Source: Planosporangium mesophilum
GTDB taxonomy: Bacteria; Actinomycetota; Actinomycetes; Mycobacteriales; Micromonosporaceae
Assembly (NCBI RefSeq): GCF_016863255.1
Contig: NZ_BOON01000032.1
Coordinates: 1-64,000 of the forward strand
Reading direction: 5' to 3'
Length of the DNA: 64,000 bases
Shown: positions 1-64,000 of the stretch, piece after piece
Numbering within the stretch: position 1 is the first letter of the stretch
Layout of the letters: every line of letters begins with the position of its first letter
Notes under the pieces: generated by a model
Databases searched by the model: none
Told to the model about the DNA's origin: nothing
The model's input: only the letters and a program-made list of their open reading frames with translations
Translations under genes and position numbers: made by a program

Positions 1-754
1 TCCCGTCGGGCGCAGTCGGCTCCCCACGCCTACCGTATGCCGATCCGGTGGGCCTGGGGCAGCGCCGCCGCGCCGGCGGGGCGGGCAGTGGCCCGCGTGA
101 GCGCGCCCGCGGGAACATCCCCCACAGTGGACGCTGACGGTATGACGTCAGGGGCCGGGTGCTGGAACGCATGGCGGTGGTCCAAATAGAACTGTAGAAA
201 ATAGACGAACACCAAGGGTAGCAACTCAATAACTGTACGGCGTTGCAAACTCAGCGATTTCCGACCCGCGTGACCGGTTTCGTGTGTCACTTATCGATAG
301 AGGGGTGACGTTACGCATCCTCATCGATACGATCAGCGTTGTGCGAGTCGGGGATCAAGGATGGCGAGCGGCCCACCTTCGCGGGCCGTTGTCGTCGCCC
401 CGGCTGGAGACTGCCGCCAGATCCGTTGCGCGGCAAGGTTTTCCCACTCGTGACCTCGAAACGGTGACAGGCGGCCGATGCGCCGCCGTTACTATGCTTC
501 GGTCCGTCCGGGACGGGCGCCCGGCTCGCTGCCTTCGTGGCGGTGCCGCCGGCCGAGCTCCACCGCACAGCGTGGTCGGGACAGCAAGGTGTGGCTCTCC
601 GTGTGCACCGACCCGACCCGTCGGGCGCCGATGGGTCGGCTACCAACCCGGGAACGTGTTGCTACGGCGATGACCAGGACTCCGCGAGCCCTGGGCCGAG
701 GCGCCACCGCGATGCCGGTCCGGGCCGGCAGGCGACTCACGAAGGGGTCTGTTG
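1..754. other. No gene recognised
   Basis: No convincing coding region is seen in the first 754 bases. Open frames on both strands here are short, compositionally odd and overlap one another. The stretch at about 180-300 is clearly richer in A and T than its surroundings and includes the palindrome TATCGATA near 294, so it may hold promoter elements, but no specific pair of boxes can be defended. The last bases (GAAGGGG at 741-747) are the ribosome binding site of the next gene. Confidence 0.4.
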
Positions 755-1954
755 ATGGACAACTACTTCACCACGAAACGTCACGAGCGTCTCCGGGAAG
801 AGGTCCGCGCCTTCGCCGAGGCGGAGGTACGCCCCCGCGTACCGGAGATGGAGGCGTCCCGGACGGTTCAGTACGAACTGTCCCGGCTGATCGCACGTCA
901 GGGCTGGATCGGAGTCACGATCAGCCCCGAGTACGGCGGCATGGGGCTGGGTCACCTGGCGAAGACGATCATCATCGAGGAGTTGTCGCGGGTCAGCGGC
1001 GCCATGGGCGCCATGGTGCAGGCATCCCAGTTGGGCGTCGCGAAGATCGTGCACTTCGGCAACGAGGATCAGAAGAAGGCCTGGCTGCCCGCGGTGTCGG
1101 ACGGAAGCTGCCTGCCCACCATCGCGGTCACCGAGCCGCAGTCGGGCGGCCACGTCCTCGGCATGACCGCGAGCGCGGTACGCGACGGGGACGACTACAT
1201 CCTCAACGGCCGCAAGGTGTTCGTCGGCAACAGCCACGTCGGCGACCTGCACGGCGTCGTCGTACGCACCGGGCCGGGGTCCACGGGCCTGGCGGCCTTC
1301 CTGGTGGAGTCGGACCGCCCGGGCTTCTCGCTCGGGCCGCACCGCGCCGCCATGGGCCTGCACGGCTTCAGCTTCGGCGAGCTCATCTTCGACAACTGCC
1401 GGGTCCCGGTGGAGAACCTGCTCGGCGCCGAGGGTGACGGCCTGGCCGTCGCGTACTCCTCCAGCGTCCTGTACGGCAGGGCCAACCTCACCGCCGTCTC
1501 GCTCGGCATCCACCAGGCCCTGATGGAGGAGACCTCCCGGTTCGTCGCCGAGCAGCACCGCTACGGCAAGCCGCTGTACGACCTGCCCTCGATCAAGCTG
1601 AAGCTGGGGCAGATGCAGTCCCGCCTGATGACCGCGCGGCTGGCCGCCTACCACGCGGTGCACCTGCTGGATCAGGGCCTGCCCTGCGACGCGGAGCTGA
1701 TGAACGCCAAGCTCATCAATGTCGAGTACGCCCTGGACTCGGCGCGCAACGCGATGGAGGTGCACGCCGCGTGCGGGCTCTACCCCGACCGCCCGATCGA
1801 GCGGTACCTCCGCGACGCGCACCACATCTTTGCCCCGGCCGGCACCTCCGACGTGCAGCTGCTCCGGCTCGGGGAGGTGGCGCTGGGCATGTCGAAGGGG
1901 CAGTGGTCGGAGCGGCTCGCCGCTGCCGTGGTGGGGGCGGCGGCCGCGTCCTGA
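755..1954 (+). CDS. Acyl-CoA dehydrogenase-family flavoprotein with atypical active site
   Basis: Predicted cytosolic FAD enzyme of the acyl-CoA dehydrogenase family, 399 residues, the usual family length. The N-terminal helical part (about 1-120), the middle beta domain with TEPQSGGH at 127-133 and NGRKVFVGN at 151-159, and the C-terminal helical domain are all present. ATG at 755 is preferred over the TTG one codon upstream because GAAGGGG lies 8 bases before it. The conserved RDA...GTSD segment near the C-terminus reads PAGTSDVQ, so the usual catalytic glutamate before GT is alanine 362. The alternative glutamate used by isovaleryl-CoA dehydrogenase would fall at glycine 241, before R242. 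It may therefore not carry out normal alpha-beta dehydrogenation; family members acting on carrier-bound or hydroxylated substrates are alternatives. The stop abuts the stop of the convergent GAF gene. Confidence 0.85.
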   Translation: MDNYFTTKRHERLREEVRAFAEAEVRPRVPEMEASRTVQYELSRLIARQGWIGVTISPEYGGMGLGHLAKTIIIEELSRVSGAMGAMVQASQLGVAKIVHFGNEDQKKAWLPAVSDGSCLPTIAVTEPQSGGHVLGMTASAVRDGDDYILNGRKVFVGNSHVGDLHGVVVRTGPGSTGLAAFLVESDRPGFSLGPHRAAMGLHGFSFGELIFDNCRVPVENLLGAEGDGLAVAYSSSVLYGRANLTAVSLGIHQALMEETSRFVAEQHRYGKPLYDLPSIKLKLGQMQSRLMTARLAAYHAVHLLDQGLPCDAELMNAKLINVEYALDSARNAMEVHAACGLYPDRPIERYLRDAHHIFAPAGTSDVQLLRLGEVALGMSKGQWSERLAAAVVGAAAAS

Positions 1955-2521
1955 CTAGTCCAGCCGTCCGTCGCGCTGGTTGATCCGCTCCACCAGTTCG
2001 GCGGCGAGCGCCTTGATGGTCTCCAGCCCCGGCCGTCCCCACGGGCGGGGCTCGGTGTCCACGACGCAGATCGTGCCGAGGGTCGTACCCGTGTGGTCGA
2101 TGAGCGGGGCACCCAGGTACGACCGGATGCCGATCTCGTCGACCACCGGGTTGCCGGCGAACCGCGGGTAGTCGCAGACGTCGTCCAGCACCAGTGCCTT
2201 GCGCCGGACCACCACGTGCGGGCAGTAGCCGTGGTCCCGGGCCATCACGCGGCCGGGCTCCCCGCTGGCCCCGCTCTCCACGTTGGTGCTGGCCTGCCCC
2301 GACGAGGGCGTGTGCAGTCCGGCGAAGTACTGGCGGTCCTCACTGATGAAGTTGACCATCGCGTACGGGGCGCCGGTGATCCGGGCCAGCTTGTGGGCGA
2401 ACTCGTCGAACTCCGGGTCGGGGTTCTCCCCGAGACCGAGTTCGCGCAGCCGGTTCACCCGGTGCGGCGCTTCCGGGTCGACGGGGGTCAGCGGCTGGTG
2501 GTCGGCGGGGTCGTAGCTCAT
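1955..2521 (-). CDS. GAF-domain protein, last gene of the conservon
   Basis: Stand-alone GAF protein of 188 residues. A GAF fold spans most of the protein (about 35-185), with landmarks such as APYAMVNFISEDRQYF and the closing GAPLIDHTGTTLGTICVVD. There is no kinase, GGDEF or HTH domain, so it is probably a small-molecule or redox sensor acting on partner proteins. It starts 27 bases after the GTPase gene on the same strand and is probably the fifth gene of that operon. Conservons in related bacteria often have an accessory gene at this place; a GAF gene here suggests signal input or output for the GTPase. The ligand cannot be told from sequence. The C-terminus ends exactly against the convergent dehydrogenase gene. 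Confidence 0.85.
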   Translation of the reverse strand: MSYDPADHQPLTPVDPEAPHRVNRLRELGLGENPDPEFDEFAHKLARITGAPYAMVNFISEDRQYFAGLHTPSSGQASTNVESGASGEPGRVMARDHGYCPHVVVRRKALVLDDVCDYPRFAGNPVVDEIGIRSYLGAPLIDHTGTTLGTICVVDTEPRPWGRPGLETIKALAAELVERINQRDGRLD

Positions 2522-2548
2522 GAGAGGCTCCGTATCTGGTGGGGGATT

Positions 2549-3130
2549 TCAGGCGGATCGGGAGGTGGCGGCGCCGAGCAGGTGCTGGATCAGCGCGACC
2601 AGCGCGGCGGTCGCGGAGCGGGCCTGGCGGGCGTCGCACGTGACGACCGGGACGTGGGGCTTGAGGTCCAGAGCGAGCCGTACCTCCTCGGGGTCGTAGC
2701 GGAACGCGCCGTCGAACTGGTTGATCGCCACCAGGAAGTTGATGCCTCGGGATTCGAAGAAGTCGATGGCGGCGAAGCAGGCCTCCAGCCGGCGGGTGTC
2801 GGCCAGGACGACCGCCCCCAGCGCGCCGTTGGACAGTTCGTCCCACATGAACCAGAAGCGCTCCTGCCCGGGCGTGCCGAACAGGTAGAGGACGTACCTG
2901 GGGTCGATCGTGATGCGGCCGAAGTCCATGGCCACGGTGGTCGTCGACTTGTTCTCCACCCCGGCCAGGCTGTCGGTGCCGGCGCTCGCCGTGGTGAGTA
3001 GCTCCTCCGTGCTCAAGGGTTCGATCTCGCTCACCGCGCCGACGAAGGTCGTCTTGCCTACGCCGAACCCACCGGCGACCAGGATCTTGAGCGCCGTCGG
3101 GAACGGCTCAGAGCCGTCGTTGTAGGCCAT
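2549..3130 (-). CDS. cvnD: Conservon Ras-like GTPase CvnD
   Basis: Small GTP-binding protein of 193 residues, of the Mgl/Roc-type family found in actinobacterial conservons. The P-loop is GGFGVGKTT at about 20-28, switch-II-like LFGTPGQERF follows a DFGR strand, and the base-specificity motif is read as the NQFD segment (NKxD equivalent) in VAINQFDGAF. The protein should act at the membrane with the roadblock, DUF742 and kinase-like partners encoded just upstream. Its start overlaps the 3' end of the DUF742 gene by 23 bases, so translation is probably coupled. A conserved family feature is the absence of an obvious arginine finger; GTPase activation by the roadblock partner is known for related systems and is inferred here. 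Confidence 0.92.
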   Translation of the reverse strand: MAYNDGSEPFPTALKILVAGGFGVGKTTFVGAVSEIEPLSTEELLTTASAGTDSLAGVENKSTTTVAMDFGRITIDPRYVLYLFGTPGQERFWFMWDELSNGALGAVVLADTRRLEACFAAIDFFESRGINFLVAINQFDGAFRYDPEEVRLALDLKPHVPVVTCDARQARSATAALVALIQHLLGAATSRSA

Positions 3131-3485
3131 CGAGAAGTGCCTCCAGAACAGAACGATCAGTGGAATCGGCGGCAGAGCCGGGGGCTCGGGTACTCACTGC
3201 TCCGCAGTCGACCAGATCGGACAGCAGCACCTTTGTGATGACCGCGGGCAGTTTCAGGTGTGCCGCGATCTCTGCGACCGTTGTCGGGCCGGCGCACAGG
3301 CCGAGGGCCCGGGCGTGGTCGGGCTCCAGGTGTGCACGGGGCACCCGGCCGGTCGCCATCACCATGGACAGCAGATCCAGCTTGGCGGTGGGCTGGGTGC
3401 GCCCGTTGCTCACCGTGTACGGGCGCACGAGGCGCCCGGCATCGTCGTCGAGCCACAGCTCGTCCTGGGGCCCCGTCATACTCAC
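3108..3485 (-). CDS. cvnC: Conservon DUF742 protein CvnC
   Basis: DUF742 protein, 125 residues from a GTG start (an ATG two codons later is an alternative). The family signature is visible: VRPYTVSNGRTQPT near residue 20, then a winged-helix-like C-terminal half with LCAGPTTVAEIAAHLKLP and VLLSDLVDCGAV. It sits between the roadblock and GTPase genes, the invariant conservon order, and probably bridges the kinase-like protein and the GTPase. GTG at 3485 forms a GTGA overlap with the roadblock stop codon, and its own 3' end overlaps the GTPase start by 23 bases, so the three are probably made in fixed ratio. Confidence 0.92.
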   Translation of the reverse strand: MSMTGPQDELWLDDDAGRLVRPYTVSNGRTQPTAKLDLLSMVMATGRVPRAHLEPDHARALGLCAGPTTVAEIAAHLKLPAVITKVLLSDLVDCGAVSTRAPGSAADSTDRSVLEALLDGLQRRL

Positions 3486-3916
3486 CGGATCGCGCTGCCC
3501 GGCATGCCGACGGTATGCCGCGCGGGCGTGGCGAGGTACGGACGGACGCTCTTGACCAGTTGCGACATCTCGTACCCGAGAACGCCCGCGTCGGCTCCGC
3601 GGGCCGCCAGCACGGCCAGCACCGCGCCGGAGCCGGCCGTCGAGACGAAGAGCAGGGTGTCGTCGAGCTCGGCCACCACCTGCCGAACCCCGTCACCGCC
3701 GCCGAAGCGGGTCCCGGCGCTGCGCGCGAGCGAGAACAGCCCCGAGGCAATCGCGGCCAGATGGTCCGCGCTGTCGGCATCCAGGCCGTGGGCGGCCTTC
3801 TTCAGGCCGTCGGAGGACAGCAGCAGGGCGCTTAGGGTATGGGGAACGCGCTGGACCAGGCCGGTCAGCAGCCAGGCTAGATCCGCGGCCTGCCCTGGGG
3901 GGACGTCGCTCAGCAT
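3482..3916 (-). CDS. cvnB: Conservon roadblock/LC7 protein CvnB
   Basis: Roadblock/LC7-domain protein of 144 residues. The N-terminus LAWLLTGLVQRVPHTLSALLLSSDGL and the downstream helix with DHLAAIASGLFSLA are typical of the family, followed by GGDGVRQVVAELDDTLLFVSTAGSGAVLAVLAA. Roadblock dimers bind Mgl/Ras-like GTPases and act as GTPase-activating or scaffold proteins. It is the second gene of the conservon, 42 bases after the kinase-like gene, and overlaps the DUF742 gene by four bases. The start ATG at 3916 follows a purine-rich AGGAGG-like site in that gap. Confidence 0.92.
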   Translation of the reverse strand: MLSDVPPGQAADLAWLLTGLVQRVPHTLSALLLSSDGLKKAAHGLDADSADHLAAIASGLFSLARSAGTRFGGGDGVRQVVAELDDTLLFVSTAGSGAVLAVLAARGADAGVLGYEMSQLVKSVRPYLATPARHTVGMPGSAIR

Positions 3917-3958
3917 GATAGGTGGATCCTCCTTGGGGGAATGGGGGATGAGGCTTGG

Positions 3959-5812
3959 TCAGCTGATGCCGTCCGTACGGCCGTGGTGGCCGTCCTCGTC
4001 GTCGGCCCCGCTGTCGGCCAGGCTCACGCCGCGCATGAACGAGGCCATCAGGTTGGGGTCGTGGCCGGCGACCGGTTCCTCCGGCCGGGGCGCGGGGGCC
4101 TGGTGCAGCTGGGGCACGAGGTGCGTCTGCCGGTGACGCTGGGGAAGTTGCGGGCGGTCGCTGGGGCTGGCGGCACCGTGGCTCGCGCCGCTCATGCTCG
4201 CGCCGCTCATGCTCGCGGCACCCATGCTCGCACCACCGTGGTTCACGCCGCCGTGGTTCACGCCGCCGTGGTTCGCGGCACCGTGGTTCACGCCGCCGTG
4301 GTTCGCGGCACCGTAGCTCGCGCCGCCGTGGTTCACACCGCCGTGGTTCGCGGCACCGTAGCTCGCGCCGCCGGCGCCCGGGTCGCTGGTGGGGGTCGTC
4401 GGGACGGACACCACCGGCGCGGGCGACGGCTCCCGCATGACCGGGCGTACCACCTGGGTAGGGCCGCTGCTGTGGCCGTAGCCGGGGGTGGTCGGGGCCT
4501 CGGCCGGGATCGCCGCCGTGGCGTGGGCGGCCAGCGCCGGTACCGGCTGCTGCGGAGGCGGCGCCTGGATCACCTGCTGCGCCGCCACCTGCTGCCGGGC
4601 CTCGTGCTCCGGCTCCCCGCCGAGCAGCCCGTGGGGCAGGATCACGACGGCCTGGGTACCGCCGTAGATGTTGGCCTGCAGCCGCACCGCGAGGCCGTGC
4701 CGGCGACCGAGCGCCGAGACCACGAACAGGCCGATGCGGCCGTCGCGCAGCAGCTCGCCGATGTCGACCCGGTCGGGGTCGGCGAGCAGGTTGTTCACCC
4801 GGTCCTGGTCGGCGAACGACATGCCCAGGCCGCGGTCCTCGACCTCGACGGCCAGGCCGGAGGTGACGCTCTGGGCGCGCAGCAGCACGTTGGTGTGGGG
4901 AGGGGAGAAGTTGGTGGCGTTCTCGACCAGCTCCGCCAACAGGTGGATGACGTCGGCGACGGCGTGACCGCGCAGGGTGCCCTCGATCGGCGGTACGAGC
5001 TTGACCCGCGAGTACTGCTCGACCTCGGCGATGGCCGAGCGCAGCACCTCGGTCACGGCCACCGGCCGGCTCCACTGGCGCCGCGAGACCGCGCCGCCGA
5101 GCACCGCGAGGTTCTCCGCGTGCCGACGCATGCGGGTGGCGAGGTGATCGACGTAGAACAGGCCCTTGAGGAGGTCGGGATCCTCGACCTCGTTCTCCAG
5201 CTCGTCGAGGAGCTGGATCTCCCGGTGCACCAGGGACTGCAGCCGCCTGGCGAGGTTGACGAACACCTCGACCTGCTGGCCGGACCGGCCGGCGGGGGTC
5301 ATGGTGGAGGCGCGGACGACCGCCGCCTGCGTGGCCAGCTGCGCCTGGTTCAGGTCGTTCTCCAGCAGTGCGAACACGTCGCCGGCGTCGGCGGGTACGT
5401 ACTCCGCGCCGCGCAGGGCGGGGCGTTCGCCGTTGTTCAGCGCGTCGAGCAGCCGCTGCAGCTCGGCCTGGCCCCGGGCGGTCGACGACCGCAGGGCACC
5501 GACCCTCCGGTTCAGCGCGCGGGTGACCCCGCCGGCCTGGGCGGCGGCCGCGAGCAGGACGGCCACGGCCGTCAGGACCGCCGCGCCCAGCACGACCTGG
5601 GTCGCGACCGGCACCGCGGCCCCGGAGGTGGTCATCACATAGACCACCGTGCCCGCCCCGAGCAGAGCCATGACGGTCGCCGGGAGCACAGCGGCCCACA
5701 GCAGGCGGGATCTTATGCCGCCCTCGGCTTGTACCTGGCGGGCGGGGGGGCTGGCATAGCGCCCGCCACCCCGGCGAACCGCATGCGCGTTGGGTGAGGA
5801 GAGTTTCGACAT
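3959..5812 (-). CDS. cvnA: Conservon sensor-histidine-kinase-like protein CvnA
   Basis: Membrane sensor with a GHKL ATPase domain, 617 residues from the ATG at 5812, which has a GAGGACG site just upstream; longer in-frame starts lack one. Two membrane segments lie at about 37-61 and 68-92 with almost no loop between them, so there is little extracellular sensing domain. The ATP-binding domain shows an N box (LLAELVENATNFSPP) and a G1 box (VEDRGLGMS). No clear phospho-accepting histidine motif is seen, as is usual for conservon kinases. The C-terminal 200 residues are low complexity, including Asn-His-Gly-Gly-Val type repeats (see repeat entry), and probably disordered. It heads the conservon operon and is inferred to pass a signal to CvnB/CvnC/CvnD. 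Confidence 0.92.
   Translation of the reverse strand: MSKLSSPNAHAVRRGGGRYASPPARQVQAEGGIRSRLLWAAVLPATVMALLGAGTVVYVMTTSGAAVPVATQVVLGAAVLTAVAVLLAAAAQAGGVTRALNRRVGALRSSTARGQAELQRLLDALNNGERPALRGAEYVPADAGDVFALLENDLNQAQLATQAAVVRASTMTPAGRSGQQVEVFVNLARRLQSLVHREIQLLDELENEVEDPDLLKGLFYVDHLATRMRRHAENLAVLGGAVSRRQWSRPVAVTEVLRSAIAEVEQYSRVKLVPPIEGTLRGHAVADVIHLLAELVENATNFSPPHTNVLLRAQSVTSGLAVEVEDRGLGMSFADQDRVNNLLADPDRVDIGELLRDGRIGLFVVSALGRRHGLAVRLQANIYGGTQAVVILPHGLLGGEPEHEARQQVAAQQVIQAPPPQQPVPALAAHATAAIPAEAPTTPGYGHSSGPTQVVRPVMREPSPAPVVSVPTTPTSDPGAGGASYGAANHGGVNHGGASYGAANHGGVNHGAANHGGVNHGGVNHGGASMGAASMSGASMSGASHGAASPSDRPQLPQRHRQTHLVPQLHQAPAPRPEEPVAGHDPNLMASFMRGVSLADSGADDEDGHHGRTDGIS
4177..4376 (-). repeat. 15-bp tandem repeats in the cvnA C-terminal region
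   Basis: About a dozen imperfect 15-base units, mostly variants of gccgtggttcacgcc and gcaccgtagctcgcg, are arrayed head to tail. They encode five-residue units such as GGVNH, GGASY and GAANH, then GASMS. The unit is a multiple of three, so length changes keep the reading frame. This is not the A(D/N)LXX pentapeptide-repeat family, because the central leucine or phenylalanine is missing. Copy number probably varies between strains. Confidence 0.85.
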
Positions 5813-6128
5813 CAGCGTCCTCGCTACAGGGGCCGGCCCGACAACAGGGTCACGGTGCTTGACTCTGTGTTGCAAGGGGGCAGTTCAATATTTCGATGGC
5901 AGCAGTGTAGTGATGTGGTTGGCGCACAGGCGAACCCGAACGACCATTGTGGACGTGGTCGTCAACGGGGGCACTCCCGCTCACAGATACGGCTCGGGTA
6001 CCCCTGGTCGTCACCGGTACTGACCCTAGCCTCTCGGTCCGCGTCTGAGCAGGTGTCGGATTCACCCGTACGGTGCATGTTCAGCAGGACCGGACACGTC
6101 CCCGGGCCGCACTCGGCGATCCAGCCGA
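5813..6128. other. Intergenic, upstream of conservon
   Basis: About 315 bases between the conservon start and the GH15 remnant. The first part (5880-5920, with tatttcgatggcagcagtgt) is less GC-rich and is the likely promoter region of the conservon. No specific box, hairpin or open frame with believable composition was identified. Confidence 0.4.
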
Positions 6129-6290
6129 TCAGTGCCCCAGCGCCCGGTCGAGGTTGGCCACGGCGCTGATCAGGGCCGGACGGGTGAACGCCTGCGGGAA
6201 GTTGCCCAGCGCCTTCCCGGACCGGTCGATCTGCCCGGCGTACGGGCCGACATGGTCCGGGTCGCGTTTTCCGCCCGGTTGCGGGCGCAT
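6129..6290 (-). pseudogene. C-terminal remnant of a GH15 glucoamylase/trehalase-type gene
   Basis: The minus strand here encodes [20 protein letters not shown] followed by [20 protein letters not shown] and a stop at 6129-6131. This is the conserved C-terminal end of family 15 glycoside hydrolases (the GNFPQAF motif and the helix after it). Only about 45 residues are recognisable, and nothing upstream up to the next gene resembles the remaining 550 or so residues. An ATG at 6290 would give a 53-codon frame, but the product would lack the catalytic domain. The rest of the gene appears to have been deleted, perhaps when the neighbouring ATPase/CHAT operon arrived. Confidence 0.7.
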
Positions 6291-6297
6291 GAACGGC

Positions 6298-6344
6298 GCT
6301 GTCGGGACTGACGACGCTGTCGGGACTGACGACGCTGTCGGGCT
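6298..6344. repeat. 18-bp tandem repeat, 2.6 copies, at a stop codon
   Basis: The unit gctgtcgggactgacgac is present twice without mismatch and a third time partly. The third copy runs into the stop codon (6343-6345) of the last gene of the ATPase/CHAT operon. Confidence 0.95.
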
Positions 6345-7170
6345 ACGGCAGGTCCTCGGGGTACTCGACCTCCGCCAGGTGCCCCGCCCGACGGCCGCCG
6401 TGGTCGGGGCCGCCGCCGTCGGGATCGCCGGGCGTCTCGCCGCCGCGCGGGACGCCGCCGCGGTCCACCAGCTTGGGCTCTGAGGACCACCACGGGTCGT
6501 AGACGCGACGGCCGCGCCACAACAGGGCTGCCTCCGTCGCGGTGACGAAGGCCGCGGCCAGGCCCTTCCTCGACCTCACACCGAATCCGGCGGCCAGCAG
6601 CGGGCTCCCGGTGGGGCCCGCTGCGCCCAGGTCGATGACGGCCTCGCCGTCGTCGCTGCCGGAAACGATGGTTATCGACGGGCCACCCCGGGCCACCTCG
6701 CTGACCAGTACCCACTCGCGTCGCCAGCGGCCCTGCCCGTACCGCTCGAGGATCTGTTCGTCCACCCCGGCCTGGTCGGCGATGCGTCGCACCGTGACCG
6801 CGCCGGCCTTCAGTACAAAGGCGCCCTGCCGCGAGAAGCGGACGTGCATCTCCAGGTTGCCATTGCCGACCGCACCCAGCGCCGGTGCGCCGGCCGCACC
6901 GACCACGCCGAGCGCCGGCGCGCCGGCCGCCGCGAGTCGGGTGCTGACCTGGGCCCCGTCGTGCGAACTGTAGTCGTAGTCGACCGGCTCGCCGGCCGGG
7001 TCGGCCGAGAACCTGACCCCCAACTCGGCCAGCGTCGTCTGCTTGGTCCAGCCCGACTCGTCGAAGACCCCGACATCGCCGAGGCTCATCGGGGTACCCG
7101 GCAGCCAGACCGGAAGCCGCTCGAAACTGCCGCGCGCCTCGTGCCACAGGCTGTTGACCAGACTGTTCAC
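6343..7170 (-). CDS. Unknown 275-residue protein coupled to CHAT protease (candidate effector)
   Basis: Family not recognised with certainty. The start is GTG at 7170, which overlaps the CHAT stop codon (GTGA) and is preceded by AGGGGGT; a longer upstream frame is only a shadow of the CHAT gene. The body (about 40-230) looks like an alpha/beta or beta-rich globular domain with alternating strands, for example [18 protein letters not shown] and [20 protein letters not shown]. Residues 80-104 form an alanine/glycine stretch with two GAPALG copies. Residues about 237-264 are a Gly/Pro/Asp-rich linker, followed by a short acidic tail. There is no signal peptide and no cysteine near the N-terminus. 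As the last gene of an ATPase-ATPase-CHAT operon it is plausibly the protease substrate or effector. A gasdermin-like pore former with a cleavable tail is one possibility; this is inference only. Confidence 0.75.
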
Positions 7171-8429
7171 CGGACCCCCTGTAGTGTCGTGATCGGAGCG
7201 ACCCGGATCGAGGCGGCGGCGTGGATGCCGTAGAGCAGGCCGAGAGGGTTTCCGCGGTCCTCCAGCAGGCGCCACTTCGCCCCGTGCAGCGCCTCCCCGA
7301 CGGTCTGCGCCCTGCCGGTCAGGTTCGTGTAGAAGTGCTTCGAGATCTCGGCGGCGACCCGGTCCGGCACGTTGGCCGCGGTGCCGATGATGCCCCGGTT
7401 GCGGTTGTCGTGGAACGGCTTGAGCAGGGAGGCGGCGCTCGCCGGATCCATCACGGCGGTGCCGCACGCGTTCAGGAAGACCAGCGGCTTGTCTGCTCGC
7501 CTGCCGGCCGGCGAGCGCCGCACCAGCTCACCCACGAGCTTGTCGAGCAGGATGACCAGCCCCCGCCGTCGCTCGTCGGCCAGCCGGTACGCGAACGTCG
7601 CGGTGTCGCCGCCGTCGGCCTCGCAGTGGCAGGCGAAGTGGACGATCTGGTCGGCGTAGCTTCGGCGCGCGCCGTCGACGCCTAGTGCCGGGTCGCACAG
7701 CTGCTGCGCGAGTGTCGGCGCGCCGGTGTCGGTGACGTCCCTCGGGTACGGGCCCTCCAGCCGGAACAGCCGCCCCCTGCCCCGGAAGAAGCCCACCTCG
7801 GCGTGCGCGCCGTCGAGGTTGGCGTCGTAGATCACGCGTACCGGCAGCCGGTTCCACCCGTTGAGCAACAGACCGTCGGGCACGCGGTCGGGGGTGGAGC
7901 GTTCCACCACGGTGGCGAAGCCGGGGAACACCCGGGCGGCGTCCTCCAGCCCCGGCTGGTCGCGTACCTCGACCGTGGCCGACGGCTCGAAAAGCGGCAG
8001 CAGCTCCCAGGGGAAGTAGTCGTCCGGTTCCGCGACGGCGTGGATGAGCGGGACCCTGGCCTGTCCGTTCCGCCATGTCGGGCAGGCGGCCCGCAGGAAG
8101 CTCGCCAGGTTGTTGACGTCGGCCAGCGGGTCGCGCAGTGCGTAGCCGAGGAAAACCTGCCCGGCCTCCGCGATGTCAGCCAACACCTGGCCGGCCGTCG
8201 CCAGTTCGATCCGTTGCCGCCCGCCCCCGATCATCGAGGTGGCCGCGGCGATGCCGCGGCCGAGTCTGGCGTACCGCTCGCGGACCACATCCGGCCGCTT
8301 CAGCCGGACCGAGAGCGGCTCGGCGACGAGCGGAGCCGTCAGCTCGAGGACCGGACCCCGGGTGTCGTGCGTGGTGTAGACCGTAACGTCAGGCCGCTGC
8401 GCCGTCAGGGCGTCCATCGGATTCGTCAT
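7167..8429 (-). CDS. CHAT-domain (caspase-like) protease
   Basis: Predicted cysteine peptidase of clan CD, 420 residues from the ATG at 8429 (a GTG one codon earlier is possible). The CHAT domain covers roughly residues 80-410. The catalytic histidine is in IVHFACHCEADG (His about 268) and the catalytic cysteine in LVFLNACGTAVMD (Cys about 322), the standard His/Cys pair. DDYFPWELLPL near 140 is the usual CHAT N-terminal landmark. No TPR or other sensor domain is fused, so control should come from the two ATPase partners. The start lies about 40 bases inside the upstream ATPase gene, and its stop overlaps the start of the downstream unknown gene. CHAT proteases in NLR-like and CRISPR-associated systems cut a partner protein on activation; the substrate here is probably encoded next door. 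Confidence 0.9.
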   Translation of the reverse strand: MTNPMDALTAQRPDVTVYTTHDTRGPVLELTAPLVAEPLSVRLKRPDVVRERYARLGRGIAAATSMIGGGRQRIELATAGQVLADIAEAGQVFLGYALRDPLADVNNLASFLRAACPTWRNGQARVPLIHAVAEPDDYFPWELLPLFEPSATVEVRDQPGLEDAARVFPGFATVVERSTPDRVPDGLLLNGWNRLPVRVIYDANLDGAHAEVGFFRGRGRLFRLEGPYPRDVTDTGAPTLAQQLCDPALGVDGARRSYADQIVHFACHCEADGGDTATFAYRLADERRRGLVILLDKLVGELVRRSPAGRRADKPLVFLNACGTAVMDPASAASLLKPFHDNRNRGIIGTAANVPDRVAAEISKHFYTNLTGRAQTVGEALHGAKWRLLEDRGNPLGLLYGIHAAASIRVAPITTLQGVR

Positions 8430-11400
8430 CACCGCCCGCCATCAGCTCGATCGGCAGTGCCTGCACCAGGCGGCCCGAGGACAGCAGGGCGACGCGGAGG
8501 TCGTACGAGTCCGGGTGCTCGACGCGCAGGGTGGTCCGGTGCCGGACCAGGCCGCCGTCGACCCGGCACCTGGTCTCCAGCCGCCTGTCCGGCACGTCGA
8601 CCAGCGGGGCGTCGATCACTATCGTGAGGTCGACCTCGGCGGCGCTGTCACCCGACGTGACCGCGAACGGCAGCCAGATCCGGAGCTCGGCCAGTGCCGG
8701 CCGGTCACGCTCGTGCTCGGCGAAGGCGCGGTACCCGGTCGTCACCAGCACGGTCAGCTCGCAGACCCGGCCGACCGGCACCCGCCACACCGGCGCGGCG
8801 TCACCGTCGGGCGACGGCACGTTCGATACCCCGTCGCCGGCCAGGCCGGTGCCGACCGCGCCGCGGAACGTCACCGGCGCCGGGGGTACCAGCACGTCCC
8901 GGATCCCGGCCTGTACCCGGCCGGCGACGAGGTCGCCCAGGTGCGCGGCCAGGCCGTCCGCGGCGGCGGGGGACAGCGTGACCGGGCCGCCGACCGGCGC
9001 CGCGGGAAGCGGTACCCGGCCGCTCCAGACTGCGGCCTCGAGAGCCGGCCCGCCCGGCCGGGCGGCCGCCGACGGGACCGGCACGCGCCGGCCCAGCCGC
9101 TCCAGGCTGCGTAGCACCTTGTTCAGCGCGGCCCAGTCCTGGTGCTCGCCCAGCGTCGTAGCCGACTCCATCATGAGCTGGCGAGCGCCGGGTAGGTCAC
9201 CGGCGTGCAGGCGAAGCTCTCCCTCGGCCCGCTCGAGCCGCGCCGCGAGCGGGGACAGCACCTCGGCCTTCTCGCCCGAGCGGCGCAGCGCGGCGAGTTC
9301 GGCCTCAGCGGTACGCGCCATGTGCTCCGCCTCCACCGGACGGCCGATGGCGAGGATGGCGCGGGTGAGCAGGCTGTGTGCGCGCACAACGCCGAGTTCG
9401 TTGTGCATCTGCCGGAAGGTGACGGCAGCGGTGGCGGCCCGCCGCACTGCCTTGGCCGCCACGTCGGCGGCCGCGCCGCGGTCGGCGTCGGCGTTCCCGG
9501 CCGCGGCGCCGTGTTCGTCGAGGAGGAGGCGCGCCAGCCGGTACCGCACGGTGGCCATACGGCGCAGATCGCCCTCCACGAACCGCAGGGCCCGGCCCAG
9601 GTAGTCCTCCGCGCTGCGCCATTCGGCGCGCCGGCGAGCCGCCTCGGCCAGCGACAGGAAGACGCGGAACCTGGTGGCATCGGGCAGTTCGGCGTCGAGC
9701 AGGTGGTCGTACGTGGCGTCCGGGGTGTCGACGTGGTGCGCGTCGGCGAGCAGGAGCTGGAGCAGTCTCTGCTCCTGCCGGTCGTCGACGGCCTCGGCCA
9801 TCGTGAACGCCCGGTCCAGTTCGACGAGGGCGTGGCGGTAGCAGGCGGCCTGGAGGTACGCCTCTCCCAGCTTGCGGGTCGCCACCGTGATGCGCTGGGC
9901 CGCGTCGAACCGGGTTCGCTGGTCGCCGCCGGCCCGGTCGGCGGTTCTGGCCCAGAGCCCGCTTGCCAAATCTGCGGCCTTCGCCAGGCAGTTCTCGGCG
10001 TCCCGGTAGCGCTCGATGGCGACGAGGAAGGTGCCCTTGGCCAGCAGTACGTCGACCAGTCCGAGGTCGTTGCCGTCCGCCTCGGCCGCCCGGGCCGCCA
10101 GGGCGTACGCGTCCAGGGTCTCCTCGGGGCTCACCTCGGCCGCCACGCAGCCGCCCAGCCAGGTGCCGATGCGCCAGCAGAGGGCCGGGTCGCGGTGGTC
10201 GGGATCATTGCTCGCGAGCTCCATGACCCGGAGCAGGTTCGGGTACTCCGCCCGAACCCAGTTCTCCGGGTGGACCGACAGCCGCTTGGGCAGCGTCGAG
10301 TCGTGCGGCAGCCACTGCGACTCCGGGCGCTGCCGGGAGACCCCGTCGAGTTCGTCCAGCACCGCGGTGATCACGTCGCGGTACGCCTCGGCGAGCCGGC
10401 CCTGCGCCGCGGCCCGCTCGTCCGGCGGCAGCGCAGCGGCCCGTTCGGCGGCGAAGAGCCTGACCAGCGGGTGGAACCCGTACCTGGCCACGCCGGACGA
10501 CTCGTCGGTGCCGAGGTCGTCAAGCAACTCCGCGGCCGCCAGCCGGTCGATCAGCGCCTCCGCCTGCTTGGCTGGTACCTCCAGCAACGGGCCCAGTACC
10601 CAGGGCACGAACGTCGACGACGGGACCAGCGCCAGCGCGGCGAAGGCGCGCTGCTCGGCCGGCAGCAACCGGTCGTACTCGGTCTGCAGGTGTGCCCGCA
10701 GCGGGCGACCCGGCTGGTCCAGCCAGGTCAGCCGGGTCCTGGGGGAGCGCAGTAGACCAGCGATGTGGCAGATGTCCGTACCGTCGTTGGAGACCCGCTC
10801 GGCGGCGGCGCGGATCGCGAGGGGCAGCCGCCCGCACAGTTCCACGATCTCCGCGGCGCACTCGGGGCGCGTGCTCTCGTCGGTGCCGGAGACGGTCCGG
10901 AAGATGTCGAGGGCGTCGTCGGGATCCGGCAGGTCCAGGGCGTACGAGGACGCGGGCGGTAGCTCGAACCAGAGCAGGTCGCGGCGGCTGGTGACGATGA
11001 CGGCGGCCGCCGGATCGCTGGGCATCACGTGGCGGACCTGGTCGGCGTGGCGGGCGGCGTCGAGGATGAACAGGATCTTCTTCTTGGCGGTGAGGGACCG
11101 GAAGATCATGGCTCGCCCGACGGTGGAATCGGGCATGCTCTCGCTCCACCCCAGCGCTATCAGGAAGTTCTTGAGGATCTCCTTCGGGGTACGTGCGGCG
11201 CCGCCGGTGCCGAGGTTCACGAACACCTGGCCGTGTGGGTACTGCGGGGCGAGCCGACGGGCCAGTTCGTCGGAGAGCGCAGTCTTGCCCACCCCGGGCT
11301 TACCGTGGATGAGCAGGACGACCGGCCCGGTGGCCTGGCCGGGTTCCGGTCGGCGGAACCAGCGAAATCCCTGGCCGCGCAGCCCCTGATCGCCCCAGCC

Positions 11401-11928
11401 ACGAGCGCGCCATCCCTGAATGCGCCACCCCTGCACCCACCGGCGGAACGCCTGCCAGAGCGCCCGCCAGGCGGGTGGGCGGCGGGTGGTGCGGGCCCGC
11501 CGCTGGCTGTCGTGCAGCCGGATCAGGTCCTTCAACTCGCGGTCGCGCCCGTCGAAGAGCGCGTCCCGGGGCGGCAGCGCCGGTACGACCTTGCGCGGTC
11601 CCAGCCAGCCCGGGCGCGGCATCCGGAATCGCCAACGACCCGGCCCGTGGCCGGCGCGCCTGCCCCGGGCGGCGCTCCGGCGCCGGCCCGCCGGGCGCAC
11701 GCCGTCCCCCGGCAGCCCGTACCTCTCCTCGGGCGGCGAGTCGACCAGCATCACCGCGGCCGCCGTGAACACGCCCATCGTCACCAGCGCCGCCACCTGC
11801 AGGCTGCCCGGTACGTGGTCGTAGACCGTACTCAGGATCGTCGCGAGCGTTCCCACGGCGGCGGCGAGGAGGGTGCGCACGGGCCGCAGACGCCGCCGCC
11901 ACGTCCGCAGAGACCAGCGTAGAGACAC
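8389..11928 (-). CDS. Membrane-anchored STAND (NB-ARC-like) ATPase with TPRs
   Basis: Large NLR-like ATPase, 1179 residues, GTG start. Order: membrane hairpin (about 18-37 and 44-62), basic linker, FDGRDRELKDL at 125-135, an unusual Trp/Arg/Gly-rich insert (153-193), P-loop HGKPGVGKT at 208-216, Walker B ILFILD at 285-290, CGRLPLAI at 365-372, winged-helix-like segment, then a long helical TPR region (about 560-930). The last 200 residues form a separate beta-rich domain with ELTVLVTTGYRAF and LETRCRVDG. STAND ATPases switch from ADP to ATP state and oligomerise when the sensor repeats bind a trigger. Here the usual N-terminal effector domain is replaced by the membrane hairpin, and the CHAT effector is encoded by the next, overlapping gene. 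It lies 21 bases after the other ATPase gene. Confidence 0.88.
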   Translation of the reverse strand: MSLRWSLRTWRRRLRPVRTLLAAAVGTLATILSTVYDHVPGSLQVAALVTMGVFTAAAVMLVDSPPEERYGLPGDGVRPAGRRRSAARGRRAGHGPGRWRFRMPRPGWLGPRKVVPALPPRDALFDGRDRELKDLIRLHDSQRRARTTRRPPAWRALWQAFRRWVQGWRIQGWRARGWGDQGLRGQGFRWFRRPEPGQATGPVVLLIHGKPGVGKTALSDELARRLAPQYPHGQVFVNLGTGGAARTPKEILKNFLIALGWSESMPDSTVGRAMIFRSLTAKKKILFILDAARHADQVRHVMPSDPAAAVIVTSRRDLLWFELPPASSYALDLPDPDDALDIFRTVSGTDESTRPECAAEIVELCGRLPLAIRAAAERVSNDGTDICHIAGLLRSPRTRLTWLDQPGRPLRAHLQTEYDRLLPAEQRAFAALALVPSSTFVPWVLGPLLEVPAKQAEALIDRLAAAELLDDLGTDESSGVARYGFHPLVRLFAAERAAALPPDERAAAQGRLAEAYRDVITAVLDELDGVSRQRPESQWLPHDSTLPKRLSVHPENWVRAEYPNLLRVMELASNDPDHRDPALCWRIGTWLGGCVAAEVSPEETLDAYALAARAAEADGNDLGLVDVLLAKGTFLVAIERYRDAENCLAKAADLASGLWARTADRAGGDQRTRFDAAQRITVATRKLGEAYLQAACYRHALVELDRAFTMAEAVDDRQEQRLLQLLLADAHHVDTPDATYDHLLDAELPDATRFRVFLSLAEAARRRAEWRSAEDYLGRALRFVEGDLRRMATVRYRLARLLLDEHGAAAGNADADRGAAADVAAKAVRRAATAAVTFRQMHNELGVVRAHSLLTRAILAIGRPVEAEHMARTAEAELAALRRSGEKAEVLSPLAARLERAEGELRLHAGDLPGARQLMMESATTLGEHQDWAALNKVLRSLERLGRRVPVPSAAARPGGPALEAAVWSGRVPLPAAPVGGPVTLSPAAADGLAAHLGDLVAGRVQAGIRDVLVPPAPVTFRGAVGTGLAGDGVSNVPSPDGDAAPVWRVPVGRVCELTVLVTTGYRAFAEHERDRPALAELRIWLPFAVTSGDSAAEVDLTIVIDAPLVDVPDRRLETRCRVDGGLVRHRTTLRVEHPDSYDLRVALLSSGRLVQALPIELMAGGDDESDGRPDGAAA

Positions 11929-11949
11929 AGGGGTATCCCGTTCGGTCGG

Positions 11950-14448
11950 TTACGACAGCGGCCAGTTGACGGTTCGGGATGCGGAGGCGAGTGGGGGCGG
12001 CCCCTCGGCAGACTCCCGTTCCCTGTGCGCCGACCGGGGGATCAGCGGCTCAGGAGGAAGGGAGGACTCGTACGTCCACAGTAGATGGCCGACGGTCGTC
12101 AGGCTGTCGACGTCGCCCAGCTTCGCGAAGGTCTGCTCCGCCGCGGCCAGCAGGTCGACCGCCAACTGGCCCTGCCCGTCGCGCCGGTAGGCGTCGGCCA
12201 ACGCCACAGCCACGTCGGCTTCGATCCAACGGTCCCCGCATCGGCGGAAGGTGCCGCGGCTCTCCTCCAGGACCGGTATCGCCTTGTCGACCTTCCCCTC
12301 GGCGAGGTACGCGCGTCCGAGCGCGAGCCGGGCGTGCCCGCAGCCGTACCGGTGCCGCAGCGCGGTGAACCCCTCCAGCGCCGACAGGCTGAGCCGCCGG
12401 CTCTGGTCGTGCAGGGTGAGCCGCCGACCGGGGTCGGCGTGGCCCCAGCTCAGCAGGAGCCGGGCATGCTCGAGCCGGATCCAGGGCCGCCAGAGCTGCT
12501 GGCCGATGTCCGGATCGGCGGTGAGCCTCTCGGCCTCGGACAGGGCGGCGCTCGCCGGGGCGAACGCCGTACGGGCATGCAGCACCTTGGCGCCGGCCAG
12601 GAGCACCCCCGGCAGGTGCCGGGTGCCCGGCGTGCCCCCGTCCGCGCACAGCTGGCGGGCCTGCTCGGCGTATCGCGTCCCCTCTTCGGGCACGCTGCTC
12701 AGAGCCAGCGCCGACGCGAGTTCTCGCAGCACGCGAACCTGCTCCATCCGGTCGTCGGCACCCTCGGCGTACCGGAGGGCCTCCAGCAGATCGGTGGTGG
12801 CCTCCGCGACCAGGCGGTGTCGTTGGCGCAGGGTTCCCGAGACCCGCAGGGCCCGCGCCAATACGTGCGGCGAGCTCCAGCCCCACTCCTTGGCCTCGTC
12901 CACGCACGTCATGCCCTCGTCGATCCAGCCGAGTTCGGCGTACAGCTCAGCGAGTGCGGCGAGCGTCAGGCCCACCTCGACGCCGGCCGTCGCGTCCTCG
13001 TGTTCGGCCAGCGTCGACGCTCGCTCCCTGGCCAGTGCCAGGGACTCCCGGGCGGTGGTCAACGCATCGTCGAGCCTGCCGGAGTCCAGGTACCGGTAGA
13101 CGGTCTCGCGCAGCGCGTCCTCGGCCCGGCGTTCGGCCCGTCGCCGTCGGTCGTAGTCGAGCGCCCACCGGGCGCCGTCGCGCTGGCCGGGCGTCAGCAT
13201 CCGGGCCGAGTGGGTACCGGCGTACGCGTGGACGTACACCGGCACCCGGAACATCAGCAGGCCGGAGCTGTCGTCCACCCGCCGCTCGGCGAAGCGCGCC
13301 CGCGCGAGCCGGTCGAGCAGGCGGCCCGCCTCGGCCGGCGTGACGCCGGTGGATTCCGGGAAAGCGCCCTCGAACAGCGCGGCGAGCATCCAGGGCTCGA
13401 CCCGACGGTCGTCGAGGAGACCGAGCAGGACCAGGGCACTCCGCTCCTGCTCGGTCAGGAGCGCGAAGGCGAGGTCGAGAACGCCGGCGAAGGGAGCCAG
13501 GCCGCCGCGCCGCCCGCCTCCGTCCCCCTCCCTCATCCGTCGCACCGCGATCTCCAGGGTCCAGTTCTTGCGTACCGCGAGGACGGTGCCGGCCATGTGA
13601 ACGGCTATCGGGTACCCGGCTGCGGCGGTCACGATCCGCGACGCGTACCTCGGCTCGGCCGCCACCCGTCCTCCTCCGAGCAGCCTGTCGAGCAGCCGCG
13701 TGGCGGCCTCGGGCGGCAGCGGCCCCAGCGCCACGTCGAGCTGCCGTTGCCGTACCCGCAATGGAGTTGTCGAGGTCACGATGGCGACGCACTCCGGGCC
13801 GGCAGGCAGCAGCGGCCCGATTCGGGTGACGTCGCTGAGGTTGTCGAGAATGACGAGGATGCGCTTGTCGCGGGTACGGTCGCGGTACCACCGCTCGCGC
13901 TCCGACGCCTCCGGCGCCTCGTCCCTCGGACCCTTGAGCGCCGTCACGAACAGTTCGAGCGGATCCTCCGCGAGACCGTCGCCGCGCGCGTCGAACCGGA
14001 CGAGTAGCTGGCCGTCCGGAAAAGCATCGGCCACCAGGTGTGCCACCTTTGTCACGAAAGCCGTCTTACCGATTCCCGGCTCGCCGTGCACCACGATCAG
14101 TCGAGGCCCGTCGTCGGCGTCGGGCCGGTACAGGTGATCCAGCACCCGCTCGATGTCGGCGTCCCGGCCCTCCAGTAGGCCGGGCGGTGGTGGCAGTTCG
14201 GCCGGTACGACGCGCTGCCGGCGAGGGCTGCCGAACGTGCGCCGAAGGCCGCCGGGCACTTCCGACACGGCCGGAGCCAGACGTTCACTCCGTACCACCG
14301 TCAGCACGGCGTACATCACAAGCGCACCGGAAATGCTCGCGAGGACGATGGCAAAACGCGGAGTCACGACGCCGAGAAAAAGCAGGGGAACGACGAAGAA
14401 GAGGAGAGGGATCAATGACGCCGGCTTCCACCCGGAAAGGGTACGCAT
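11950..14448 (-). CDS. Second membrane-anchored STAND ATPase with TPRs
   Basis: NLR-like ATPase, 832 residues from the ATG at 14448, which has GAGGAG seven bases upstream; the longer frame lacks a site. Two membrane helices at about 11-28 and 33-52, then LLEGRDADIERVL at 91-103, P-loop HGEPGIGKT at 121-129, Walker B RILVILDN at 196-203, AAGYPIAVH near 276-284, a winged-helix region and C-terminal TPR-like helices (about 450-800). It has the same plan as the following gene but lacks the C-terminal beta domain and is only distantly similar in sequence. It is the first gene of the four-gene operon. Two different ATPases could sense two triggers or form a hetero-oligomer; neither can be told from sequence. 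Confidence 0.88.
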   Translation of the reverse strand: MRTLSGWKPASLIPLLFFVVPLLFLGVVTPRFAIVLASISGALVMYAVLTVVRSERLAPAVSEVPGGLRRTFGSPRRQRVVPAELPPPPGLLEGRDADIERVLDHLYRPDADDGPRLIVVHGEPGIGKTAFVTKVAHLVADAFPDGQLLVRFDARGDGLAEDPLELFVTALKGPRDEAPEASERERWYRDRTRDKRILVILDNLSDVTRIGPLLPAGPECVAIVTSTTPLRVRQRQLDVALGPLPPEAATRLLDRLLGGGRVAAEPRYASRIVTAAAGYPIAVHMAGTVLAVRKNWTLEIAVRRMREGDGGGRRGGLAPFAGVLDLAFALLTEQERSALVLLGLLDDRRVEPWMLAALFEGAFPESTGVTPAEAGRLLDRLARARFAERRVDDSSGLLMFRVPVYVHAYAGTHSARMLTPGQRDGARWALDYDRRRRAERRAEDALRETVYRYLDSGRLDDALTTARESLALARERASTLAEHEDATAGVEVGLTLAALAELYAELGWIDEGMTCVDEAKEWGWSSPHVLARALRVSGTLRQRHRLVAEATTDLLEALRYAEGADDRMEQVRVLRELASALALSSVPEEGTRYAEQARQLCADGGTPGTRHLPGVLLAGAKVLHARTAFAPASAALSEAERLTADPDIGQQLWRPWIRLEHARLLLSWGHADPGRRLTLHDQSRRLSLSALEGFTALRHRYGCGHARLALGRAYLAEGKVDKAIPVLEESRGTFRRCGDRWIEADVAVALADAYRRDGQGQLAVDLLAAAEQTFAKLGDVDSLTTVGHLLWTYESSLPPEPLIPRSAHRERESAEGPPPLASASRTVNWPLS

Positions 14449-14629
14449 CTGCACTCCTCGTGGCTGGATCACCACATCATGCAGCGGCCACGCAACCACA
14501 AGCCAGGGCATTGGTACCTTTGGATGAGTAATCGGTACGTCGTCCAGCGGCACCTAAGCCGATCAATTGATGGAGTTGGCACCAACGGCCGCTGGCGCTG
14601 TACCGACTGTCACCCGCGCGACAGGCTTT

Positions 14630-15253
14630 TCAGGTCATGATGGGGAAGATCCCGGCCGCGCTCCGGCCGGTCGCCGCCTCGATGAAGTCCACCGGCGGCG
14701 CCGTCTCCGCGAGAACCGCCGCGGTGTGCGCCAGGCCGGCGGCGGGCACTTCCGGCGGCGCGCCGAGCGCCTGCTGGAGGTCCAGCAGGTGGACGGTCGC
14801 CTCCACGATGCCGATGCTGACCGCCTCGTCGAGGCGGAGCATGGCGTGGCCGAAGTAGTCGATCACGACCGGGCCGAGTCGCCGGGCGGTTGCGATCGCC
14901 GTCGGGCCGACGGTGGCGAACGTTTCGATCATCTGAGCCGTGCTGTAGGCGGCCGCATCCTCGCGCGCCCCGGCCGCGACCTTGTCCGCACGGGATGTGG
15001 CGAGACCGTCCGGGCGGTTGAACTCCCGCAGCAGCGCGGCGGCGGTGTGATGCGTGGGATCGACGTCGCGGACCTGGCCGACCAGCATCGAGAATCCGAA
15101 GACCCATCCGCCGAGGTGCGCGTAGAGGCTGCGCACGTCCCAGTCGCCGAGGCGGGTCGGTCGGGCCCACTGCTCGTCGGTCATCGACCGGCCGTGTTCC
15201 TTCCAGGCCGACCAGAGTTCATCGAGTGTCGTGAGTCGATCCTCGATCGCCAT
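14630..15253 (-). CDS. Maleylpyruvate isomerase-family (mycothiol-dependent, DinB-like) protein
   Basis: Protein of 207 residues in the DinB-like maleylpyruvate isomerase family, in which many actinobacterial members use mycothiol. Visible features are the N-terminal helix LTTLDELWSAWKEHGRSMTDEQW, RLGDWDVRSLYAHLGGW (metal-binding His in the YAHLGG motif) and the closing metal-ligand region EATVHLLDLQQALG. The reaction of this particular member is unknown. The ATG at 15253 lies only 12 bases from the inverted repeat at the edge of the insertion element, so the native promoter has probably been displaced. Confidence 0.82.
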   Translation of the reverse strand: MAIEDRLTTLDELWSAWKEHGRSMTDEQWARPTRLGDWDVRSLYAHLGGWVFGFSMLVGQVRDVDPTHHTAAALLREFNRPDGLATSRADKVAAGAREDAAAYSTAQMIETFATVGPTAIATARRLGPVVIDYFGHAMLRLDEAVSIGIVEATVHLLDLQQALGAPPEVPAAGLAHTAAVLAETAPPVDFIEAATGRSAAGIFPIMT

Positions 15254-15287
15254 GCCCGGAGTGTACTGACTGCGTGTGTCCCTATTC

Positions 15288-15482
15288 GGGTTCACACCGG
15301 CTCCTCTTGACTGGCCCCAGCCGGGGCCGGTTCTTGGTTGCCGTCCGGGCGCCTGCCGTTCCTTGACGGCGGGTCTTCTCCCGGTTCCGATCCAGGGCCC
15401 CAACCCCTGTTCAGGGTCTTGGTGGTGCAGGGTGGCGGTCGGCTCTTTCCCGCTGCATGCGGGTGCAGACACGGTACGTGTG
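15288..15482 (-). ncRNA. Possible TnpB guide-RNA (reRNA) region
   Basis: About 195 non-coding, structured-looking bases follow the tnpB stop on the minus strand and end in AAGAGGAGCCGGTGTGAACC just before the element edge. They contain several short GC-rich self-complementary stretches. TnpB proteins use an RNA from exactly this position, ending in a guide copied from the flank. No boundary or structure was computed, so this is placed by position and family knowledge only. Confidence 0.35.
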
Positions 15483-16801
15483 TCAGGCGTCCGCAGGTTG
15501 CGGCGGTGAAGCAGATGGTCCGACTGCTGGTGCCGGTGCCCAGCGGGCGAGGTTGACCGCCGCGTTGACGTCGCGGTCGAGGACCAGCCCGCAGCCACAG
15601 GCGAACACCCGGTCGGTGAGGCTGAGGTTGGCCTTGACGGTGCCGCAGCCGGAGCAGGTCTTGCTCGAAGGGAACCACCGGTCGGCTTCAACGAGGTCGA
15701 GACCGTACCAGGCGGCCTTGTAGGTGAGCAGTCGCCGCAGATCACCGAGTCCGGCGTCGGCGACGTACCGGGCCAGCCACCTTAGCCGGCTCATGCCGGC
15801 GATGTTGAGGTCTTCGACGATGAGCCGGGTGAGCGTGGTCGCCAGTTGGTGCGACAGCTGATGGGCGAGGTTGTTGCGCAGGTGCGCGACCCGGGCATGG
15901 ACCTTCCCGAGCCGCGCGGCTGCTTTGCAACGGCCTGCCGAGCCTTGCTTGGTTCTCGCGTAGGTCTTGTTCGCTCGCCGCAGTGCAGCCTGTGCGCGCT
16001 GCAGTGCTTTCACCCCCTCCACCGCGTGCAGCACACGCCCGTCGGCGTCGGCCACCACGGCGAGCGCCTTCACCCCGACGTCCAGACCTGCCGGCACCGG
16101 GTGGCGCCCGGCGGGCGAGCGACGTTGGGGGTGAAACGGCGCCGCCAGCCCGATCAACGCGACTATCCACCGACCGCGCTCGAACCGGATACTCGCCGCG
16201 TACAGGTGCAGCCGTCCCGCCTCCAGCATCCGGCGCAGCTTCTTGGTGCAGCCGTGCACGCGAACGTCTCCGAACGTGGGCAGCCGAAGGCTCTTCGAAC
16301 CGGCGACCCTAATCTGCTGGGCCTTACCGGGCATGGCCCGGTTGCGCAGTCGAAACGACGGCACCGACTTGTGCTTGGGCTTGAACCTGGGGAATCCGGT
16401 CGTCTTGCCGGCCCGTTTCCCGCTGCGGGAGTCGGAGAAGTTGGCCAGCGCCTGGGCGGCGTTGACGGATGCGCACTCGAACACGTCGGAGGACACCTCG
16501 CCGCGCCATGCCAGGCCGCGGCTGCCGTCGGCGTTGGTCGGGCTGGTTGCCAGGTGCCCGTTTTTCCAGGCGTTGAACTCGTTGATGAACGAGAATTTGC
16601 TCCACGGCAGGCACGGCGTGAGGTCCGCCTCGGCAACGCCATAGGTGCGCTCGGCGGCGCGTTGATCGAGGTTGGCCTTCACCCGCGCGAGATGGTGGTT
16701 GAACGCGAACCGGCCGCCCCGGCGTGGGCCAGCAGCTGCCGGGACTGGTCGCAGGTCGGGTCGAGAGCGAACTTGAACGCCACCTCACGCGTCAAGGGCA
16801 T
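15483..16801 (-). pseudogene. tnpB: TnpB-family RNA-guided nuclease, frameshifted
   Basis: The main frame (399 residues from a GTG at 16682) carries the whole RuvC core: Asp in GLDVGVKALA (about 201), Glu in LIVEDLNIAGM (about 290), Asp in LDRDVNAAVNLARW (about 371), and a zinc site CSGCG ... CGCG. The true N-terminus lies in another frame: ATG at 16801 starts MPLTREVAFKFALDPTCDQS and leads to GAAGS, where the expected continuation RFAFNHHLARVKANL is found one base out of phase. One C appears to be missing from a run near 16725. Translation from the internal GTG would lack about 38 residues of the N-terminal domain. No TnpA partner is present. Confidence 0.8.
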
Positions 16802-16885
16802 ACCGGTGTGCGAGCGCAGTGGCTCGGTACGCGCCTGGCGTCTGGGCATGGGCCGGATGGTGCCAGCGGGCACCGACAAAAACAT

Positions 16886-17680
16886 TCAGCCTGTGGCGAG
16901 CGCCCGCAACACGGTCGCCACGCACGCGACCTGTAGCCACCCGGTCGCCGAGGCGGTCGTGTTCTCGAACGACTTCGCCAACCGTCGCGACCGGCCCAGC
17001 CTGCCGTGGGCCACCTCCACCCGCTAGGCGTACGCGATCGGCCGGAACACCGGCGACTTGTCCGGCCACCCGACCCGGCGCACCTCAACCTGGTGCGCCC
17101 GGGTGATCTCTCGGGCCGCGCGCTCTGTGGTGCCCCGGTCAACCAGGACCAGTTCGAGCCGGTCGGCCGCCCCGACCGCGGCGAGCTAGCCGAGCAGCTG
17201 TGCGGTCGCGTCGTTTTCGTGGGTGGACGCAGGCACCACCACGGCGCCCACCGGAAGTCCGGTCACGTCCACCGCGACCACACGCTTGGCCCCCAGCGTC
17301 CGCCCGTACGGGCCGCCCCGGTCGTGGAACGTCGCGCCCCCGTTGGAGGATCCGCGCGCTAGGTGACTGTCGACGACCACCATCGACGGAATCTCCTCTG
17401 TACGACCGGCGGCACGTCGAGCCGCCTTGTGCAGCACGGCCAGCAGCCGCGCCCAAGTTCCGTTGCGTGACCAGCGCCGAAACTGCGACCACACCCGTGT
17501 CCAGGGACCGAACGACTCCGGCAGGTAGCGCCACTGGCAACCGGTATGTGCCACGTACGGCATCCCGTCAACCACCGGCCGCAGGTCGTCCTTGAACTTC
17601 CGGCCACGCTTCCCTGGCGACTGTAGAACGGGCTTGAGCAGGTCCCACTGGGCATCGGTCAAGTCAGTCGCGTACGGCAC
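16886..17680 (-). pseudogene. IS5-family DDE transposase with two in-frame amber codons
   Basis: One continuous frame of about 265 codons from a GTG at 17680 (YATDLTDAQWDLLKPVL, the usual N-terminus) to a TGA at 16886. It is interrupted only by TAG at 17186-17188 and 17024-17026. All three catalytic residues are readable: Asp in VVVDSH (about 104), Asp in LVDRGTT (about 181) and Glu in RVEVAHG (about 222). The second amber sits where the family usually has tryptophan (TGG to TAG) and the first is one change from CAG. The frame is otherwise intact, so decay is recent. Confidence 0.8.
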
Positions 17681-17775
17681 TAACACCCAGTTCGGCAGCC
17701 GGGCGTGCGACTTGAGGAATAGGGACACACTCAGTGAGAGAGCGCCGGCGCCGTCGGGGCCCCCGCGGCCGCGTC

Positions 17776-17814
17776 GCAGCATCACTGTGCCCGCAGCATC
17801 ACTGTGCCCGCAGC
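17776..17814. repeat. 17-bp tandem repeat, 2.3 copies, covering the paaI stop
   Basis: The unit gcagcatcactgtgccc occurs twice without mismatch plus the first five bases of a third. The second copy contains the paaI stop codon at 17799-17801. Confidence 0.95.
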
Positions 17815-18206
17815 GTCCGGCTGCGACCGCGGAACTCGGCCACCACCTCGTCGCCGCGCCGCACGGTGATGTCGTAGATGCCGCTGCGGCCCTGGCGCAC
17901 CCGCTCGACCGCCTCGGCGACCAAGACGTCCCCCACCCGTACCGGTGCCAGGAAGTCGATCTCGGCCTGGGCGGCCACGGTCACCGAGCCCGGGTAGTTG
18001 CAGGCGCAGGCGAACGCGCTGTCGGCGAAGAGGAAGACGTATCCGCCGTGGGCGATGCCGTGTCCATTGATCATGGTCTCGGTCACCGTCATGCGCAGCA
18101 CGGCCCGGCCCGGCGCAAGGTCGACGGGCTCGATGCCGAGGGCGGCGGACGCCCGGTCCGCCGCCAGCATCGCCGCCGCGCCACCGTCCTGCCCGGTCGC
18201 CACCAT
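17799..18206 (-). CDS. paaI: Hydroxyphenylacetyl-CoA thioesterase PaaI-like
   Basis: Hot-dog fold acyl-CoA thioesterase, 135 residues from the ATG at 18206, which is preceded by GGGAGG; a longer frame adds seven residues without a better site. The PaaI signature is clear: TMINGHGIAHGGYVFLFADSAFA, with the catalytic Asp and the HGG turn, then AQAEIDFLAPVRVGDVL. PaaI clears dead-end CoA thioesters in phenylacetate catabolism. No other paa gene is in the window, so the physiological substrate is uncertain. Confidence 0.88.
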   Translation of the reverse strand: MVATGQDGGAAAMLAADRASAALGIEPVDLAPGRAVLRMTVTETMINGHGIAHGGYVFLFADSAFACACNYPGSVTVAAQAEIDFLAPVRVGDVLVAEAVERVRQGRSGIYDITVRRGDEVVAEFRGRSRTLRAQ

Positions 18207-18372
18207 GGCCGCCTCCCGTCGCCGCAACGCCCCGGCGTCGATCTCGAACCGGATGGGGCCGAGGCTAACAGCGTTTCTACGCGCACCGACCTCCGTCCGC
18301 GGACCGGGTCCGACCTAAGGTGGTCGGCGTGACAGAGACCGTGCTCGGCTTCGTCGACCGGCACGTACGTGG

Positions 18373-18930
18373 TTAGGCGCGGCTGCGGTACAGATCCCGC
18401 AGCAGCAGCACCTCGGCGCCGTGGTGCAGCACCTCGCGGTTGATGTGCAGCACGAGCGCCGCCAGCGAATGCTCGGCGTACGGACCCTCGGCGGGCCCGC
18501 AGGGCCGGGCCAGCCCGTCGGCGCCGAGGCCCCGCACGCCGTCGCGCCACGCCGCGTACACCGTGTCGAGCTGAGCCAGCGCCTCGGCCGCGGTCCCGGC
18601 GTACGGGAAGGTCTCGTAGTTCATGGCCGGTGCGTCGAAGTGCGAGGCCGCGCGCATTCCCAGCACCCCGACGATGATGTGGCCGAGCCGCCACGCGATC
18701 GTCGTCACCGGCGCCGGCTGCGGTTCGGGCATCGCGAAGTCGATGGTGAAGTCCCCGCCGCCGGCGGCGATCGGGGCGGTGCTGGTGCCGCGCGGACGGA
18801 CGTTCCAGCAGCCGCCGACCGGCTCCCAGAGGTACTCGTCGTCGGTGAGGCCGTCCAGCCGCGGCCGCAGGAAGTTCTGCCAGTGCCAGTCGAGCTGCTC
18901 GACCAGCTCGGAGTTCCAGTCGATAGTCAT
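18373..18930 (-). CDS. DinB/DUF664-family protein
   Basis: Protein of 185 residues starting MTIDWNSELVEQLDWHWQNF. The DinB-type four-helix plan is visible, with histidines available as metal ligands in WRLGHIIVGVLGMRAASHF and the closing VLHINREVLHHGAEV. It probably binds a divalent metal; substrate unknown. The gene diverges from the WYL-regulator remnant, a pairing often seen in actinobacteria, so the lost regulator may once have controlled it. Confidence 0.8.
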   Translation of the reverse strand: MTIDWNSELVEQLDWHWQNFLRPRLDGLTDDEYLWEPVGGCWNVRPRGTSTAPIAAGGGDFTIDFAMPEPQPAPVTTIAWRLGHIIVGVLGMRAASHFDAPAMNYETFPYAGTAAEALAQLDTVYAAWRDGVRGLGADGLARPCGPAEGPYAEHSLAALVLHINREVLHHGAEVLLLRDLYRSRA

Positions 18931-18986
18931 GTCCACGACCCTAGGACGCATTGAGGACAGTATCGGTCCGCAATCGATGGCAGACC

Positions 18987-19085
18987 GGCGTGGAGTTCGA
19001 GGTCCTCGAGCCGCCGGAGCTGGCCGAGCACGTCCGTTCAATGGCCGGACGGCTCGGCCGCGTGGCCGGTCAGGCGGCCACCTGA
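18987..19085 (+). pseudogene. C-terminal remnant of a WYL-domain regulator
   Basis: The plus strand encodes GVEFEVLEPPELAEHVRSMA and ends GRLGRVAGQAAT with a stop. This matches the last 30 residues of WYL/YafY-type transcription regulators (the E-PPEL-A motif). A start-like ATGGCAGACC lies only 14 bases before it in another frame, so the gene seems to have lost nearly all of its interior. The 3' end overlaps the end of the convergent ABC exporter gene. Confidence 0.6.
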
Positions 19086-20953
19086 CTTGTCGGGCTCTGG
19101 TCGAACTGGGTCCGGTACAGCTCCTCGTACCGCCCGCCGGCGGCGAGCAGGTCCGCGTGGGTGCCGCGCTCCACGATCCGGCCATCCTCGACCACCAGGA
19201 TCTGGTCCGCGGCGCGGATGGTGGACAGCCGGTGTGCGATCACGACGGCGGTCCGCCCGGCCAGCGCCTCGCCCAGCGCCTCCTGGACGGCCGCCTCCGA
19301 CGTCGAGTCCAGATGTGCGGTGGCCTCGTCGAGGATCACCACCCGTGGCCGCGCCAGCAGCAACCGCGCGATCGTCAGGCGCTGGCGCTCGCCCCCGGAG
19401 AGCCGGTACCCGCGCTCCCCGACGACGGTGTCCAGCCCGTCGGGCAGCGTCGCGACGAGGTCGGCGAGCCTGGCCCGGCTCAGCACCTCCCACAGCTCCT
19501 CGTCGGTCGCCTGCGGCCGTGCCAGCAGCAGGTTCGACCGGATCGACTCGTGGAACAGGTGCCCGTCCTGGGTGACCATGCCGAGCGTGTCGCGGATCGA
19601 GTCGGCCGTCAGGTCCCGTACGTCCACGTCGGACAGGCGTACCGCGCCGCCGCCGACGTCGTACAGGCGCGGCATGAGCTGCGCGATCGTCGACTTCCCG
19701 GCGCCCGACGACCCGACCAGGGCCACCATCTGTCCGGGCTCCACCCGGAACGACAGACCGTGCAGGACCTGCTCGCCGCCGCGGGTGTCGAGGTTGGCGA
19801 CCTCCTCCAGGGACGCGAGCGACACCTTGTCCGCAGACGGGTACGCGAAGTCGACCCGGTCGAACTCGACCGCGACCGGCCCCTCGGGCACCCGCTGGGC
19901 CTGCGGCTTCTCCTCGATCAGCGGCTTGAGGTCGAGGATCTCGAAGACCCGCTCGAAGCTCACCAGCGCGCTCATCACCTCGACCCGCGCGCTCGCCAGG
20001 GCAGTCAGCGGCGCGTACAGCCGGGTGAGCAGCAGGGCGAGGGCGACGAGGGCGCCCGGCTGCAGTTGTCCGCGCAGCGCGTAGAGGCCGCCGAGGCCGT
20101 ACACGAGCGCCAGGGCGAGGGCCGATACCAGCGTCAGCGCGGTGACGAAGACCCACTGCACCATCGCGGTACGGACGCCGATGTCGCGTACCCGCCGGGC
20201 CCGCGCCGCGAACTCCGCCGACTCCTCGGCGGGGCGGCCGAAGAGCTTCACCAGCGTCGCCCCGGGCGCCGAGAACCGCTCCGTCATCTGAGTGCTCATC
20301 GACGCGTTGTGGGTGGCCGCCTCGCGCTCCAGCCGGGCCAGCCGGCCGCCCATCCGCCGCGCCGGCAGCACGAACACCGGCAGCATGAGCAGCGCGAGCA
20401 GCGTGATCTGCCAGGAGATCCCGATCATCACGACCAGCGTGAGCACCAGCGCCACGATGTTGCCCACCACCCCGGAGAGGGTGTCGCTGAACGCCCGCTG
20501 CGCGCCGATGACGTCGTTGTTGAGCCGGCTGACGAGGGCGCCGGTACGGGTACGGGTGAAGAACGCGACCGGCATGCGCTGTACGTGATCGAACACGGCG
20601 GTACGCAGGTCGAGGATCAGCCCCTCGCCGATGCGCGCCGACAGCGACCGGTTGAGCAGCCCCAGGCCGGCCTCGACCACGGCGATGACCGCGATGAGCA
20701 CCGCGAGCATCACGACGACGTTGGCCGCCGCGCGGTGGACGATCGCGTCGACGATCCGGCCCGCCAGGACCGGAGTGGCGACGGCCAGCACCGCCGTCAC
20801 GACGCTGAGCAGGAGGAACCAGGCCAGTTGCCGTCGGTGCGGGCGGGCGAACCCGCCGATGCGGCGGAGCGTCTGCCGGGAGAACGGGCGCCGGTCCTCC
20901 TGAGCGTTCATCGCGTGGTACAGCGAGTTCCATGCCGTGACTTCCATGTCCAT
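19070..20953 (-). CDS. ABC-type multidrug/lipid exporter, fused permease and ATPase
   Basis: Half-transporter of 627 residues that should act as a dimer in the membrane. Six membrane segments lie in about 40-320, followed by the ATPase: Walker A GSSGAGKST, signature LSGGERQRL, Walker B RVVILDEATAHLD and switch histidine AHRLS. Type 4 exporter layout (MsbA/LmrA class). No substrate can be assigned. A MerR-type promoter with a 19-base spacer lies just upstream (20991-21021), which suggests induction by a toxic compound. It does not overlap another transporter gene and is probably monocistronic. Confidence 0.92.
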   Translation of the reverse strand: MDMEVTAWNSLYHAMNAQEDRRPFSRQTLRRIGGFARPHRRQLAWFLLLSVVTAVLAVATPVLAGRIVDAIVHRAAANVVVMLAVLIAVIAVVEAGLGLLNRSLSARIGEGLILDLRTAVFDHVQRMPVAFFTRTRTGALVSRLNNDVIGAQRAFSDTLSGVVGNIVALVLTLVVMIGISWQITLLALLMLPVFVLPARRMGGRLARLEREAATHNASMSTQMTERFSAPGATLVKLFGRPAEESAEFAARARRVRDIGVRTAMVQWVFVTALTLVSALALALVYGLGGLYALRGQLQPGALVALALLLTRLYAPLTALASARVEVMSALVSFERVFEILDLKPLIEEKPQAQRVPEGPVAVEFDRVDFAYPSADKVSLASLEEVANLDTRGGEQVLHGLSFRVEPGQMVALVGSSGAGKSTIAQLMPRLYDVGGGAVRLSDVDVRDLTADSIRDTLGMVTQDGHLFHESIRSNLLLARPQATDEELWEVLSRARLADLVATLPDGLDTVVGERGYRLSGGERQRLTIARLLLARPRVVILDEATAHLDSTSEAAVQEALGEALAGRTAVVIAHRLSTIRAADQILVVEDGRIVERGTHADLLAAGGRYEELYRTQFDQSPTSQVAA

Positions 20954-20990
20954 CGCATACCCCCGCGGTTCCGGCCGACCATCCTCGTTG

Positions 20991-21021
20991 ACCGTAGAAC
21001 CTCAACCGAGGTCGAGGTCAA
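20991..21021 (-). promoter_or_regulatory. MerR-type promoter of the ABC exporter
   Basis: On the minus strand TTGACC (21021-21016) and TACGGT (20996-20991) are separated by 19 bases. The spacer holds the dyad ACCTCGACCTCGGTTGAGGT. A 19-base spacer with an ACCTC..GAGGT dyad is the hallmark of promoters untwisted by MerR-family activators. The predicted start of transcription is about 30 bases before the exporter ATG. The -35 box overlaps the stop codon of the dehalogenase gene. No MerR gene is in the window. Confidence 0.7.
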
Positions 21022-21923
21022 GCGGTTGTCGGGTACCGCCGGACGAACTCGACGATCACCTCGCCGAGCCGCTGCCCGGCATCCTCCTGCAGGAAGTGAC
21101 CCGCGCCCGCGATGACCGGATGCTCGACGCCGGCGGCGCCGGGTACGGTGCGCTGGAGTACCGGGGCCATCGCGCCGGTGATCGGGTCGCCGTCGCTGAA
21201 GGCCACCAGGAAAGGTCTGTCCCAGGTGGACAGTTGCTGCCAGGCGGCGCGGTTCGCCGGCGTCGCGGGATCGTCGGGTGAGGTCGGCACCAGATTGGGC
21301 ATCACGCGCACCGCGGCCAGGTAGCTCTCGTCCGGGAACGGCGCGTCGTAGGCGGCGAGCACCTCCTCGGGCGGGTCGGTCTGGCAGCCCGCCTGAACCA
21401 GTCGCGACACCTGCAGTGTCGGCGCCGAGCGGACCACGTCCCGAAACCGGTGCCAGATCTCCGGCATCGGCTGGTCCCCGGTGGGCAGTCCGGTGTTGGC
21501 CGCCACCACCCGGGCGAACCGGTCCGGGTGCTCGGCCACCAGCCGCAGCCCGATCAGGCCGCCCCAGTCCTGCCCGACCACGGTCACGTCGCGCAGGTCC
21601 AGGGCGTCGAAGGCGAAGGACCGTACCCACTCCACGTGCCGGGCGTAGCTGTGGGCCTCCTGCTCCGCCGGCTTGTCCGACCGGCCGAACCCGATGAGGT
21701 CCGGGGCGATCGCGCGCAGCCCGGCCGCGGCGAGCACCGGCATGACCGTGCGGTACAGGAACGACCAACTCGGCTCGCCGTGCAGCAGGAGGACCGGCTC
21801 GCCGTCGGACGGCCCGTCCTCCACATAGGCCATCCGGACGCCGTCGACGTCCGCGTACCGCGGTGGGTAGGCGAAGTCCGGCAGGTCGGTGAAGCGGTCC
21901 TCGGGCGTGCGTAGTACTCGCAT
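21018..21923 (-). CDS. Haloalkane dehalogenase-like alpha/beta hydrolase
   Basis: Alpha/beta hydrolase of 301 residues that resembles subfamily I haloalkane dehalogenases. The N-terminus [19 protein letters not shown] is typical. Further landmarks are [11 protein letters not shown] (oxyanion region), [11 protein letters not shown] (nucleophile Asp followed by the halide-binding Trp), [17 protein letters not shown], the acid Asp probably in AFSDGDPIT, and the base His in [11 protein letters not shown]. It would convert halogenated alkanes to alcohols, but some members are esterases or lactonases, so activity is uncertain. ATG at 21923 was chosen because the family N-terminus begins there. Confidence 0.85.
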
Positions 21924-22046
21924 CGGATCATGTTGCCACGAATGGGGCAGGCGGCTGACGCATATTCTCCCGCGCAGCGGGCACGGACCCCTTCTGCCGT
22001 CGTACGGACGCGGACCGACGCAGGCGCACCGTCCGGAAGGACCGTC

Positions 22047-22349
22047 ATGTACCTGACGCCCCGAGAGTTGGACAAGCTGCAGATCCTGTCCATGGCCCAG
22101 ATCGCGCAGGCGCGTAAGGCGAAGGGTCTCAAGCTCAACTATCCGGAGGCGGTCTCGATCATCGCCGCGACCGCCCTGGAGGGTGCCCGGGAGGGCAAGA
22201 CCCTGGAGGAGGTGATGGCGACCGCGCGCACGGCGCTGACCAGGTCGGACGTGATGGAGGGCGTCGCCGACCTCGCGCGGTTCGTCCAGGTCGAGGCGGT
22301 CTTCACTGACGGAACCCGCCTCGTCACGGTGCACGGCCCTATTCAGTAG
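22047..22349 (+). CDS. ureA: Urease gamma subunit
   Basis: UreA of 100 residues, exactly the usual length, preceded by [27 protein letters not shown] and [21 protein letters not shown] are family hallmarks. It assembles with UreB and UreC into the cytosolic nickel urease. First gene of a seven-gene cluster on the plus strand; the 120-base gap before it, divergent from the dehalogenase gene, should hold the promoter. Confidence 0.97.
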
Positions 22350-22388
22350 GACGATCCAGTAGCACGGCCCCACCAGTGAGGGTTCGTC

Positions 22389-22847
22389 ATGCCCGAAACA
22401 CCATCCGAGGCCGTCCCCAAGCTCGGGGAGGCGCCCCACTACGTACCGCCCGGCGGGTACGTCCTCGCCGCCGAGCCGCTGGAGCTCAACGCGGGGCGGG
22501 AGGTCGTGACGATCGAGGTCACCAACACCGGGGACCGGCCGGTCCAGGTCGGTTCGCACTTCCACTTCTTCGAGGTCAACCGGGTGCTCGCGTTCGACCG
22601 CGAGGCGGCGTTCGGGATGCGGCTGGACATCCCGGCCGCGACCTCCATCCGCTTCGAACCCGGCGACCGGAAGACCGTCGGGCTGGTGCGGTTCGCGGGC
22701 CGGCAGCGCGTGTACGGCTTCAACGGCCTGGTGCAGGGCTGGACCGGTACCGGACCGAGGCCCGGGTACCAGCCGCACAAGCCCGAGGCCATCGCCCGCG
22801 TCGCGTTCCGCGGGTTCCTCATGGTGCCAGGTGAGGAAGGCACATGA
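22389..22847 (+). CDS. ureB: Urease beta subunit
   Basis: UreB of 152 residues, longer than the usual ~100 because of extensions at both ends. The core is clear: [48 protein letters not shown]. It is a structural subunit of urease. The stop overlaps the ureC start by four bases (ATGA), so translation is coupled. Confidence 0.97.
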
Positions 22848-24562
22848 GCCAGATCTCCCGCCGGCAGTATGTCGACCTGTACGGCCCGACCGTCGGTGAC
22901 AAGATCCGCCTGGGGGACACCGACCTCTACGTCGAGATCGAGCGGGACCTGCGCGTCCTGGGTGACGAGGCGGTGTTCGGTGGTACGAAGACCATCCGCG
23001 ACGGTATGGCCCAGGACAATCAGACGACCTCGGCGGGCGGCGCCCTCGACCTGGTCATCACGAACGTGACCGTGGTCGACCCGGTCCTCGGGGTGGTCAA
23101 GGGGGACGTCGGGGTCAAGGACGGGAAGGTCGTCGGCGTCGGCAAGGCCGGCAACCCCAGCACCATGGAGGGCGTCACGCCCGGTCTGGTGATCGGTACG
23201 GCGACCGACGCGATCTCCGGCGAGCACATGATCCTCACCCCGGGCGGGATCGACACCCACGTCCACTACATCTCGCCGCAGCAGGTCCACCACGCGCTCA
23301 GCAACGGCGTCACCACGTTCGTGGGCGGCGGGATCGGGCCCACCGACGGCAGCAAGGCCACCACGGTCACCCCCGGGGTGTGGAACATCGAGATGATGCT
23401 GCGCGCGGTGGAGGGCCTGCCGGTCAACGTCGGGCTCTTGGGCAAGGGCAACTGCGCCGGCCGGGCGCCGCTGGACGAGCAGGTCATGGCCGGCGCGGCC
23501 GGTTTCAAGATCCATGAGGACTGGGGGTCGACCCCGGACGCGATCCGGGCCGCGTTGAGCGCCGCTGACGACTTCGACGTCCAGGTCGCGATCCACACCG
23601 ACACGATCAATGAGAGCGGGTACGTCGAGGACTCGGTCGCCGCGTTCGAGGGTCGGACCATTCACACGTACCACACCGAGGGCTCCGGTGGCGGGCACGC
23701 CCCCGACATCATCAAGGTGGCCGGGGAGCTGAACGTCCTGCCCAGCTCCACGAATCCGACGCTGCCGTACGGCATCAACTCGCAGGCCGAGCTGTACGAC
23801 ATGATCGTCGTCTGCCACAACCTCAACCCGACGATCCCGTCGGACGTGGCGTTCGCGGAGAGCCGGATCCGGGCCGAGACGATCGCCGCCGAGAACGTCC
23901 TGCAGGACATCGGGGCGATCTCCATGGTCAGCAGCGACGCGCAGGCCATGGGGCGGGTGGGCGAGAACTGGCTGCGAACGGTACAGACGGCGGACGCCAT
24001 GAAGGCGGTCCGCGGCAAGCTGCCCGAGGACGCCGAGGGCCACGACAACTTCCGGGTCCTGCGGTACGTGGCGAAGATGACCATCAATCCGGCGCTCACC
24101 CAGGGCATCGCTCACGTGCTGGGCTCGATCGAGCCGGGCAAGCTGGCGGACCTGGTGATGTGGGAACCGGCGTTCTTCGGGGCCAAGCCCAGGCGGATCA
24201 TCAAGGGTGGCCTGATCAACTGGTCGGTGATGGGCGACCCGAACGGTTCGCTGCCCACCCCGCAACCGGTGGTCTACCGGCCGATGTTCGGCTCGTACGG
24301 CGAGGCGCTGCCGGAGACCTGCGTGACGTTCGTGTCGCGGGCCGCGTACGACAACGGCGTGGCGCAGCGGCTGGGGCTGCGCCGCCGGGTGCTGCCGGTC
24401 TGCGGTACCCGCACGCTGAGCAAACGGGAGATGGTACGCAACGACCGCACCCCCGACATCGACGTCAACCCCGAGACCTACGCGGTGATCGTCGACGGCG
24501 AGCACGCCACGGTGCCGCCCGCCCGGTCGATCTCGCTCAACCAGCTCTACTTCTTCAGTTGA
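22844..24562 (+). CDS. ureC: Urease alpha (catalytic) subunit
   Basis: UreC of 572 residues, full length. It hydrolyses urea to ammonia and carbamate at a di-nickel site. Nickel ligands are seen in [10 protein letters not shown] and in the AIHTDTINE segment, the carbamylated lysine in GFKIHEDWG, the flap Cys-His in VVCHNLNP, and the metal-ligand Asp in [12 protein letters not shown]. All key residues are present, so the enzyme should be active once UreEFGD have loaded nickel. Confidence 0.98.
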
Positions 24563-24577
24563 TGCCTGTCGAGTCCG

Positions 24578-25138
24578 ATGCTCATCGAAGCCGTCATCGG
24601 CAACCTGGACGAACCGGGCCGGTTCGCGCAGCTCGACGCGGTGAAGGTCGACACGCTCGTGCTCGACCGGTGGGAGGCGCAGAAGCACCGGCTGCGCAAG
24701 ACGACCGAGGGCGGTACCGAGGTCGCGCTCTCGCTGGACCGGGACTGCCGGCTGCGCGACGGCGACATCCTGTACTGGGACCGCGCCGCCGGTACCGCGA
24801 TCGTGGCCCGGGTGGAACTGGGTGAGGTGATGGTCGTGGACCTGCACCCCACGGATGATTCTGTGAAGACTGCCGTCGAGGTGGGGCACGCGCTGGGCAA
24901 TCAGCACTGGCCCGCGGTCGTGAAGGGAGCGCGGATCTACGTACCGGTCGCCGTCGACCGGGCGGTGCTGGACTCGGTGATGCGTACCCACGCGTTCCCG
25001 GGCGTCAGCTACCGGTTCGCGCCCGGCGCCGAGGTCGTCGCGGACCTGACAGCGGGTGAGGCCCGACAGCTGTTCGGCGGAGCCGACAAGGAAGCGGCAG
25101 TCGGCGGCGCGGACCCGCCGCATACCCATTCCGGGTGA
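24578..25138 (+). CDS. ureE: Urease accessory nickel chaperone UreE
   Basis: UreE of 186 residues. The N-terminal beta domain (LIEAVIGNL ... LSLDRDCRLRDGDIL) is followed by the metal-binding domain with HALGNQHWPAV, which holds the conserved nickel histidine. The C-terminal tail has only one short His pair (HTH) instead of a poly-His tract. It delivers nickel to UreG. It follows ureC after 15 bases; its ATG at 24578 gives the family-typical start. Confidence 0.93.
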   Translation: MLIEAVIGNLDEPGRFAQLDAVKVDTLVLDRWEAQKHRLRKTTEGGTEVALSLDRDCRLRDGDILYWDRAAGTAIVARVELGEVMVVDLHPTDDSVKTAVEVGHALGNQHWPAVVKGARIYVPVAVDRAVLDSVMRTHAFPGVSYRFAPGAEVVADLTAGEARQLFGGADKEAAVGGADPPHTHSG

Positions 25139-25141
25139 GAA

Positions 25142-25825
25142 ATGATCTCTGAGCTTCTGCGCGCACTCCAGTTCGGCGACTCGATGTTCCCGGTCGGCGG
25201 GTTCACCTTCTCCAACGGCCTGGAGGCCGCGATCTCCGGACGGGTGGTCCGCGACCCGCCGACGCTCGCCGCGTTCGTCCGGACGGCGACCCGCGCCGCG
25301 GCGACGAGCGACGGCGTCGCGCTCCTCGAGGCCCACCGCGGCACCCGAAGCGGCGACCCGTACCGGGCCCGGGCGGCCGACCGGGCGCTCTACGCCCGCA
25401 AGCCGAACGAGGAACTGCGCGCCATGACGGTGCGCATGGGGCACAAGCTCGCGCAGGCGGGCGCGCGGATCGTGGGTGGCGGCACGCTCGGCGGGTGGCT
25501 GCGCGCGGTCACCGAGGAGGCCACCCCGGGGACGTACCCGGCCGGGCTCGGCGTGCTCTTCGGTGAGCTCGGTGTGCCGGAGGCGCACGCGTTCGCGGTA
25601 CACCAGCACGGCGTCGCGGTGATGATGCTGGGCGCGGCGCTGCGCCTGATGCCGCTGCACCACCTCGACGGGCAGGCGGTCCTGTACGCCGTCGACGGGT
25701 CCGTAGCCGACGACTACCGGTACGCGTCGGGGTTGACCCCGGCCGAGATGTCCGCGTTCACGCCGCAGGTGGACGTGCTGGCGGCCAACCATGTGCGCGC
25801 CCACGTCCGGATGTTCATGAGCTGA
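25142..25825 (+). CDS. ureF: Urease accessory protein UreF
   Basis: UreF of 227 residues, all-helical, part of the UreD-UreF-UreG maturation complex. Landmarks: [24 protein letters not shown] at the N-terminus (the usual SDSxxPxGGFxxSxGLE) and the [11 protein letters not shown] segment near the end. The gene starts three bases after ureE and ends 11 bases before ureG. Confidence 0.95.
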
Positions 25826-25836
25826 TCGGTGGAGCG

Positions 25837-26517
25837 ATGAAGAAGGCGAGTCGCATCGGGATCGGCGGTCCGGTCGGCAGCGGGAAGACGGCGCTCATCG
25901 AGGCACTGGTGCCGCGCCTGGTGGAGCGCGGGCTGAGGATGGTCGTCGTCACCAACGACGTGGTGACCACCGAGGACGCCGCGCACGTACGGCGCACGCT
26001 CGACGGCGTCCTGGTACCGGAGCGCATCGTCGGGGTCGAGACGGGCGCCTGCCCCCACACGGCGGTGCGGGAGGACCCGAGCATGAACCTGGCCGCCGTC
26101 GAGGAGATGGAGGCTCGCTTCCCCGACACCGATGTCGTTCTGATCGAGAGCGGGGGTGACAACCTCACGCTCACGTTCAGTCCCGCGCTCGTCGACTTCT
26201 TCGTGTACGTCATCGACGTCGCCGCCGGCGACAAGATCCCGCGCAAGGACGGACCGGGCATCACCAGGTCGGACCTCCTCGTCGTCAACAAGGTCGACCT
26301 CGCGCCGTACGTGGGCGCGGACCTGGGGGTGATGGCGCGGGACGCGGCCACCCTGCGGGGGGACAGGCCGGTCGCCTTCACCAACTGCCGGACCGGGGAG
26401 GGGATCGACCGGCTGGTCGCCCTCCTCCGGCGGGACGCCCTCTTCGACCTGCCCGCTTCACCACTGCCCGCTTCACCACTGCCCGCTTCACCACTGCCCG
26501 CTTCGGACCGGACGTGA
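25837..26517 (+). CDS. ureG: Urease accessory GTPase UreG
   Basis: SIMIBI-class GTPase of 226 residues that drives nickel insertion. P-loop [17 protein letters not shown], the metal-site motif [16 protein letters not shown] (the conserved Cys-Pro-His), [13 protein letters not shown] and the guanine motif [10 protein letters not shown] are all present. The last 20 residues are a Pro-Ala-Ser repeat (four copies of PASPL or PAS) produced by a 15-base DNA repeat. This tail is not part of the normal family and is probably neutral. Confidence 0.96.
26449..26503 (+). repeat. 15-bp tandem repeat, 3.7 copies, in the ureG 3' end
   Basis: The unit ctgcccgcttcacca is repeated three times without mismatch and a fourth time partly, and adds the PASPL units to UreG. 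The frame is kept because the unit is 15 bases. Confidence 0.95.
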
Positions 26518-26521
26518 GCAC

Positions 26522-27424
26522 GTGACGGTGTCCGAACTGGCGCCCTATGGCGATGAGCCGGCGCAGATGCCCAGCGGGACGCCGGGCAAGAACGGTTTCC
26601 TGCGCCTCGGCTTCGCCCGCCGCGGCGCGCGGACCGCTCTGGTCACGCTCCAACGGCGCGCGCCGCTGCTGGTGCAGCAGGCGCTGTACTGGGACGAGGA
26701 GCTACCGGACCTCGCCTGCGTCGTCATCGTCGACACGGCCGGCGGGGTGGTGCAGGGGGACAGGTACGAGGTGGAGACGGAGCTGGCGGCGGGTTGCCGG
26801 GCACATGTGACGACCCAGGCCGCCACGAGGATCCAGGAGATGGACGCGAACTACGCGTCGCAGGCCCAGCGCATCGTCCTGCACGACGACGCCTACCTGG
26901 AGTACCTCCCCGAGCCGGTCATCCCGTACCGGCACAGCCGGTTTGTCGCCCGGACCAGCGTCTGTCTACCGGAGAGCGCGACCCTGCTGTACGCCGAGAT
27001 TCTCATGCCCGGGCGCAAGCACTACCGGGGCGGCGAGGTGTTCGCGTACGACCTGTACTCGTCCGGCTTGAGCGTCGACCGGCCCGGTGGCAGGGAGCTC
27101 TTCGCCGAGAAATTCCTGGTCGAACCGGCGCGCTCAAGCCCCGCTCGGCCCGGCGTGATGGGCGGCTTCCACGTGCTCGGCAACGTCCTGCTGCTCACCT
27201 CGGTCGCCGGTACCGAACGCGTACTCGCGCGGATGCCGGCGGTGGGGGAGCACGCCGACGGGTGGGCGGCCGGTGCGAGCCGGCTGCCCAACGGCGCCGG
27301 GCTCAGCTACAAGGTCCTGGGGATGGAGTCGGAGCCGGTACGGGCGACGGTGCGCGAGTTCTGGTCGACCGCCCGGCTCGCCATCATGGGCCGCCCGGCA
27401 CCGGCCCGGTTCCCGTGGCGGTGA
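26522..27424 (+). CDS. ureD: Urease accessory protein UreD (UreH)
   Basis: UreD of 300 residues with GTG start, five bases after ureG. It is the scaffold of the UreDFG complex, which gates nickel delivery to apo-urease. Family landmarks: VVIVDTAGGVVQGDRYEVET, AHVTTQAATRIQ, LEYLPEPVIPYRHSRF and the C-terminal LSYKVLGMESEPVRATVREFW. The position at the end of the cluster is typical for actinobacteria. Its stop lies in a 17-base tandem repeat. Confidence 0.95.
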   Translation: MTVSELAPYGDEPAQMPSGTPGKNGFLRLGFARRGARTALVTLQRRAPLLVQQALYWDEELPDLACVVIVDTAGGVVQGDRYEVETELAAGCRAHVTTQAATRIQEMDANYASQAQRIVLHDDAYLEYLPEPVIPYRHSRFVARTSVCLPESATLLYAEILMPGRKHYRGGEVFAYDLYSSGLSVDRPGGRELFAEKFLVEPARSSPARPGVMGGFHVLGNVLLLTSVAGTERVLARMPAVGEHADGWAAGASRLPNGAGLSYKVLGMESEPVRATVREFWSTARLAIMGRPAPARFPWR

Positions 27425-27468
27425 GGGAGACAGTGCGGTGAGGGAGACAGTGCGGTGAGGGAGACAGG
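27421..27468. repeat. 17-bp tandem repeat, 2.8 copies, on the ureD stop
   Basis: The unit gtgagggagacagtgcg occurs twice plus 13 bases of a third. The first copy holds the ureD stop codon (TGA at 27422-27424). Confidence 0.95.
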
Positions 27469-27482
27469 AGGCGCTGAACGCG

Positions 27483-28532
27483 ATGGAGATCCGAGAATCG
27501 TGGCGGCGTGCGGCCGACCGCCACCCGCTGGCCCGCTTCGTCGACCTGAACCTGCGCGGAGCGTCCCAGGTGTTTCTCCAGAACAATCCGCTGACGGGCC
27601 TGATCATCCTCGTCGCCGTGTGCTGGGGCGCGATCGCCGGCCGGGTTCCGCAGGCCGCGATCGGCGCGATTCTCGGGCTGGTGCTCGGCACGGTCACGGC
27701 GATGCTGCTCAGGGTGCCGCGCGAGCCCCTCCGTGACGGTCTCTACGGATTCAACCCGCTGCTGACCGGCCTCGCGGTTCCGATCTTCCTGCGACCGACT
27801 CCGATGATGTGGGTGTACCTCGTCATCGGCGTCGCGGCCACCACGGTGGTGACGCTGGCGGTGGGCAACGTGCTGCGGACCTGGGACGTACCGCCGCTCA
27901 CCTTCCCGTTCGTCCTGACGACGTGGCTCCTGCTACTGGGCGCGTACCAGTTCGCCAGGATCACGAGCGGCGCGCTCGGCCCACCGACGCTGCCGCACGG
28001 CGTCGACCCGAGGGCCGCCCAGGTACACGTGACCGGAGCCTTCCTGACGCCCAGTCTGCTCAAGGACGTCTCGGAGGTCTTCCTGCTCGCCAACTGGGTC
28101 ACCGGTGTGCTCATCCTGGTCGCGCTGGCGGTGAACTCGCTCTGGGCGGCAGCCGTCGCCGTCGCGGGCGCCGTGGTCAGTACCCTCGTCGCGCTGGTGT
28201 TCGGCACCTCCGGGCAGGCCGTCGCGGTGGGCTTGTACGGGTTCAGCGCGGTCCTGACCGCCGTCGCGCTGGGCTGCGTCTTCTACCGCCCGACCTGGCG
28301 GGTAGCGCTGTACACGCTGCTCGGCGTCGTCGTCACGGTCGTCATTCACGCGGCGCTCAACACCGCGCTGTCGCCGCTGGGTATCCCCGCGCTCACCGCG
28401 CCGTTCGTCTTCGCGACCTGGCTGTTCCTGCTGCCCAAGCGTGATCTGGCGCCGACGACGCACCGTGAACTGCCCGAACACGACATCGTCGACCCCCGCG
28501 TCGTCGACGAGCGCCGGGGACGACCATCCTAA
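27483..28532 (+). CDS. Urea transporter (UT family)
   Basis: Integral membrane urea channel of 349 residues, with ten or so hydrophobic segments arranged as two homologous halves. The repeated family motifs are GLYGFNPLLTGLAVP in the first half and GLYGFSAVLTAVALG in the second, each followed by a PFVxxTW motif (FPFVLTTWL and APFVFATWL). It should admit urea passively, feeding the urease encoded just upstream. The gene starts 58 bases after ureD and is probably in the same transcript. The gap of 8 bases to the convergent oxidase gene leaves almost no terminator space. Confidence 0.92.
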   Translation: MEIRESWRRAADRHPLARFVDLNLRGASQVFLQNNPLTGLIILVAVCWGAIAGRVPQAAIGAILGLVLGTVTAMLLRVPREPLRDGLYGFNPLLTGLAVPIFLRPTPMMWVYLVIGVAATTVVTLAVGNVLRTWDVPPLTFPFVLTTWLLLLGAYQFARITSGALGPPTLPHGVDPRAAQVHVTGAFLTPSLLKDVSEVFLLANWVTGVLILVALAVNSLWAAAVAVAGAVVSTLVALVFGTSGQAVAVGLYGFSAVLTAVALGCVFYRPTWRVALYTLLGVVVTVVIHAALNTALSPLGIPALTAPFVFATWLFLLPKRDLAPTTHRELPEHDIVDPRVVDERRGRPS

Positions 28533-28540
28533 GTGTACGG

Positions 28541-30283
28541 TCAGGGCCTCGGCACGTTCCTGATGTTGGCGCGCGCCATGTCCAGGGCGGCGTCGACGTC
28601 CCCGGAGAGAACGATCTTGCTGAAGGCCAGCCCGAACCCCTTGACCTGCTCGGCGGTGATCTTCGGCGGCATGGAGAGGGCGTTCGGGTCGGTGACCACG
28701 TCGACGAGGGCCGGGCCGGGGGTGGCCAGAGCCTCGCGTAGCCCGTCGCGTACGTCGCCGGGGTCCTCGATCCGGATGCCGGTCGCGCCGGCAGCCCTCG
28801 CGATCGCGGCGAAGTCGGGGTTCGTCAGCCTGGTCTGGTACGGCTGCAGGCCGGAGACGAGCATCTCGAGCTCGACCATGCCCCACGAGCCGTTGTCGAA
28901 CAGCGCGATCTTCACCGGCAGGTCGTACTGGAGCAGGGTGAGGAAGTCGCCCATCAGCATCGTGAACCCGCCGTCGCCGCTCATCGAGATGACCTGCCGG
29001 TGGCGGTCGGTCAGTTGCGCTCCGATGGCGTGGGGCAGGGCGTTGGCCATGGTGCCGTGGTTGAACGAGCCGATGATGCGGCGGGCCCGGCGCGGGTAGA
29101 TGTGGCGGGCGGCCCAGACCGTACACATTCCGGTGTCGACGGTGAAGACAGCGTCGTCGTCGGCGAGTTCGTCGAGGGCGCCGGCCACCTGCTCCGGGTG
29201 GATCGGCCGGCGACCGTCCACGCCCCGGGTGTACACGTTGACCCGGTCCACCAGCTGCCGGTTGCGGCGCAGCATCCGGTCCAGGAACGAGCGGTCGTTC
29301 TTCTCCGCGACCCGGGGCAGCAGCGCGGCGAGCGTCTCCCTGACGTCGCCCCAGACGCCGAGGTCCAGGCGCGAGCGGCGGCCCAGCCGCTCCCGTGCCA
29401 GGTCGACCTGCACGATCCTCGGCTCGGTCGGCATGAACTGCACGTACGGGAAGTCCGTGCCCAGCAGCACGAGCAGGTCGCACCCGTACATGGCGTCGTG
29501 GCAGGCGCCGTATCCGAGCAGCCCGCTCATCCCGACGTCGTACGGGTTGTCGGCCTGGATCCACTCCTTGCCGCGCAGCGAGTGCCCGACGGGGGCCTTG
29601 AGCTTCTCGGCGAGGGCGAGCACCTCGTCGCGGGCGCCGGCAACCCCCCGGCCGCAGAACAGCGTCACGCGCCGGGCCCGGTCGACCAGGCCGGCGAACT
29701 CGTCGAGCACCTCCTCGGACGGGCGCGCCGCCGGCCGCTGGGCGAGCCGGTACGTGTGCTCCAGGTACTCGCCGCTGGCCTCCTTGCCGGCAATGTCTCC
29801 GGGCATCGCGACGACGGAGACGCCCCCCCGGCCGATGCTCTCCTGTACCGCGATCTGGGCGACCCGCGGCACCTGCTCGGTGTGGGTCACGACTCCGCAG
29901 TAGTAGCTGCAGTCCGCGAACAGCAGGGTCGGGTTCGTCTCCTGGAAGTACCCGGTGCCGAGCTCCGTGCTGGGGATGTGCGAGGCCAGGGCGATGACCG
30001 GCGCCATGCTCCGGTGCGCGTCGTACAGGCCGTTGACGAGATGGACGTGGCCGGGGCCGGCACTCCCGGCGCAGCAGCCGAGCCCGGTGGTGATCTGGGC
30101 CTCCGCCGCGGCCGCGAACGCGCCGGTCTCCTCGTGACGGACCGAGATCCAGTCGATGCCGGAGTGCCGGCGAACCGAGTCGACGACGGGGTTGAGGCTG
30201 TCACCCACGACCCCGTACATCCTGCGTACGCCCGCGGCGAGCAGAATCTCGATGAACTGGTCGGCTACGGTGCGTCTGGCCAT
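28541..30283 (-). CDS. poxB: Pyruvate oxidase/dehydrogenase (quinone), ThDP-dependent
   Basis: Thiamine-diphosphate enzyme of 580 residues that resembles PoxB, which oxidises pyruvate to acetate and CO2 and passes electrons to quinone. The N-terminal domain carries the catalytic Glu in SVRHEETGAFAA, the middle domain binds FAD, and the C-terminal domain has the ThDP motif MSGDGGFTMLMGDF ... ALFDNGSWGM. ATG at 30283 gives the usual MARRTVADQF start; a long upstream frame is non-coding in composition. The C-terminus is short, and a membrane-binding tail is not obvious. Other ThDP oxidases are possible. Confidence 0.88.
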   Translation of the reverse strand: MARRTVADQFIEILLAAGVRRMYGVVGDSLNPVVDSVRRHSGIDWISVRHEETGAFAAAAEAQITTGLGCCAGSAGPGHVHLVNGLYDAHRSMAPVIALASHIPSTELGTGYFQETNPTLLFADCSYYCGVVTHTEQVPRVAQIAVQESIGRGGVSVVAMPGDIAGKEASGEYLEHTYRLAQRPAARPSEEVLDEFAGLVDRARRVTLFCGRGVAGARDEVLALAEKLKAPVGHSLRGKEWIQADNPYDVGMSGLLGYGACHDAMYGCDLLVLLGTDFPYVQFMPTEPRIVQVDLARERLGRRSRLDLGVWGDVRETLAALLPRVAEKNDRSFLDRMLRRNRQLVDRVNVYTRGVDGRRPIHPEQVAGALDELADDDAVFTVDTGMCTVWAARHIYPRRARRIIGSFNHGTMANALPHAIGAQLTDRHRQVISMSGDGGFTMLMGDFLTLLQYDLPVKIALFDNGSWGMVELEMLVSGLQPYQTRLTNPDFAAIARAAGATGIRIEDPGDVRDGLREALATPGPALVDVVTDPNALSMPPKITAEQVKGFGLAFSKIVLSGDVDAALDMARANIRNVPRP

Positions 30284-30398
30284 GACGACCACCCTCGGTT
30301 GCTCGTCTCCGCACCCTTCCCGGCGCGATCTCATGTAACCCCGGCCGGGCGGCCTGGTCTGCGGCCCCTTGGTTATGAAGATCTCTCGCGTGTTGGCT

Positions 30399-30821
30399 TC
30401 ACCCGACGGGGCCCAGATAGACCCAGGCGCCGGCGTCACGTACGAAGCGGCTGCGCTCGTGCTGTACACCCCGATGTCCATGCACGCTGTAGTGGGCGCG
30501 GAACTCGACGGTTCCTTCGGTGTCCAGGAGTCCGCCGCCGGTCGCGCCGAGGACGTCCAGTCGTGACCATCGCTGCTGCACGTCGAGCCGGATGCGGGGC
30601 GGTCTGGTTGTCGGATGCCAGGTCCGGAGCAGGTACGCCGCATCGTTGACGGCGAACGCGCTGAAGCGGGAGCGCATGAGCGACTCCGCCGTGGGCGCGG
30701 TGGCCTGCCCCCGGTGGAAGCGTCCGCAGCAGTCACCGTAGGGCTGGCCGAGGCCGCAAGGACACGGGGCGGTTGGTGTCGTATCGGTTGCTGCCCTACG
30801 GGGCGGGGTGCGTCTGGCCAC
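30399..30821 (-). CDS. YchJ/UPF0225-family protein with SEC-C zinc motif
   Basis: Protein of 140 residues. The N-terminus carries the SEC-C-type zinc motif [18 protein letters not shown], followed by the YchJ domain start [20 protein letters not shown] and the segment TWHPTTRP. The fold resembles NTF2. Function is unknown. The first 50 residues have a diverged second copy at 34015-34173, so part of this gene was once duplicated. Confidence 0.88.
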   Translation of the reverse strand: MARRTPPRRAATDTTPTAPCPCGLGQPYGDCCGRFHRGQATAPTAESLMRSRFSAFAVNDAAYLLRTWHPTTRPPRIRLDVQQRWSRLDVLGATGGGLLDTEGTVEFRAHYSVHGHRGVQHERSRFVRDAGAWVYLGPVG

Positions 30822-30847
30822 TCCTCATTGTGACCAACCGGGTGCCG

Positions 30848-30893
30848 CTGTTTCGGGCCGGCTCATGAAACTGTTTCGGGCCGGCTCATGAAA
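30848..30893. repeat. Perfect 23-bp tandem duplication on a stop codon
   Basis: Two identical copies of a 23-base unit starting ctgtttcgggccggctc. The second copy contains the stop codon (30886-30888) of the decayed methyltransferase gene. Confidence 0.97.
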
Positions 30894-31374
30894 CGCGCCC
30901 GAGCGTGAGGTACGCGAAGCCCATGACGTCGCGGTGGCCGCGCAGCCAGATGTTGCGCTGCGCGTCGAGCTTGGCCCGCAGTTCGTCGGCCTCGGGATGG
31001 TCGCCGTGGGACAGCAGCCACTCCTCCACGTCGGCCACCATCCCGGATTCGAACTCCTCCCCATTCGCCACGGGTGGCGGTCTCGATCCGCAGGGGCCGG
31101 AACCCGGCGGCACCCGGTCGGACGACTCCCGTGCGGCCGCGTTGGTGCGTCCCCGCGCCACATCAGGACCGTGGATCTCGACTCCGACGCCGCGCGCGCC
31201 CGGGCAGGCGGCCAAGATGCGCAGCAGCAGTTCACCCCAGCCGCAGCCGAGGTCGATCACTGTAGACGGCTTCAGGGCGGCCAGATCAGCGACGAGCCGA
31301 TCCGCCCGTTCAGCCGGAAGGGGCGCCGCGAAGTCGAGGCGGGAACCCGTACCAAGAGTGGGTGCATCAGTCAC
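30886..31374 (-). pseudogene. SAM-dependent methyltransferase with internal deletion
   Basis: Open frame of 162 codons, but the family needs about 250. The N-terminal SAM-binding motif is intact (STVIDLGCGWGELLLRI and GVEIHGPDVARG). The C-terminal helices EEFESGMVADVEEWLLSHGD and RNIWLRGHRDVMGFAYLTLG are intact too. The central sheet and substrate region are missing. Around the join, a second frame reads AGFRPLRIETATRGEW, the natural sequence before EEFESG, so the segment between was shifted: a large deletion put it out of frame and one extra G near 31064 put it back. The open frame is therefore an accident of two lesions, and the product is very unlikely to be active. Confidence 0.7.
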
Positions 31375-31426
31375 CGGCCGGACCCTAGTAACCGGCGTCG
31401 ATCATGGCTAATGGTTTTGGGTGAAC

Positions 31427-32404
31427 TCAGACCGCGGCAAGCGCCTTGTTGATGTTCCACTCGGCCAGGCCGAGCATCCAATCACGATCCGGGAAGTCGG
31501 TGTCCGCGATGCGCAGCGGGCCTTCGATCAGCGAAAGCACCTGCGCGTACTGGTAGAGCGCCAGCCGGTCGGCGTCCAGGTCGACCGGCCGCAGCGCCGG
31601 GTACGCGTCGCCGAAGCGCATCTGCAGCCACGCGTGGTCCCACTCGACGTCGAAGTGGGTCAACCCCTCAAAGTCGATCATCACGGGCTCGCCGCCCGGC
31701 GTGACCAGCACGTGGTCCGGGCCGAGTTCGCCGTGCACCAGCCCGTATGTTGCCCGCGGCGTGATCGCGGCGCCAAGGTCTCGGACGTGCGCGACGATCC
31801 GGTGGTACGCATCGGCCAACCGGGCGTCGCGGGCCGCCGCTGCGTCGAGGTGGCTCAGTGCTCGGTTCACGATGATGTCCTCGGTGCGTCGAGTCTGGGA
31901 TGCCTCGCCGCGAGCGATGAGCGCGAGCTTGCCGTAGTGCGGGCCGGTCGCGGTGAGCATTCGGCGCAAGGTGTCGCCGAGCGCGGACAGCGGCGCGGCG
32001 GCCGCGACCGGGTCGCGCTCCATCAACGCCTCCAGCCGCAGCGCGCCGGCGTCCTCCACCAGCGCGATGTCCGCGCCGAGGTACCGGCCGTCGCGGTCCA
32101 GCATGAACAGTCGCGGGATACGCACGCCTGCGGCAGTAAGCGCCGCATGGCTCACAGCGAAGAGTTCCGCACCGCAGGCGTCGGTGAAGGGGTCGTCCGT
32201 GACCGTAGGCGACGGTGGCCAGTAGTTTTCGCCCGCCGCCCACACGTACAGAATCGCGGTAGTCGCGTCGTCGAGCCTGAGCCGATAGACGCCCTTCTTG
32301 GTGCCGCCGGTGAGTCGATCCAGCGCGGTGAGCCGCCGGTCAGCGCCGAACTGCTCGGCCACGAAGTCGTGCAAGTCACCCGGCTGCAGGAATACACGGG
32401 TCAT
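31427..32404 (-). CDS. Aminoglycoside phosphotransferase-family kinase-like protein
   Basis: Protein of 325 residues with an APH/choline-kinase fold. N-lobe: RLTGGTKKGVYRLRLDDATTAILYVW, with the ATP-binding lysine replaced by context that is hard to place. C-lobe: YGLVHGELGPDHVLV and EPVMIDFEGLTHFDVEWDHAWL. The catalytic loop, normally HGDxxxxN, reads HGE and has H where Asn is usual, while the metal-binding DFE is kept. Activity may be altered or lost. The N-terminus is defined by ATG at 32404. Substrate unknown; an antibiotic-resistance role is not supported by context. Confidence 0.78.
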   Translation of the reverse strand: MTRVFLQPGDLHDFVAEQFGADRRLTALDRLTGGTKKGVYRLRLDDATTAILYVWAAGENYWPPSPTVTDDPFTDACGAELFAVSHAALTAAGVRIPRLFMLDRDGRYLGADIALVEDAGALRLEALMERDPVAAAAPLSALGDTLRRMLTATGPHYGKLALIARGEASQTRRTEDIIVNRALSHLDAAAARDARLADAYHRIVAHVRDLGAAITPRATYGLVHGELGPDHVLVTPGGEPVMIDFEGLTHFDVEWDHAWLQMRFGDAYPALRPVDLDADRLALYQYAQVLSLIEGPLRIADTDFPDRDWMLGLAEWNINKALAAV

Positions 32405-32551
32405 GATCGCCTCCCCGTCATTTCGATCCCCGACATGCTGCCCGGCGGGGTGGAGTCCGGCAATCAAGTTGGGCTGATCTACCTCTGCCTAGGGGGTCAC
32501 CGTAAACCCACCCACAGAAAGCCGACGAGTAGCACAGACGTTCGAGAGAAC

Positions 32552-32570
32552 TGTCGTACCCGCGCTCTAT
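32552..32570 (+). promoter_or_regulatory. DNA-damage (RecA-NDp/PafBC-type) promoter, leaderless
   Basis: TGTC at 32552-32555 and CTCTAT at 32565-32570 are nine bases apart, the same spacing as in the mycobacterial LexA-independent RecA promoter motif (TTGTCAGTGGCTGTCTCTAGTG). The GTG start of the HNH gene lies nine bases after the -10-like element, so the transcript would begin at or next to the start codon. Genes of the DUF222/13E12 family are known members of this regulon in mycobacteria. Confidence 0.6.
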
Positions 32571-32579
32571 TTTGGACGC

Positions 32580-33830
32580 GTGGATGAGCGGTTGGCCGGG
32601 CTGAGCCGGGTGCTCAAGGAGCACCTGGAGTCGGTGCCGTTCATCTGCTCGCCGTCGGCGGTGGTCGAGCAGTTGGACCAGGTGCACGTCATCGTCCAGC
32701 AGGTGGCGGCGTTGCAGCTGGCGCTGGTCCGGCAGGCCGACGCGCTCGGCGTCGCCGCCGTTCAGGGTGCGACGAGCACGGTGGCGTGGCTGGCCGACCG
32801 GTACCGGGTGCGTCCGGGTACCGCCACCGCCCAGGTCGGGCTGGCGCGGGTGCTGGATGCGGATTGCCCGGTCACCGCGGCGGCGCTGGCCGAGGGTCGG
32901 GTGAATGTCGAGCAGGCGCGGGTGATCGCCGATGCGGTGGCCGCCGTGCCGGTGGAGTTCCGGGAGCGGGCGGACAAGCGGCTGGCCGGGGACGCGGCCG
33001 AGTTCGGGCCGAAGCAGTTGAAGGCCCTGGGCGGGCGGATCCTGGAGATGGTCGCGCCGGAGGAGGCCGAGGCCCGCGAGCTGGCGGCGCTGGAGCGCGC
33101 CGAGGAGCGGGCGTATGTCGGGCGGGAGTTGCGGCTGTCGGACGTGGCGGGTGAGGCGCGGGTGCGGGTGACCGGCTGGCTGGACCGGGCGGCCGCCGCG
33201 GTCGTGACCGCGGCGCTGGATCCGCTGTGCGCGCCGCGTGGTGGCGGGGCCGGGGACGTGCGGACGCCGGGGCAGCGGCGCGCCGACGCCTTGGTCGAGG
33301 TGTGCCGGCTGGCTGCGGCGTGTACCGAGCTGCCCGCCAACGGCGGCGACCGGCCCCAGGTGGTGATCACCGTCGGCTTCGACACCCTGCGCGACCGGCT
33401 GGGCTCGGCGATGCTCGACGACGGCCACCTGGTGTCGGCGACGGCGGCCCGGCGGCTGGCCTGCGACGCGGCGCTCCTGCCGGCGGTCCTCGGCAGCGAC
33501 AGCCAGGTCCTCGACGTCGGCCGCCAGCAGCGGCTGTTCACCGCCTCGTTGCGCCGGGCCCTCGTGCTGCGGGACCAGGGCTGCGCGTTCCCGGGATGCG
33601 ATCGTCCGGCCCGCTGGTGCGACGGACATCATGTGATGCACTGGGCAGACGGCGGAACGACGGCGCTCGACAACGCGGTCCTACTCTGTGGGCATCACCA
33701 TCGGCTCATCCACCACGGCGACTGGCGGGTGCGGATCAACCCCGGCGACGGGTTCCCCGACTTCATCCCGCCCGCCTACCTCGACCCCGAGCAGAAACCC
33801 CGGCGCAACCGCTACCACCGACGCGAGTGA
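32580..33830 (+). CDS. DUF222 / HNH endonuclease-family protein (13E12-like)
   Basis: Protein of 416 residues with an N-terminal helical DUF222 region (about 20-300) and a C-terminal HNH nuclease domain. The domain reads [21 protein letters not shown], then [23 protein letters not shown], with all zinc Cys and the HH..N..H active site. The GTG start is chosen because a DNA-damage-type promoter ends nine bases before it, which implies a leaderless mRNA. Members of this family are abundant and repetitive in actinobacteria; their role is unclear, probably in DNA repair or as selfish genes. Confidence 0.88.
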
Positions 33831-33910
33831 GCAGCGAACCGGCGCCGGCCACGCGGGTCCAGACCAGGCGCCCGGCGATACCGCACGGCCGAGCGGCATC
33901 ACTGTCGCGA

Positions 33911-33996
33911 AAACGCTCTGATTGGCCGTAATGCTCTGTGTCGCTAACGCTCTGTGTCGCTAACGCTCTGTGTCCGTAACGCTCTGATTGGCCATA
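33911..33996. repeat. Imperfect tandem repeats of about 17 bp after the HNH gene
   Basis: Units such as gctctgtgtcgctaac are repeated about three times and flanked on both sides by gctctgattggcc. They lie between the HNH gene and the truncated YchJ copy, at the point where the YchJ similarity stops. Confidence 0.85.
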
Positions 33997-34014
33997 ACCG
34001 ACCGGCCAATGTGG

Positions 34015-34173
34015 ACCGCTGAAGCGGGAGCGCATGAGTGACTCCGCCGTCGGTGCCGTGGCCTGCCCCCGGTGAAGAGGCCCACAGCACTCACCGTAGG
34101 GCTGGCCGAGCCCGCAGGGGCAGGGTGAGGTCGGGTCTGCTGCTGCCGTCCGAGGTGGGGTGCGTCTGGCCAC
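34015..34173 (-). pseudogene. Truncated second copy of the YchJ-family gene
   Basis: The first 52 codons repeat the YchJ-family gene at 30399-30821: [20 protein letters not shown], the SEC-C site [11 protein letters not shown], then [19 protein letters not shown]. Similarity, including about 15 bases before the ATG, ends abruptly and is followed by the short tandem repeats. The frame runs on to 33763 but the rest is unrelated and repetitive. The two copies differ at many bases, so the duplication is not recent. Confidence 0.8.
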
Positions 34174-34290
34174 TCCTCACTGTGACCGGTCGGCCCTCTC
34201 CTCCTGAGGGGATGGGTGCGCGGCACCGGCCTCGTGCTCCGGACCATCCTCCTCGGGCACCCGCGGTGGCCGGATCATAGGCTCGCAGGT

Positions 34291-34911
34291 ATGGCGAGGT
34301 ACTACGACGTACACCCGGACAACCCGCAGGCCCGTTCTATTCGGCAGGTCGTCGAACTGGTCCGAGGCGGCGGGTTGATCGCGTACCCCACGGATTCGTG
34401 CTTCGCGCTGGGATGCCAGCTGGGCAACCGGGAGGGGCGGGACCGGATCCGGGAAATCCGCCACCTCGACGAACGGCACCATTTCACGCTGGTATGCCGA
34501 GACTTCGCTCAGCTCGGCCAGTTCGTCCAGGTCAGCAACTCGGCGTTCCGATTGGTCAAGGCGTGCACTCCGGGCAGCTACACGTTCATTCTTCCGGCCA
34601 CCCCGGAGGTGCCGCGCCGGCTGCTGCATCCCAAGAAGCGCACGGTGGGGGTACGCGTCCCCGGGCATCCGGTCGCGCAGGCGCTGTTGGCCGAACTCGG
34701 CGAGCCGTTGCTGTCGAGCACCCTGCTGCTGCCCGGCGAGGACGAGCCGATGACTCAGGGGTGGGAAATCAAGGAGCGACTGGATCACCTCGTTGACGCG
34801 GTGATCGACGCGGGCGACTGTGGAACGGAGCCGACGACCGTGGTGGATCTGTCGCAACCCGAGCCCGAGATTTTGCGCCGGGGAGCCGGCGATCCGTCGC
34901 GCTTCGAGTAA
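34291..34911 (+). CDS. YciO/YrdC/Sua5-domain protein
   Basis: Protein of 206 residues with the YrdC fold, closest in plan to YciO. The N-terminus has GGGLIAYPTDSCFALGCQLGN (normally PTDT.YGLG), the middle CTPGSYTFILPAT and KKRTVGVRVPGHP. Sua5/TsaC makes threonylcarbamoyl-AMP for the tRNA t6A modification. YciO-type paralogues have weak or different activity, and the Ser-Cys-Phe-Ala variant here favours YciO. The genome should carry a separate Sua5. Confidence 0.85.
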   Translation: MARYYDVHPDNPQARSIRQVVELVRGGGLIAYPTDSCFALGCQLGNREGRDRIREIRHLDERHHFTLVCRDFAQLGQFVQVSNSAFRLVKACTPGSYTFILPATPEVPRRLLHPKKRTVGVRVPGHPVAQALLAELGEPLLSSTLLLPGEDEPMTQGWEIKERLDHLVDAVIDAGDCGTEPTTVVDLSQPEPEILRRGAGDPSRFE

Positions 34912-34970
34912 CCGTGGCGCGCGGTCACCGGGAGGCTCGACCCGAGGCACGAGTCGAGCCACCCGGCGAG

Positions 34971-35038
34971 TCACGACCGAGCGACCGTCACGACCGAGCG
35001 ACCGTCACGACCGAGCGACCGTCACGACCGAGCGACCA
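34971..35038. repeat. 17-bp tandem repeat, four copies, directly after gabD
   Basis: The unit tcacgaccgagcgaccg is repeated four times (last base of the fourth differs) and ends exactly at the gabD stop codon. Spacer-free, so not a CRISPR array. Confidence 0.96.
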
Positions 35039-36487
35039 TCACCACTGGGTGGCGACGTACGTCGTCTCCAGGTACTCCTCGATGCCCTCGTAGCCACCCT
35101 CGCGGCCGAGCCCGGACTCCTTGACCCCGCCGAACGGAGCGGCCGGGTCGGAGACCAGGCCACGGTTGAGGCCGACCATGCCGACCTCCAGCCGTTCGGA
35201 GATCCGCAGGCCCCGGGCGAGGTCGCCGGTGTACACGTACCCCGACAGCCCCATGTCCGTGCCGTTGGCCAGCCGCACCGCCTCGTCGGAGTCGGCGACC
35301 GGGATGATCGGCGCCACCGGACCGAAGATCTCCTGCGTGGCGACCGGGGCGTCCCGCGGGACGTCGGTGAGGACGGTCGCGGGGTAGAAGAAGCCCGGCC
35401 CGTCGGGGCGTACGCCGCCGAGGCGCACCTTCGCCCCGGCCGCGATCGAGTCCTCGACCCGCTGGGCGATGCCGTCCAGTTGCTTGGCGTTGATCACCGG
35501 GCCGAGCTGGGTGTCCTCGTCGGTACCGGGGCCCATCCGCAGCGCGCCCATCGCCTCGGCGAGCTTGTCGGCGAACGCCGCCGCGACGCCCTCCTGGACG
35601 AAGAACCGGTTCGCGGCCGTGCAGGCCTGCCCACCGTTGCGCATCTTGGCCAGCAGCGCGCCCTCCACCGCGGCGTCGAGGTCGGCGTCGTCGAGCACGA
35701 TGAACGGCGCGTTGCCGCCGAGCTCCATCGAGGCGTTGACGATCCGGTCGGCCGCCTGCCGGAGCAGGATGCGACCCACGCCGGTGGAGCCGGTGAACGA
35801 CAGCTTGCGTACCCGGCTGTCGGCCAGCGCCCACTCCACGACCTCGGCGGGCCGGTCGGTGGTCAGGATGTTGACCACGCCGTCCGGTACCCCCGCCTCG
35901 GCCAGCAGCTTGCCCACCATCAGTGCGGTCAGCGGGGTGTCCTCGGCCGGCTTGAGCAGCACGGTGCAGCCGGCGGCCAGGGCCGGGGCGATCTTGCGGG
36001 TGGCCATCGCGGCCGGGAAGTTCCACGGCGTCAGCAGCAGCGCCACCCCGACCGGCCGCTTGAAGGTGAGGATCCGGTTGGCGCCCGACGGCGCCGTCCG
36101 CAGCTCGCCGCCGATGCGTACGGCCTCTTCGGAGAACCAGCGGAAGAACTCCGCCGCGTACGTGACCTCGCCGCGGGCGTCGGTCAGCGACTTGCCCATC
36201 TCCAGCGACATCAGGTACGCGAGGTCCTCACGCCGCGCGATCATCAGCTCGTACATCCGGCGCAGCGTCTCGGCACGCTCGCGGGGTGCGGTGGCGGCCC
36301 AGCCGGGCAGGGCCGCCGAGGCAGCCTCGACCGCCCGGGCCACGTCGCCCTGACCCGCGCGCGGAACCCGAGCGATCTCGTCGCCGGTCGACGGGTTGAG
36401 GACGGCGAAGTCGCCCTGCTCCCCAGCGGTCCAGGCACCGCCGACCAGCAGGTCGGTCGGCACACCCGCGGGCAACACGCCGCTCAT
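35039..36487 (-). CDS. gabD: Succinate-semialdehyde dehydrogenase
   Basis: Aldehyde dehydrogenase of 482 residues that oxidises succinic semialdehyde to succinate, the last step of GABA breakdown. Landmarks: LLTPWNFPAAMATRKIAPAL, the catalytic Glu in NASMELGGNAPF, the catalytic Cys in RNGGQACTAANRF, and the C-terminal GGVKESGLGREGG. The function call rests on the adjacent gabT (ATGA overlap, 36484-36487) and the sequence type. It is the last gene of the NCS1-ADH-ALDH-gabT-gabD operon. Confidence 0.92.
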   Translation of the reverse strand: MSGVLPAGVPTDLLVGGAWTAGEQGDFAVLNPSTGDEIARVPRAGQGDVARAVEAASAALPGWAATAPRERAETLRRMYELMIARREDLAYLMSLEMGKSLTDARGEVTYAAEFFRWFSEEAVRIGGELRTAPSGANRILTFKRPVGVALLLTPWNFPAAMATRKIAPALAAGCTVLLKPAEDTPLTALMVGKLLAEAGVPDGVVNILTTDRPAEVVEWALADSRVRKLSFTGSTGVGRILLRQAADRIVNASMELGGNAPFIVLDDADLDAAVEGALLAKMRNGGQACTAANRFFVQEGVAAAFADKLAEAMGALRMGPGTDEDTQLGPVINAKQLDGIAQRVEDSIAAGAKVRLGGVRPDGPGFFYPATVLTDVPRDAPVATQEIFGPVAPIIPVADSDEAVRLANGTDMGLSGYVYTGDLARGLRISERLEVGMVGLNRGLVSDPAAPFGGVKESGLGREGGYEGIEEYLETTYVATQW

Positions 36488-37836
36488 GCGGCCGCCTTCG
36501 ACGTTGCCGCCTCCAGGGCCGCAGAAAGGATGTCGAGTCCCTCGTTGAGCAGATCGTCGCCGATCACCAGCGGCGGCAGGAAGCGCAGCACGTTGCCGAA
36601 GGTACCAGCGGTCAGCGTCACCAGGCCCTCCCGGTGGCAGGCGGCCGAGATCGCAGCGGTCAGCGCGGCGTTCGGCTCCTTCGACCCGCCACCCTTCACC
36701 AGTTCGACCGCGATCATCGCGCCACGACCCCGGACGTCGCCGATGACGTCGTACGTGGCGGCCAGCTCCTTGAGCCGCGACATCATGACCGACTCGATCC
36801 GCTTCGCGGCGCCGATGAGGTCGTCGGCGCGCATCGTCTCGATCGCGGCCAGAGCCGCGGCGCAGGCGACCGGGTTGCCGCCGTACGTACCGCCCAACCC
36901 GCCGGCGTGCACGGCGTCCATCAGGTCGGCGCGGCCGGTGACCGCCGCCAGCGGCAGGCCGCCGGCGATACCCTTCGCCGTGGTGATCAGGTCGGGGACG
37001 ACACCCTCATGGGTACTGGCGAACCAGTCGCCGGTACGGCAGAAGCCGGACTGGATCTCGTCGGCGATGAACACGATGCCGTGCTCGCGGCACCAGTCGG
37101 CCACCGCGCGCAGGAAGCCCGGCGCCGGGACGATGAAGCCGCCCTCGCCCTGGATCGGCTCGACGATGACGGCCGCCACGTTGGACTCACCCACCTGCGC
37201 GTGCACCTGCTCGACGAAGGCCGCGAACGCCTCCTCGGCGCAGTTCTCCGGACCGGTCGGCCAGCGGTACGGGTACGCCATCGGCATCCGGTAGATGTCA
37301 CCGGCGAACGGGCCGAAGCCGTGCTTGTACGGCATGGACTTGGCGGTCAGCGCCATCGTCAGGTTGGTCCGCCCGTGGTACGCGTGGTCGAACGCGATCA
37401 CGGCGCTCCGGCCGGTGGCGTGGCGCGCGATCTTGATTGCGTTCTCCACCGCCTCGGAGCCGGAGTTGAACAGCGCGGAGCGCTTCTCGTGCGTACCCGG
37501 GGTCAGCTCGTTGAGCGCCTCGCAGACCGCCAGGTACTCCTCGTACGGGGTGACCATGAAGCAGGTGTGCGTGAAGTCGGCGACCTGTTCCCGTACCGCG
37601 TCCACCACCCGCGGCGCGGCGTTGCCGACGGAGGTCACCGCGATGCCGGACCCGAAGTCGATGAGCTGGTTGCCGTCGACGTCGACGAGCACGCCCCCGC
37701 CCGCCCGCTCGATGTAGACCGGCAGGGTGGTGCCGACGCCGGCCGACACCGCCGCGCTCTTGCGGGCGTGCAGTTCCCGCGAACGGGGGCCGGGGATCTC
37801 GGTACGTAGCAGGCGGTGCTGGGGAACGGTACTCAC
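36484..37836 (-). CDS. gabT: 4-aminobutyrate aminotransferase
   Basis: Class III PLP aminotransferase of 450 residues that converts GABA to succinic semialdehyde. GTG at 37836 is the start, with GGAG upstream. The PLP lysine is in LITTAKGIAGGLPL. Other landmarks are FNSGSEAVENAIKIAR, FDHAYHGRTNLTMALTAK, VIVEPIQGEGGF and FIADEIQSGFCRTG. All match GabT of actinobacteria. It is followed by gabD with a four-base overlap. Confidence 0.94.
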   Translation of the reverse strand: MSTVPQHRLLRTEIPGPRSRELHARKSAAVSAGVGTTLPVYIERAGGGVLVDVDGNQLIDFGSGIAVTSVGNAAPRVVDAVREQVADFTHTCFMVTPYEEYLAVCEALNELTPGTHEKRSALFNSGSEAVENAIKIARHATGRSAVIAFDHAYHGRTNLTMALTAKSMPYKHGFGPFAGDIYRMPMAYPYRWPTGPENCAEEAFAAFVEQVHAQVGESNVAAVIVEPIQGEGGFIVPAPGFLRAVADWCREHGIVFIADEIQSGFCRTGDWFASTHEGVVPDLITTAKGIAGGLPLAAVTGRADLMDAVHAGGLGGTYGGNPVACAAALAAIETMRADDLIGAAKRIESVMMSRLKELAATYDVIGDVRGRGAMIAVELVKGGGSKEPNAALTAAISAACHREGLVTLTAGTFGNVLRFLPPLVIGDDLLNEGLDILSAALEAATSKAAA

Positions 37837-37931
37837 TTCACTGTCTCCATTGGACGGGCTTCCGTGATCATGGAGCCTTGGTGTCGCCATGGGGTGCACC
37901 AACGCTCCGTGGCCATGCGAAGGGGGAAGGC

Positions 37932-39362
37932 TCAGAAGTCGATGTTGTGCATGACGTGCTTGATGCGGGTGTAGTCCTCCAGGCCGTACATGGACAGGTC
38001 CTTGCCGTACCCGGAGTGCTTGAAGCCGCCGTGCGGCATCTCGGCCACGATCGACATGTGGCAGTTGACCCAGACGGCCCCGAAGTCCAGCCGGCGCGCG
38101 ACCCGCATGGCCCGCCCGTGGTCGCGGGTCCAGACGCTGGAGGCCAGACCGTACTCCACGCCGTTGGCCCACCGTACGGCCTGGTCCTCGTGGTCGAACC
38201 GCTGCACGGTGATCACCGGGCCGAAGGCCTCGGTCTGGCTCAGCTCGTCGTCCTGGCGCAGCCCGGCCACGACGGTGGGCTGCCAGAAGTATCCACGCTC
38301 GCCCAGGCGTGATCCGCCGGCGAGCACCCGTGCGTGGTCGGGCACCCGCTCCACGAGGCCGCTGACGTGCGCGAGCTGGTTGGCGTTGTTCAGCGGGCCG
38401 TAGTACGCGTCGGGGTCCGACGGCGGCCCGGTACGCGTGCGCCGCGCCTGCTCGGCCAGCGCCTCCGCGAACTCGTCCGCGACCCCCGCGCTGACCAGCA
38501 CCCGGGTGGCGGCCGTGCAGTCCTGGCCGGCGTTGAAGTAGCCGGCGCCCGCGATGCCCTCGGCCGCGGCCTCGAGGTCGACGTCGTCGAACACGATCAC
38601 CGGCGCCTTGCCGCCGAGTTCCAGGTGTACCCGCTTGAGGTCGGCGGCCGCGGCGGCGGCCACCTCGTACCCGGCCCGCGTCGAACCGGTGATCGACACC
38701 ATCGCCGGCGTCTTGTCCGACACGACGGCTCGGCCGGTGTCGCGGTCGCCGCACACGACGTTGAGGACGCCCGGCGGGAAGAACTCGGCGGCGATCTCGG
38801 CCATCAGCGCGCTGCTGACGGGCGTGGTGTCGCTCGGCTTGAGGACCACGGTGTTGCCCGCGGCCACGGCCGGCGCGAACTTCCACACCGCCATCATCAT
38901 CGGGTAGTTCCACGGAGCGACCTGCCCGACCACCCCGACCGGCTCCCGGCGTACGTAGGACGTGTGGCCGGCCAGGTACTCGCCGGCGCTCTTGCCCTCG
39001 AGCAGCCGCGCCGCGCCGGCGAAGAAGCGGATCTGGTCGACCGACGGGGCCAGCTCCTCGGCGGCGGTCAGCTCGATCGGCTTGCCGGTGTTCTCGCTCT
39101 CGGCCGCCACCAGCTCCGCGCCGCGCGCCTCCAGAGCGTCGGCGAAGCGCAGCAGGGCCCGCTGCCGCTCGCTCGGGGTGGTGTCGCGCCAGGTCTCGAA
39201 CGCCCGGGCTGCGGAGGCGTACGCCCGTTCGACGTCCTCGCGGCCGGACAGCGGTGCGGTGCCGAAGACCTCGCCGGTGGACGGGTCGATCAGGTCCATC
39301 GTGCGGGCGTCGGCCGCGTCCACGAGCTTGCCGTCGATGACGTTCTGTACCCGGCGGGTCAT
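37932..39362 (-). CDS. Aminobutyraldehyde-type aldehyde dehydrogenase
   Basis: NAD-dependent aldehyde dehydrogenase of 476 residues that resembles gamma-aminobutyraldehyde and betaine-aldehyde dehydrogenases. Catalytic Glu in [16 protein letters not shown], catalytic Cys in [13 protein letters not shown], cofactor-binding GSTRAGYE. The end [19 protein letters not shown] is typical of the PatD/Prr type, which makes GABA from 4-aminobutanal. Position just upstream of gabT supports this. 4-guanidinobutanal is another possible substrate. AGGAG precedes the ATG. Confidence 0.88.
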
Positions 39363-39384
39363 GGTGCTCCTAGTGTCTATGTGT

Positions 39385-40509
39385 CTATGCGGTGAGGTCG
39401 AGGATGGTGCGCAGGCCGACCGCCTCGCGCAGGTCGGCGAACGCGGCGTCGACCTCGTCGAGCGGGCGTACGGCGCCGACCAGGGCGTCCAGCGGGAGGT
39501 GGCCGGCGGTGTACAGCCGCGCGAGGCGGGGGAAGTCGACGGCGGGCACGCTGCTCCCGTAGTTGCAGCCCAGCACCTGTTTGCCGGCGTCGGCCAGGTC
39601 GAACGGGTCGATGCTGGCGCGTACCCCGTCGGCCGGCATGCCGACCAGAACCGCCTGCCCACCGCGGCCGACCAGCGACGGCAGCATCGTGATCGTCTCG
39701 GCCCGGCCGATCGCCTCGAAGGCGTGGTCGGCTCCGCCGTCGGTGCGATCGGCACTGCCGTCGGTGATGGCCGCGACGTGGGCCGCCAGGTCCGGGTCGT
39801 CGCCGCGCAGGACGTGGGTGGCGCCGAGGGTCCGCGCGTGCGCGAGGCGCTCGTCGGAGAGGTCGATCGCGATGATCGGGTCGGCCCCGACCAGCGCCAG
39901 CCCGAGCAGGATGGACTGGCCGACGCCGCCGCAGCCGACGACCACGGCGCTGTCGCCGGAGCGTACCCGCGCGGTGTTCAGGACGGCGCCCACGCCCGTG
40001 GTCACCGCGCAGCCGATCAGCGCGGCGATCCCGGGCGGCAGGTCGGCCGGGACCGCCACGGCGGCGGCCTCCGGTACGACGGTCGCCTCGGCGAAGGTAC
40101 CGAGCCCGAGGAGCGCGTGGACGTCGGCGCCGTCAGCGTCCCGCAGCGACGTCCGGCCGTCGGGCAGCCGGTGGTCGATCGACCGGGTGCCGGTGCAGAG
40201 CCAGGCCCTGCCCCGGCGGCACTGCCGGCAGTGACCGCACTGCGCGTACCAGGAGAGCGCCACGTGGTCGCCGGGGCGCAGGGTACGCACGTCGGGCCCG
40301 ACCGCCTCGACGATCCCGGCGCCCTCGTGGCCCAGCACCATCGGCAGCGGCGCGGCCCACTCGCCGGCCGCGACGTGCAGGTCGGAGTGGCAGACGCCGC
40401 TGGCGGTCAGCCGGACCCGGACGAGGTCCCCGCCGGGCTCGACGAGCTCCAGGGGGGCCTCGACGGTCGGGGCACCGGCGTGGGTGAGTACCCGTGCTCG
40501 GACCGTCAC
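39385..40509 (-). CDS. Zinc-dependent class III-type alcohol dehydrogenase
   Basis: Medium-chain dehydrogenase of 374 residues. Catalytic zinc ligands in [15 protein letters not shown] and [10 protein letters not shown]; structural zinc site [18 protein letters not shown] site [21 protein letters not shown]. It resembles actinobacterial class III and mycothiol-dependent formaldehyde dehydrogenases, but the operon suggests an amino or guanidino alcohol as substrate. The GTG start overlaps the stop of the permease gene (GTGA). Confidence 0.88.
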
Positions 40510-41975
40510 AGGGCGCCCGTTGCCTGTGCGGCGTTGAGTTCGCGGTCGCTGGCGGCCTCGGCGTCCTGCTCGGTCGCGAGGTCGAGCGAGCGGCTCAGCA
40601 GCAGGTAGACGATGCCGGTGACGGCCAGTCCGACGAGCCAGGCGATGTCGACGCCGCCCATCTTCTCGGCCAGGAACCCGGTGTAGCTCCAGCTTCCGAG
40701 CTGGGGCAGCACCATGAACGGGATCTCGACCACGATGCCGATCGCGTACGCGGTCAGGCCTCGCCAGCCCCACGAGCCGTAGATGCCGTGCGGCTTGAAC
40801 AGGTCGGTGATCGCGTAGTGCCCGCGGCGGACCACGAAGAAGTCGACCAGGTTGGCGGCGGTCCACGGCACCAGCAGGTACAGCATGAGTGTCAGCGCGG
40901 TGAACACGGTGCTGACCGAGTCGGTGGTGATCGCCTTGCCGATGCCGAACCAGACGGCCGCGAAGACCAGGATGGTGACCACCCGGGCGGTGCGCGTCGG
41001 CTTGATCGGCCGGATCGAGTCGACCGCGGTCAGTACGGTCAGCATGCCGCCGTACGCGTTCATGCCCATGGTGGCGGCGAGCGCCAGCGCCGACAGCAGC
41101 GCCACCGCCTGGCCCAGGTGCGGGATCACGTTGTTGCCCGCGGTCTGCAGCCCGGCCAGGCCGTCCTCGGCGCCGAGCCGGATCGCCAGCCACGCGCCGA
41201 GCGCGATCAGCCAGATCGCCGCGCCGGAGGCGCCGAAGAAGACGGACACGATGACCGCGCGGGGCTTCGTCGTCGCCGGCAGGTACCGCGAGTAGTCCGA
41301 CACGTAGGGCGCGTACGTGATGTTGTACGCCGCCGATGCGGCCAGTTGGGCCATGAAGGCCACCCAGCCGAACCCGTAGTGGGTCCCGCTGGACCCGCCG
41401 CCGCCGTGACCGGTGATGATGCCGATGGTCACGATCACCATCAGGGGCAGCGAGACGTACAGCAGGGCGCGGAACGCCTTGTGTACCCAGTCGTGCCCGA
41501 AGATCGCCAGCAGCGCGGCGGCGACCGTGACGACGACGGCGATCGCGTTGGCGTTCCAGCCGAACGCGCTGTGCAGGCCCTCACCGAGCAGGACCTGGTC
41601 GGTGACGTTGAACGCCAGGTACGTGAACAGGGTGGCGAGCAGCGGGATGAGCACGCCGCGGTAGCCGAACTGCGCCCGCGACTGGATCATCTGCGGCAGC
41701 CCGAGCGTCGGCCCCTGCGAGGCGTGGAACGCCATGAAGATGGTGCCGATGACGATGCCGAGCGTCCCGGCCAGGACCGTCCAGCCCAGGGACAGGCCCA
41801 TGGACGGTCCGATGAAGCCGATCGGGATCGAGAAGTACTGGAAGTTGCCCAGGAACCACAGCGGCGCCTGGTGCCACAGGCGCCCATGGCGCTCTTCGTC
41901 GGGCACCCAGTCGATCGAGCGGACCTCGATCAGTGGTGGCGCGGCGACGGGCGTCGGGGATGAGTGTGATGCCAC
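40506..41975 (-). CDS. NCS1-family permease
   Basis: Twelve-helix transporter of 489 residues in the nucleobase:cation symporter-1 family (cytosine, allantoin, hydantoin, thiamine-type substrates). GTG at 41975 has GAGGGAG upstream. Landmarks: LWFLGNFQYFSIPIGFIG, ATLFTYLAFNVTDQVLLGEGL and AAYNITYAPYVSDYSRYLP. It is the first gene of the catabolic operon and probably imports the compound broken down by the following ADH, ALDH, GabT and GabD. The substrate cannot be read from sequence; a guanidino or amino compound is inferred from context. Confidence 0.87.
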   Translation of the reverse strand: MASHSSPTPVAAPPLIEVRSIDWVPDEERHGRLWHQAPLWFLGNFQYFSIPIGFIGPSMGLSLGWTVLAGTLGIVIGTIFMAFHASQGPTLGLPQMIQSRAQFGYRGVLIPLLATLFTYLAFNVTDQVLLGEGLHSAFGWNANAIAVVVTVAAALLAIFGHDWVHKAFRALLYVSLPLMVIVTIGIITGHGGGGSSGTHYGFGWVAFMAQLAASAAYNITYAPYVSDYSRYLPATTKPRAVIVSVFFGASGAAIWLIALGAWLAIRLGAEDGLAGLQTAGNNVIPHLGQAVALLSALALAATMGMNAYGGMLTVLTAVDSIRPIKPTRTARVVTILVFAAVWFGIGKAITTDSVSTVFTALTLMLYLLVPWTAANLVDFFVVRRGHYAITDLFKPHGIYGSWGWRGLTAYAIGIVVEIPFMVLPQLGSWSYTGFLAEKMGGVDIAWLVGLAVTGIVYLLLSRSLDLATEQDAEAASDRELNAAQATGAL

Positions 41976-42255
41976 CGGACAACTCCCTCGGGAAGCGGGT
42001 GCGACAGCAGAAGCGGGTGTCACAGCAGAACGGGTGTCACAGCAGAACAGGTACGACAGCGGAAGCGGTCGCGGTAGAGCAGGAGCGAAGTTGCCCAATG
42101 TTGAACGGAAATTGTCTCCTAGTCAACACCCGTCGCCGGGAAGTCAACCGAGCAGGTGGGTGGGGCGACCGCCCGGTGTAGGCGGCCGGCCGGCCGGGGG
42201 TCGGGGCTGACAGTGGCCACCGGCGGGGTCTGTCGGATCGTTCAGGCGAATCCGG
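41976..42255. promoter_or_regulatory. Leader of the permease operon with tandem repeats
   Basis: About 280 bases between the permease and XRE-cupin genes. At about 41994-42055 there are three imperfect copies of a 16-18 base unit related to gggtgtcacagcagaac, close to the permease start. At about 42095-42125 an AT-richer stretch (GTTGAACGGAAATTGTC ... AGTCAAC) is a candidate promoter and operator, perhaps for the XRE-cupin protein encoded next to it. Neither role is shown. Confidence 0.4.
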
Positions 42256-42843
42256 TCAGGCGGAGGTGTCCCAGGAGGCGGGGGCGATCACCCACATCAC
42301 CTCCGCGGTCCGGGTCTTGTCCGGGTTCACCCAGCTGTGTGGCTCCCGCCCGGAGAAGGTGATCGTGTCCCCGGCACCGAGGCGCTGCGTGTTGTTGCTG
42401 AACAGGAGGTCGATGGTGCCCTTGAGGACGTGGAGCACCTCGATCTCGCAGTTGAGGGTGTACAGCTCGCCGCCGCCGGTACCCCCGGGTTCGATCACCG
42501 AGCGGATCAGCTGCAACCGGGCCTGGCCGCGCGGGGTCAGCAGCCGCTCCTCGGCGCCCGCACCGGTGAGGTGGATGCTCGGGGCGTCGGCCTTGCGGAC
42601 GACGTCCGTCTGCGGGGCCTCGAACAGCGTGCCGATCGGAAGGGACAGCACCTCGCAGATGGTCACCAGCGTGGCGACGCTGGGGGAGGTCTCGTCGCGC
42701 TCGATCCGGCTGATGAAGCCCTTGGTCACCTCGGCGCTGGCGGCGACCTGATCGATGGTCAGCCCCTGCCGTTGGCGGGCGGCACGGAGCCGCGCGCCGA
42801 TCCGCAGCCGGCCGTTGCTGGGGGAGACGGGGACCGATTTCAC
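42256..42843 (-). CDS. XRE-family regulator with C-terminal cupin
   Basis: Transcription factor of 195 residues. Helix-turn-helix at about 14-70 (LRAARQRQGLTIDQVAASAEVTKGFISRIE), cupin at about 110-190 with ELYTLNCEIEVLHVLKGTIDLLFSN and LGAGDTITFSGREPHSW. XRE-cupin proteins often repress amine and polyamine catabolism (PuuR type). It lies between the permease/GABA operon and the divergent nitrilase/agmatinase operon, and is the obvious candidate regulator of both. Confidence 0.92.
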   Translation of the reverse strand: MKSVPVSPSNGRLRIGARLRAARQRQGLTIDQVAASAEVTKGFISRIERDETSPSVATLVTICEVLSLPIGTLFEAPQTDVVRKADAPSIHLTGAGAEERLLTPRGQARLQLIRSVIEPGGTGGGELYTLNCEIEVLHVLKGTIDLLFSNNTQRLGAGDTITFSGREPHSWVNPDKTRTAEVMWVIAPASWDTSA

Positions 42844-42914
42844 CGGATAGCCCTTTCGTGCGGTTTCGTGCTGCGAGATGCTTGCCTACCGCGGAAGGGT
42901 TCTCCGCCGTGGGG

Positions 42915-42948
42915 CGACGCCGCCCGCGAGACGACGCCGCCCGCGAGA
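42915..42948. repeat. 17-bp perfect tandem duplication
   Basis: Two identical copies of cgacgccgcccgcgaga, in the divergent promoter region between the XRE-cupin gene and the small membrane protein gene. Confidence 0.95.
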
Positions 42949-42980
42949 CGATTGCCCGCCGCGAGCCCGGTCCGAGCCGG

Positions 42981-43178
42981 ATGACCATTGGACCAGAAGC
43001 GGCCGACTATGGCATGTTTACCTTCTTGCAACTCCTGTTGTATCCATGGCAACATCACCCGGGTTGGTCGCGCAAGTACCTGCGCCCTATCACCGTGATA
43101 GTCACGTCGTTCGTGGGAGGGGTTCTCGTGCTGGTTGCCCTGGTAGGGACCCTGCCGTCCGTGGACGGCGCCGCGTGA
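42981..43178 (+). CDS. Small single-pass membrane protein
   Basis: Small protein of 65 residues from ATG 42981, or 54 residues from ATG 43014. After a short N-terminus, MFTFLQLLLYPWQHHPGWS precedes one strong membrane helix (ITVIVTSFVGGVLVLVALVGT). Family not recognised. Its TGA overlaps the GTG start of the SnoaL-like gene (GTGA), so the pair is probably co-translated. It is the first gene of the nitrilase/agmatinase operon; a regulatory or transporter-associated subunit is possible. Confidence 0.65.
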   Translation: MTIGPEAADYGMFTFLQLLLYPWQHHPGWSRKYLRPITVIVTSFVGGVLVLVALVGTLPSVDGAA

Positions 43179-43645
43179 GCGCACAGAACAGCGCCCAGGA
43201 CAGCGTCCAGGACAGCGCCCGGGATGAGGTGCTGGCCGCCGCGCGGTCCCTCGTCGCTGCCTTCGGGTCGCACGACGTACCCCGCTACTTCGCCAGCTTC
43301 GCCGACGACGCGAGCTTCCTGTTCCACAACAGCGACGAGGTGATCACTTCGCGCTCTCGGTACGAGGAGATCTGGCGCTCCTGGGAGCGCGGCGGCTTCC
43401 GGGTCCTCGGCTGCCGGTCGCTGGACCAGCGGGTACAGCTGCTGGGCCCCGACACCGCGATCTTCACCCACCGGGTGCGCACCCTGCTGGAGGGGGAGGC
43501 GGCCGAGCTTCGGGAGCGGGAGACGATCGTGTTCCGGCGGAACGGATCCGGACGGTGGCTCGGCGTACACGAACACCTGTCCGCCGACCCCCTGTCCGCC
43601 GACCCCCTGTCCGTCGACTCCCTGTCCGCCGACTCGGGACAGTGA
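43175..43645 (+). CDS. SnoaL/NTF2-like protein
   Basis: Protein of 156 residues with an NTF2-like fold: RSLVAAFGSHDVPRYFASFADDASFLFHN, DEVITSRSRYEEIWRSW and FTHRVRTLLEG ... ETIVFRRNGSGRWLGVHEH. Likely a small ligand-binding or accessory protein; no catalytic residues can be assigned. The N-terminus is low in complexity (SAQNSAQDSVQDS) and the C-terminus is a repeat of LSADP units encoded by a 15-base DNA repeat. It lies between the small membrane protein and the nitrilase. Confidence 0.8.
   Translation: MSAQNSAQDSVQDSARDEVLAAARSLVAAFGSHDVPRYFASFADDASFLFHNSDEVITSRSRYEEIWRSWERGGFRVLGCRSLDQRVQLLGPDTAIFTHRVRTLLEGEAAELRERETIVFRRNGSGRWLGVHEHLSADPLSADPLSVDSLSADSGQ
43577..43636 (+). repeat. 15-bp tandem repeat, four copies, at a gene 3' end
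   Basis: Four copies of ctgtccgccgacccc (the last two with changes) encode LSADP, LSADP, LSVDS and LSADS at the C-terminus of the SnoaL-like protein, six bases before its stop. Confidence 0.95.
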
Positions 43646-43649
43646 CCCG

Positions 43650-44495
43650 ATGACGCCCGTACGGGTGGCCTGCTGCCAGGTCCGCCTCACCGTCGGAGAC
43701 GTCGACGGCAACACCGGCCGGGTACGGCGGGCCGTCGAGGCGGCAGCCGAGGCCGGTGCCCGCATCGTCGTGGTGCCGGAGCTGGCCAACAGCGGGTACG
43801 TCTTCACCGACGCCGCCGAGGCGCGGTCCCTCGCGGAGCCGGTCGACGGGTCGACGGTCACCGGCTGGGTCGAGCTCGCCCGCCGGCTCGGGGTGGTCAT
43901 CGTCGGCGGCTTCTGCGAGCTGGACCCGGACGGGATCCTGCGCAACTCGGCCGTGGTCGTGGACGACGGTGGGGTACGGGCGCTGTACCGCAAGGCGCAC
44001 CTGTGGGACCGCGAGAAGCTCGTGTTCGTACCCGGTGACGCCGCGCCGCCGGTCGTCGACACCCGGTACGGGCGGATCGCGGTGATGATCTGCTACGACC
44101 TCGAGTTCGCCGAGTGGATCCGGCTGCCTGCGCTGGGCGGGGCGCAGCTGCTGTGCGCCCCGGTCAACTGGCCATGGGCGTCGCGACCGGAGGGGGAGCG
44201 CCCGAGCGAGGTGGTCCGGGTCCAGGCCGCGGCCGCGACCAACCGCATGTTCGTCGCGGTGGCCGACCGGACCGGCGCCGAGCGCGGCGTCGACTGGGTC
44301 GGTGGGACGGTGATCGCCGACCCGGACGGCTGGCCGATCGGCGGCCTCGCGCTCGGCCGGGAGATGACCGTGGTGGCCGACCTCGACCTGGAGGCCGCGC
44401 TGGACAAGCGCATCAGCGACCACAACGACGTACACGCCGACCGGCGACCGGAGCTCTATGCGCCGGTACACGCAACTAAGGAAATTCATGACTGA
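43650..44495 (+). CDS. Nitrilase-superfamily C-N hydrolase
   Basis: Carbon-nitrogen hydrolase of 281 residues. Catalytic triad: Glu in [12 protein letters not shown], Lys in YRKAHLWD and Cys in [12 protein letters not shown]. Candidates are N-carbamoylputrescine amidase (AguB-like), an omega-amidase or another amidase. Its neighbour is an agmatinase-family gene rather than agmatine deiminase, so the carbamoylputrescine route is not complete here. The stop overlaps the start of the agmatinase gene by eight bases. Confidence 0.9.
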
Positions 44496-45462
44496 CAACC
44501 CGCCCCGCGTCGTCTCCGGCGAGCACGTCGGACCGGTCGACGCCAGCGTCCTGCCGCGCTTCGCCGGCCCGGCCACGTTCGCCCGCCTGCCGCGCATCGA
44601 CGAGGTGTCCGATGTGGACGTCGCGGTGGTCGGCGTGCCCTTCGACGCCGGCGTCAGCTACCGGCCGGGCGCCCGCTTCGGCCCGGCCCACGTACGCGAG
44701 TCCTCCCGCCTGCTGCGCCCGTACAACCCCGCGCTCGACGTGGAGCCGTTCGGCCGCCAGCAGGTCGCCGACGCCGGCGACATCGCGGCCAACCCGTTCT
44801 CCCTCGACGAGGCGATCGGCCAGATCGAGAACGGCGCGCGGCACCTGCTCGAACGCTCGCACCGGCTGCTCACCATCGGCGGTGACCACACCATCGCGCT
44901 GCCGCTGCTGCGGGCCGTGGCGGCGAAGCACGGCCCGGTCGCGGTGGTGCACTTCGACGCCCACCTCGACACCTGGGACACCTACTTCGGCGCGGCGTAC
45001 ACCCACGGCACCCCGTTCCGCCGGGCATCCGAGGAGGGGCTGATCGACCGGTCGGGCTGCCTGCACGTCGGCATCCGCGGCCCGCTGTACTCCTCGTCGG
45101 ACCTGACCGACGACGTCGAGCTCGGCTTCCAGATCGTGCACGCCCGGGAGATGGAGGACATCGGTACCCGCGGCGTGGTGGAGCGGATCCGCGAGCGGGT
45201 CGGCGACCGTCCGGTCTACGTCTCGGTCGACATCGACGTCCTCGACCCGGCCTTCGCCCCCGGTACCGGCACCCCCGAGTCCGGTGGCCTGCTCAGCCGG
45301 GAACTGCTGGCGATCCTGCGCTCGTTCGCCGCGCTGAACCTGGTCGGCGCGGACATCGTCGAGGTCGCCCCGGCGTACGACCACGCGGAGATCACCGGTA
45401 TCGCCGCGTCCCACGCGGCCTACGAGCTGCTGTCGGCGATGGCTCTCCGCGAAGACTCCTAG
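44488..45462 (+). CDS. speB: Agmatinase/guanidinobutyrase-family ureohydrolase
   Basis: Di-manganese ureohydrolase of 324 residues. Metal ligands: [24 protein letters not shown] and [22 protein letters not shown]. It removes urea from agmatine or from a guanidino acid such as 4-guanidinobutyrate; sequence alone does not separate these. ATG at 44488 is chosen for the AAGGAA site before it. It ends the small-protein/SnoaL/nitrilase operon, and its stop overlaps that of the convergent cyclase gene. Putrescine or GABA made here would enter the adjacent gab genes. Confidence 0.88.
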
Positions 45463-47063
45463 GGGGCCGACTCCAGGATCACGCGCCCCGCGCAGGACCC
45501 GGCGGCGTTGCGGCGCCGCCGGGCCTTGCCCGCGTACATCGTCGCGTCGGCCACGCCGATCAGCGCGTCCCGCTCGGTGGTGCCGCCGGGACGGGCCACC
45601 GCCCAGCCCATGGTCACGCCGACGGTCACGATGGCGCCGGGCAGCCGTACCGGAGCCTCCAGCGCCGGGGGGATCCGCTCGCGCAGCCGTGCCACCGCCT
45701 GCTCCGGCTCGTCGCGGCACAGGATCAGGAACTCGTCGCCGCCGAGGCGGCCGACCACATCGCCGTCGCGTACGCAGCCGGTCAGGCGGGACGCCACGAC
45801 CTGCAGGACCGAGTCGCCGGCCTGGTGTCCGAGCCGGTCGTTGATCGGTTTGAACCCGTCCAGGTCGCACAGGAGGATCGCCACCCCGTCGCGTTCGCCG
45901 CGGTCGATCTCGGCCAGGGCGCGGTCGATCTCGGCGACGATGTAGCGCCGGTTGTACAGGCCGGTCAGTTCGTCGTGGCTGGCGTGGTACGCCAGGGTCC
46001 GCTCGGCCGCGGCCCGCTGCGCGGAGAGCCGCCTGAACCGCAGCAGCACCAGGGGGATGATCAGGAGCGTACCGAGGGGCAGCATCAGGCCCCGGCCGCC
46101 CCGTTCGCCGAGCACCTGTACCGCGGCGATCAACGGGTTGACGCAGAGCGCCAGGCCGAGCCAGCCGAGGCACGGGCGGTCATCGACAGCGTGACCATTG
46201 GCGGCGTGACTGCCGGCCGGGCTCGGATCCTGCGGCAGGGTGCAGTACGGCGCGCCGGGGTGCAGTGGCGCCGCGGCGAGGGTGAGATACCCGAGGATCA
46301 TGAACTCTGCCGTCCACAGCGCGGTGCCGTGCACCGTCAGGACGGCCGTGGCGATGGCGGCCAGGGTCACGAGCGCGCACAGCACCATGTAGGTGACGGT
46401 GCCCCGGGCCTTCCGCGCCGTCCGGCCGACCCGGACCAGCGAACCGACGACGCCGCTCAGGACCAGCAGGTCGATCAGGAGCATGGCCTGCCCCAGCAGT
46501 GACACGTTGGGGACCAGGCGCGGCCGGACCACCCACTCCCAGAGCGGACCGCCACAGCAGAGGCCGATCATGGCCGCGTCCATGACGCCGGCGCTGTCGT
46601 TGGCGACGTGCCGGCGCAGCGCCCACCCGGCGCCCACCAGCAGCACCGTATGGGCGGTGCCGACCATCAGGTCGGCCGGCGATCCCTCGGCGCGGCCCAG
46701 GTGGTGATCGGTGATCCAGTTCGGCCACAGCAGGTTGCTCAGCGCCAGCAGGATGAGGCCGACGACGGCGACCCGCCACGGCCAGCGGTCCGGCAGGTGC
46801 CCGCGGCGGAGGGCGGCCAGGAAGGTGATGATCGGTACGGCCGTCACCAGCGCATACACCGTCCGGCGGGCGGAGGGGTCGGCCAGGGCGTACGCGACGG
46901 TCGCGGCGACGGCCGTGACGAGGAACCCGGCGTGGACCAGGCCGGCAGGCACGAATCCGGCGCGCTTGGGCCCGGCGGGGACCGATCCGCCACGATCGGA
47001 TCCGGCGGGGACCGGCGTGGCATCGACCCGGGCGGTCGGCGCGGCACGGCGGGGCCAGCGCAT
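45459..47063 (-). CDS. Membrane diguanylate cyclase (GGDEF)
   Basis: Protein of 534 residues. A Gly/Pro-rich cytosolic N-terminus (repeats of VPAG) is followed by about nine membrane helices (about 45-345) and a C-terminal GGDEF domain (about 365-520). The domain starts [16 protein letters not shown], has [16 protein letters not shown], and the active-site loop [10 protein letters not shown] is intact, so it should make cyclic di-GMP. An inhibitory RxxD site is not obvious. No EAL domain. The stop codons of this gene and of the convergent agmatinase gene overlap in CTAG. Confidence 0.92.
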
Positions 47064-47466
47064 TGCGCTCTCCTCTCCCTCGGCCTCTCTCGGGTCATCG
47101 GGCCGCGGTCGGGACGGTGGAGCCGGATGTACGGGGGGTGGCTCGCCAGGTCGGGGCGAGGGACTCTAGGTGGGTTCCGGGTCAGGAGGGGTGGTGGCCT
47201 CGATCGCTGGGGCTGCCTTGATCACTGCGGCTGTCGTGACACGCTCCGAGATCACATGGTTCGCGGTCATGTAGTCCGCGCCGCCCCACGGCCTGACCCG
47301 GCGGCGCGCCGCGGATCGGCTGCGTTGATACCGACCGCGTGTGGAGCGCCAGCGAGCACCGCATCAGAGTAGCGGATGGTGCATCGATGATGAGCTCTGC
47401 CGGTACCGGTCGTCGGACCACGATCGAGGGCACTGTCCGAGGGCCCGGCGGGCGGGCGCCTACGAT
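47064..47466. other. Intergenic, nothing recognised
   Basis: About 400 bases between the divergent cyclase and GNAT genes. Open frames exist on both strands but have poor composition and no family features. The stretch should contain both promoters; no specific boxes were identified. Confidence 0.4.
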
Positions 47467-47781
47467 ATGCGGGTGTCCACGTACGTGACCGATGCGCCGG
47501 AACAGGAACGGTTCGAGGCCCGCGACGGCGATGCCGACGGGGAGCTGGCCGGGTTTCTGACCTACCAGTTGACCGGCAACATCATCGTCTTCACCCACCT
47601 GGACATCTCGCCGGTGTACGACGGCAGGGGGATCGGCGATGCGCTGGCCCGCGCCGCGATGGACGACGCCGTCGCGCGGCGGCGGACCGTCGTACCCATG
47701 TGCTCCTTCCTGGCAGAGTGGCTCCACGGGCATCCGGAGTACAAGAAGATCGTTGCTCCGGGTACGAAGAAGATCAAGTAG
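47467..47781 (+). CDS. Small GNAT-fold acetyltransferase (CG-type)
   Basis: Protein of 104 residues, the size of the short GNAT subgroup that lacks the first half of the usual fold. Landmarks: GELAGFLTYQLTGNIIVFTHLDISPVYDGRGIGDALARAAMDDA, of which the DGRGIGDALAR turn binds acetyl-CoA, and the C-terminal VPMCSFLAEWLHGHPEYKKI. Substrate unknown. The ATG at 47467 matches the family N-terminus; a longer upstream frame is not supported. Confidence 0.87.
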   Translation: MRVSTYVTDAPEQERFEARDGDADGELAGFLTYQLTGNIIVFTHLDISPVYDGRGIGDALARAAMDDAVARRRTVVPMCSFLAEWLHGHPEYKKIVAPGTKKIK

Positions 47782-48046
47782 ATGATCTTGGGCACGTGTG
47801 CGGGCCGTGGGTGGCACGTGTATCCAAGACCGTGAATGCATATATTCCGCTGCGGTTGGTAATACGGGTACATGCGCCCGCAATGCCGGAATTTTGATTC
47901 GTAGCCCTGACGTTGACACCACAGGCGACTTCCGCCCGGACTCCCACTCGATGTCGTACCGGGCGACTAGGCTCGCTGCGTCGTCCGGCAGTTGATCAAG
48001 TCCGGGCGACCCGCACACACCGACCACGATCTTGGAGTACAACCAG

Positions 48047-50104
48047 GTGACCGCACAGCCCGAGACCATGTACGGGGCCGACGACCTCACTCATCTCGAG
48101 GGCCTGGACGCTGTCCGCAAGCGTCCCGGCATGTACATCGGCTCAACCGACAGTCGCGGCGTCGGTCACCTCGTCAACGAGATCCTGGACAACTCCACGG
48201 ACGAGGGCGTCGCCGGACACGCCACCCACATCGAGGTCACGCTGCACGCGGACGGATCGGTGCAGGTCGACGACGACGGCCGGGGCATCCCGACCGACAC
48301 CCACGCCAAGTCGGGGATGTCCGGCGTCGAGCTGGTGCTGACCCGCCTGCACGCGGGCGGCAAGTTCGGCGGCTCCGGGTACAAGACCTCCGGCGGCCTG
48401 CACGGCGTGGGCGCGTCGGCGGTCAACGCCCTGTCCCGCCGCTTCGACGTGACCGTCAAGCGGAGCGGCAAGGTCCACGAGATGTCGTTCCAGCACGGCG
48501 TTCCGGGCGTGTTCGGCGGCGACGGCCCGAAGGCGCGCTTCACCCGCGAGTCCGGCCTGCGGGTGGCGCGGCGGATGAAGCGCGGCGAGTCGACCGGCAC
48601 GACCATCCGGTACTGGTACGACACCCGCTACTTCGAGACCGGCGCCGCCCTGGACACCGAGGCCGTCCGCACCAAGCTGCGCAACACGGCGTTCCTCGTC
48701 CCCGGCGTCACGTACGTCCTGCGGGACCTCACCGGCGACGAGCCGACCGAGGAGAAGTTCCACTTCCCCGACGGCGTCACCGACATGGTGGACTTCCTGG
48801 CCCCGGCCGGCGACAAGCCGGTCTCCGGCATCCTGCTGGTCACGGGCGAGGGCACCTACCGCGAGAACGCCGCCGACGCCAACGGCGTCATGCAGTCCAA
48901 CGTCGAGCGGCGCGCCGAGATCGAGATCGCGTTCCGGTGGGGGACCGGCTACGAGCGGACGGTCGAGTGCTTCACCAACACCATCCGCAACCTGCACGGC
49001 GGTACCCACCGCAAGGGCTTCGAGCGGGCCGCGCTGCGCGCGCTGACCGAGGCGATCCGCAACACCCGCGGGCTCCTCAAGCCCAAGGAGGACCTGCCCA
49101 CCCTGGACGACGTCCTGGAGGGCATGACCGCCGTCATCCACGTACGCCTGCCGGAGCCGCAGTTCACCTCGCAGACCAAGGACGAGCTGTCCACCGCCGG
49201 CATCACCCGGGTGGTCCAGTCGCTGGTCGAGCAGCACCTCAAGGCGTGGGTGGACGATCGCAGGACCAAGACCGAGGCCCGTACGGTCCTGCAGAAGATC
49301 GTCGACGCCGCCCGGGTGCGGCTGACCCAGAAGCAGCAGAAGGACGCCGCCCGCCGCAAGACCGCCCTCGAGGGCGCCGCGATGCCGGCGAAGCTGGTGG
49401 ACTGCCGCTCGACCGGGGTCGGGCGCAGCGAGCTGTTCATCGTGGAGGGTGACAGCGCGCTGGGCACCGCGCGGATGGCGCGCTCGTCGGAGTACCAGGC
49501 GCTGCTGCCGATCCGAGGGAAGATCCTCAACGTCCAGAAGGCCAGCCTGCAGCAGGTCCTGGACAACACGGAGTGCTCGGCGATCGTGCAGGTGCTCGGC
49601 GCCGGGTCGGGCCGCACGTTCGACCTCGGGTCGATGCGCTACGGCCGCATCCTGATCATGGCCGACGCGGACGTCGACGGCTCCCACATCCGAACCCTGC
49701 TGATCACGCTCTTCGCCAAGTACATGCGCCCCGTGATCGAGGCCGGTCGGCTGTACGCGGCGATGCCGCCCCTCCACAAGATCGTGACCAAGGGGCGCAG
49801 CCCGGAGACGATCTACACGTACACCCAGCCGGAGATGACGAACACGGTGGCCCGCCTGGAGAAGGCCGGCAAGCAGATCGTCACCCCGATTCCCCGCTTC
49901 AAGGGCCTGGGCGAGATGGACGCGGACGAACTGTGGGAGACCACGATGAACCCGGCCACCCGCGCGGTCCGCCGCATCACGCTCGACGACGTCGATGCCG
50001 CCGAGCGGGTGCTCGAACTGCTCATGGGGGAGAAGGTCGAGCCCCGCAAGAACTGGCTGATCGAGTCGGCCAACCGGGTCGACCAGGAAACGATCGACGC
50101 CTGA
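48047..50104 (+). CDS. parE: DNA topoisomerase IV subunit B (ParE)
   Basis: GHKL ATPase subunit of a type IIA topoisomerase, 685 residues from a GTG with GGAG nine bases upstream. ATPase domain: [38 protein letters not shown] and [13 protein letters not shown]. Toprim domain: [27 protein letters not shown]. It is paired with the next gene, 52 bases away. A gyrB-gyrA pair is normally located at the origin, and this second pair has the features of topoisomerase IV, which decatenates daughter chromosomes. Confidence 0.88.
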
Positions 50105-50156
50105 CCGTCGCCGCACACATACGTCGCGCCCAAGAACGTCGAGGAGAAGTACAGCA

Positions 50157-52643
50157 ATGGCACGCCGCAAGGACACCGGGTCGAAGGTCGACCTGTCCGC
50201 CTTCGACAACGCGGGCAGGCAGGTCCTCGACAACCCGCTGACCGTGGAGGTCGAGGACTCGTACCTGGAGTACGCGTACTCCGTCATCCACTCCCGCGCC
50301 CTGCCGGACGCGCGCGACGGCCTCAAGCCGGTCCACCGCCGCATCCTGTTCTCCATGAGCGAGCAGGGGTACCGGCCGGACCGCGGCCACGTGAAGTCCG
50401 CCCGCGTCGTCGGTGACGTCATGGGTAAGTACCACCCGCACGGCGACACCGCGATCTACGACGCGATGGTCCGCCTCGCGCAGGACTTCTCGCTGAACGT
50501 GCCGCTGATCGACGGGCACGGCAACTTCGGGTCGCCCGACGACGGGCCGGCCGCCGCCCGGTACACCGAGGCGCGGATGTCGCGGGAGGCGATGCTCCTC
50601 GTCGGTGAGCTGGGCGAGGACACCGTCGAGTTCAAGCCGAACTACGACGGGTCGTTGACCGAGCCTTCGGTGCTGCCCGCCGCGTTCCCCAACCTGTTGG
50701 TCAACGGCACCTCGGGCATCGCGGTCGGGATGGCGACCAACATGATCCCGCACAACCTCGGCGAGGTCGTCGCGGCCGCCCGGTGGCTGATCACGCACCC
50801 GAACGCCTCGCTGGACAAGCTGATGGAGTTCGTGCCCGGCCCCGACCTGCCGACCGGCGGCATGCTGCTCGGCCTGGACGAGGTGCGCAAGGCGTACGAG
50901 ACCGGCCGCGGCGTGGTCCGGATGCGGGGGCGGGTCGAGACCGGCCCGCTGGAGGGCAGCCGGGGTCGCCAGGCCATCACCGTGACCCAACTGCCGTACG
51001 GCGTCGGCGCGGAGAAGGTCATCGCGGCGATCACGAACGAGGTCAACAAGACCAAGCGGCTGCAGGGCATCGCCGACGTGAAGGACCTGACCGACCGGGA
51101 GAACGGCACCCGACTCGTCATCGAGTGCAAGGTCGGCGTCAACCCCCAGGCGCTGCTCGCGGACCTGTACCGGCTCACCCCGCTGGAGCAGTCGTTCGGC
51201 ATCAACAACCTGGTGCTGGTGAACGGGCAGCCGCAGACGCTCGGCCTGAAGGAACTGCTCGAGGTGTTCCTCGCCCACCGGTACGAGGTGGTCACCCGCC
51301 GGACCGCGTACCGGCGCCGCAAGCGCTCCGAGCGGCTGCACCTGGTGGACGGCCTGCTGATCGCGCTGCTGGACATCGACAAGGTGGTCCGCCTGATCCG
51401 GGCCAGCGATACCGCGCAGGACGCCAAGGACGGCCTGATGAGCCGGTTCAAGCTGTCGGAGATCCAGGCCACCTACATCCTGGACACGCCGCTGCGCCGG
51501 CTCACCAAGTTCGACCGGCTGGAGCTGGAGACCGAGCAGGCCCGGCTGCGCGCCGAGATCGCCGAGCTGACCCTGATCCTGGACGACGAGAACGCCCTGA
51601 AGAAGGTCGTCTCCACCGAGCTGGCGAGCGTCGCCAAGGAGTTCGCCACCGACCGCCACACCACGCTGGTCGACGGTGACCTCAAGGAGGTTCTCGCCGC
51701 GTCCGTACCCGCCGGGCCACTTCATGTGGCCGACGACCCGTGCCAGGTGATCCTGTCGGCGACCGGCCTGGTCGCCCGGACCGCCGCCGAGTCCGAGGAG
51801 GCGGCCGAGGGCCACCGCCGCAACGGCCGGTCCAGGCACGACGCCGTCCGCGCGATCGTGCACACGACCGCCCGCGGCCAGGTGCTGCTGGTGACGAACA
51901 CCGGCCGGGCGTTCAAGACCGACGTCCTGCCGCTACCCGTACTGCCCGAGCAGGCCGGCACGGTGTCGCTGCGCGGCGGCATGTCCGCCAGCGAACTGCT
52001 GCCGCTGCAGCCGGGGGAGCGGGTCGTCGGCTTGGCCCCGCTCGGCGAGCAGGGCGCCGGGTCGCCCGGCCTGGCCCTCGGTACCCGTCAGGGCATCGTG
52101 AAGGTGTGCGCGCCGGAGTGGCCGGTCCGCTCGGACGAGTTCGAGGTCATCGGCCTCAAGGACGGCGACGAGGTCGTCGGCGCCGTGTGGCTCACCGACG
52201 GCGTCGAGACGCTGGTCTTCGTCGGCTCCGACGCGTCGCTGCTGCGGTTCAACGCGAAGGTCGTCCGCCCGCAGGGCCTGCGCAGCGGCGGCATGGCCGG
52301 CATCAAGCTGGCCGCCGACGCCGAGGTCGTCTTCTTCGGCGCGGTCCGCACCGACGACACCGAGTACGGCGAGCCGATGGTCGTCACCTCGACCGGCGAG
52401 AGCGTGAAGGTCACCCCGTTCAGGCAGTACCCGGCCAAGGGGCGCGCGACCGGCGGGGTGCGCGCCCAGCGGTTCCTCAAGGGCGAGACCCGGCTGGCCG
52501 TCGCCTGGGTCGGTGCCCGTCCGGTCGGCTCGACCGGTACGGGTCAGCCGGTCGACCTGCCGGAGGAGCTCGGGCGCCGCGACGGATCCGGCGTGGCCAT
52601 CGCCGGACCGGCGATCGTCGGCCACCTCATCGAACGCGACTGA
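50157..52643 (+). CDS. parC: DNA topoisomerase IV subunit A (ParC)
   Basis: DNA-cleaving subunit, 828 residues. The active-site Tyr is in [14 protein letters not shown], and the quinolone region reads [14 protein letters not shown] with Thr at the usual Ser position and Asp kept. The C-terminal beta-pinwheel is present, but the GyrA box (QRRGGKG) that wraps DNA is not, which supports ParC over GyrA. The stop codon is repeated: the last 15 bases are present three times, each with an in-frame TGA. A strong hairpin terminator follows 45 bases later. Confidence 0.87.
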
Positions 52644-52673
52644 ATCGAACGCGTCTGAATCGAACGCGACTGA
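52629..52673 (+). repeat. 15-bp tandem repeat, three copies, on the parC stop
   Basis: Three copies of atcgaacgcgactga (one mismatch in the middle copy). Each ends in an in-frame TGA, giving three consecutive stops. Confidence 0.97.
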
Positions 52674-52687
52674 CGTGTCGCATACGA

Positions 52688-52725
52688 CCGCGCGGCGGGC
52701 CCCCGACCGGGGACCCGCCGCGCGG
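52688..52725. terminator. Bidirectional terminator between parC and soxG
   Basis: Perfect 12-base stem, CCGCGCGGCGGG (52688-52699) with CCCGCCGCGCGG (52714-52725), extended inside by CCCC/GGGG, followed by GTTTGTG. It lies between two convergent genes and could serve both. Confidence 0.88.
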
Positions 52726-52740
52726 CGTTTGTGCAGACCG

Positions 52741-53349
52741 TCAGCCGGCCGTGAGCTCGGTGCTCGTGAACTCGGTGCTCGCGTCGACGAGCCAGTCGAC
52801 GAGGTAGGCCGCGAACGAGGCGCGTACCAGCAGCCAGAACTCCCCGGCCTCCCGCCCGACCAGCACCACCTGTGCGCGGGCGAGCAGCGTCTGGGCGCAG
52901 TCGCCGGTACCGAACGACCGGGGGTGCAGGTCCAGGGCGCAGCCGAGGGCGAGCAGGTCCCGGGCGCGTGCGCCGCCGAGCAGCAGGGTCGTGCGCTGCG
53001 CCGACACGTCCACAACGGATGCGTGCGCGTCGCCGACGGCCGACCGCAGCCGCGCCTCCAGCTCACCCTCGGTACCGGGTGCGCCCACGACCAGCCACTC
53101 GTCCGGGCCGAGCCAGAGCACGGTCACCTCACCCGCGCTGGCGCTCCCCGGCCCGGTGGGCAGTGCCACCCCGAGTTCGGCGGCGACCGCTTCGGCGGCC
53201 GGGCCCGTCGGGTCCAGCCTCAGGTTGAGCTGCGTCAGGAACGGCACCTCGGCCAGCGTCACCGCCCCGCCGGTGGCCGACCCGACCCCGGCGAGGCGGT
53301 CCGCGGCCGGGGCCAAGGGGCTTCGCCGGATCATCGTCTGCTCAGCCAT
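52741..53349 (-). CDS. soxG: Sarcosine oxidase gamma subunit
   Basis: SoxG of 202 residues, structural subunit of heterotetrameric sarcosine oxidase. The fold resembles the C-terminal folate-binding half of the alpha subunit: RSPLAPAADRLAG, LWLGPDEWLVVG, VVDVSAQRTTLLLGG and VGREAGEFWLLVRASFAAYLVDWL. Last gene of soxBDAG; its start overlaps soxA by eight bases. The C-terminus has a 15-base tandem duplication (STEFT/STELT). Confidence 0.93.
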   Translation of the reverse strand: MAEQTMIRRSPLAPAADRLAGVGSATGGAVTLAEVPFLTQLNLRLDPTGPAAEAVAAELGVALPTGPGSASAGEVTVLWLGPDEWLVVGAPGTEGELEARLRSAVGDAHASVVDVSAQRTTLLLGGARARDLLALGCALDLHPRSFGTGDCAQTLLARAQVVLVGREAGEFWLLVRASFAAYLVDWLVDASTEFTSTELTAG

Positions 53350-56155
53350 CGCGCCGCTTCCCCTCCGGGTCGTACAGAACAGGGCCGGTGATCGTCACCG
53401 GTACGAGGACGTCCCCGAGCGGGGCGTACACCCGCTGGCCGATCCGGTCCCGGCCGCCCTTGATCAAGGCGAGCGCGAACGGGCGGCCCAGCGCCGCGCT
53501 GTGGTAGCTGGAGGTGACGTGCCCGAGCATCGGCACCGGGGGTTCGGGAAGACTCTCCATCTCCACCAGGTGCGCGCCCTCGGGCAGCAGCGTCTCGCCG
53601 TCGTCGGGCAGCAGGCCGACCAGGTGCTTGCGGTCGGGGCGGCCGGTGTCGGCGCGGGCGAACGACCGCTTGCCGATGAAGTCGGGCTTCTTCTTCGACA
53701 CGATCCAGTCCATGCCGAGGTCCTGCGGCGTGACCGTGCCGTCGGTGTCCTGCCCGATGATCGGGTACCCCTTCTCGGCGCGCAGCACGTGCATGGTCTC
53801 GGTGCCGTACGTCGTGATGCCGAGCGGCGCGCCGGCGGCGAGCACCGCCTCCCACAGCGCGAGCGCGTCCCACCAGTTGACGTTCAGCTCGTAGGCCAGT
53901 TCGCCGGAGAAGCTGATCCGGCAGACCCGGGCGGCGAGCCCGGCGACCGTGGTGTCGCGCCAGGTCATGAACGGGAAGCTGTCGTTGTCGACGGCGAGGT
54001 CCGGCGCGAGCGTACCGAGCACCTCCCGGGAGCGCGGCCCGACCAGGGCAATGGTCGCCCACTGCTCGGTCACCGAGGTGCAGTGCACGCGCAGGTCCGG
54101 CCACTCGGTCTGGAGGAAGTCCTCCATCCAGTCCAGGACTCCCGCCGCGTTGCCGGTCGTGGTGGTGACCAGGAAGCGGTCTTCGGCCAGGCGGATCACG
54201 GTACCGTCGTCGAAGATCATGCCGTCCGGGCGGCACATCACGCCGTACCGGATCGAGCCCACCTTCAGGCTGCTCATCAGGTTCGTGTACAGCCGGTCGA
54301 GCAGGACGGCCGCGTCCGGCCCCTGTACGTCGATCTTGCCGAGGGTGGAGGCGTCCATCGTCGCCACGCCCTCGCGGGCGGCCCGGCACTCGCGCAGCAC
54401 CGCGGCGTGCAGGTCCTCGCCGTCGCGCGGGTAGTACCAGGGCCGCTGCCACTGGCCGACGTTCTCGAAGAGCGCGCCGTTGGCCTGGTGCCAGGCGTGC
54501 AGGGCGGTCACCCGGATCGGGTCGTGCAGCGCGCCCCGGTCGCGGCCGGCGAGCGCCGCGAAGCTGACCGGCGCGTACGGGGGCCGGAACGTGGTCGTAC
54601 CCAGGTCACCGACGTCGACGCCGAGCAGGTGCGCGACCACCCCACTGGTCAGTACGCCGGAGGTCTTGCCCTGGTCGTGCGCGGTCCCGGCGGTGGTGTA
54701 CCGCTTGACGTGCTCCACCGAGCGCATGCCGGTACCGGTGGCGCGCCGGATCTCCGCGACGGTCACGTCGCGCTGCAGGTCCACGAACTGGACCGTCTCG
54801 TCGCCGGGGAGGACCCAGGTGTGCGCCGGGGGCGTGACCGGCGACTCGTCGGCGGCCGGCAGCTCCCGGCCGGTGCCCGCCGCGAATCCGGTCGCCTCGA
54901 CCGCGGCCCGCCCGGCCCCGGTACCCTCGGCGAGGCAGCCGGCCAGGCCGTACGTGCCGTTGGCCGAGCCGGCGACCGCCACCGCCTCGCGGCAGCCGTC
55001 CGGTACGAATGAGCCGAGGTCGGCGTCGTAGCGCAGCTTGCCGCCGGCCTGGCTGTACAGGGCGCCGACCGGGTTCCAACCGCCGGAGACGAGCAGCAGG
55101 TCCGCCTCGAACTCGCGGCCACCGGCCAGAACCACCGAGGAGACCCGCTCCTCGCCGACGACCCGCTCGACGCCGTACCCGGCGAGCACCTCCACGCCGC
55201 GATCCGCGAGGCGCTCCGTCCACAACGGACTGACGCTGGGGCGGAGGTCGGCGATCACCGCGATCGCGACGCCGGCGTCGAGCAGGTCGAGCGCGGCCGC
55301 GTACGCGCTGTCGTTGGTGGTGAGCACGACCGCGCGGCGGCCGGGCAGGACCCCGTACCGGTTGACGTAGGTGCGGGCGGCGCCGGCGAGCATGATGCCG
55401 GGCCGGTCGTTGTCGTCGAACGCCAGGGAGCGCTCGTGCGCGCCCGTGGCGAGCACGACGCGGCGGGCCCGGATCCGCCAGATCCGTTCGCGGGACAGGT
55501 GCGCGGGCGCCGAGGCGCCGAGGTGGTTGGTGCGCCGCTCGACCGCCACGACGTAGTTGTCGTCGTAGTACCCGAAGGCGGAGGTACGGGTGAGCAGCCG
55601 TACCTCGGGGTTGGCGTGCAGGTCGGCGGCGACCGACGCGACCCAGTCCAGGGCCTTGGCTTCCCTCGTGCCGAGCAGGCTGCCGCCCGGCTCCGAGCGA
55701 TCGTCGACCACGACCACCCGGGCGCCGGAGGCGGCGGCCACAGAGGCGGCGGCGAGCCCGGCCGGGCCGGCGCCGACGACCAGGACGTCGCAGTGGGTGT
55801 GCACGGCGTCGTACCGGGCCGGGTCCGGGTCGGTGGCCAGCCGCCCCTGACCGCCGAGGCCGCGTGCGACGAGCCCGTCGTACAGTTCGACGGTCGTCGC
55901 GGTCAGCATCGGCTCCGGGAACGGTGCCTCGACCTGTACCAGGGCGTTGGGCTCCTCGGCGCCGGCCGCGAAGATGCCACGCGGGCGGCCCAGCTTGATG
56001 CTCGTCGAGGTGCGGTGCACGCCGTTGGCGAGCAGCGCCGAGGCGAGCGTGTCCCCGGCGTACCCGGTGTAGTCGCGGCCGTCGAAGCGGAAGCGCAGCG
56101 GCCGGTCGCGGTCGATTCGTCCACCCTGGACGGTCCGGAACTCCTGCTGCGTCAT
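53342..56155 (-). CDS. soxA: Sarcosine oxidase alpha subunit
   Basis: SoxA of 937 residues. It binds NAD through VLVVGAGPAGLAAASVAAAS in the N-terminal half, and the C-terminal half is an aminomethyltransferase-like folate domain (TLGKIDVQGPDAAVLLDRLY and the end VHCTSVTEQWATIALVGPRS). With SoxB it oxidatively demethylates sarcosine to glycine, formaldehyde or methylene-tetrahydrofolate, and H2O2. N-terminal Gly-rich RFRFDGRDYTGYAGDTLASAL is the usual ferredoxin-like segment. Start overlaps the soxD stop by four bases. Confidence 0.96.
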   Translation of the reverse strand: MTQQEFRTVQGGRIDRDRPLRFRFDGRDYTGYAGDTLASALLANGVHRTSTSIKLGRPRGIFAAGAEEPNALVQVEAPFPEPMLTATTVELYDGLVARGLGGQGRLATDPDPARYDAVHTHCDVLVVGAGPAGLAAASVAAASGARVVVVDDRSEPGGSLLGTREAKALDWVASVAADLHANPEVRLLTRTSAFGYYDDNYVVAVERRTNHLGASAPAHLSRERIWRIRARRVVLATGAHERSLAFDDNDRPGIMLAGAARTYVNRYGVLPGRRAVVLTTNDSAYAAALDLLDAGVAIAVIADLRPSVSPLWTERLADRGVEVLAGYGVERVVGEERVSSVVLAGGREFEADLLLVSGGWNPVGALYSQAGGKLRYDADLGSFVPDGCREAVAVAGSANGTYGLAGCLAEGTGAGRAAVEATGFAAGTGRELPAADESPVTPPAHTWVLPGDETVQFVDLQRDVTVAEIRRATGTGMRSVEHVKRYTTAGTAHDQGKTSGVLTSGVVAHLLGVDVGDLGTTTFRPPYAPVSFAALAGRDRGALHDPIRVTALHAWHQANGALFENVGQWQRPWYYPRDGEDLHAAVLRECRAAREGVATMDASTLGKIDVQGPDAAVLLDRLYTNLMSSLKVGSIRYGVMCRPDGMIFDDGTVIRLAEDRFLVTTTTGNAAGVLDWMEDFLQTEWPDLRVHCTSVTEQWATIALVGPRSREVLGTLAPDLAVDNDSFPFMTWRDTTVAGLAARVCRISFSGELAYELNVNWWDALALWEAVLAAGAPLGITTYGTETMHVLRAEKGYPIIGQDTDGTVTPQDLGMDWIVSKKKPDFIGKRSFARADTGRPDRKHLVGLLPDDGETLLPEGAHLVEMESLPEPPVPMLGHVTSSYHSAALGRPFALALIKGGRDRIGQRVYAPLGDVLVPVTITGPVLYDPEGKRRDG

Positions 56156-56430
56156 GCCAGCACCGGCCTCGGCGCGCCGACCTTGTACACGGCCAGGATC
56201 TCGTTGGTCACGGTGTCACGGACGACGTTGAACCACCGCCGGCAGCTCGCCGAGTGGTTCCACCGCTCCGCGAAGGGGCCCTTGGGGTTGTCGCGGAAGA
56301 ACAGGAACCGCGCCCACTCCTCGTCGGACAGCGCGGCGGGGTCGGAAGGGTAGGCCACGTGGGCCTGGCCGCCGTAGTGGAACTCGGCCTCCTCCCGGGG
56401 GCCGCACCAGGGGCAGGGGATGAGCATCAT
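56152..56430 (-). CDS. soxD: Sarcosine oxidase delta subunit
   Basis: SoxD of 92 residues. The zinc-binding Cys and His are in MLIPCPWCGPREEAEFHYGG and RWNHSASCRRWFNVVRDT. It is a small structural subunit of the four-subunit enzyme. Two ATGs at the start are equally possible. It follows soxB after 27 bases and overlaps soxA by four. Confidence 0.95.
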   Translation of the reverse strand: MMLIPCPWCGPREEAEFHYGGQAHVAYPSDPAALSDEEWARFLFFRDNPKGPFAERWNHSASCRRWFNVVRDTVTNEILAVYKVGAPRPVLA

Positions 56431-56457
56431 CGTCGCGGGCTCCTTGTTCTCGCGCGC

Positions 56458-57684
56458 TCAGTGAGCAACGGCGGCCGCGCCGTGCTCGTCGACGAGCGCG
56501 CCGGTGGTGAAGCGGTCGAGGCTGAACGGGGCGTTGAGGGGGTGGGGCTCGCCGGTGGCGATGGTGTGCGCGTAGCACCAGCCGACGCCGGGGGTGGCCT
56601 TGAAGCCGCCGGTACCCCAGCCGCAGTTGAGGTACAGGTCGTCCACCGGGGTGAGCCCGACGATGGGCGAGGCGTCGGGCGTGACGTCGACGATGCCGCC
56701 CCAGGTCCGCAGCACGTGGGCGCGGGCGAAGGCCGGGAACAACTCCAGCGCCGCCGACATCTGACGCTCGATGATGTGGAACGCGCCGCGCTGCCCGTAC
56801 CCGTTGTAGCTGTCGATGCCGGCGCCCATCACCAGTTCGCCCTTGTGCGCCTGGCTCACGTACACGTGGACGGCGTTGGACATGACGACCGTCGGGTGTA
56901 CCGGCTCGAGCAGTTCGGAGACGAGCGCCTGCAGCGGGTGGCTCTGCAGCGGCAGGTCGATGCCGGCCATCGCGGCGACCACCGAGGTGTGGCCGGCGGC
57001 CGACAGCGCCACCCTGCCGGCCGCTATCCGGCCGCGCGTCGTCTGTACCCCGGTGATTTTGCCGTCGGTGATGTCGAGGCCGGTCACCTCGCAGTGCTGG
57101 ATCAGGTCCACGCCCAGCGCGTCGGCGGCCCGGGCGAAGCCCCAGGCGACGTAGTCGTGCTTGGCGATGCCGGCGCGCGGCTGGTACGTGCCGCCGAGCA
57201 CCGGGTAGCGCACGTCGGGGGAGGTGTTGACGATCGGGCAGACCTCTTTGACCTGCTGCGGGTCGAGCCACTGGGCGTCGACGCCGTTGAGCCGGTTGGC
57301 CTCCACCCGGCGTACGCTGTCGCGCACGTCCTGGAGGCTGTGCGCGAGGTTGAGCACGCCGCGCTGGCTGAACAGGATCGGGTAGTCGAGATCCTCCTCG
57401 AGCCCCTCCCACAGCTTGAGCGCGTGCTCGTAGATGCCGGCGCTCTCGTCCCACAGGTAGTTCGACCGGATGATCGTGGTGTTGCGGGCCATGTTGCCGC
57501 CGGCCAGCCAGCCGCGTTCGAGCACGGCCACGTTGGTGATGCCGTGGTTCTTCGCGAGGTAGTAGGCGGTCGCCAGGCCGTGGCCGCCGCCGCCGACGAT
57601 GACGACGTCGTAGCTGCGCCTCGGTTCGGGATTACGCCAGAGGTAGTCCGGGTGGTCGGGCAGATCGCTACCGGGTCCGGCCAT
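56458..57684 (-). CDS. soxB: Sarcosine oxidase beta subunit
   Basis: SoxB of 408 residues, a FAD protein of the DAO family that carries the sarcosine site and covalent FMN. FAD motif [24 protein letters not shown], then [18 protein letters not shown] (flavin region) and the C-terminal [20 protein letters not shown]. First gene of soxBDAG. A large perfect palindrome begins 25 bases upstream and should be the operator. Confidence 0.96.
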
Positions 57685-57709
57685 CGGCGTCCTTCCGTCT
57701 CCGTTGTTT

Positions 57710-57781
57710 CTGTTGCGTATTCAGAGACACGGTTCGAAACTTCTACGTCTCGAGACTTCTATGTCTCTGAATACGCAACAG
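57710..57781. promoter_or_regulatory. 20-bp perfect inverted repeat upstream of soxB (operator)
   Basis: The arms are 57710-57729 (contains TTGCGTATTCAGAGACA) and 57762-57781, perfect complements over 20 bases with a 32-base centre. The centre contains two near-identical ACTTCTA(C/T)GTCTC copies, TTCGAA and TCTCGAGA. The soxB start is 25 bases away on the minus side. This looks like a binding site for a dimeric or tetrameric regulator. IclR- or GntR-type regulators of betaine genes are candidates; none is in the window. Confidence 0.8.
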
Positions 57782-58023
57782 CTATCGCTATTCGCAACTA
57801 GCCTGCGCTGGCGGTTGCCCCGTGTCAAGGTCCGATTTCGCCGCGTCGTAGGCGCCATCCCACCCATCGGGCGAGGTGGGCGCGGAGCGCCGTCACGCGG
57901 TCCGCGGCGCCCGGCGCGCTGACCGGAAAGCACGGGTGCCGGGCAGGTCCGGCCGACTACGAAGCCCTCGCGCGGGTAGTCCACCCCCTTCGGCACGCCG
58001 TTCGCGGTGATCGGGAGGGGCTC
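57782..58023. other. Intergenic, nothing further recognised
   Basis: Together with the palindrome this makes 339 bases between divergent soxB and the DUF892 gene. The second half is very GC-rich and has no recognisable signal apart from a possible ribosome binding site (GGGAGGGG) at about 58015-58022. Confidence 0.4.
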
Positions 58024-58518
58024 ATGGCGATCGCGAGCCTGGACGACCTGTTCGTCTACGAGCTGGCCGGCATGCGCGACGAGGAGACGGGGAGCGCCCT
58101 GTTGCTGGCGGACATGGCCGATCAGATCCGGGATGTCAACCTGCAGCAGGTCCTGAGGGTCGAGCACCGGGAGTGCCAGCGGCGGATCGAGAATCTGGAG
58201 CTGTGCTTCCACGCGCTGGGCACCCGGCCGAGGGGCGGCCCCAGCGTGGTGGTCGACGGGTTGCACGCGGATTACCAGCGGTTCCTGAGCCAGGACCCGT
58301 CACCGGTGACGGTGGACATGTACACGTTCGGCTGTGCGCTGAAGCTGTCCCACTTCGGCATCGGCAGTTACAGGGCACTGCTCGACACGTCGGTACTGAG
58401 GGGCCCGGCCGCGTGTACCCAGGCTCTCCGGACCAACCTGGTCATGAACGCGGAGAGCGCCGGCCGGATGGAGCGCCTCAGCCACGGGATAAGCCGGCGG
58501 ATCATGGCCACCGCCTAG
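58024..58518 (+). CDS. DUF892/YciE-like ferritin-fold protein
   Basis: Protein of 164 residues with a ferritin-like four-helix plan: LDDLFVYELAGMRDEETGSALLL, VEHRECQRRIENLELCF and TFGCALKLSHFGIGSYRALL. Glu and His residues in helices 1, 3 and 4 could bind iron, although the usual E..H pattern is incomplete. YciE-type proteins are stress-linked. It is a single gene with GGGAGGGG before the ATG; a two-hairpin terminator covers its stop. Confidence 0.7.
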   Translation: MAIASLDDLFVYELAGMRDEETGSALLLADMADQIRDVNLQQVLRVEHRECQRRIENLELCFHALGTRPRGGPSVVVDGLHADYQRFLSQDPSPVTVDMYTFGCALKLSHFGIGSYRALLDTSVLRGPAACTQALRTNLVMNAESAGRMERLSHGISRRIMATA

Positions 58519-58567
58519 GTGGCCATGATCCGCGAGGGGCGCGCGGACCGTGCGCGCGCCCTCGCGG
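58501..58567. terminator. Two consecutive hairpins between convergent genes
   Basis: The first hairpin is 58501-58511 with 58519-58529, a perfect 11-base stem (ATCATGGCCAC) whose loop holds the DUF892 stop codon. The second is 58530-58567, CCGCGAGGGGCGCGCG pairing with GCGCGCGCCCTCGCGG with one bulge. They separate the DUF892 gene from the convergent binding-protein gene. Confidence 0.8.
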
Positions 58568-58573
58568 CTACCG

Positions 58574-59557
58574 TCAGCCCTTGGGCAGCCAGGCCTTGAC
58601 CTTGTCCTTGTTGGCCTCCACCCACTTCTTCGCGGCGGCGTCCGGGGACATCTTGTCCTGGGCGATGTACTTGGCCACCGTGTTCTGGTCGGCGTTGGTC
58701 CAGGCGAAGTTCTTGACCAGCTGGTACGCCGGGCTGCCCGAGTCGGCGAACTTCTTGCTCACGAGCTTGTTCAGGTCGTACTTCGGGTAGTCGCAGGCGA
58801 TCTTCTCCGCGTCCGCGTCGCAGCCCGCGGTGTACTCGGGCAGGTTCACCTTGACCAGCTTGACCTCGCTCATGAACCACTGCGGGTCGTAGAAGTACCC
58901 GATCAGCGGCGTCTTCTTCGCCTCCGCCTGGCGGAACGCCTGGATCAGTGCGGGCTCGCTGCCGGCGTAGACCACCTTGTAGTTCAGGTTGAGGTTCTTG
59001 ACCAGCGCCTCGTCGTTGGTGACGAAGGACGGGTCGCCGTCGAGGATCTGGCCCTTGCCGCCGGACTCCGACGTCTTGAACAGGTCGGCGTACTTGTTGA
59101 GGTTCTTCCAGTCGGTGATGTCCGGGTACTGCTTGGCCATCCACGGCGGCACGTACCAGCCGATGACGCCGTTGACCCCGGTCGAGCCGGCGTCGACCGC
59201 GGTCTTCTGGTCGTCGATGTACTTCTTCTTGAGGTCGTCGTGGCCCCAGTTCTCCACGATGGCGTCGACCTCACCGGTACCGAAGCCCTGCCAGGCGACC
59301 TCCTCCTTGAGGTCCTTCTTGGTCACCTTGCACTTGAGCTCGGTCTCGGCGACGTACGCGATGACGGCCGCGTTCGCCTCGTACCCGACCCAGGGGTTGA
59401 TGGCGATGTTGAAGTTGCCGCACTTGCCGCCGGAACCCGACCCGGCGCCGGCCGTGTCGCCGACCTTGGCGCCACCGCAGCCGGTGACGGCGAGGGCCAC
59501 CGCGGTGGCGAACGCGACGCCGGCGAGTTTCCCGGCCTTACTGATGGTAGGTCTCAT
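58574..59557 (-). CDS. Glycine-betaine-type ABC substrate-binding lipoprotein
   Basis: Lipoprotein of 327 residues; signal peptide with lipobox AVTGC at about 25. It belongs to the OpuAC/ProX family: FNIAINPWVGYEANAAVIAYV, WQGFGTGEVDAIVENWGHDDL and GWYVPPWMAKQYPDIT, with Trp residues that would box a quaternary ammonium group. It should bind betaine or choline at the cell surface. Third gene of an ATPase-permease-binding protein operon. Confidence 0.93.
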   Translation of the reverse strand: MRPTISKAGKLAGVAFATAVALAVTGCGGAKVGDTAGAGSGSGGKCGNFNIAINPWVGYEANAAVIAYVAETELKCKVTKKDLKEEVAWQGFGTGEVDAIVENWGHDDLKKKYIDDQKTAVDAGSTGVNGVIGWYVPPWMAKQYPDITDWKNLNKYADLFKTSESGGKGQILDGDPSFVTNDEALVKNLNLNYKVVYAGSEPALIQAFRQAEAKKTPLIGYFYDPQWFMSEVKLVKVNLPEYTAGCDADAEKIACDYPKYDLNKLVSKKFADSGSPAYQLVKNFAWTNADQNTVAKYIAQDKMSPDAAAKKWVEANKDKVKAWLPKG

Positions 59558-59629
59558 ACTCTGGTCCTCCGGGGGAGACGGGTCCTCTGTGGGGATGGTC
59601 GGGCTGAAGCAATGTCGAGCCGAAACAGG

Positions 59630-61639
59630 TCACCTGGGCCCACCCGACCGCTCCGCCGCGGCGCGAGCGATCCGGTCGAGCATGATGCCGAGCAGCACGA
59701 TCGCCAAGCCGGCCGCCAGCCCCTTGCCGTACAGCTGGGACTGGGAGAAGCCGGCGACCACGTCGTAGCCGAGCGCGCCGCCGCCGACGAGGCCGCCGAC
59801 GACCACCATGGACAGTACGTAGATGAGCCCCTGGTTGGCCGCGAGGGTCAGCGACCGCCGCGACATCGGCAGCTGGACCTTGGTGATCAGTTGCCAGGTG
59901 TTGGAGCCGGCCGCCGTCGCGGCCTCCACGGTCGTCGCGGAGACGCCCCGTACGCCGTCGGCGACGATCTTGGTTGAGACCGGCGCCGCGAACACCACCG
60001 CCGCCAGGATCGCCGTGAACCGGCCGCTGGAGAACAGGGCCAGGAACGGCAGCAGGTAGACGAAGGCCGGCATCGTCTGGGCGCCGTCCAGGACCGGGCG
60101 GATCACCCGGTCCGCCCGGTCGCTGCGCCCCATCCAGACCCCGAGCACAATTCCGAGCGCCATCACCAGCAGCGTCGCGACGATCGTCATGGCGAGGGTG
60201 ATCATGCTGTCCTGCCAGAGCCCGGTGCCGACGAGCAGGCCCAGGCAGACTGCGGTGGTGACGGCGGCGCGGACGCTGCCGAGCAGCACGGCCAGCGCCA
60301 CGGCCACCGTCGCCACCAGCCACCACGGCGACTCGGTCATGAACGTCTGCAACGGGTTGAGCAGCCCGACCGTGACGCCGTCCTTGATCGCTCCGGTGAC
60401 GCCAGCGACGTCGCCCTGCGCCCAGTCGGTGAACGCGGAGGCGGCCCGGGCCACGTAGCTGCCGACGTCGCCCCTGAGCGAGAACTCGGCCGCCCACACG
60501 TACGTGTACGACAGGTACGCGCAGGCCAGCGCGAGTACACCGAAGCCGGCCAGCAGCGGGCGGCGCAACCGCTCGGCGCGGCCGCCGGAGTGCCGGCGGC
60601 CCTCCTCGGCCCGGGCGCTCGCCGCCGTGGTGACCCGGTCCAGCACGATGGCCATGACCACGATCGCGAGCCCCGCGTTGAAGGCGGTGCCGACGTCGAG
60701 GGTCTGCAGCGCCTTGACGACCGTCTTGCCCAGGCCCGGCGCGTCGATGAGGGCCGCGATCGTCACCATCGACAGCGCGGCCATGATGGTCTGGTTGACG
60801 CCCAGGACGATCGTGCGCTTCGACAGCGGCAACAGGACCTTCGTCAGCGTCTGCCAGCGGGTCGCGCCGAGCGATTCGGTGGCCTCGAGCGGGGTCTCGG
60901 GCACCGACCGGATGCCGTGCGCGGTGAGGCGGATCGTCGGCGGCGCCGCGTAGATCAGGGTCGCGATCGTGGCCGAGGCCGGCCCGATCGAGAACAGCAG
61001 GGCGAGCGGGGCGAGGTAGACGAAGGTCGGCATCGTCTGCATGAAGTCCAGCACCGGCGTGACCAGCCGGTGGAACCGGTCGGACAGGCCGGCCAGGATC
61101 CCCAGCGGGATGCCGAACAGCAGCGACACGAGGACCGCCGACAGGGTCAGGGCGAGAGTGTCCATGCTCTCCTGCCACAGCCCCTGCAGTCCGAAGAAGA
61201 CGAGCCCGCCCGCGGCGAGCAGCGCGACCCGCCAGTTGCCGACGGCCCAGGCGGCGTACGCGACGAGCGCGACCACGCCGAGCCAGCCCAGGACCGGCAA
61301 CGGCCGGTCGAACGAGGGCTGCGCGATCAGACCCTGGATGAAGTGGACCAGGGTGTCGATGGCGAGCCGGATCTCATTGAAGAAGTACAGGAAGAGCGGG
61401 CTGGAGTTGCGGCTCGCACCCACGCTGTCGTTGACCTGGTTGATCCAGCGGTGCAGCGGCGTCAGCGAGGCGCCGGACAGGTGCAGGGTGTCCCGCCCGC
61501 GCAGCACCAGCCAGGCGAGGACCCAGGCCGCGAGGACGCCGGCCACGGCCAGGGGCCGGTTGAGCGGCCGGCGTGGGCGGCTCGGCGTGACCGCGCCCGC
61601 GGACGCGGACGCGGCGGGGGTGGTTGTCGTGACGGTCAT
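59630..61639 (-). CDS. Glycine-betaine-type ABC permease, two domains fused
   Basis: Protein of 669 residues made of two complete permease domains in one chain. Each half has LPxxSKRTIVLGVNQTIMAAL or LPMSRRSLTLAANQGLIYVL (the EAA-type loop) and an MPTFVYL/MPAFVYL motif. Most ProW proteins have one domain and dimerise; here both halves are encoded together. Its ATG overlaps the ATPase stop by one base (TGATG). It should form the channel of the importer encoded around it. Confidence 0.92.
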   Translation of the reverse strand: MTVTTTTPAASASAGAVTPSRPRRPLNRPLAVAGVLAAWVLAWLVLRGRDTLHLSGASLTPLHRWINQVNDSVGASRNSSPLFLYFFNEIRLAIDTLVHFIQGLIAQPSFDRPLPVLGWLGVVALVAYAAWAVGNWRVALLAAGGLVFFGLQGLWQESMDTLALTLSAVLVSLLFGIPLGILAGLSDRFHRLVTPVLDFMQTMPTFVYLAPLALLFSIGPASATIATLIYAAPPTIRLTAHGIRSVPETPLEATESLGATRWQTLTKVLLPLSKRTIVLGVNQTIMAALSMVTIAALIDAPGLGKTVVKALQTLDVGTAFNAGLAIVVMAIVLDRVTTAASARAEEGRRHSGGRAERLRRPLLAGFGVLALACAYLSYTYVWAAEFSLRGDVGSYVARAASAFTDWAQGDVAGVTGAIKDGVTVGLLNPLQTFMTESPWWLVATVAVALAVLLGSVRAAVTTAVCLGLLVGTGLWQDSMITLAMTIVATLLVMALGIVLGVWMGRSDRADRVIRPVLDGAQTMPAFVYLLPFLALFSSGRFTAILAAVVFAAPVSTKIVADGVRGVSATTVEAATAAGSNTWQLITKVQLPMSRRSLTLAANQGLIYVLSMVVVGGLVGGGALGYDVVAGFSQSQLYGKGLAAGLAIVLLGIMLDRIARAAAERSGGPR

Positions 61640-62733
61640 CAGGCGCCGGCCTCGCTACCGGCGGGCTCCGTGCCGGCCACGATGGCGAGGATCTCCTCGT
61701 CCCCGACGATCCCCAGCAGCTTCCCGTCGGCGACGACCTTCACCGGCTTCTCGGCGGCGAGCACCACCCGGGTGGCGTCGCGGACCACCACGTCCGGGCC
61801 CAGCTCCGGGCCGTCGAGCACGTCGTCCGGGCGCGGGGCGCGCATGATCCAGCGCAGCGTGAGGACGTGCGAGCGGGGTACGTCGCGGACGAAGTCGCGC
61901 ACGTAGTCGTCGGCGGGCGCGCCGACCAGCTCGTCACCGGTACCGCACTGCACCATCCGGCCGTCCCGCATGATGAGGATCCGGTCGCCCAGCTTGAGCG
62001 CCTCGGACAGGTCGTGGGTGATGAACACCATCGTCTTGCCGACCTCGTGGTGCAGCCGGATGACCTCGTTCTGCATGTCGCGGCGGATCAGCGGGTCGAG
62101 GGCGGAGAACGGCTCGTCGAAGAAGAGCACGTCCGGGTCGCCGGCGAGCGCCCGGGCCAGCCCGACCCGCTGCTGCATGCCACCGGAGAGCTGGTCGGGG
62201 TACGAGTTCTCGTACCCGCCGAGGCCCACCAGCTCGATGACCTCCATGGCGCGGCGGATGCGCTCGGCGCGGCCGGTACCACGGATCTCCAGCCCGTACG
62301 AGACGTTGTCGACGACCCGCCGGTACGGCAGCAGCCCGAAGTGCTGGAAGACCATGGAGAACTTGTGCCGGCGCAGTTCCCGCAGCCGCTTCTTGTCGGC
62401 GTGCAGGATGTCCTCGCCCTCGAAGACCACCTCACCGGCGGTCGGCTCGACGAGCCGGGTCAGGCACCGTACCAGCGTGGACTTGCCCGAGCCGGACAGC
62501 CCCATCACGACGAACACCTCGCCGGGCGCCACGTCGAACGACACCTCGCGTACCGCGGCGGTGCACCGGGCCCGCTCCATCAGCTCGCGCCGGGACAGCG
62601 CGGCCAGCTCCGGCGAGCGGGGCACCTGGTCGGCCTTGGGGCCGAACACCTTCCACAGCTCCCGGACCGAGATGACGGGGGAGCGGCCGTCGGTCGGCTG
62701 CTGGCGCGGTGGCGCCGCCGTCTCAGTACTCAT
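61639..62733 (-). CDS. Glycine-betaine-type ABC ATPase with CBS-like C-terminus
   Basis: ATPase of 364 residues in the ProV/OpuAA family. Walker [10 protein letters not shown], the Q-loop [12 protein letters not shown], signature [15 protein letters not shown], Walker [19 protein letters not shown] and switch His [10 protein letters not shown]. The end (about 280-364) resembles one or two degenerate CBS repeats ([16 protein letters not shown]), which sense ionic strength in related importers. ATG at 62733 follows AGAGG. First gene of the importer operon. Confidence 0.93.
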
Positions 62734-62790
62734 GAGGCCTCTTTTCTGCGGGCGGCTTCTGTCCGGCTCGACGGTCGCGTCCGGCACCGC

Positions 62791-64000
62791 TCAGCCGCGG
62801 AACCAGTGCTGGGGGCGGGGGTCGATGTTCTGCCAGATGTGCTTGGTCTCGCGGTACTCGTCCAGCCCGGTCGGGCCGAGTTCGCGGCCGATACCGGACT
62901 GCTTGAAACCGCCCCACTCCGCCTGGGGTACGTACGGGTGGTAGTCGTTGATCCAGACCGTGCCGTGGCGCAGCCGCCCCGCGACCCGCTGCGCCTTGCC
63001 GGCGTCGCTGGTCCAGACCGCCCCGGCCAGGCCGTAGTCGGTGTCGTTGCCGATGCGCACCGCGTCATCTTCGTCGATGAACGTCTCCACGGTGAGGACC
63101 GGACCGAAGGACTCGTCGCGGACCACGGTCATGCCGGCGTGACAGTTGTCGAGCACAGTCGGACGGTAATAGAAGCCGCCGGCGAGCGGGGGGTCGTCGG
63201 GGCGGCGGCCGCCGCAGCGCAGCACCGCGCCCTCGGCGACGCCGGCCGCGACGTACGCCTCCACCTTGGACCGGTGCGCCTCCGAGATCAGCGGGCCGGT
63301 CTCGGCCTCGCCGTCGAACGGGCCGCCGAGGCGGATCCGCTCGGCGCGGGCCACCACGGCATCGACGAACGCGTCGTGGATGGACTCCTCCACCACGAGC
63401 CGGGCGCCGGCCGAGCAGACCTGGCCGGAGTGCAGGAAAATCGCGGTGAGCGCGAAATCGACGGCGGTGTCGAAGTCGGCGTCGGCGAAGACGATGTTGG
63501 GGTTCTTTCCGCCGAGTTCGAGGGCGACCCGCTTCACCGTCGCGGCGGCGGCCCCCATGATGCCGCGCCCGGTGGCCAGCCCGCCGGTGAACGACACCAG
63601 GTCGACGTCCGGGTGCTCGGCCAGCGGCGCGCCGACCTCGGCGCCCGCGCCGAGGACGAGGTTGGCGGTACCGGCCGGCAGCCCGGCCTCGTCCAGCAGC
63701 CGCATCAGCAGAATCGCGGTCGACGGCGTCAGCTCGCTGGGCTTGAGGACGAAGGTGTTGCCGGCGGCGAGCGCCGGCGCGACCTTCCACGAGGTCTGGA
63801 GCAGCGGATAGTTCCAGGGTGTGATGAGCCCGCACACGCCGAGCGGCTCGTGGACCACCCGGCTGATGGCGTCGGCGCGGCCGGTGTCGATGACCCGCCC
63901 GCTGTCGGTACCGGCGATGCCCGCGTAGTACCTGAAACAGGCGGCCACGTCGGCCATGTCGTATTCGCTCTCGACCAGGCGCTTGCCGGTGTCGAGCGAC
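62791..64000 (-). CDS. betB: Betaine-aldehyde dehydrogenase, 5' end beyond the window
   Basis: Aldehyde dehydrogenase, 403 codons seen; the frame is open to the window edge and about 90 N-terminal residues are missing. Landmarks: GVCGLITPWNYPLLQTSWKVAPAL, catalytic Glu in VALELGGKNPN, catalytic Cys in LHSGQVCSAGARL and the BetB-like end GFKQSGIGRELGPTGLDEY. It would oxidise betaine aldehyde to glycine betaine. Position beside the betaine-type importer and sarcosine oxidase supports this. It lies 57 bases upstream of the ATPase gene on the same strand. Confidence 0.88.
   Translation of the reverse strand, partial: SLDTGKRLVESEYDMADVAACFRYYAGIAGTDSGRVIDTGRADAISRVVHEPLGVCGLITPWNYPLLQTSWKVAPALAAGNTFVLKPSELTPSTAILLMRLLDEAGLPAGTANLVLGAGAEVGAPLAEHPDVDLVSFTGGLATGRGIMGAAAATVKRVALELGGKNPNIVFADADFDTAVDFALTAIFLHSGQVCSAGARLVVEESIHDAFVDAVVARAERIRLGGPFDGEAETGPLISEAHRSKVEAYVAAGVAEGAVLRCGGRRPDDPPLAGGFYYRPTVLDNCHAGMTVVRDESFGPVLTVETFIDEDDAVRIGNDTDYGLAGAVWTSDAGKAQRVAGRLRHGTVWINDYHPYVPQAEWGGFKQSGIGRELGPTGLDEYRETKHIWQNIDPRPQHWFRG

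What the first reader, a model, noticed from the sequence alone, without database searches (positions are those of the whole stretch)
15266..17738. TnpB element nested inside an IS5-like element, with a guide that may match the other IS end
The outer inverted repeat (20/22) encloses both a DDE transposase and tnpB. The tnpB right end falls next to the repeat, so the guide part of its RNA would begin in GAATAGGGACACAC. The same 14 bases (18 of 19 counting CAGT) occur at the opposite IS end at 17717, preceded by TTGAG, which resembles TTGAT-type TAMs. If the RNA is made, TnpB could have been targeting copies of the host IS.
Basis: partly seen in the sequence, partly recalled or inferred. Interest (0 to 1): 0.55.

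Follow-up and report, generated by a model that had tools for sequence, protein, structure and literature searches.

The report
IS5-type jumping gene carrying TnpB nuclease
A bacterial jumping gene has built an RNA-guided DNA cutter (TnpB) into itself, with its own end forming part of the guide RNA's handle, an arrangement known from Fanzor elements of eukaryotes and one that gives a bacterial model of how such elements arise.

Summary
The sequence facts are right: a 20/22 inverted repeat encloses an IS5-family DDE transposase and a tnpB. The interpretation changes. The tnpB is not nested in the IS and its guide is not the IS end. The same two-gene element, with the same ends and TNA target duplications, sits at unrelated sites in two other Planosporangium genomes with both genes intact (about 67% nucleotide identity). 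Deletion derivatives occur in another genus. A second composite in P. flavigriseum and a third in Miltoncostaea oceani pair related DDE transposases with different TnpBs, so the association recurs.

Eight related right ends fold into one covarying scaffold. GAATAGGGACACAC is the loop and 3' arm of its last hairpin, and that arm is also the transposase inverted repeat. The guide should start after the TNA duplication, in flanking DNA. The match to the opposite IS end follows from the inverted repeat and has decayed to 14/19 in both intact elements. I infer that TnpB cuts the empty donor site, with the transposase target (about CTNA) as TAM. The window copy is dead: two TAG stops in the transposase, a frameshift in tnpB. 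Eukaryotic Fanzors are the published parallel; I found no bacterial IS5 case in the held papers.

The parts
15270..17734 (-). whole IS5-family element (2465 bp) carrying a DDE transposase gene and tnpB
   Evidence: ends defined by TNA duplication and by alignment with L007 and L008
15267..15269 (.). target-site duplication, copy 1 (TGA; TCA on the tnpB strand)
17735..17737 (.). target-site duplication, copy 2 (TGA)
15270..15287 (.). terminal inverted repeat at the tnpB/reRNA end; its bases 15274-15278 are the outer 3' arm of the RNA hairpin
17717..17734 (.). terminal inverted repeat at the transposase end (no equal hairpin there in the three full elements)
16895..17680 (-). IS5-family DDE transposase, pseudogene (TAG at 17186-17188 and 17024-17026)
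   Evidence: intact relatives are NF033580
15483..16849 (-). tnpB (IS607-like guided nuclease), frameshifted near the 5' end; 399-aa open frame 15483-16682
   Evidence: RuvC D, E, D motifs read in the translation
15270..15400 (-). reRNA (omegaRNA) scaffold, 3' part
   Evidence: covariation in 8 sequences; model R1/R2 hits
15274..15297 (-). last scaffold hairpin GTGTG..CCC-GAATA-GGG.CACAC
15247..15266 (-). predicted start of the guide (first 20 nt after the TNA duplication)
   Evidence: inference from anatomy and from PMC10711439; no RNA data

Best explanation
This is a degenerate copy of an IS5-family (DUF4096, TNA-duplicating) element in which tnpB is a resident second gene downstream of the DDE transposase. 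Shown: the two-gene unit with the same ends and TNA duplications recurs; the RNA end of the element folds into a conserved scaffold whose last hairpin shares its 3' arm with the transposase inverted repeat. Inferred: the reRNA scaffold runs through the inverted repeat and the duplicated TNA, and the guide is the next ~20 nt of flanking DNA, rewritten at each insertion. After the DDE transposase has moved the element, TnpB cuts the empty donor allele at guide + TAM, where the TAM is the transposase's own target motif (about CTNA). Repair from the sister copy restores the element. The filled site is spared because its junction reads GTNA (from CAG|TNA) and not CTNA. In the window copy both genes are broken, so it no longer does this.
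For: Same composite in L007 (P. flavigriseum) and L008 (P. thailandense), ends and both genes aligned at 66-68% identity, TSDs TAA/TAA and TCA/TCA. Both genes intact there; NG86 dN/dS 0.21 for the transposase and 0.44 for tnpB. TnpBs of W, L007, L008, L020 form one clade 100/100. A 917-bp deletion derivative in G227 keeps both ends and a perfect TTA duplication. Scaffold: 93.7% of 174 cells paired against at most 41% when slid, 8 of 23 pairs changed on both sides, 0 of 500 shuffles; no equal hairpin at the other end of the three full elements. L020 and L120, two insertions in one genome, agree up to CAG|TTA and then diverge. Ordinary IS607-type tnpB loci of the family mostly have a GTG..CAC-like hairpin in the constant part just before the variable flank. 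Second composite L169 (TSD TAA/TAA, IR 15/17) and third L172. Precedent: TIR and TSD predicted to be part of the scaffold in Fanzors, and the flanking nucleotide shown to be so in IS607 (PMC10711439); TnpB as gene drive against IS-free copies in IS200/605 (PMC11870625 abstract).
Against: No RNA, TAM or cleavage data. No empty site was found for the window insertion. One of nine scaffold-bearing places, L009 (L119/L142), has no such hairpin. Fold z-scores of single sequences are weak for the window, L012 and L020 (-1.42, -0.90, +0.05). In L169 the terminal hairpin is not better than chance (207 of 2000). TSDs are imperfect in L020 (TTG/TTA) and L172 (TCA/TAA). L169's target is GTNA, not CTNA. 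The elements are rare: R2 hits 6 of 354 family genomes.
Confidence: 0.68

Rival explanations
1. A TnpB element inserted beside the inverted repeat of an IS5 element; its guide is the IS terminus (GAATAGGGACACAC...) and it targets other IS copies or the other end.
For: 14 of 14 bases, 18 of 19 with CAGT, shared with the other end; TTGAG precedes it. One degenerate relative, L009, is similar to the window only up to 15297, just where the hairpin starts.
Against: The hairpin arms covary, and the stretch is constant in copies at different sites. The match to the opposite end falls to 14/19 in both intact elements. No other full copy of the IS exists in the genome to target. L009 is a fragment (42 aa of tnpB) whose sequence becomes irregular before the hairpin.
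Confidence: 0.06
2. tnpB is a passive passenger of the IS5 element, with no guide RNA function tied to transposition.
For: The window copy is broken in both genes; tnpB dN/dS (0.44) is higher than that of the transposase (0.21).
Against: Intact RuvC motifs, purifying selection, scaffold covariation reaching exactly to the IS end, and pairing of the same DDE clade with three divergent TnpBs.
Confidence: 0.16
3. The TnpB-reRNA complex regulates the transposase or host genes rather than cutting the donor site.
For: tnpB lies just 3' of the transposase in the same orientation; nuclease-dead TnpB regulators exist (recalled, not looked up).
Against: RuvC D, E and D motifs can be read in all four full TnpBs of composites (L007, L008, L169, L172).
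Confidence: 0.08

Closest known systems
Fanzor1 / non-IS607 Fanzor2 elements of eukaryotes (PMC10711439)
   Same: RNA-guided nuclease inside a TIR/TSD DNA transposon; TIR and TSD predicted to be part of the reRNA scaffold
   Different: bacterial, IS5-family transposase, TnpB-type RuvC motifs (DLG/DVG/DRG, EDL or ETL), 3-bp TNA duplication
IS607 TnpB elements
   Same: TnpB of L008 scores 339 bits against IS607_TnpB (cut-off 350); IS607-type loci of the family mostly share a last hairpin
   Different: transposase is DDE, not a serine recombinase; ends are inverted repeats with TNA duplications
IS200/IS605 (e.g. ISDra2)
   Same: TnpB with right-end RNA, guide in the flank, probable homing on the empty donor site
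   Different: no room for a Y1 TnpA; true inverted repeats and target duplication
IS5 family (NF033580, transpos_IS5_3)
   Same: DUF4096 + DDE_Tnp_1 transposase, inverted repeats, TNA duplication
   Different: carries a second, accessory nuclease gene and an RNA end

Membership tests
IS5 family | IS5-type DDE transposase above the curated cut-off | tested here: met
   P0001, P0002, P0005 hit NF033580 with 173, 172, 182 bits, cut-off 110; the window copy itself is a pseudogene
IS5 family | terminal inverted repeats and short target duplication | tested here: met
   TNA duplication perfect in 5 of 7 elements with both ends found: W, L007, L008, L124, L169; imperfect in L020 and L172
IS200/IS605 | Y1 TnpA and no inverted repeats or target duplication | tested here: not met
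   inverted repeats and TSD present; the two genes take 2163 nt (stops left out) of a 2445-bp element in L007; no Y1 domain among the six window frames scanned
IS607 | serine recombinase TnpA and insertion between matching dinucleotides | tested here: not met
   DDE transposase and TNA duplication
TnpB (guided_TnpB) | sequence family membership | tested here: met
   NF040570 210.7, 162.8 and 201.6 bits for P0003, P0004, P0006, cut-off 100
TnpB (guided_TnpB) | RuvC D-E-D residues | tested here: met
   P0003 aligned to solved 9yyg, an AI-designed relative, over GVDLG, EDLN, DRDxNAA; the match to natural TnpB 8bf8 was listed but its alignment not printed
TnpB (guided_TnpB) | RNA-guided DNA cleavage | not testable with these tools
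   needs biochemistry
Fanzor | DPG / alternative-glutamate RuvC signature | tested here: not met
   motifs read as DLG, DVG or DRG and EDL or ETL in the translations; signature as described in PMC10711439
Fanzor-like architecture | TIR and TSD inside the reRNA scaffold | tested here: inconclusive
   TIR: hairpin covariation supports it; TSD: inferred only

The most novel reading that the evidence does not exclude
A clade of actinobacterial IS5 transposases repeatedly teams up with unrelated TnpBs. In each, the transposase inverted repeat is reused as the last stem of the guide RNA, and the transposase target motif (TNA) is the nuclease's TAM, so transposase and nuclease specificities are locked together: a bacterial counterpart, reached independently, of the Fanzor arrangement.
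Probability: 0.42. Interest if true: 0.78.

Novelty: new variant of a known kind. Interest (0 to 1): 0.6.

Why it matters
TnpB biology has been worked out on Y1 and serine-recombinase elements, and the passage from those to the DDE transposons that carry Fanzors in eukaryotes is known mainly from eukaryotes. A bacterial DDE element with intact TnpB and transposase, whose inverted repeat doubles as a guide-RNA stem, would let that step be tested in ordinary laboratory bacteria: where the guide starts, how TAM and target specificity are matched, and whether TnpB rescues a cut-and-paste element from loss.

Tried and rejected
Recent nesting of a TnpB element in an IS: rejected, because the composite aligns end to end in three genomes. 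Guide made of the IS end: rejected. An empty orthologous site for the window insertion: looked for, not found; the thioesterase gene has other neighbours in G002 and G003 and no hit in G001. Known RNA family: none at E <= 1 for window 14800-18200; the only match for five loci, rmf in L011, is below its gathering score and elsewhere in the locus. Left ends for the DDE-only relatives L010 and L036: none convincing; L037 is cut by its contig end inside the transposase. Partner ends for RE-only pieces L131, L132, L134, L140, L144: none within 1.5 kb. More composites: P0001 in viral contigs gave 2 loci, P0005 gave 3, the L172 transposase 0, and none of the four distinct viral loci has a TnpB by HMM; P0005 in phages none; L172 TnpB in plasmids only itself; DNA of the second composite in 285 family genomes only its own genome. 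The L172 transposase hits 241 plasmid records at E <= 1e-30; I did not check their neighbours for tnpB apart from L172 itself. No structure prediction was run. The conserved CTTGAG next to the transposase-end repeat (three full elements) stays unexplained.

Full report
WHAT IS THERE. The window carries, on the minus strand, an IS5-type DDE transposase frame followed by tnpB, enclosed by a 20/22 inverted repeat. Chance would give about 0.007 such repeats in the 3 kb stretch. The true element is 15270-17734, 2465 bp, with a TGA duplication on both sides (TCA on the tnpB strand). The copy is dead: two TAG codons interrupt the transposase (17186-17188, 17024-17026) and a one-base frameshift interrupts tnpB near its 5' end. 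It is the only full copy in its genome at DNA level.

IT IS A TWO-GENE ELEMENT, NOT A NESTED ONE. A genus search (4 genomes) and base-level alignment showed the same element, both genes and both ends, in G001 (L007) and G003 (L008) at about 67% identity. By the named-genome scan these are Planosporangium flavigriseum and P. thailandense. Target duplications are TAA/TAA and TCA/TCA, and the flanks are unlike the window's. In both, transposase and tnpB are uninterrupted. dN/dS between the two is 0.21 (transposase) and 0.44 (tnpB); for tnpB of the window against L020 it is 0.28. In G227, another genus of the family, two deletion derivatives remain. L020 has an intact TnpB and a remnant of the transposase start (that remnant was read by eye). 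L120/L124 is 917 bp long, with TTA/TTA duplication and a 19-residue transposase remnant. TnpBs of W, L007, L008 and L020 are one clade, support 100/100, among 18 rows.

WHERE THE GUIDE STARTS. Right ends of eight places (W, L007, L008, L011, L012, L020, L120, L121) align. On a named structure of 23 pairs, 93.7% of 174 cells pair, against 27-41% when partners are slid by 1-3 columns; 8 pairs have changes on both sides and the covariation score is reached by 0 of 500 shuffles. Eight related rows from few genomes is a small sample, and the structure was derived from the same alignment. A hairpin as stable as the observed one arises with 21, 18, 0, 49 and 19 of 2000 randomised upstream sequences in W, L007, L008, L020, L120. 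At the other end of the full elements no equal hairpin forms in W, L007, L008 (-9.5, -1.5, -6.2 kcal/mol in other pairings, against -11.6, -14.2, -13.9 at the RNA end). L020 and L120, two insertions in one genome, agree up to CAG|TTA and then differ. In ordinary IS607-type tnpB loci of the family, 12 of the 14 examined show a constant ...AACGG end followed by variable flank; L030 lacks the motif and L013 runs into its contig end; most have a GTG..CAC-like hairpin just before it. Contrary case: L009 (L119, L142), one of nine places with the scaffold, is 89% identical to the window only up to 15297 and has no such hairpin; it is a fragment with 42 residues of tnpB and irregular sequence before that point. 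Single-sequence folds are not impressive for W, L012 and L020 (z -1.42, -0.90, 0.05) and better for L007, L008, L011 (-2.24, -2.67, -3.40).

THE MATCH TO THE OTHER END. It is the inverted repeat seen from the RNA side. Over the last 19 element bases it is 17/19 in W, 14/19 in L007, 14/19 in L008, 10/19 in L020, 14/19 in L120. Selection for targeting the other end would not be expected to let it decay in the two elements with intact genes.

TARGET SITE AND TAM. In the four Planosporangium-type copies with perfect duplications the target reads C-TNA-R (CTCAG, CTAAG, CTCAG, CTTAA). I infer that the guide begins after the duplicated TNA, as reported for TSDs in Fanzors and for the flanking nucleotide in IS607 (PMC10711439, passages seen), and that CTNA serves as the TAM. 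The occupied site has G in place of that C (element end CAG), which would spare it. This is inference; measured IS607 TAMs are different (AGGAG, GAGGG; PMC11061315, passages).

A RECURRING ASSOCIATION. In six genomes 15 transposase relatives were listed; TnpB lies next to 4 of them: L007, L008, the window, and a second, divergent composite in P. flavigriseum (L161/L169). L169: 2306 bp, TAA/TAA duplication, inverted repeat GAGGCTGTGGACAGTTT / GGGACTGTGGACAGTTT, transposase and TnpB uninterrupted. Its TnpB is only 22-33% identical to the other 17 compared. The single plasmid record with a close transposase, Miltoncostaea oceani plasmid NZ_CP064357 (class Thermoleophilia), is annotated as IS5 transposase followed 58 nt later by a TnpB gene; repeats and TNA flanks are there (TCA left, TAA right, so not a perfect duplication), and the terminal repeat pairs with tnpB's own 3' end in a strong stem, 1 of 2000 randomised upstreams as stable. 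For L169 the same test gives 207 of 2000, not significant. In the transposase tree (29 rows) all five composites lie in one clade of 8 rows, support 100/100, with three rows without known tnpB (L036, L037, L160); the other 21 rows have no TnpB in the stretch held (tree; scans). Of those three, L037 is cut by the contig end and for the other two no left end was found, so no member of this clade with both ends known lacks tnpB. Of the 79 transposase loci from the named-genome scan only the two composites already counted have TnpB.

HOW RARE. The scaffold model finds 6 of 354 family genomes, 1 of 394 in a class sample (the own genome) and 2 of 60 in G227's genus. TnpB P0003 at E <= 1e-90: 1 of 384 (own).

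NAMES. Transposases: NF033580 IS5 family, above cut-off. TnpB: NF040570 above cut-off; IS607_TnpB 339 bits against cut-off 350. RuvC motifs GVDLG, EDLN and DRDxNAA present in P0003.

LITERATURE. Eight full-text searches listed no paper whose title or abstract start describes a bacterial IS5-family element with tnpB; I opened four papers and saw passages or an abstract only. [quoted passage not shown] Two likely sources (Science 2021, PNAS 2023) are not held. The gene-drive role of TnpB in IS200/605 is from the abstract of PMC11870625; the Nature 2023 paper on selfish spread is recalled and seen only as a reference.

JUDGEMENT. Two-gene element: about 0.95. Hairpin within the scaffold: about 0.85. 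Guide after TNA and donor-site homing: about 0.65. General class with TIR-reRNA sharing in independent lineages: about 0.4.

Noticed in passing
G000:C58:48756-48878 (L131) and G000:C27:67924-68032 (L132): Two short pieces in the own genome look like the 3' end of the scaffold with a strong last hairpin and a CCG|TNR end, but no tnpB and no partner end; similar pieces L140 (just after a ptsI-like gene), L144 and L134. Relics or stand-alone RNAs.
   Followed up: partly
G001:C23:318446-320764 (L169 2951-5256): Second, divergent IS5 + TnpB composite with intact genes and perfect TAA duplication.
   Followed up: yes
NZ_CP064357.1:149289-151536 (L172): Miltoncostaea oceani plasmid carries an IS5 transposase followed by tnpB, whose 3' coding end pairs with the terminal repeat.
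   Followed up: yes
window 15483-16682 versus L020: The window TnpB groups with L020 of another genus rather than with the two other Planosporangium copies, hinting at horizontal movement (support 96/92, but 92/89 in the tree).
   Followed up: no
window 17711-17716: CTTGAG between the transposase-end repeat and the gene is conserved in all three full elements, although flanking bases differ; role unknown.
   Followed up: no
window 17775-17808: A perfect 17-bp tandem direct repeat (CGCAGCATCACTGTGCC twice) beside the element at the thioesterase gene end.
   Followed up: no
window 17186-17188 and 17024-17026: Both stops in the broken transposase are TAG (one search also lists 2 TAG); taken as decay because tnpB is frameshifted too.
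   Followed up: no
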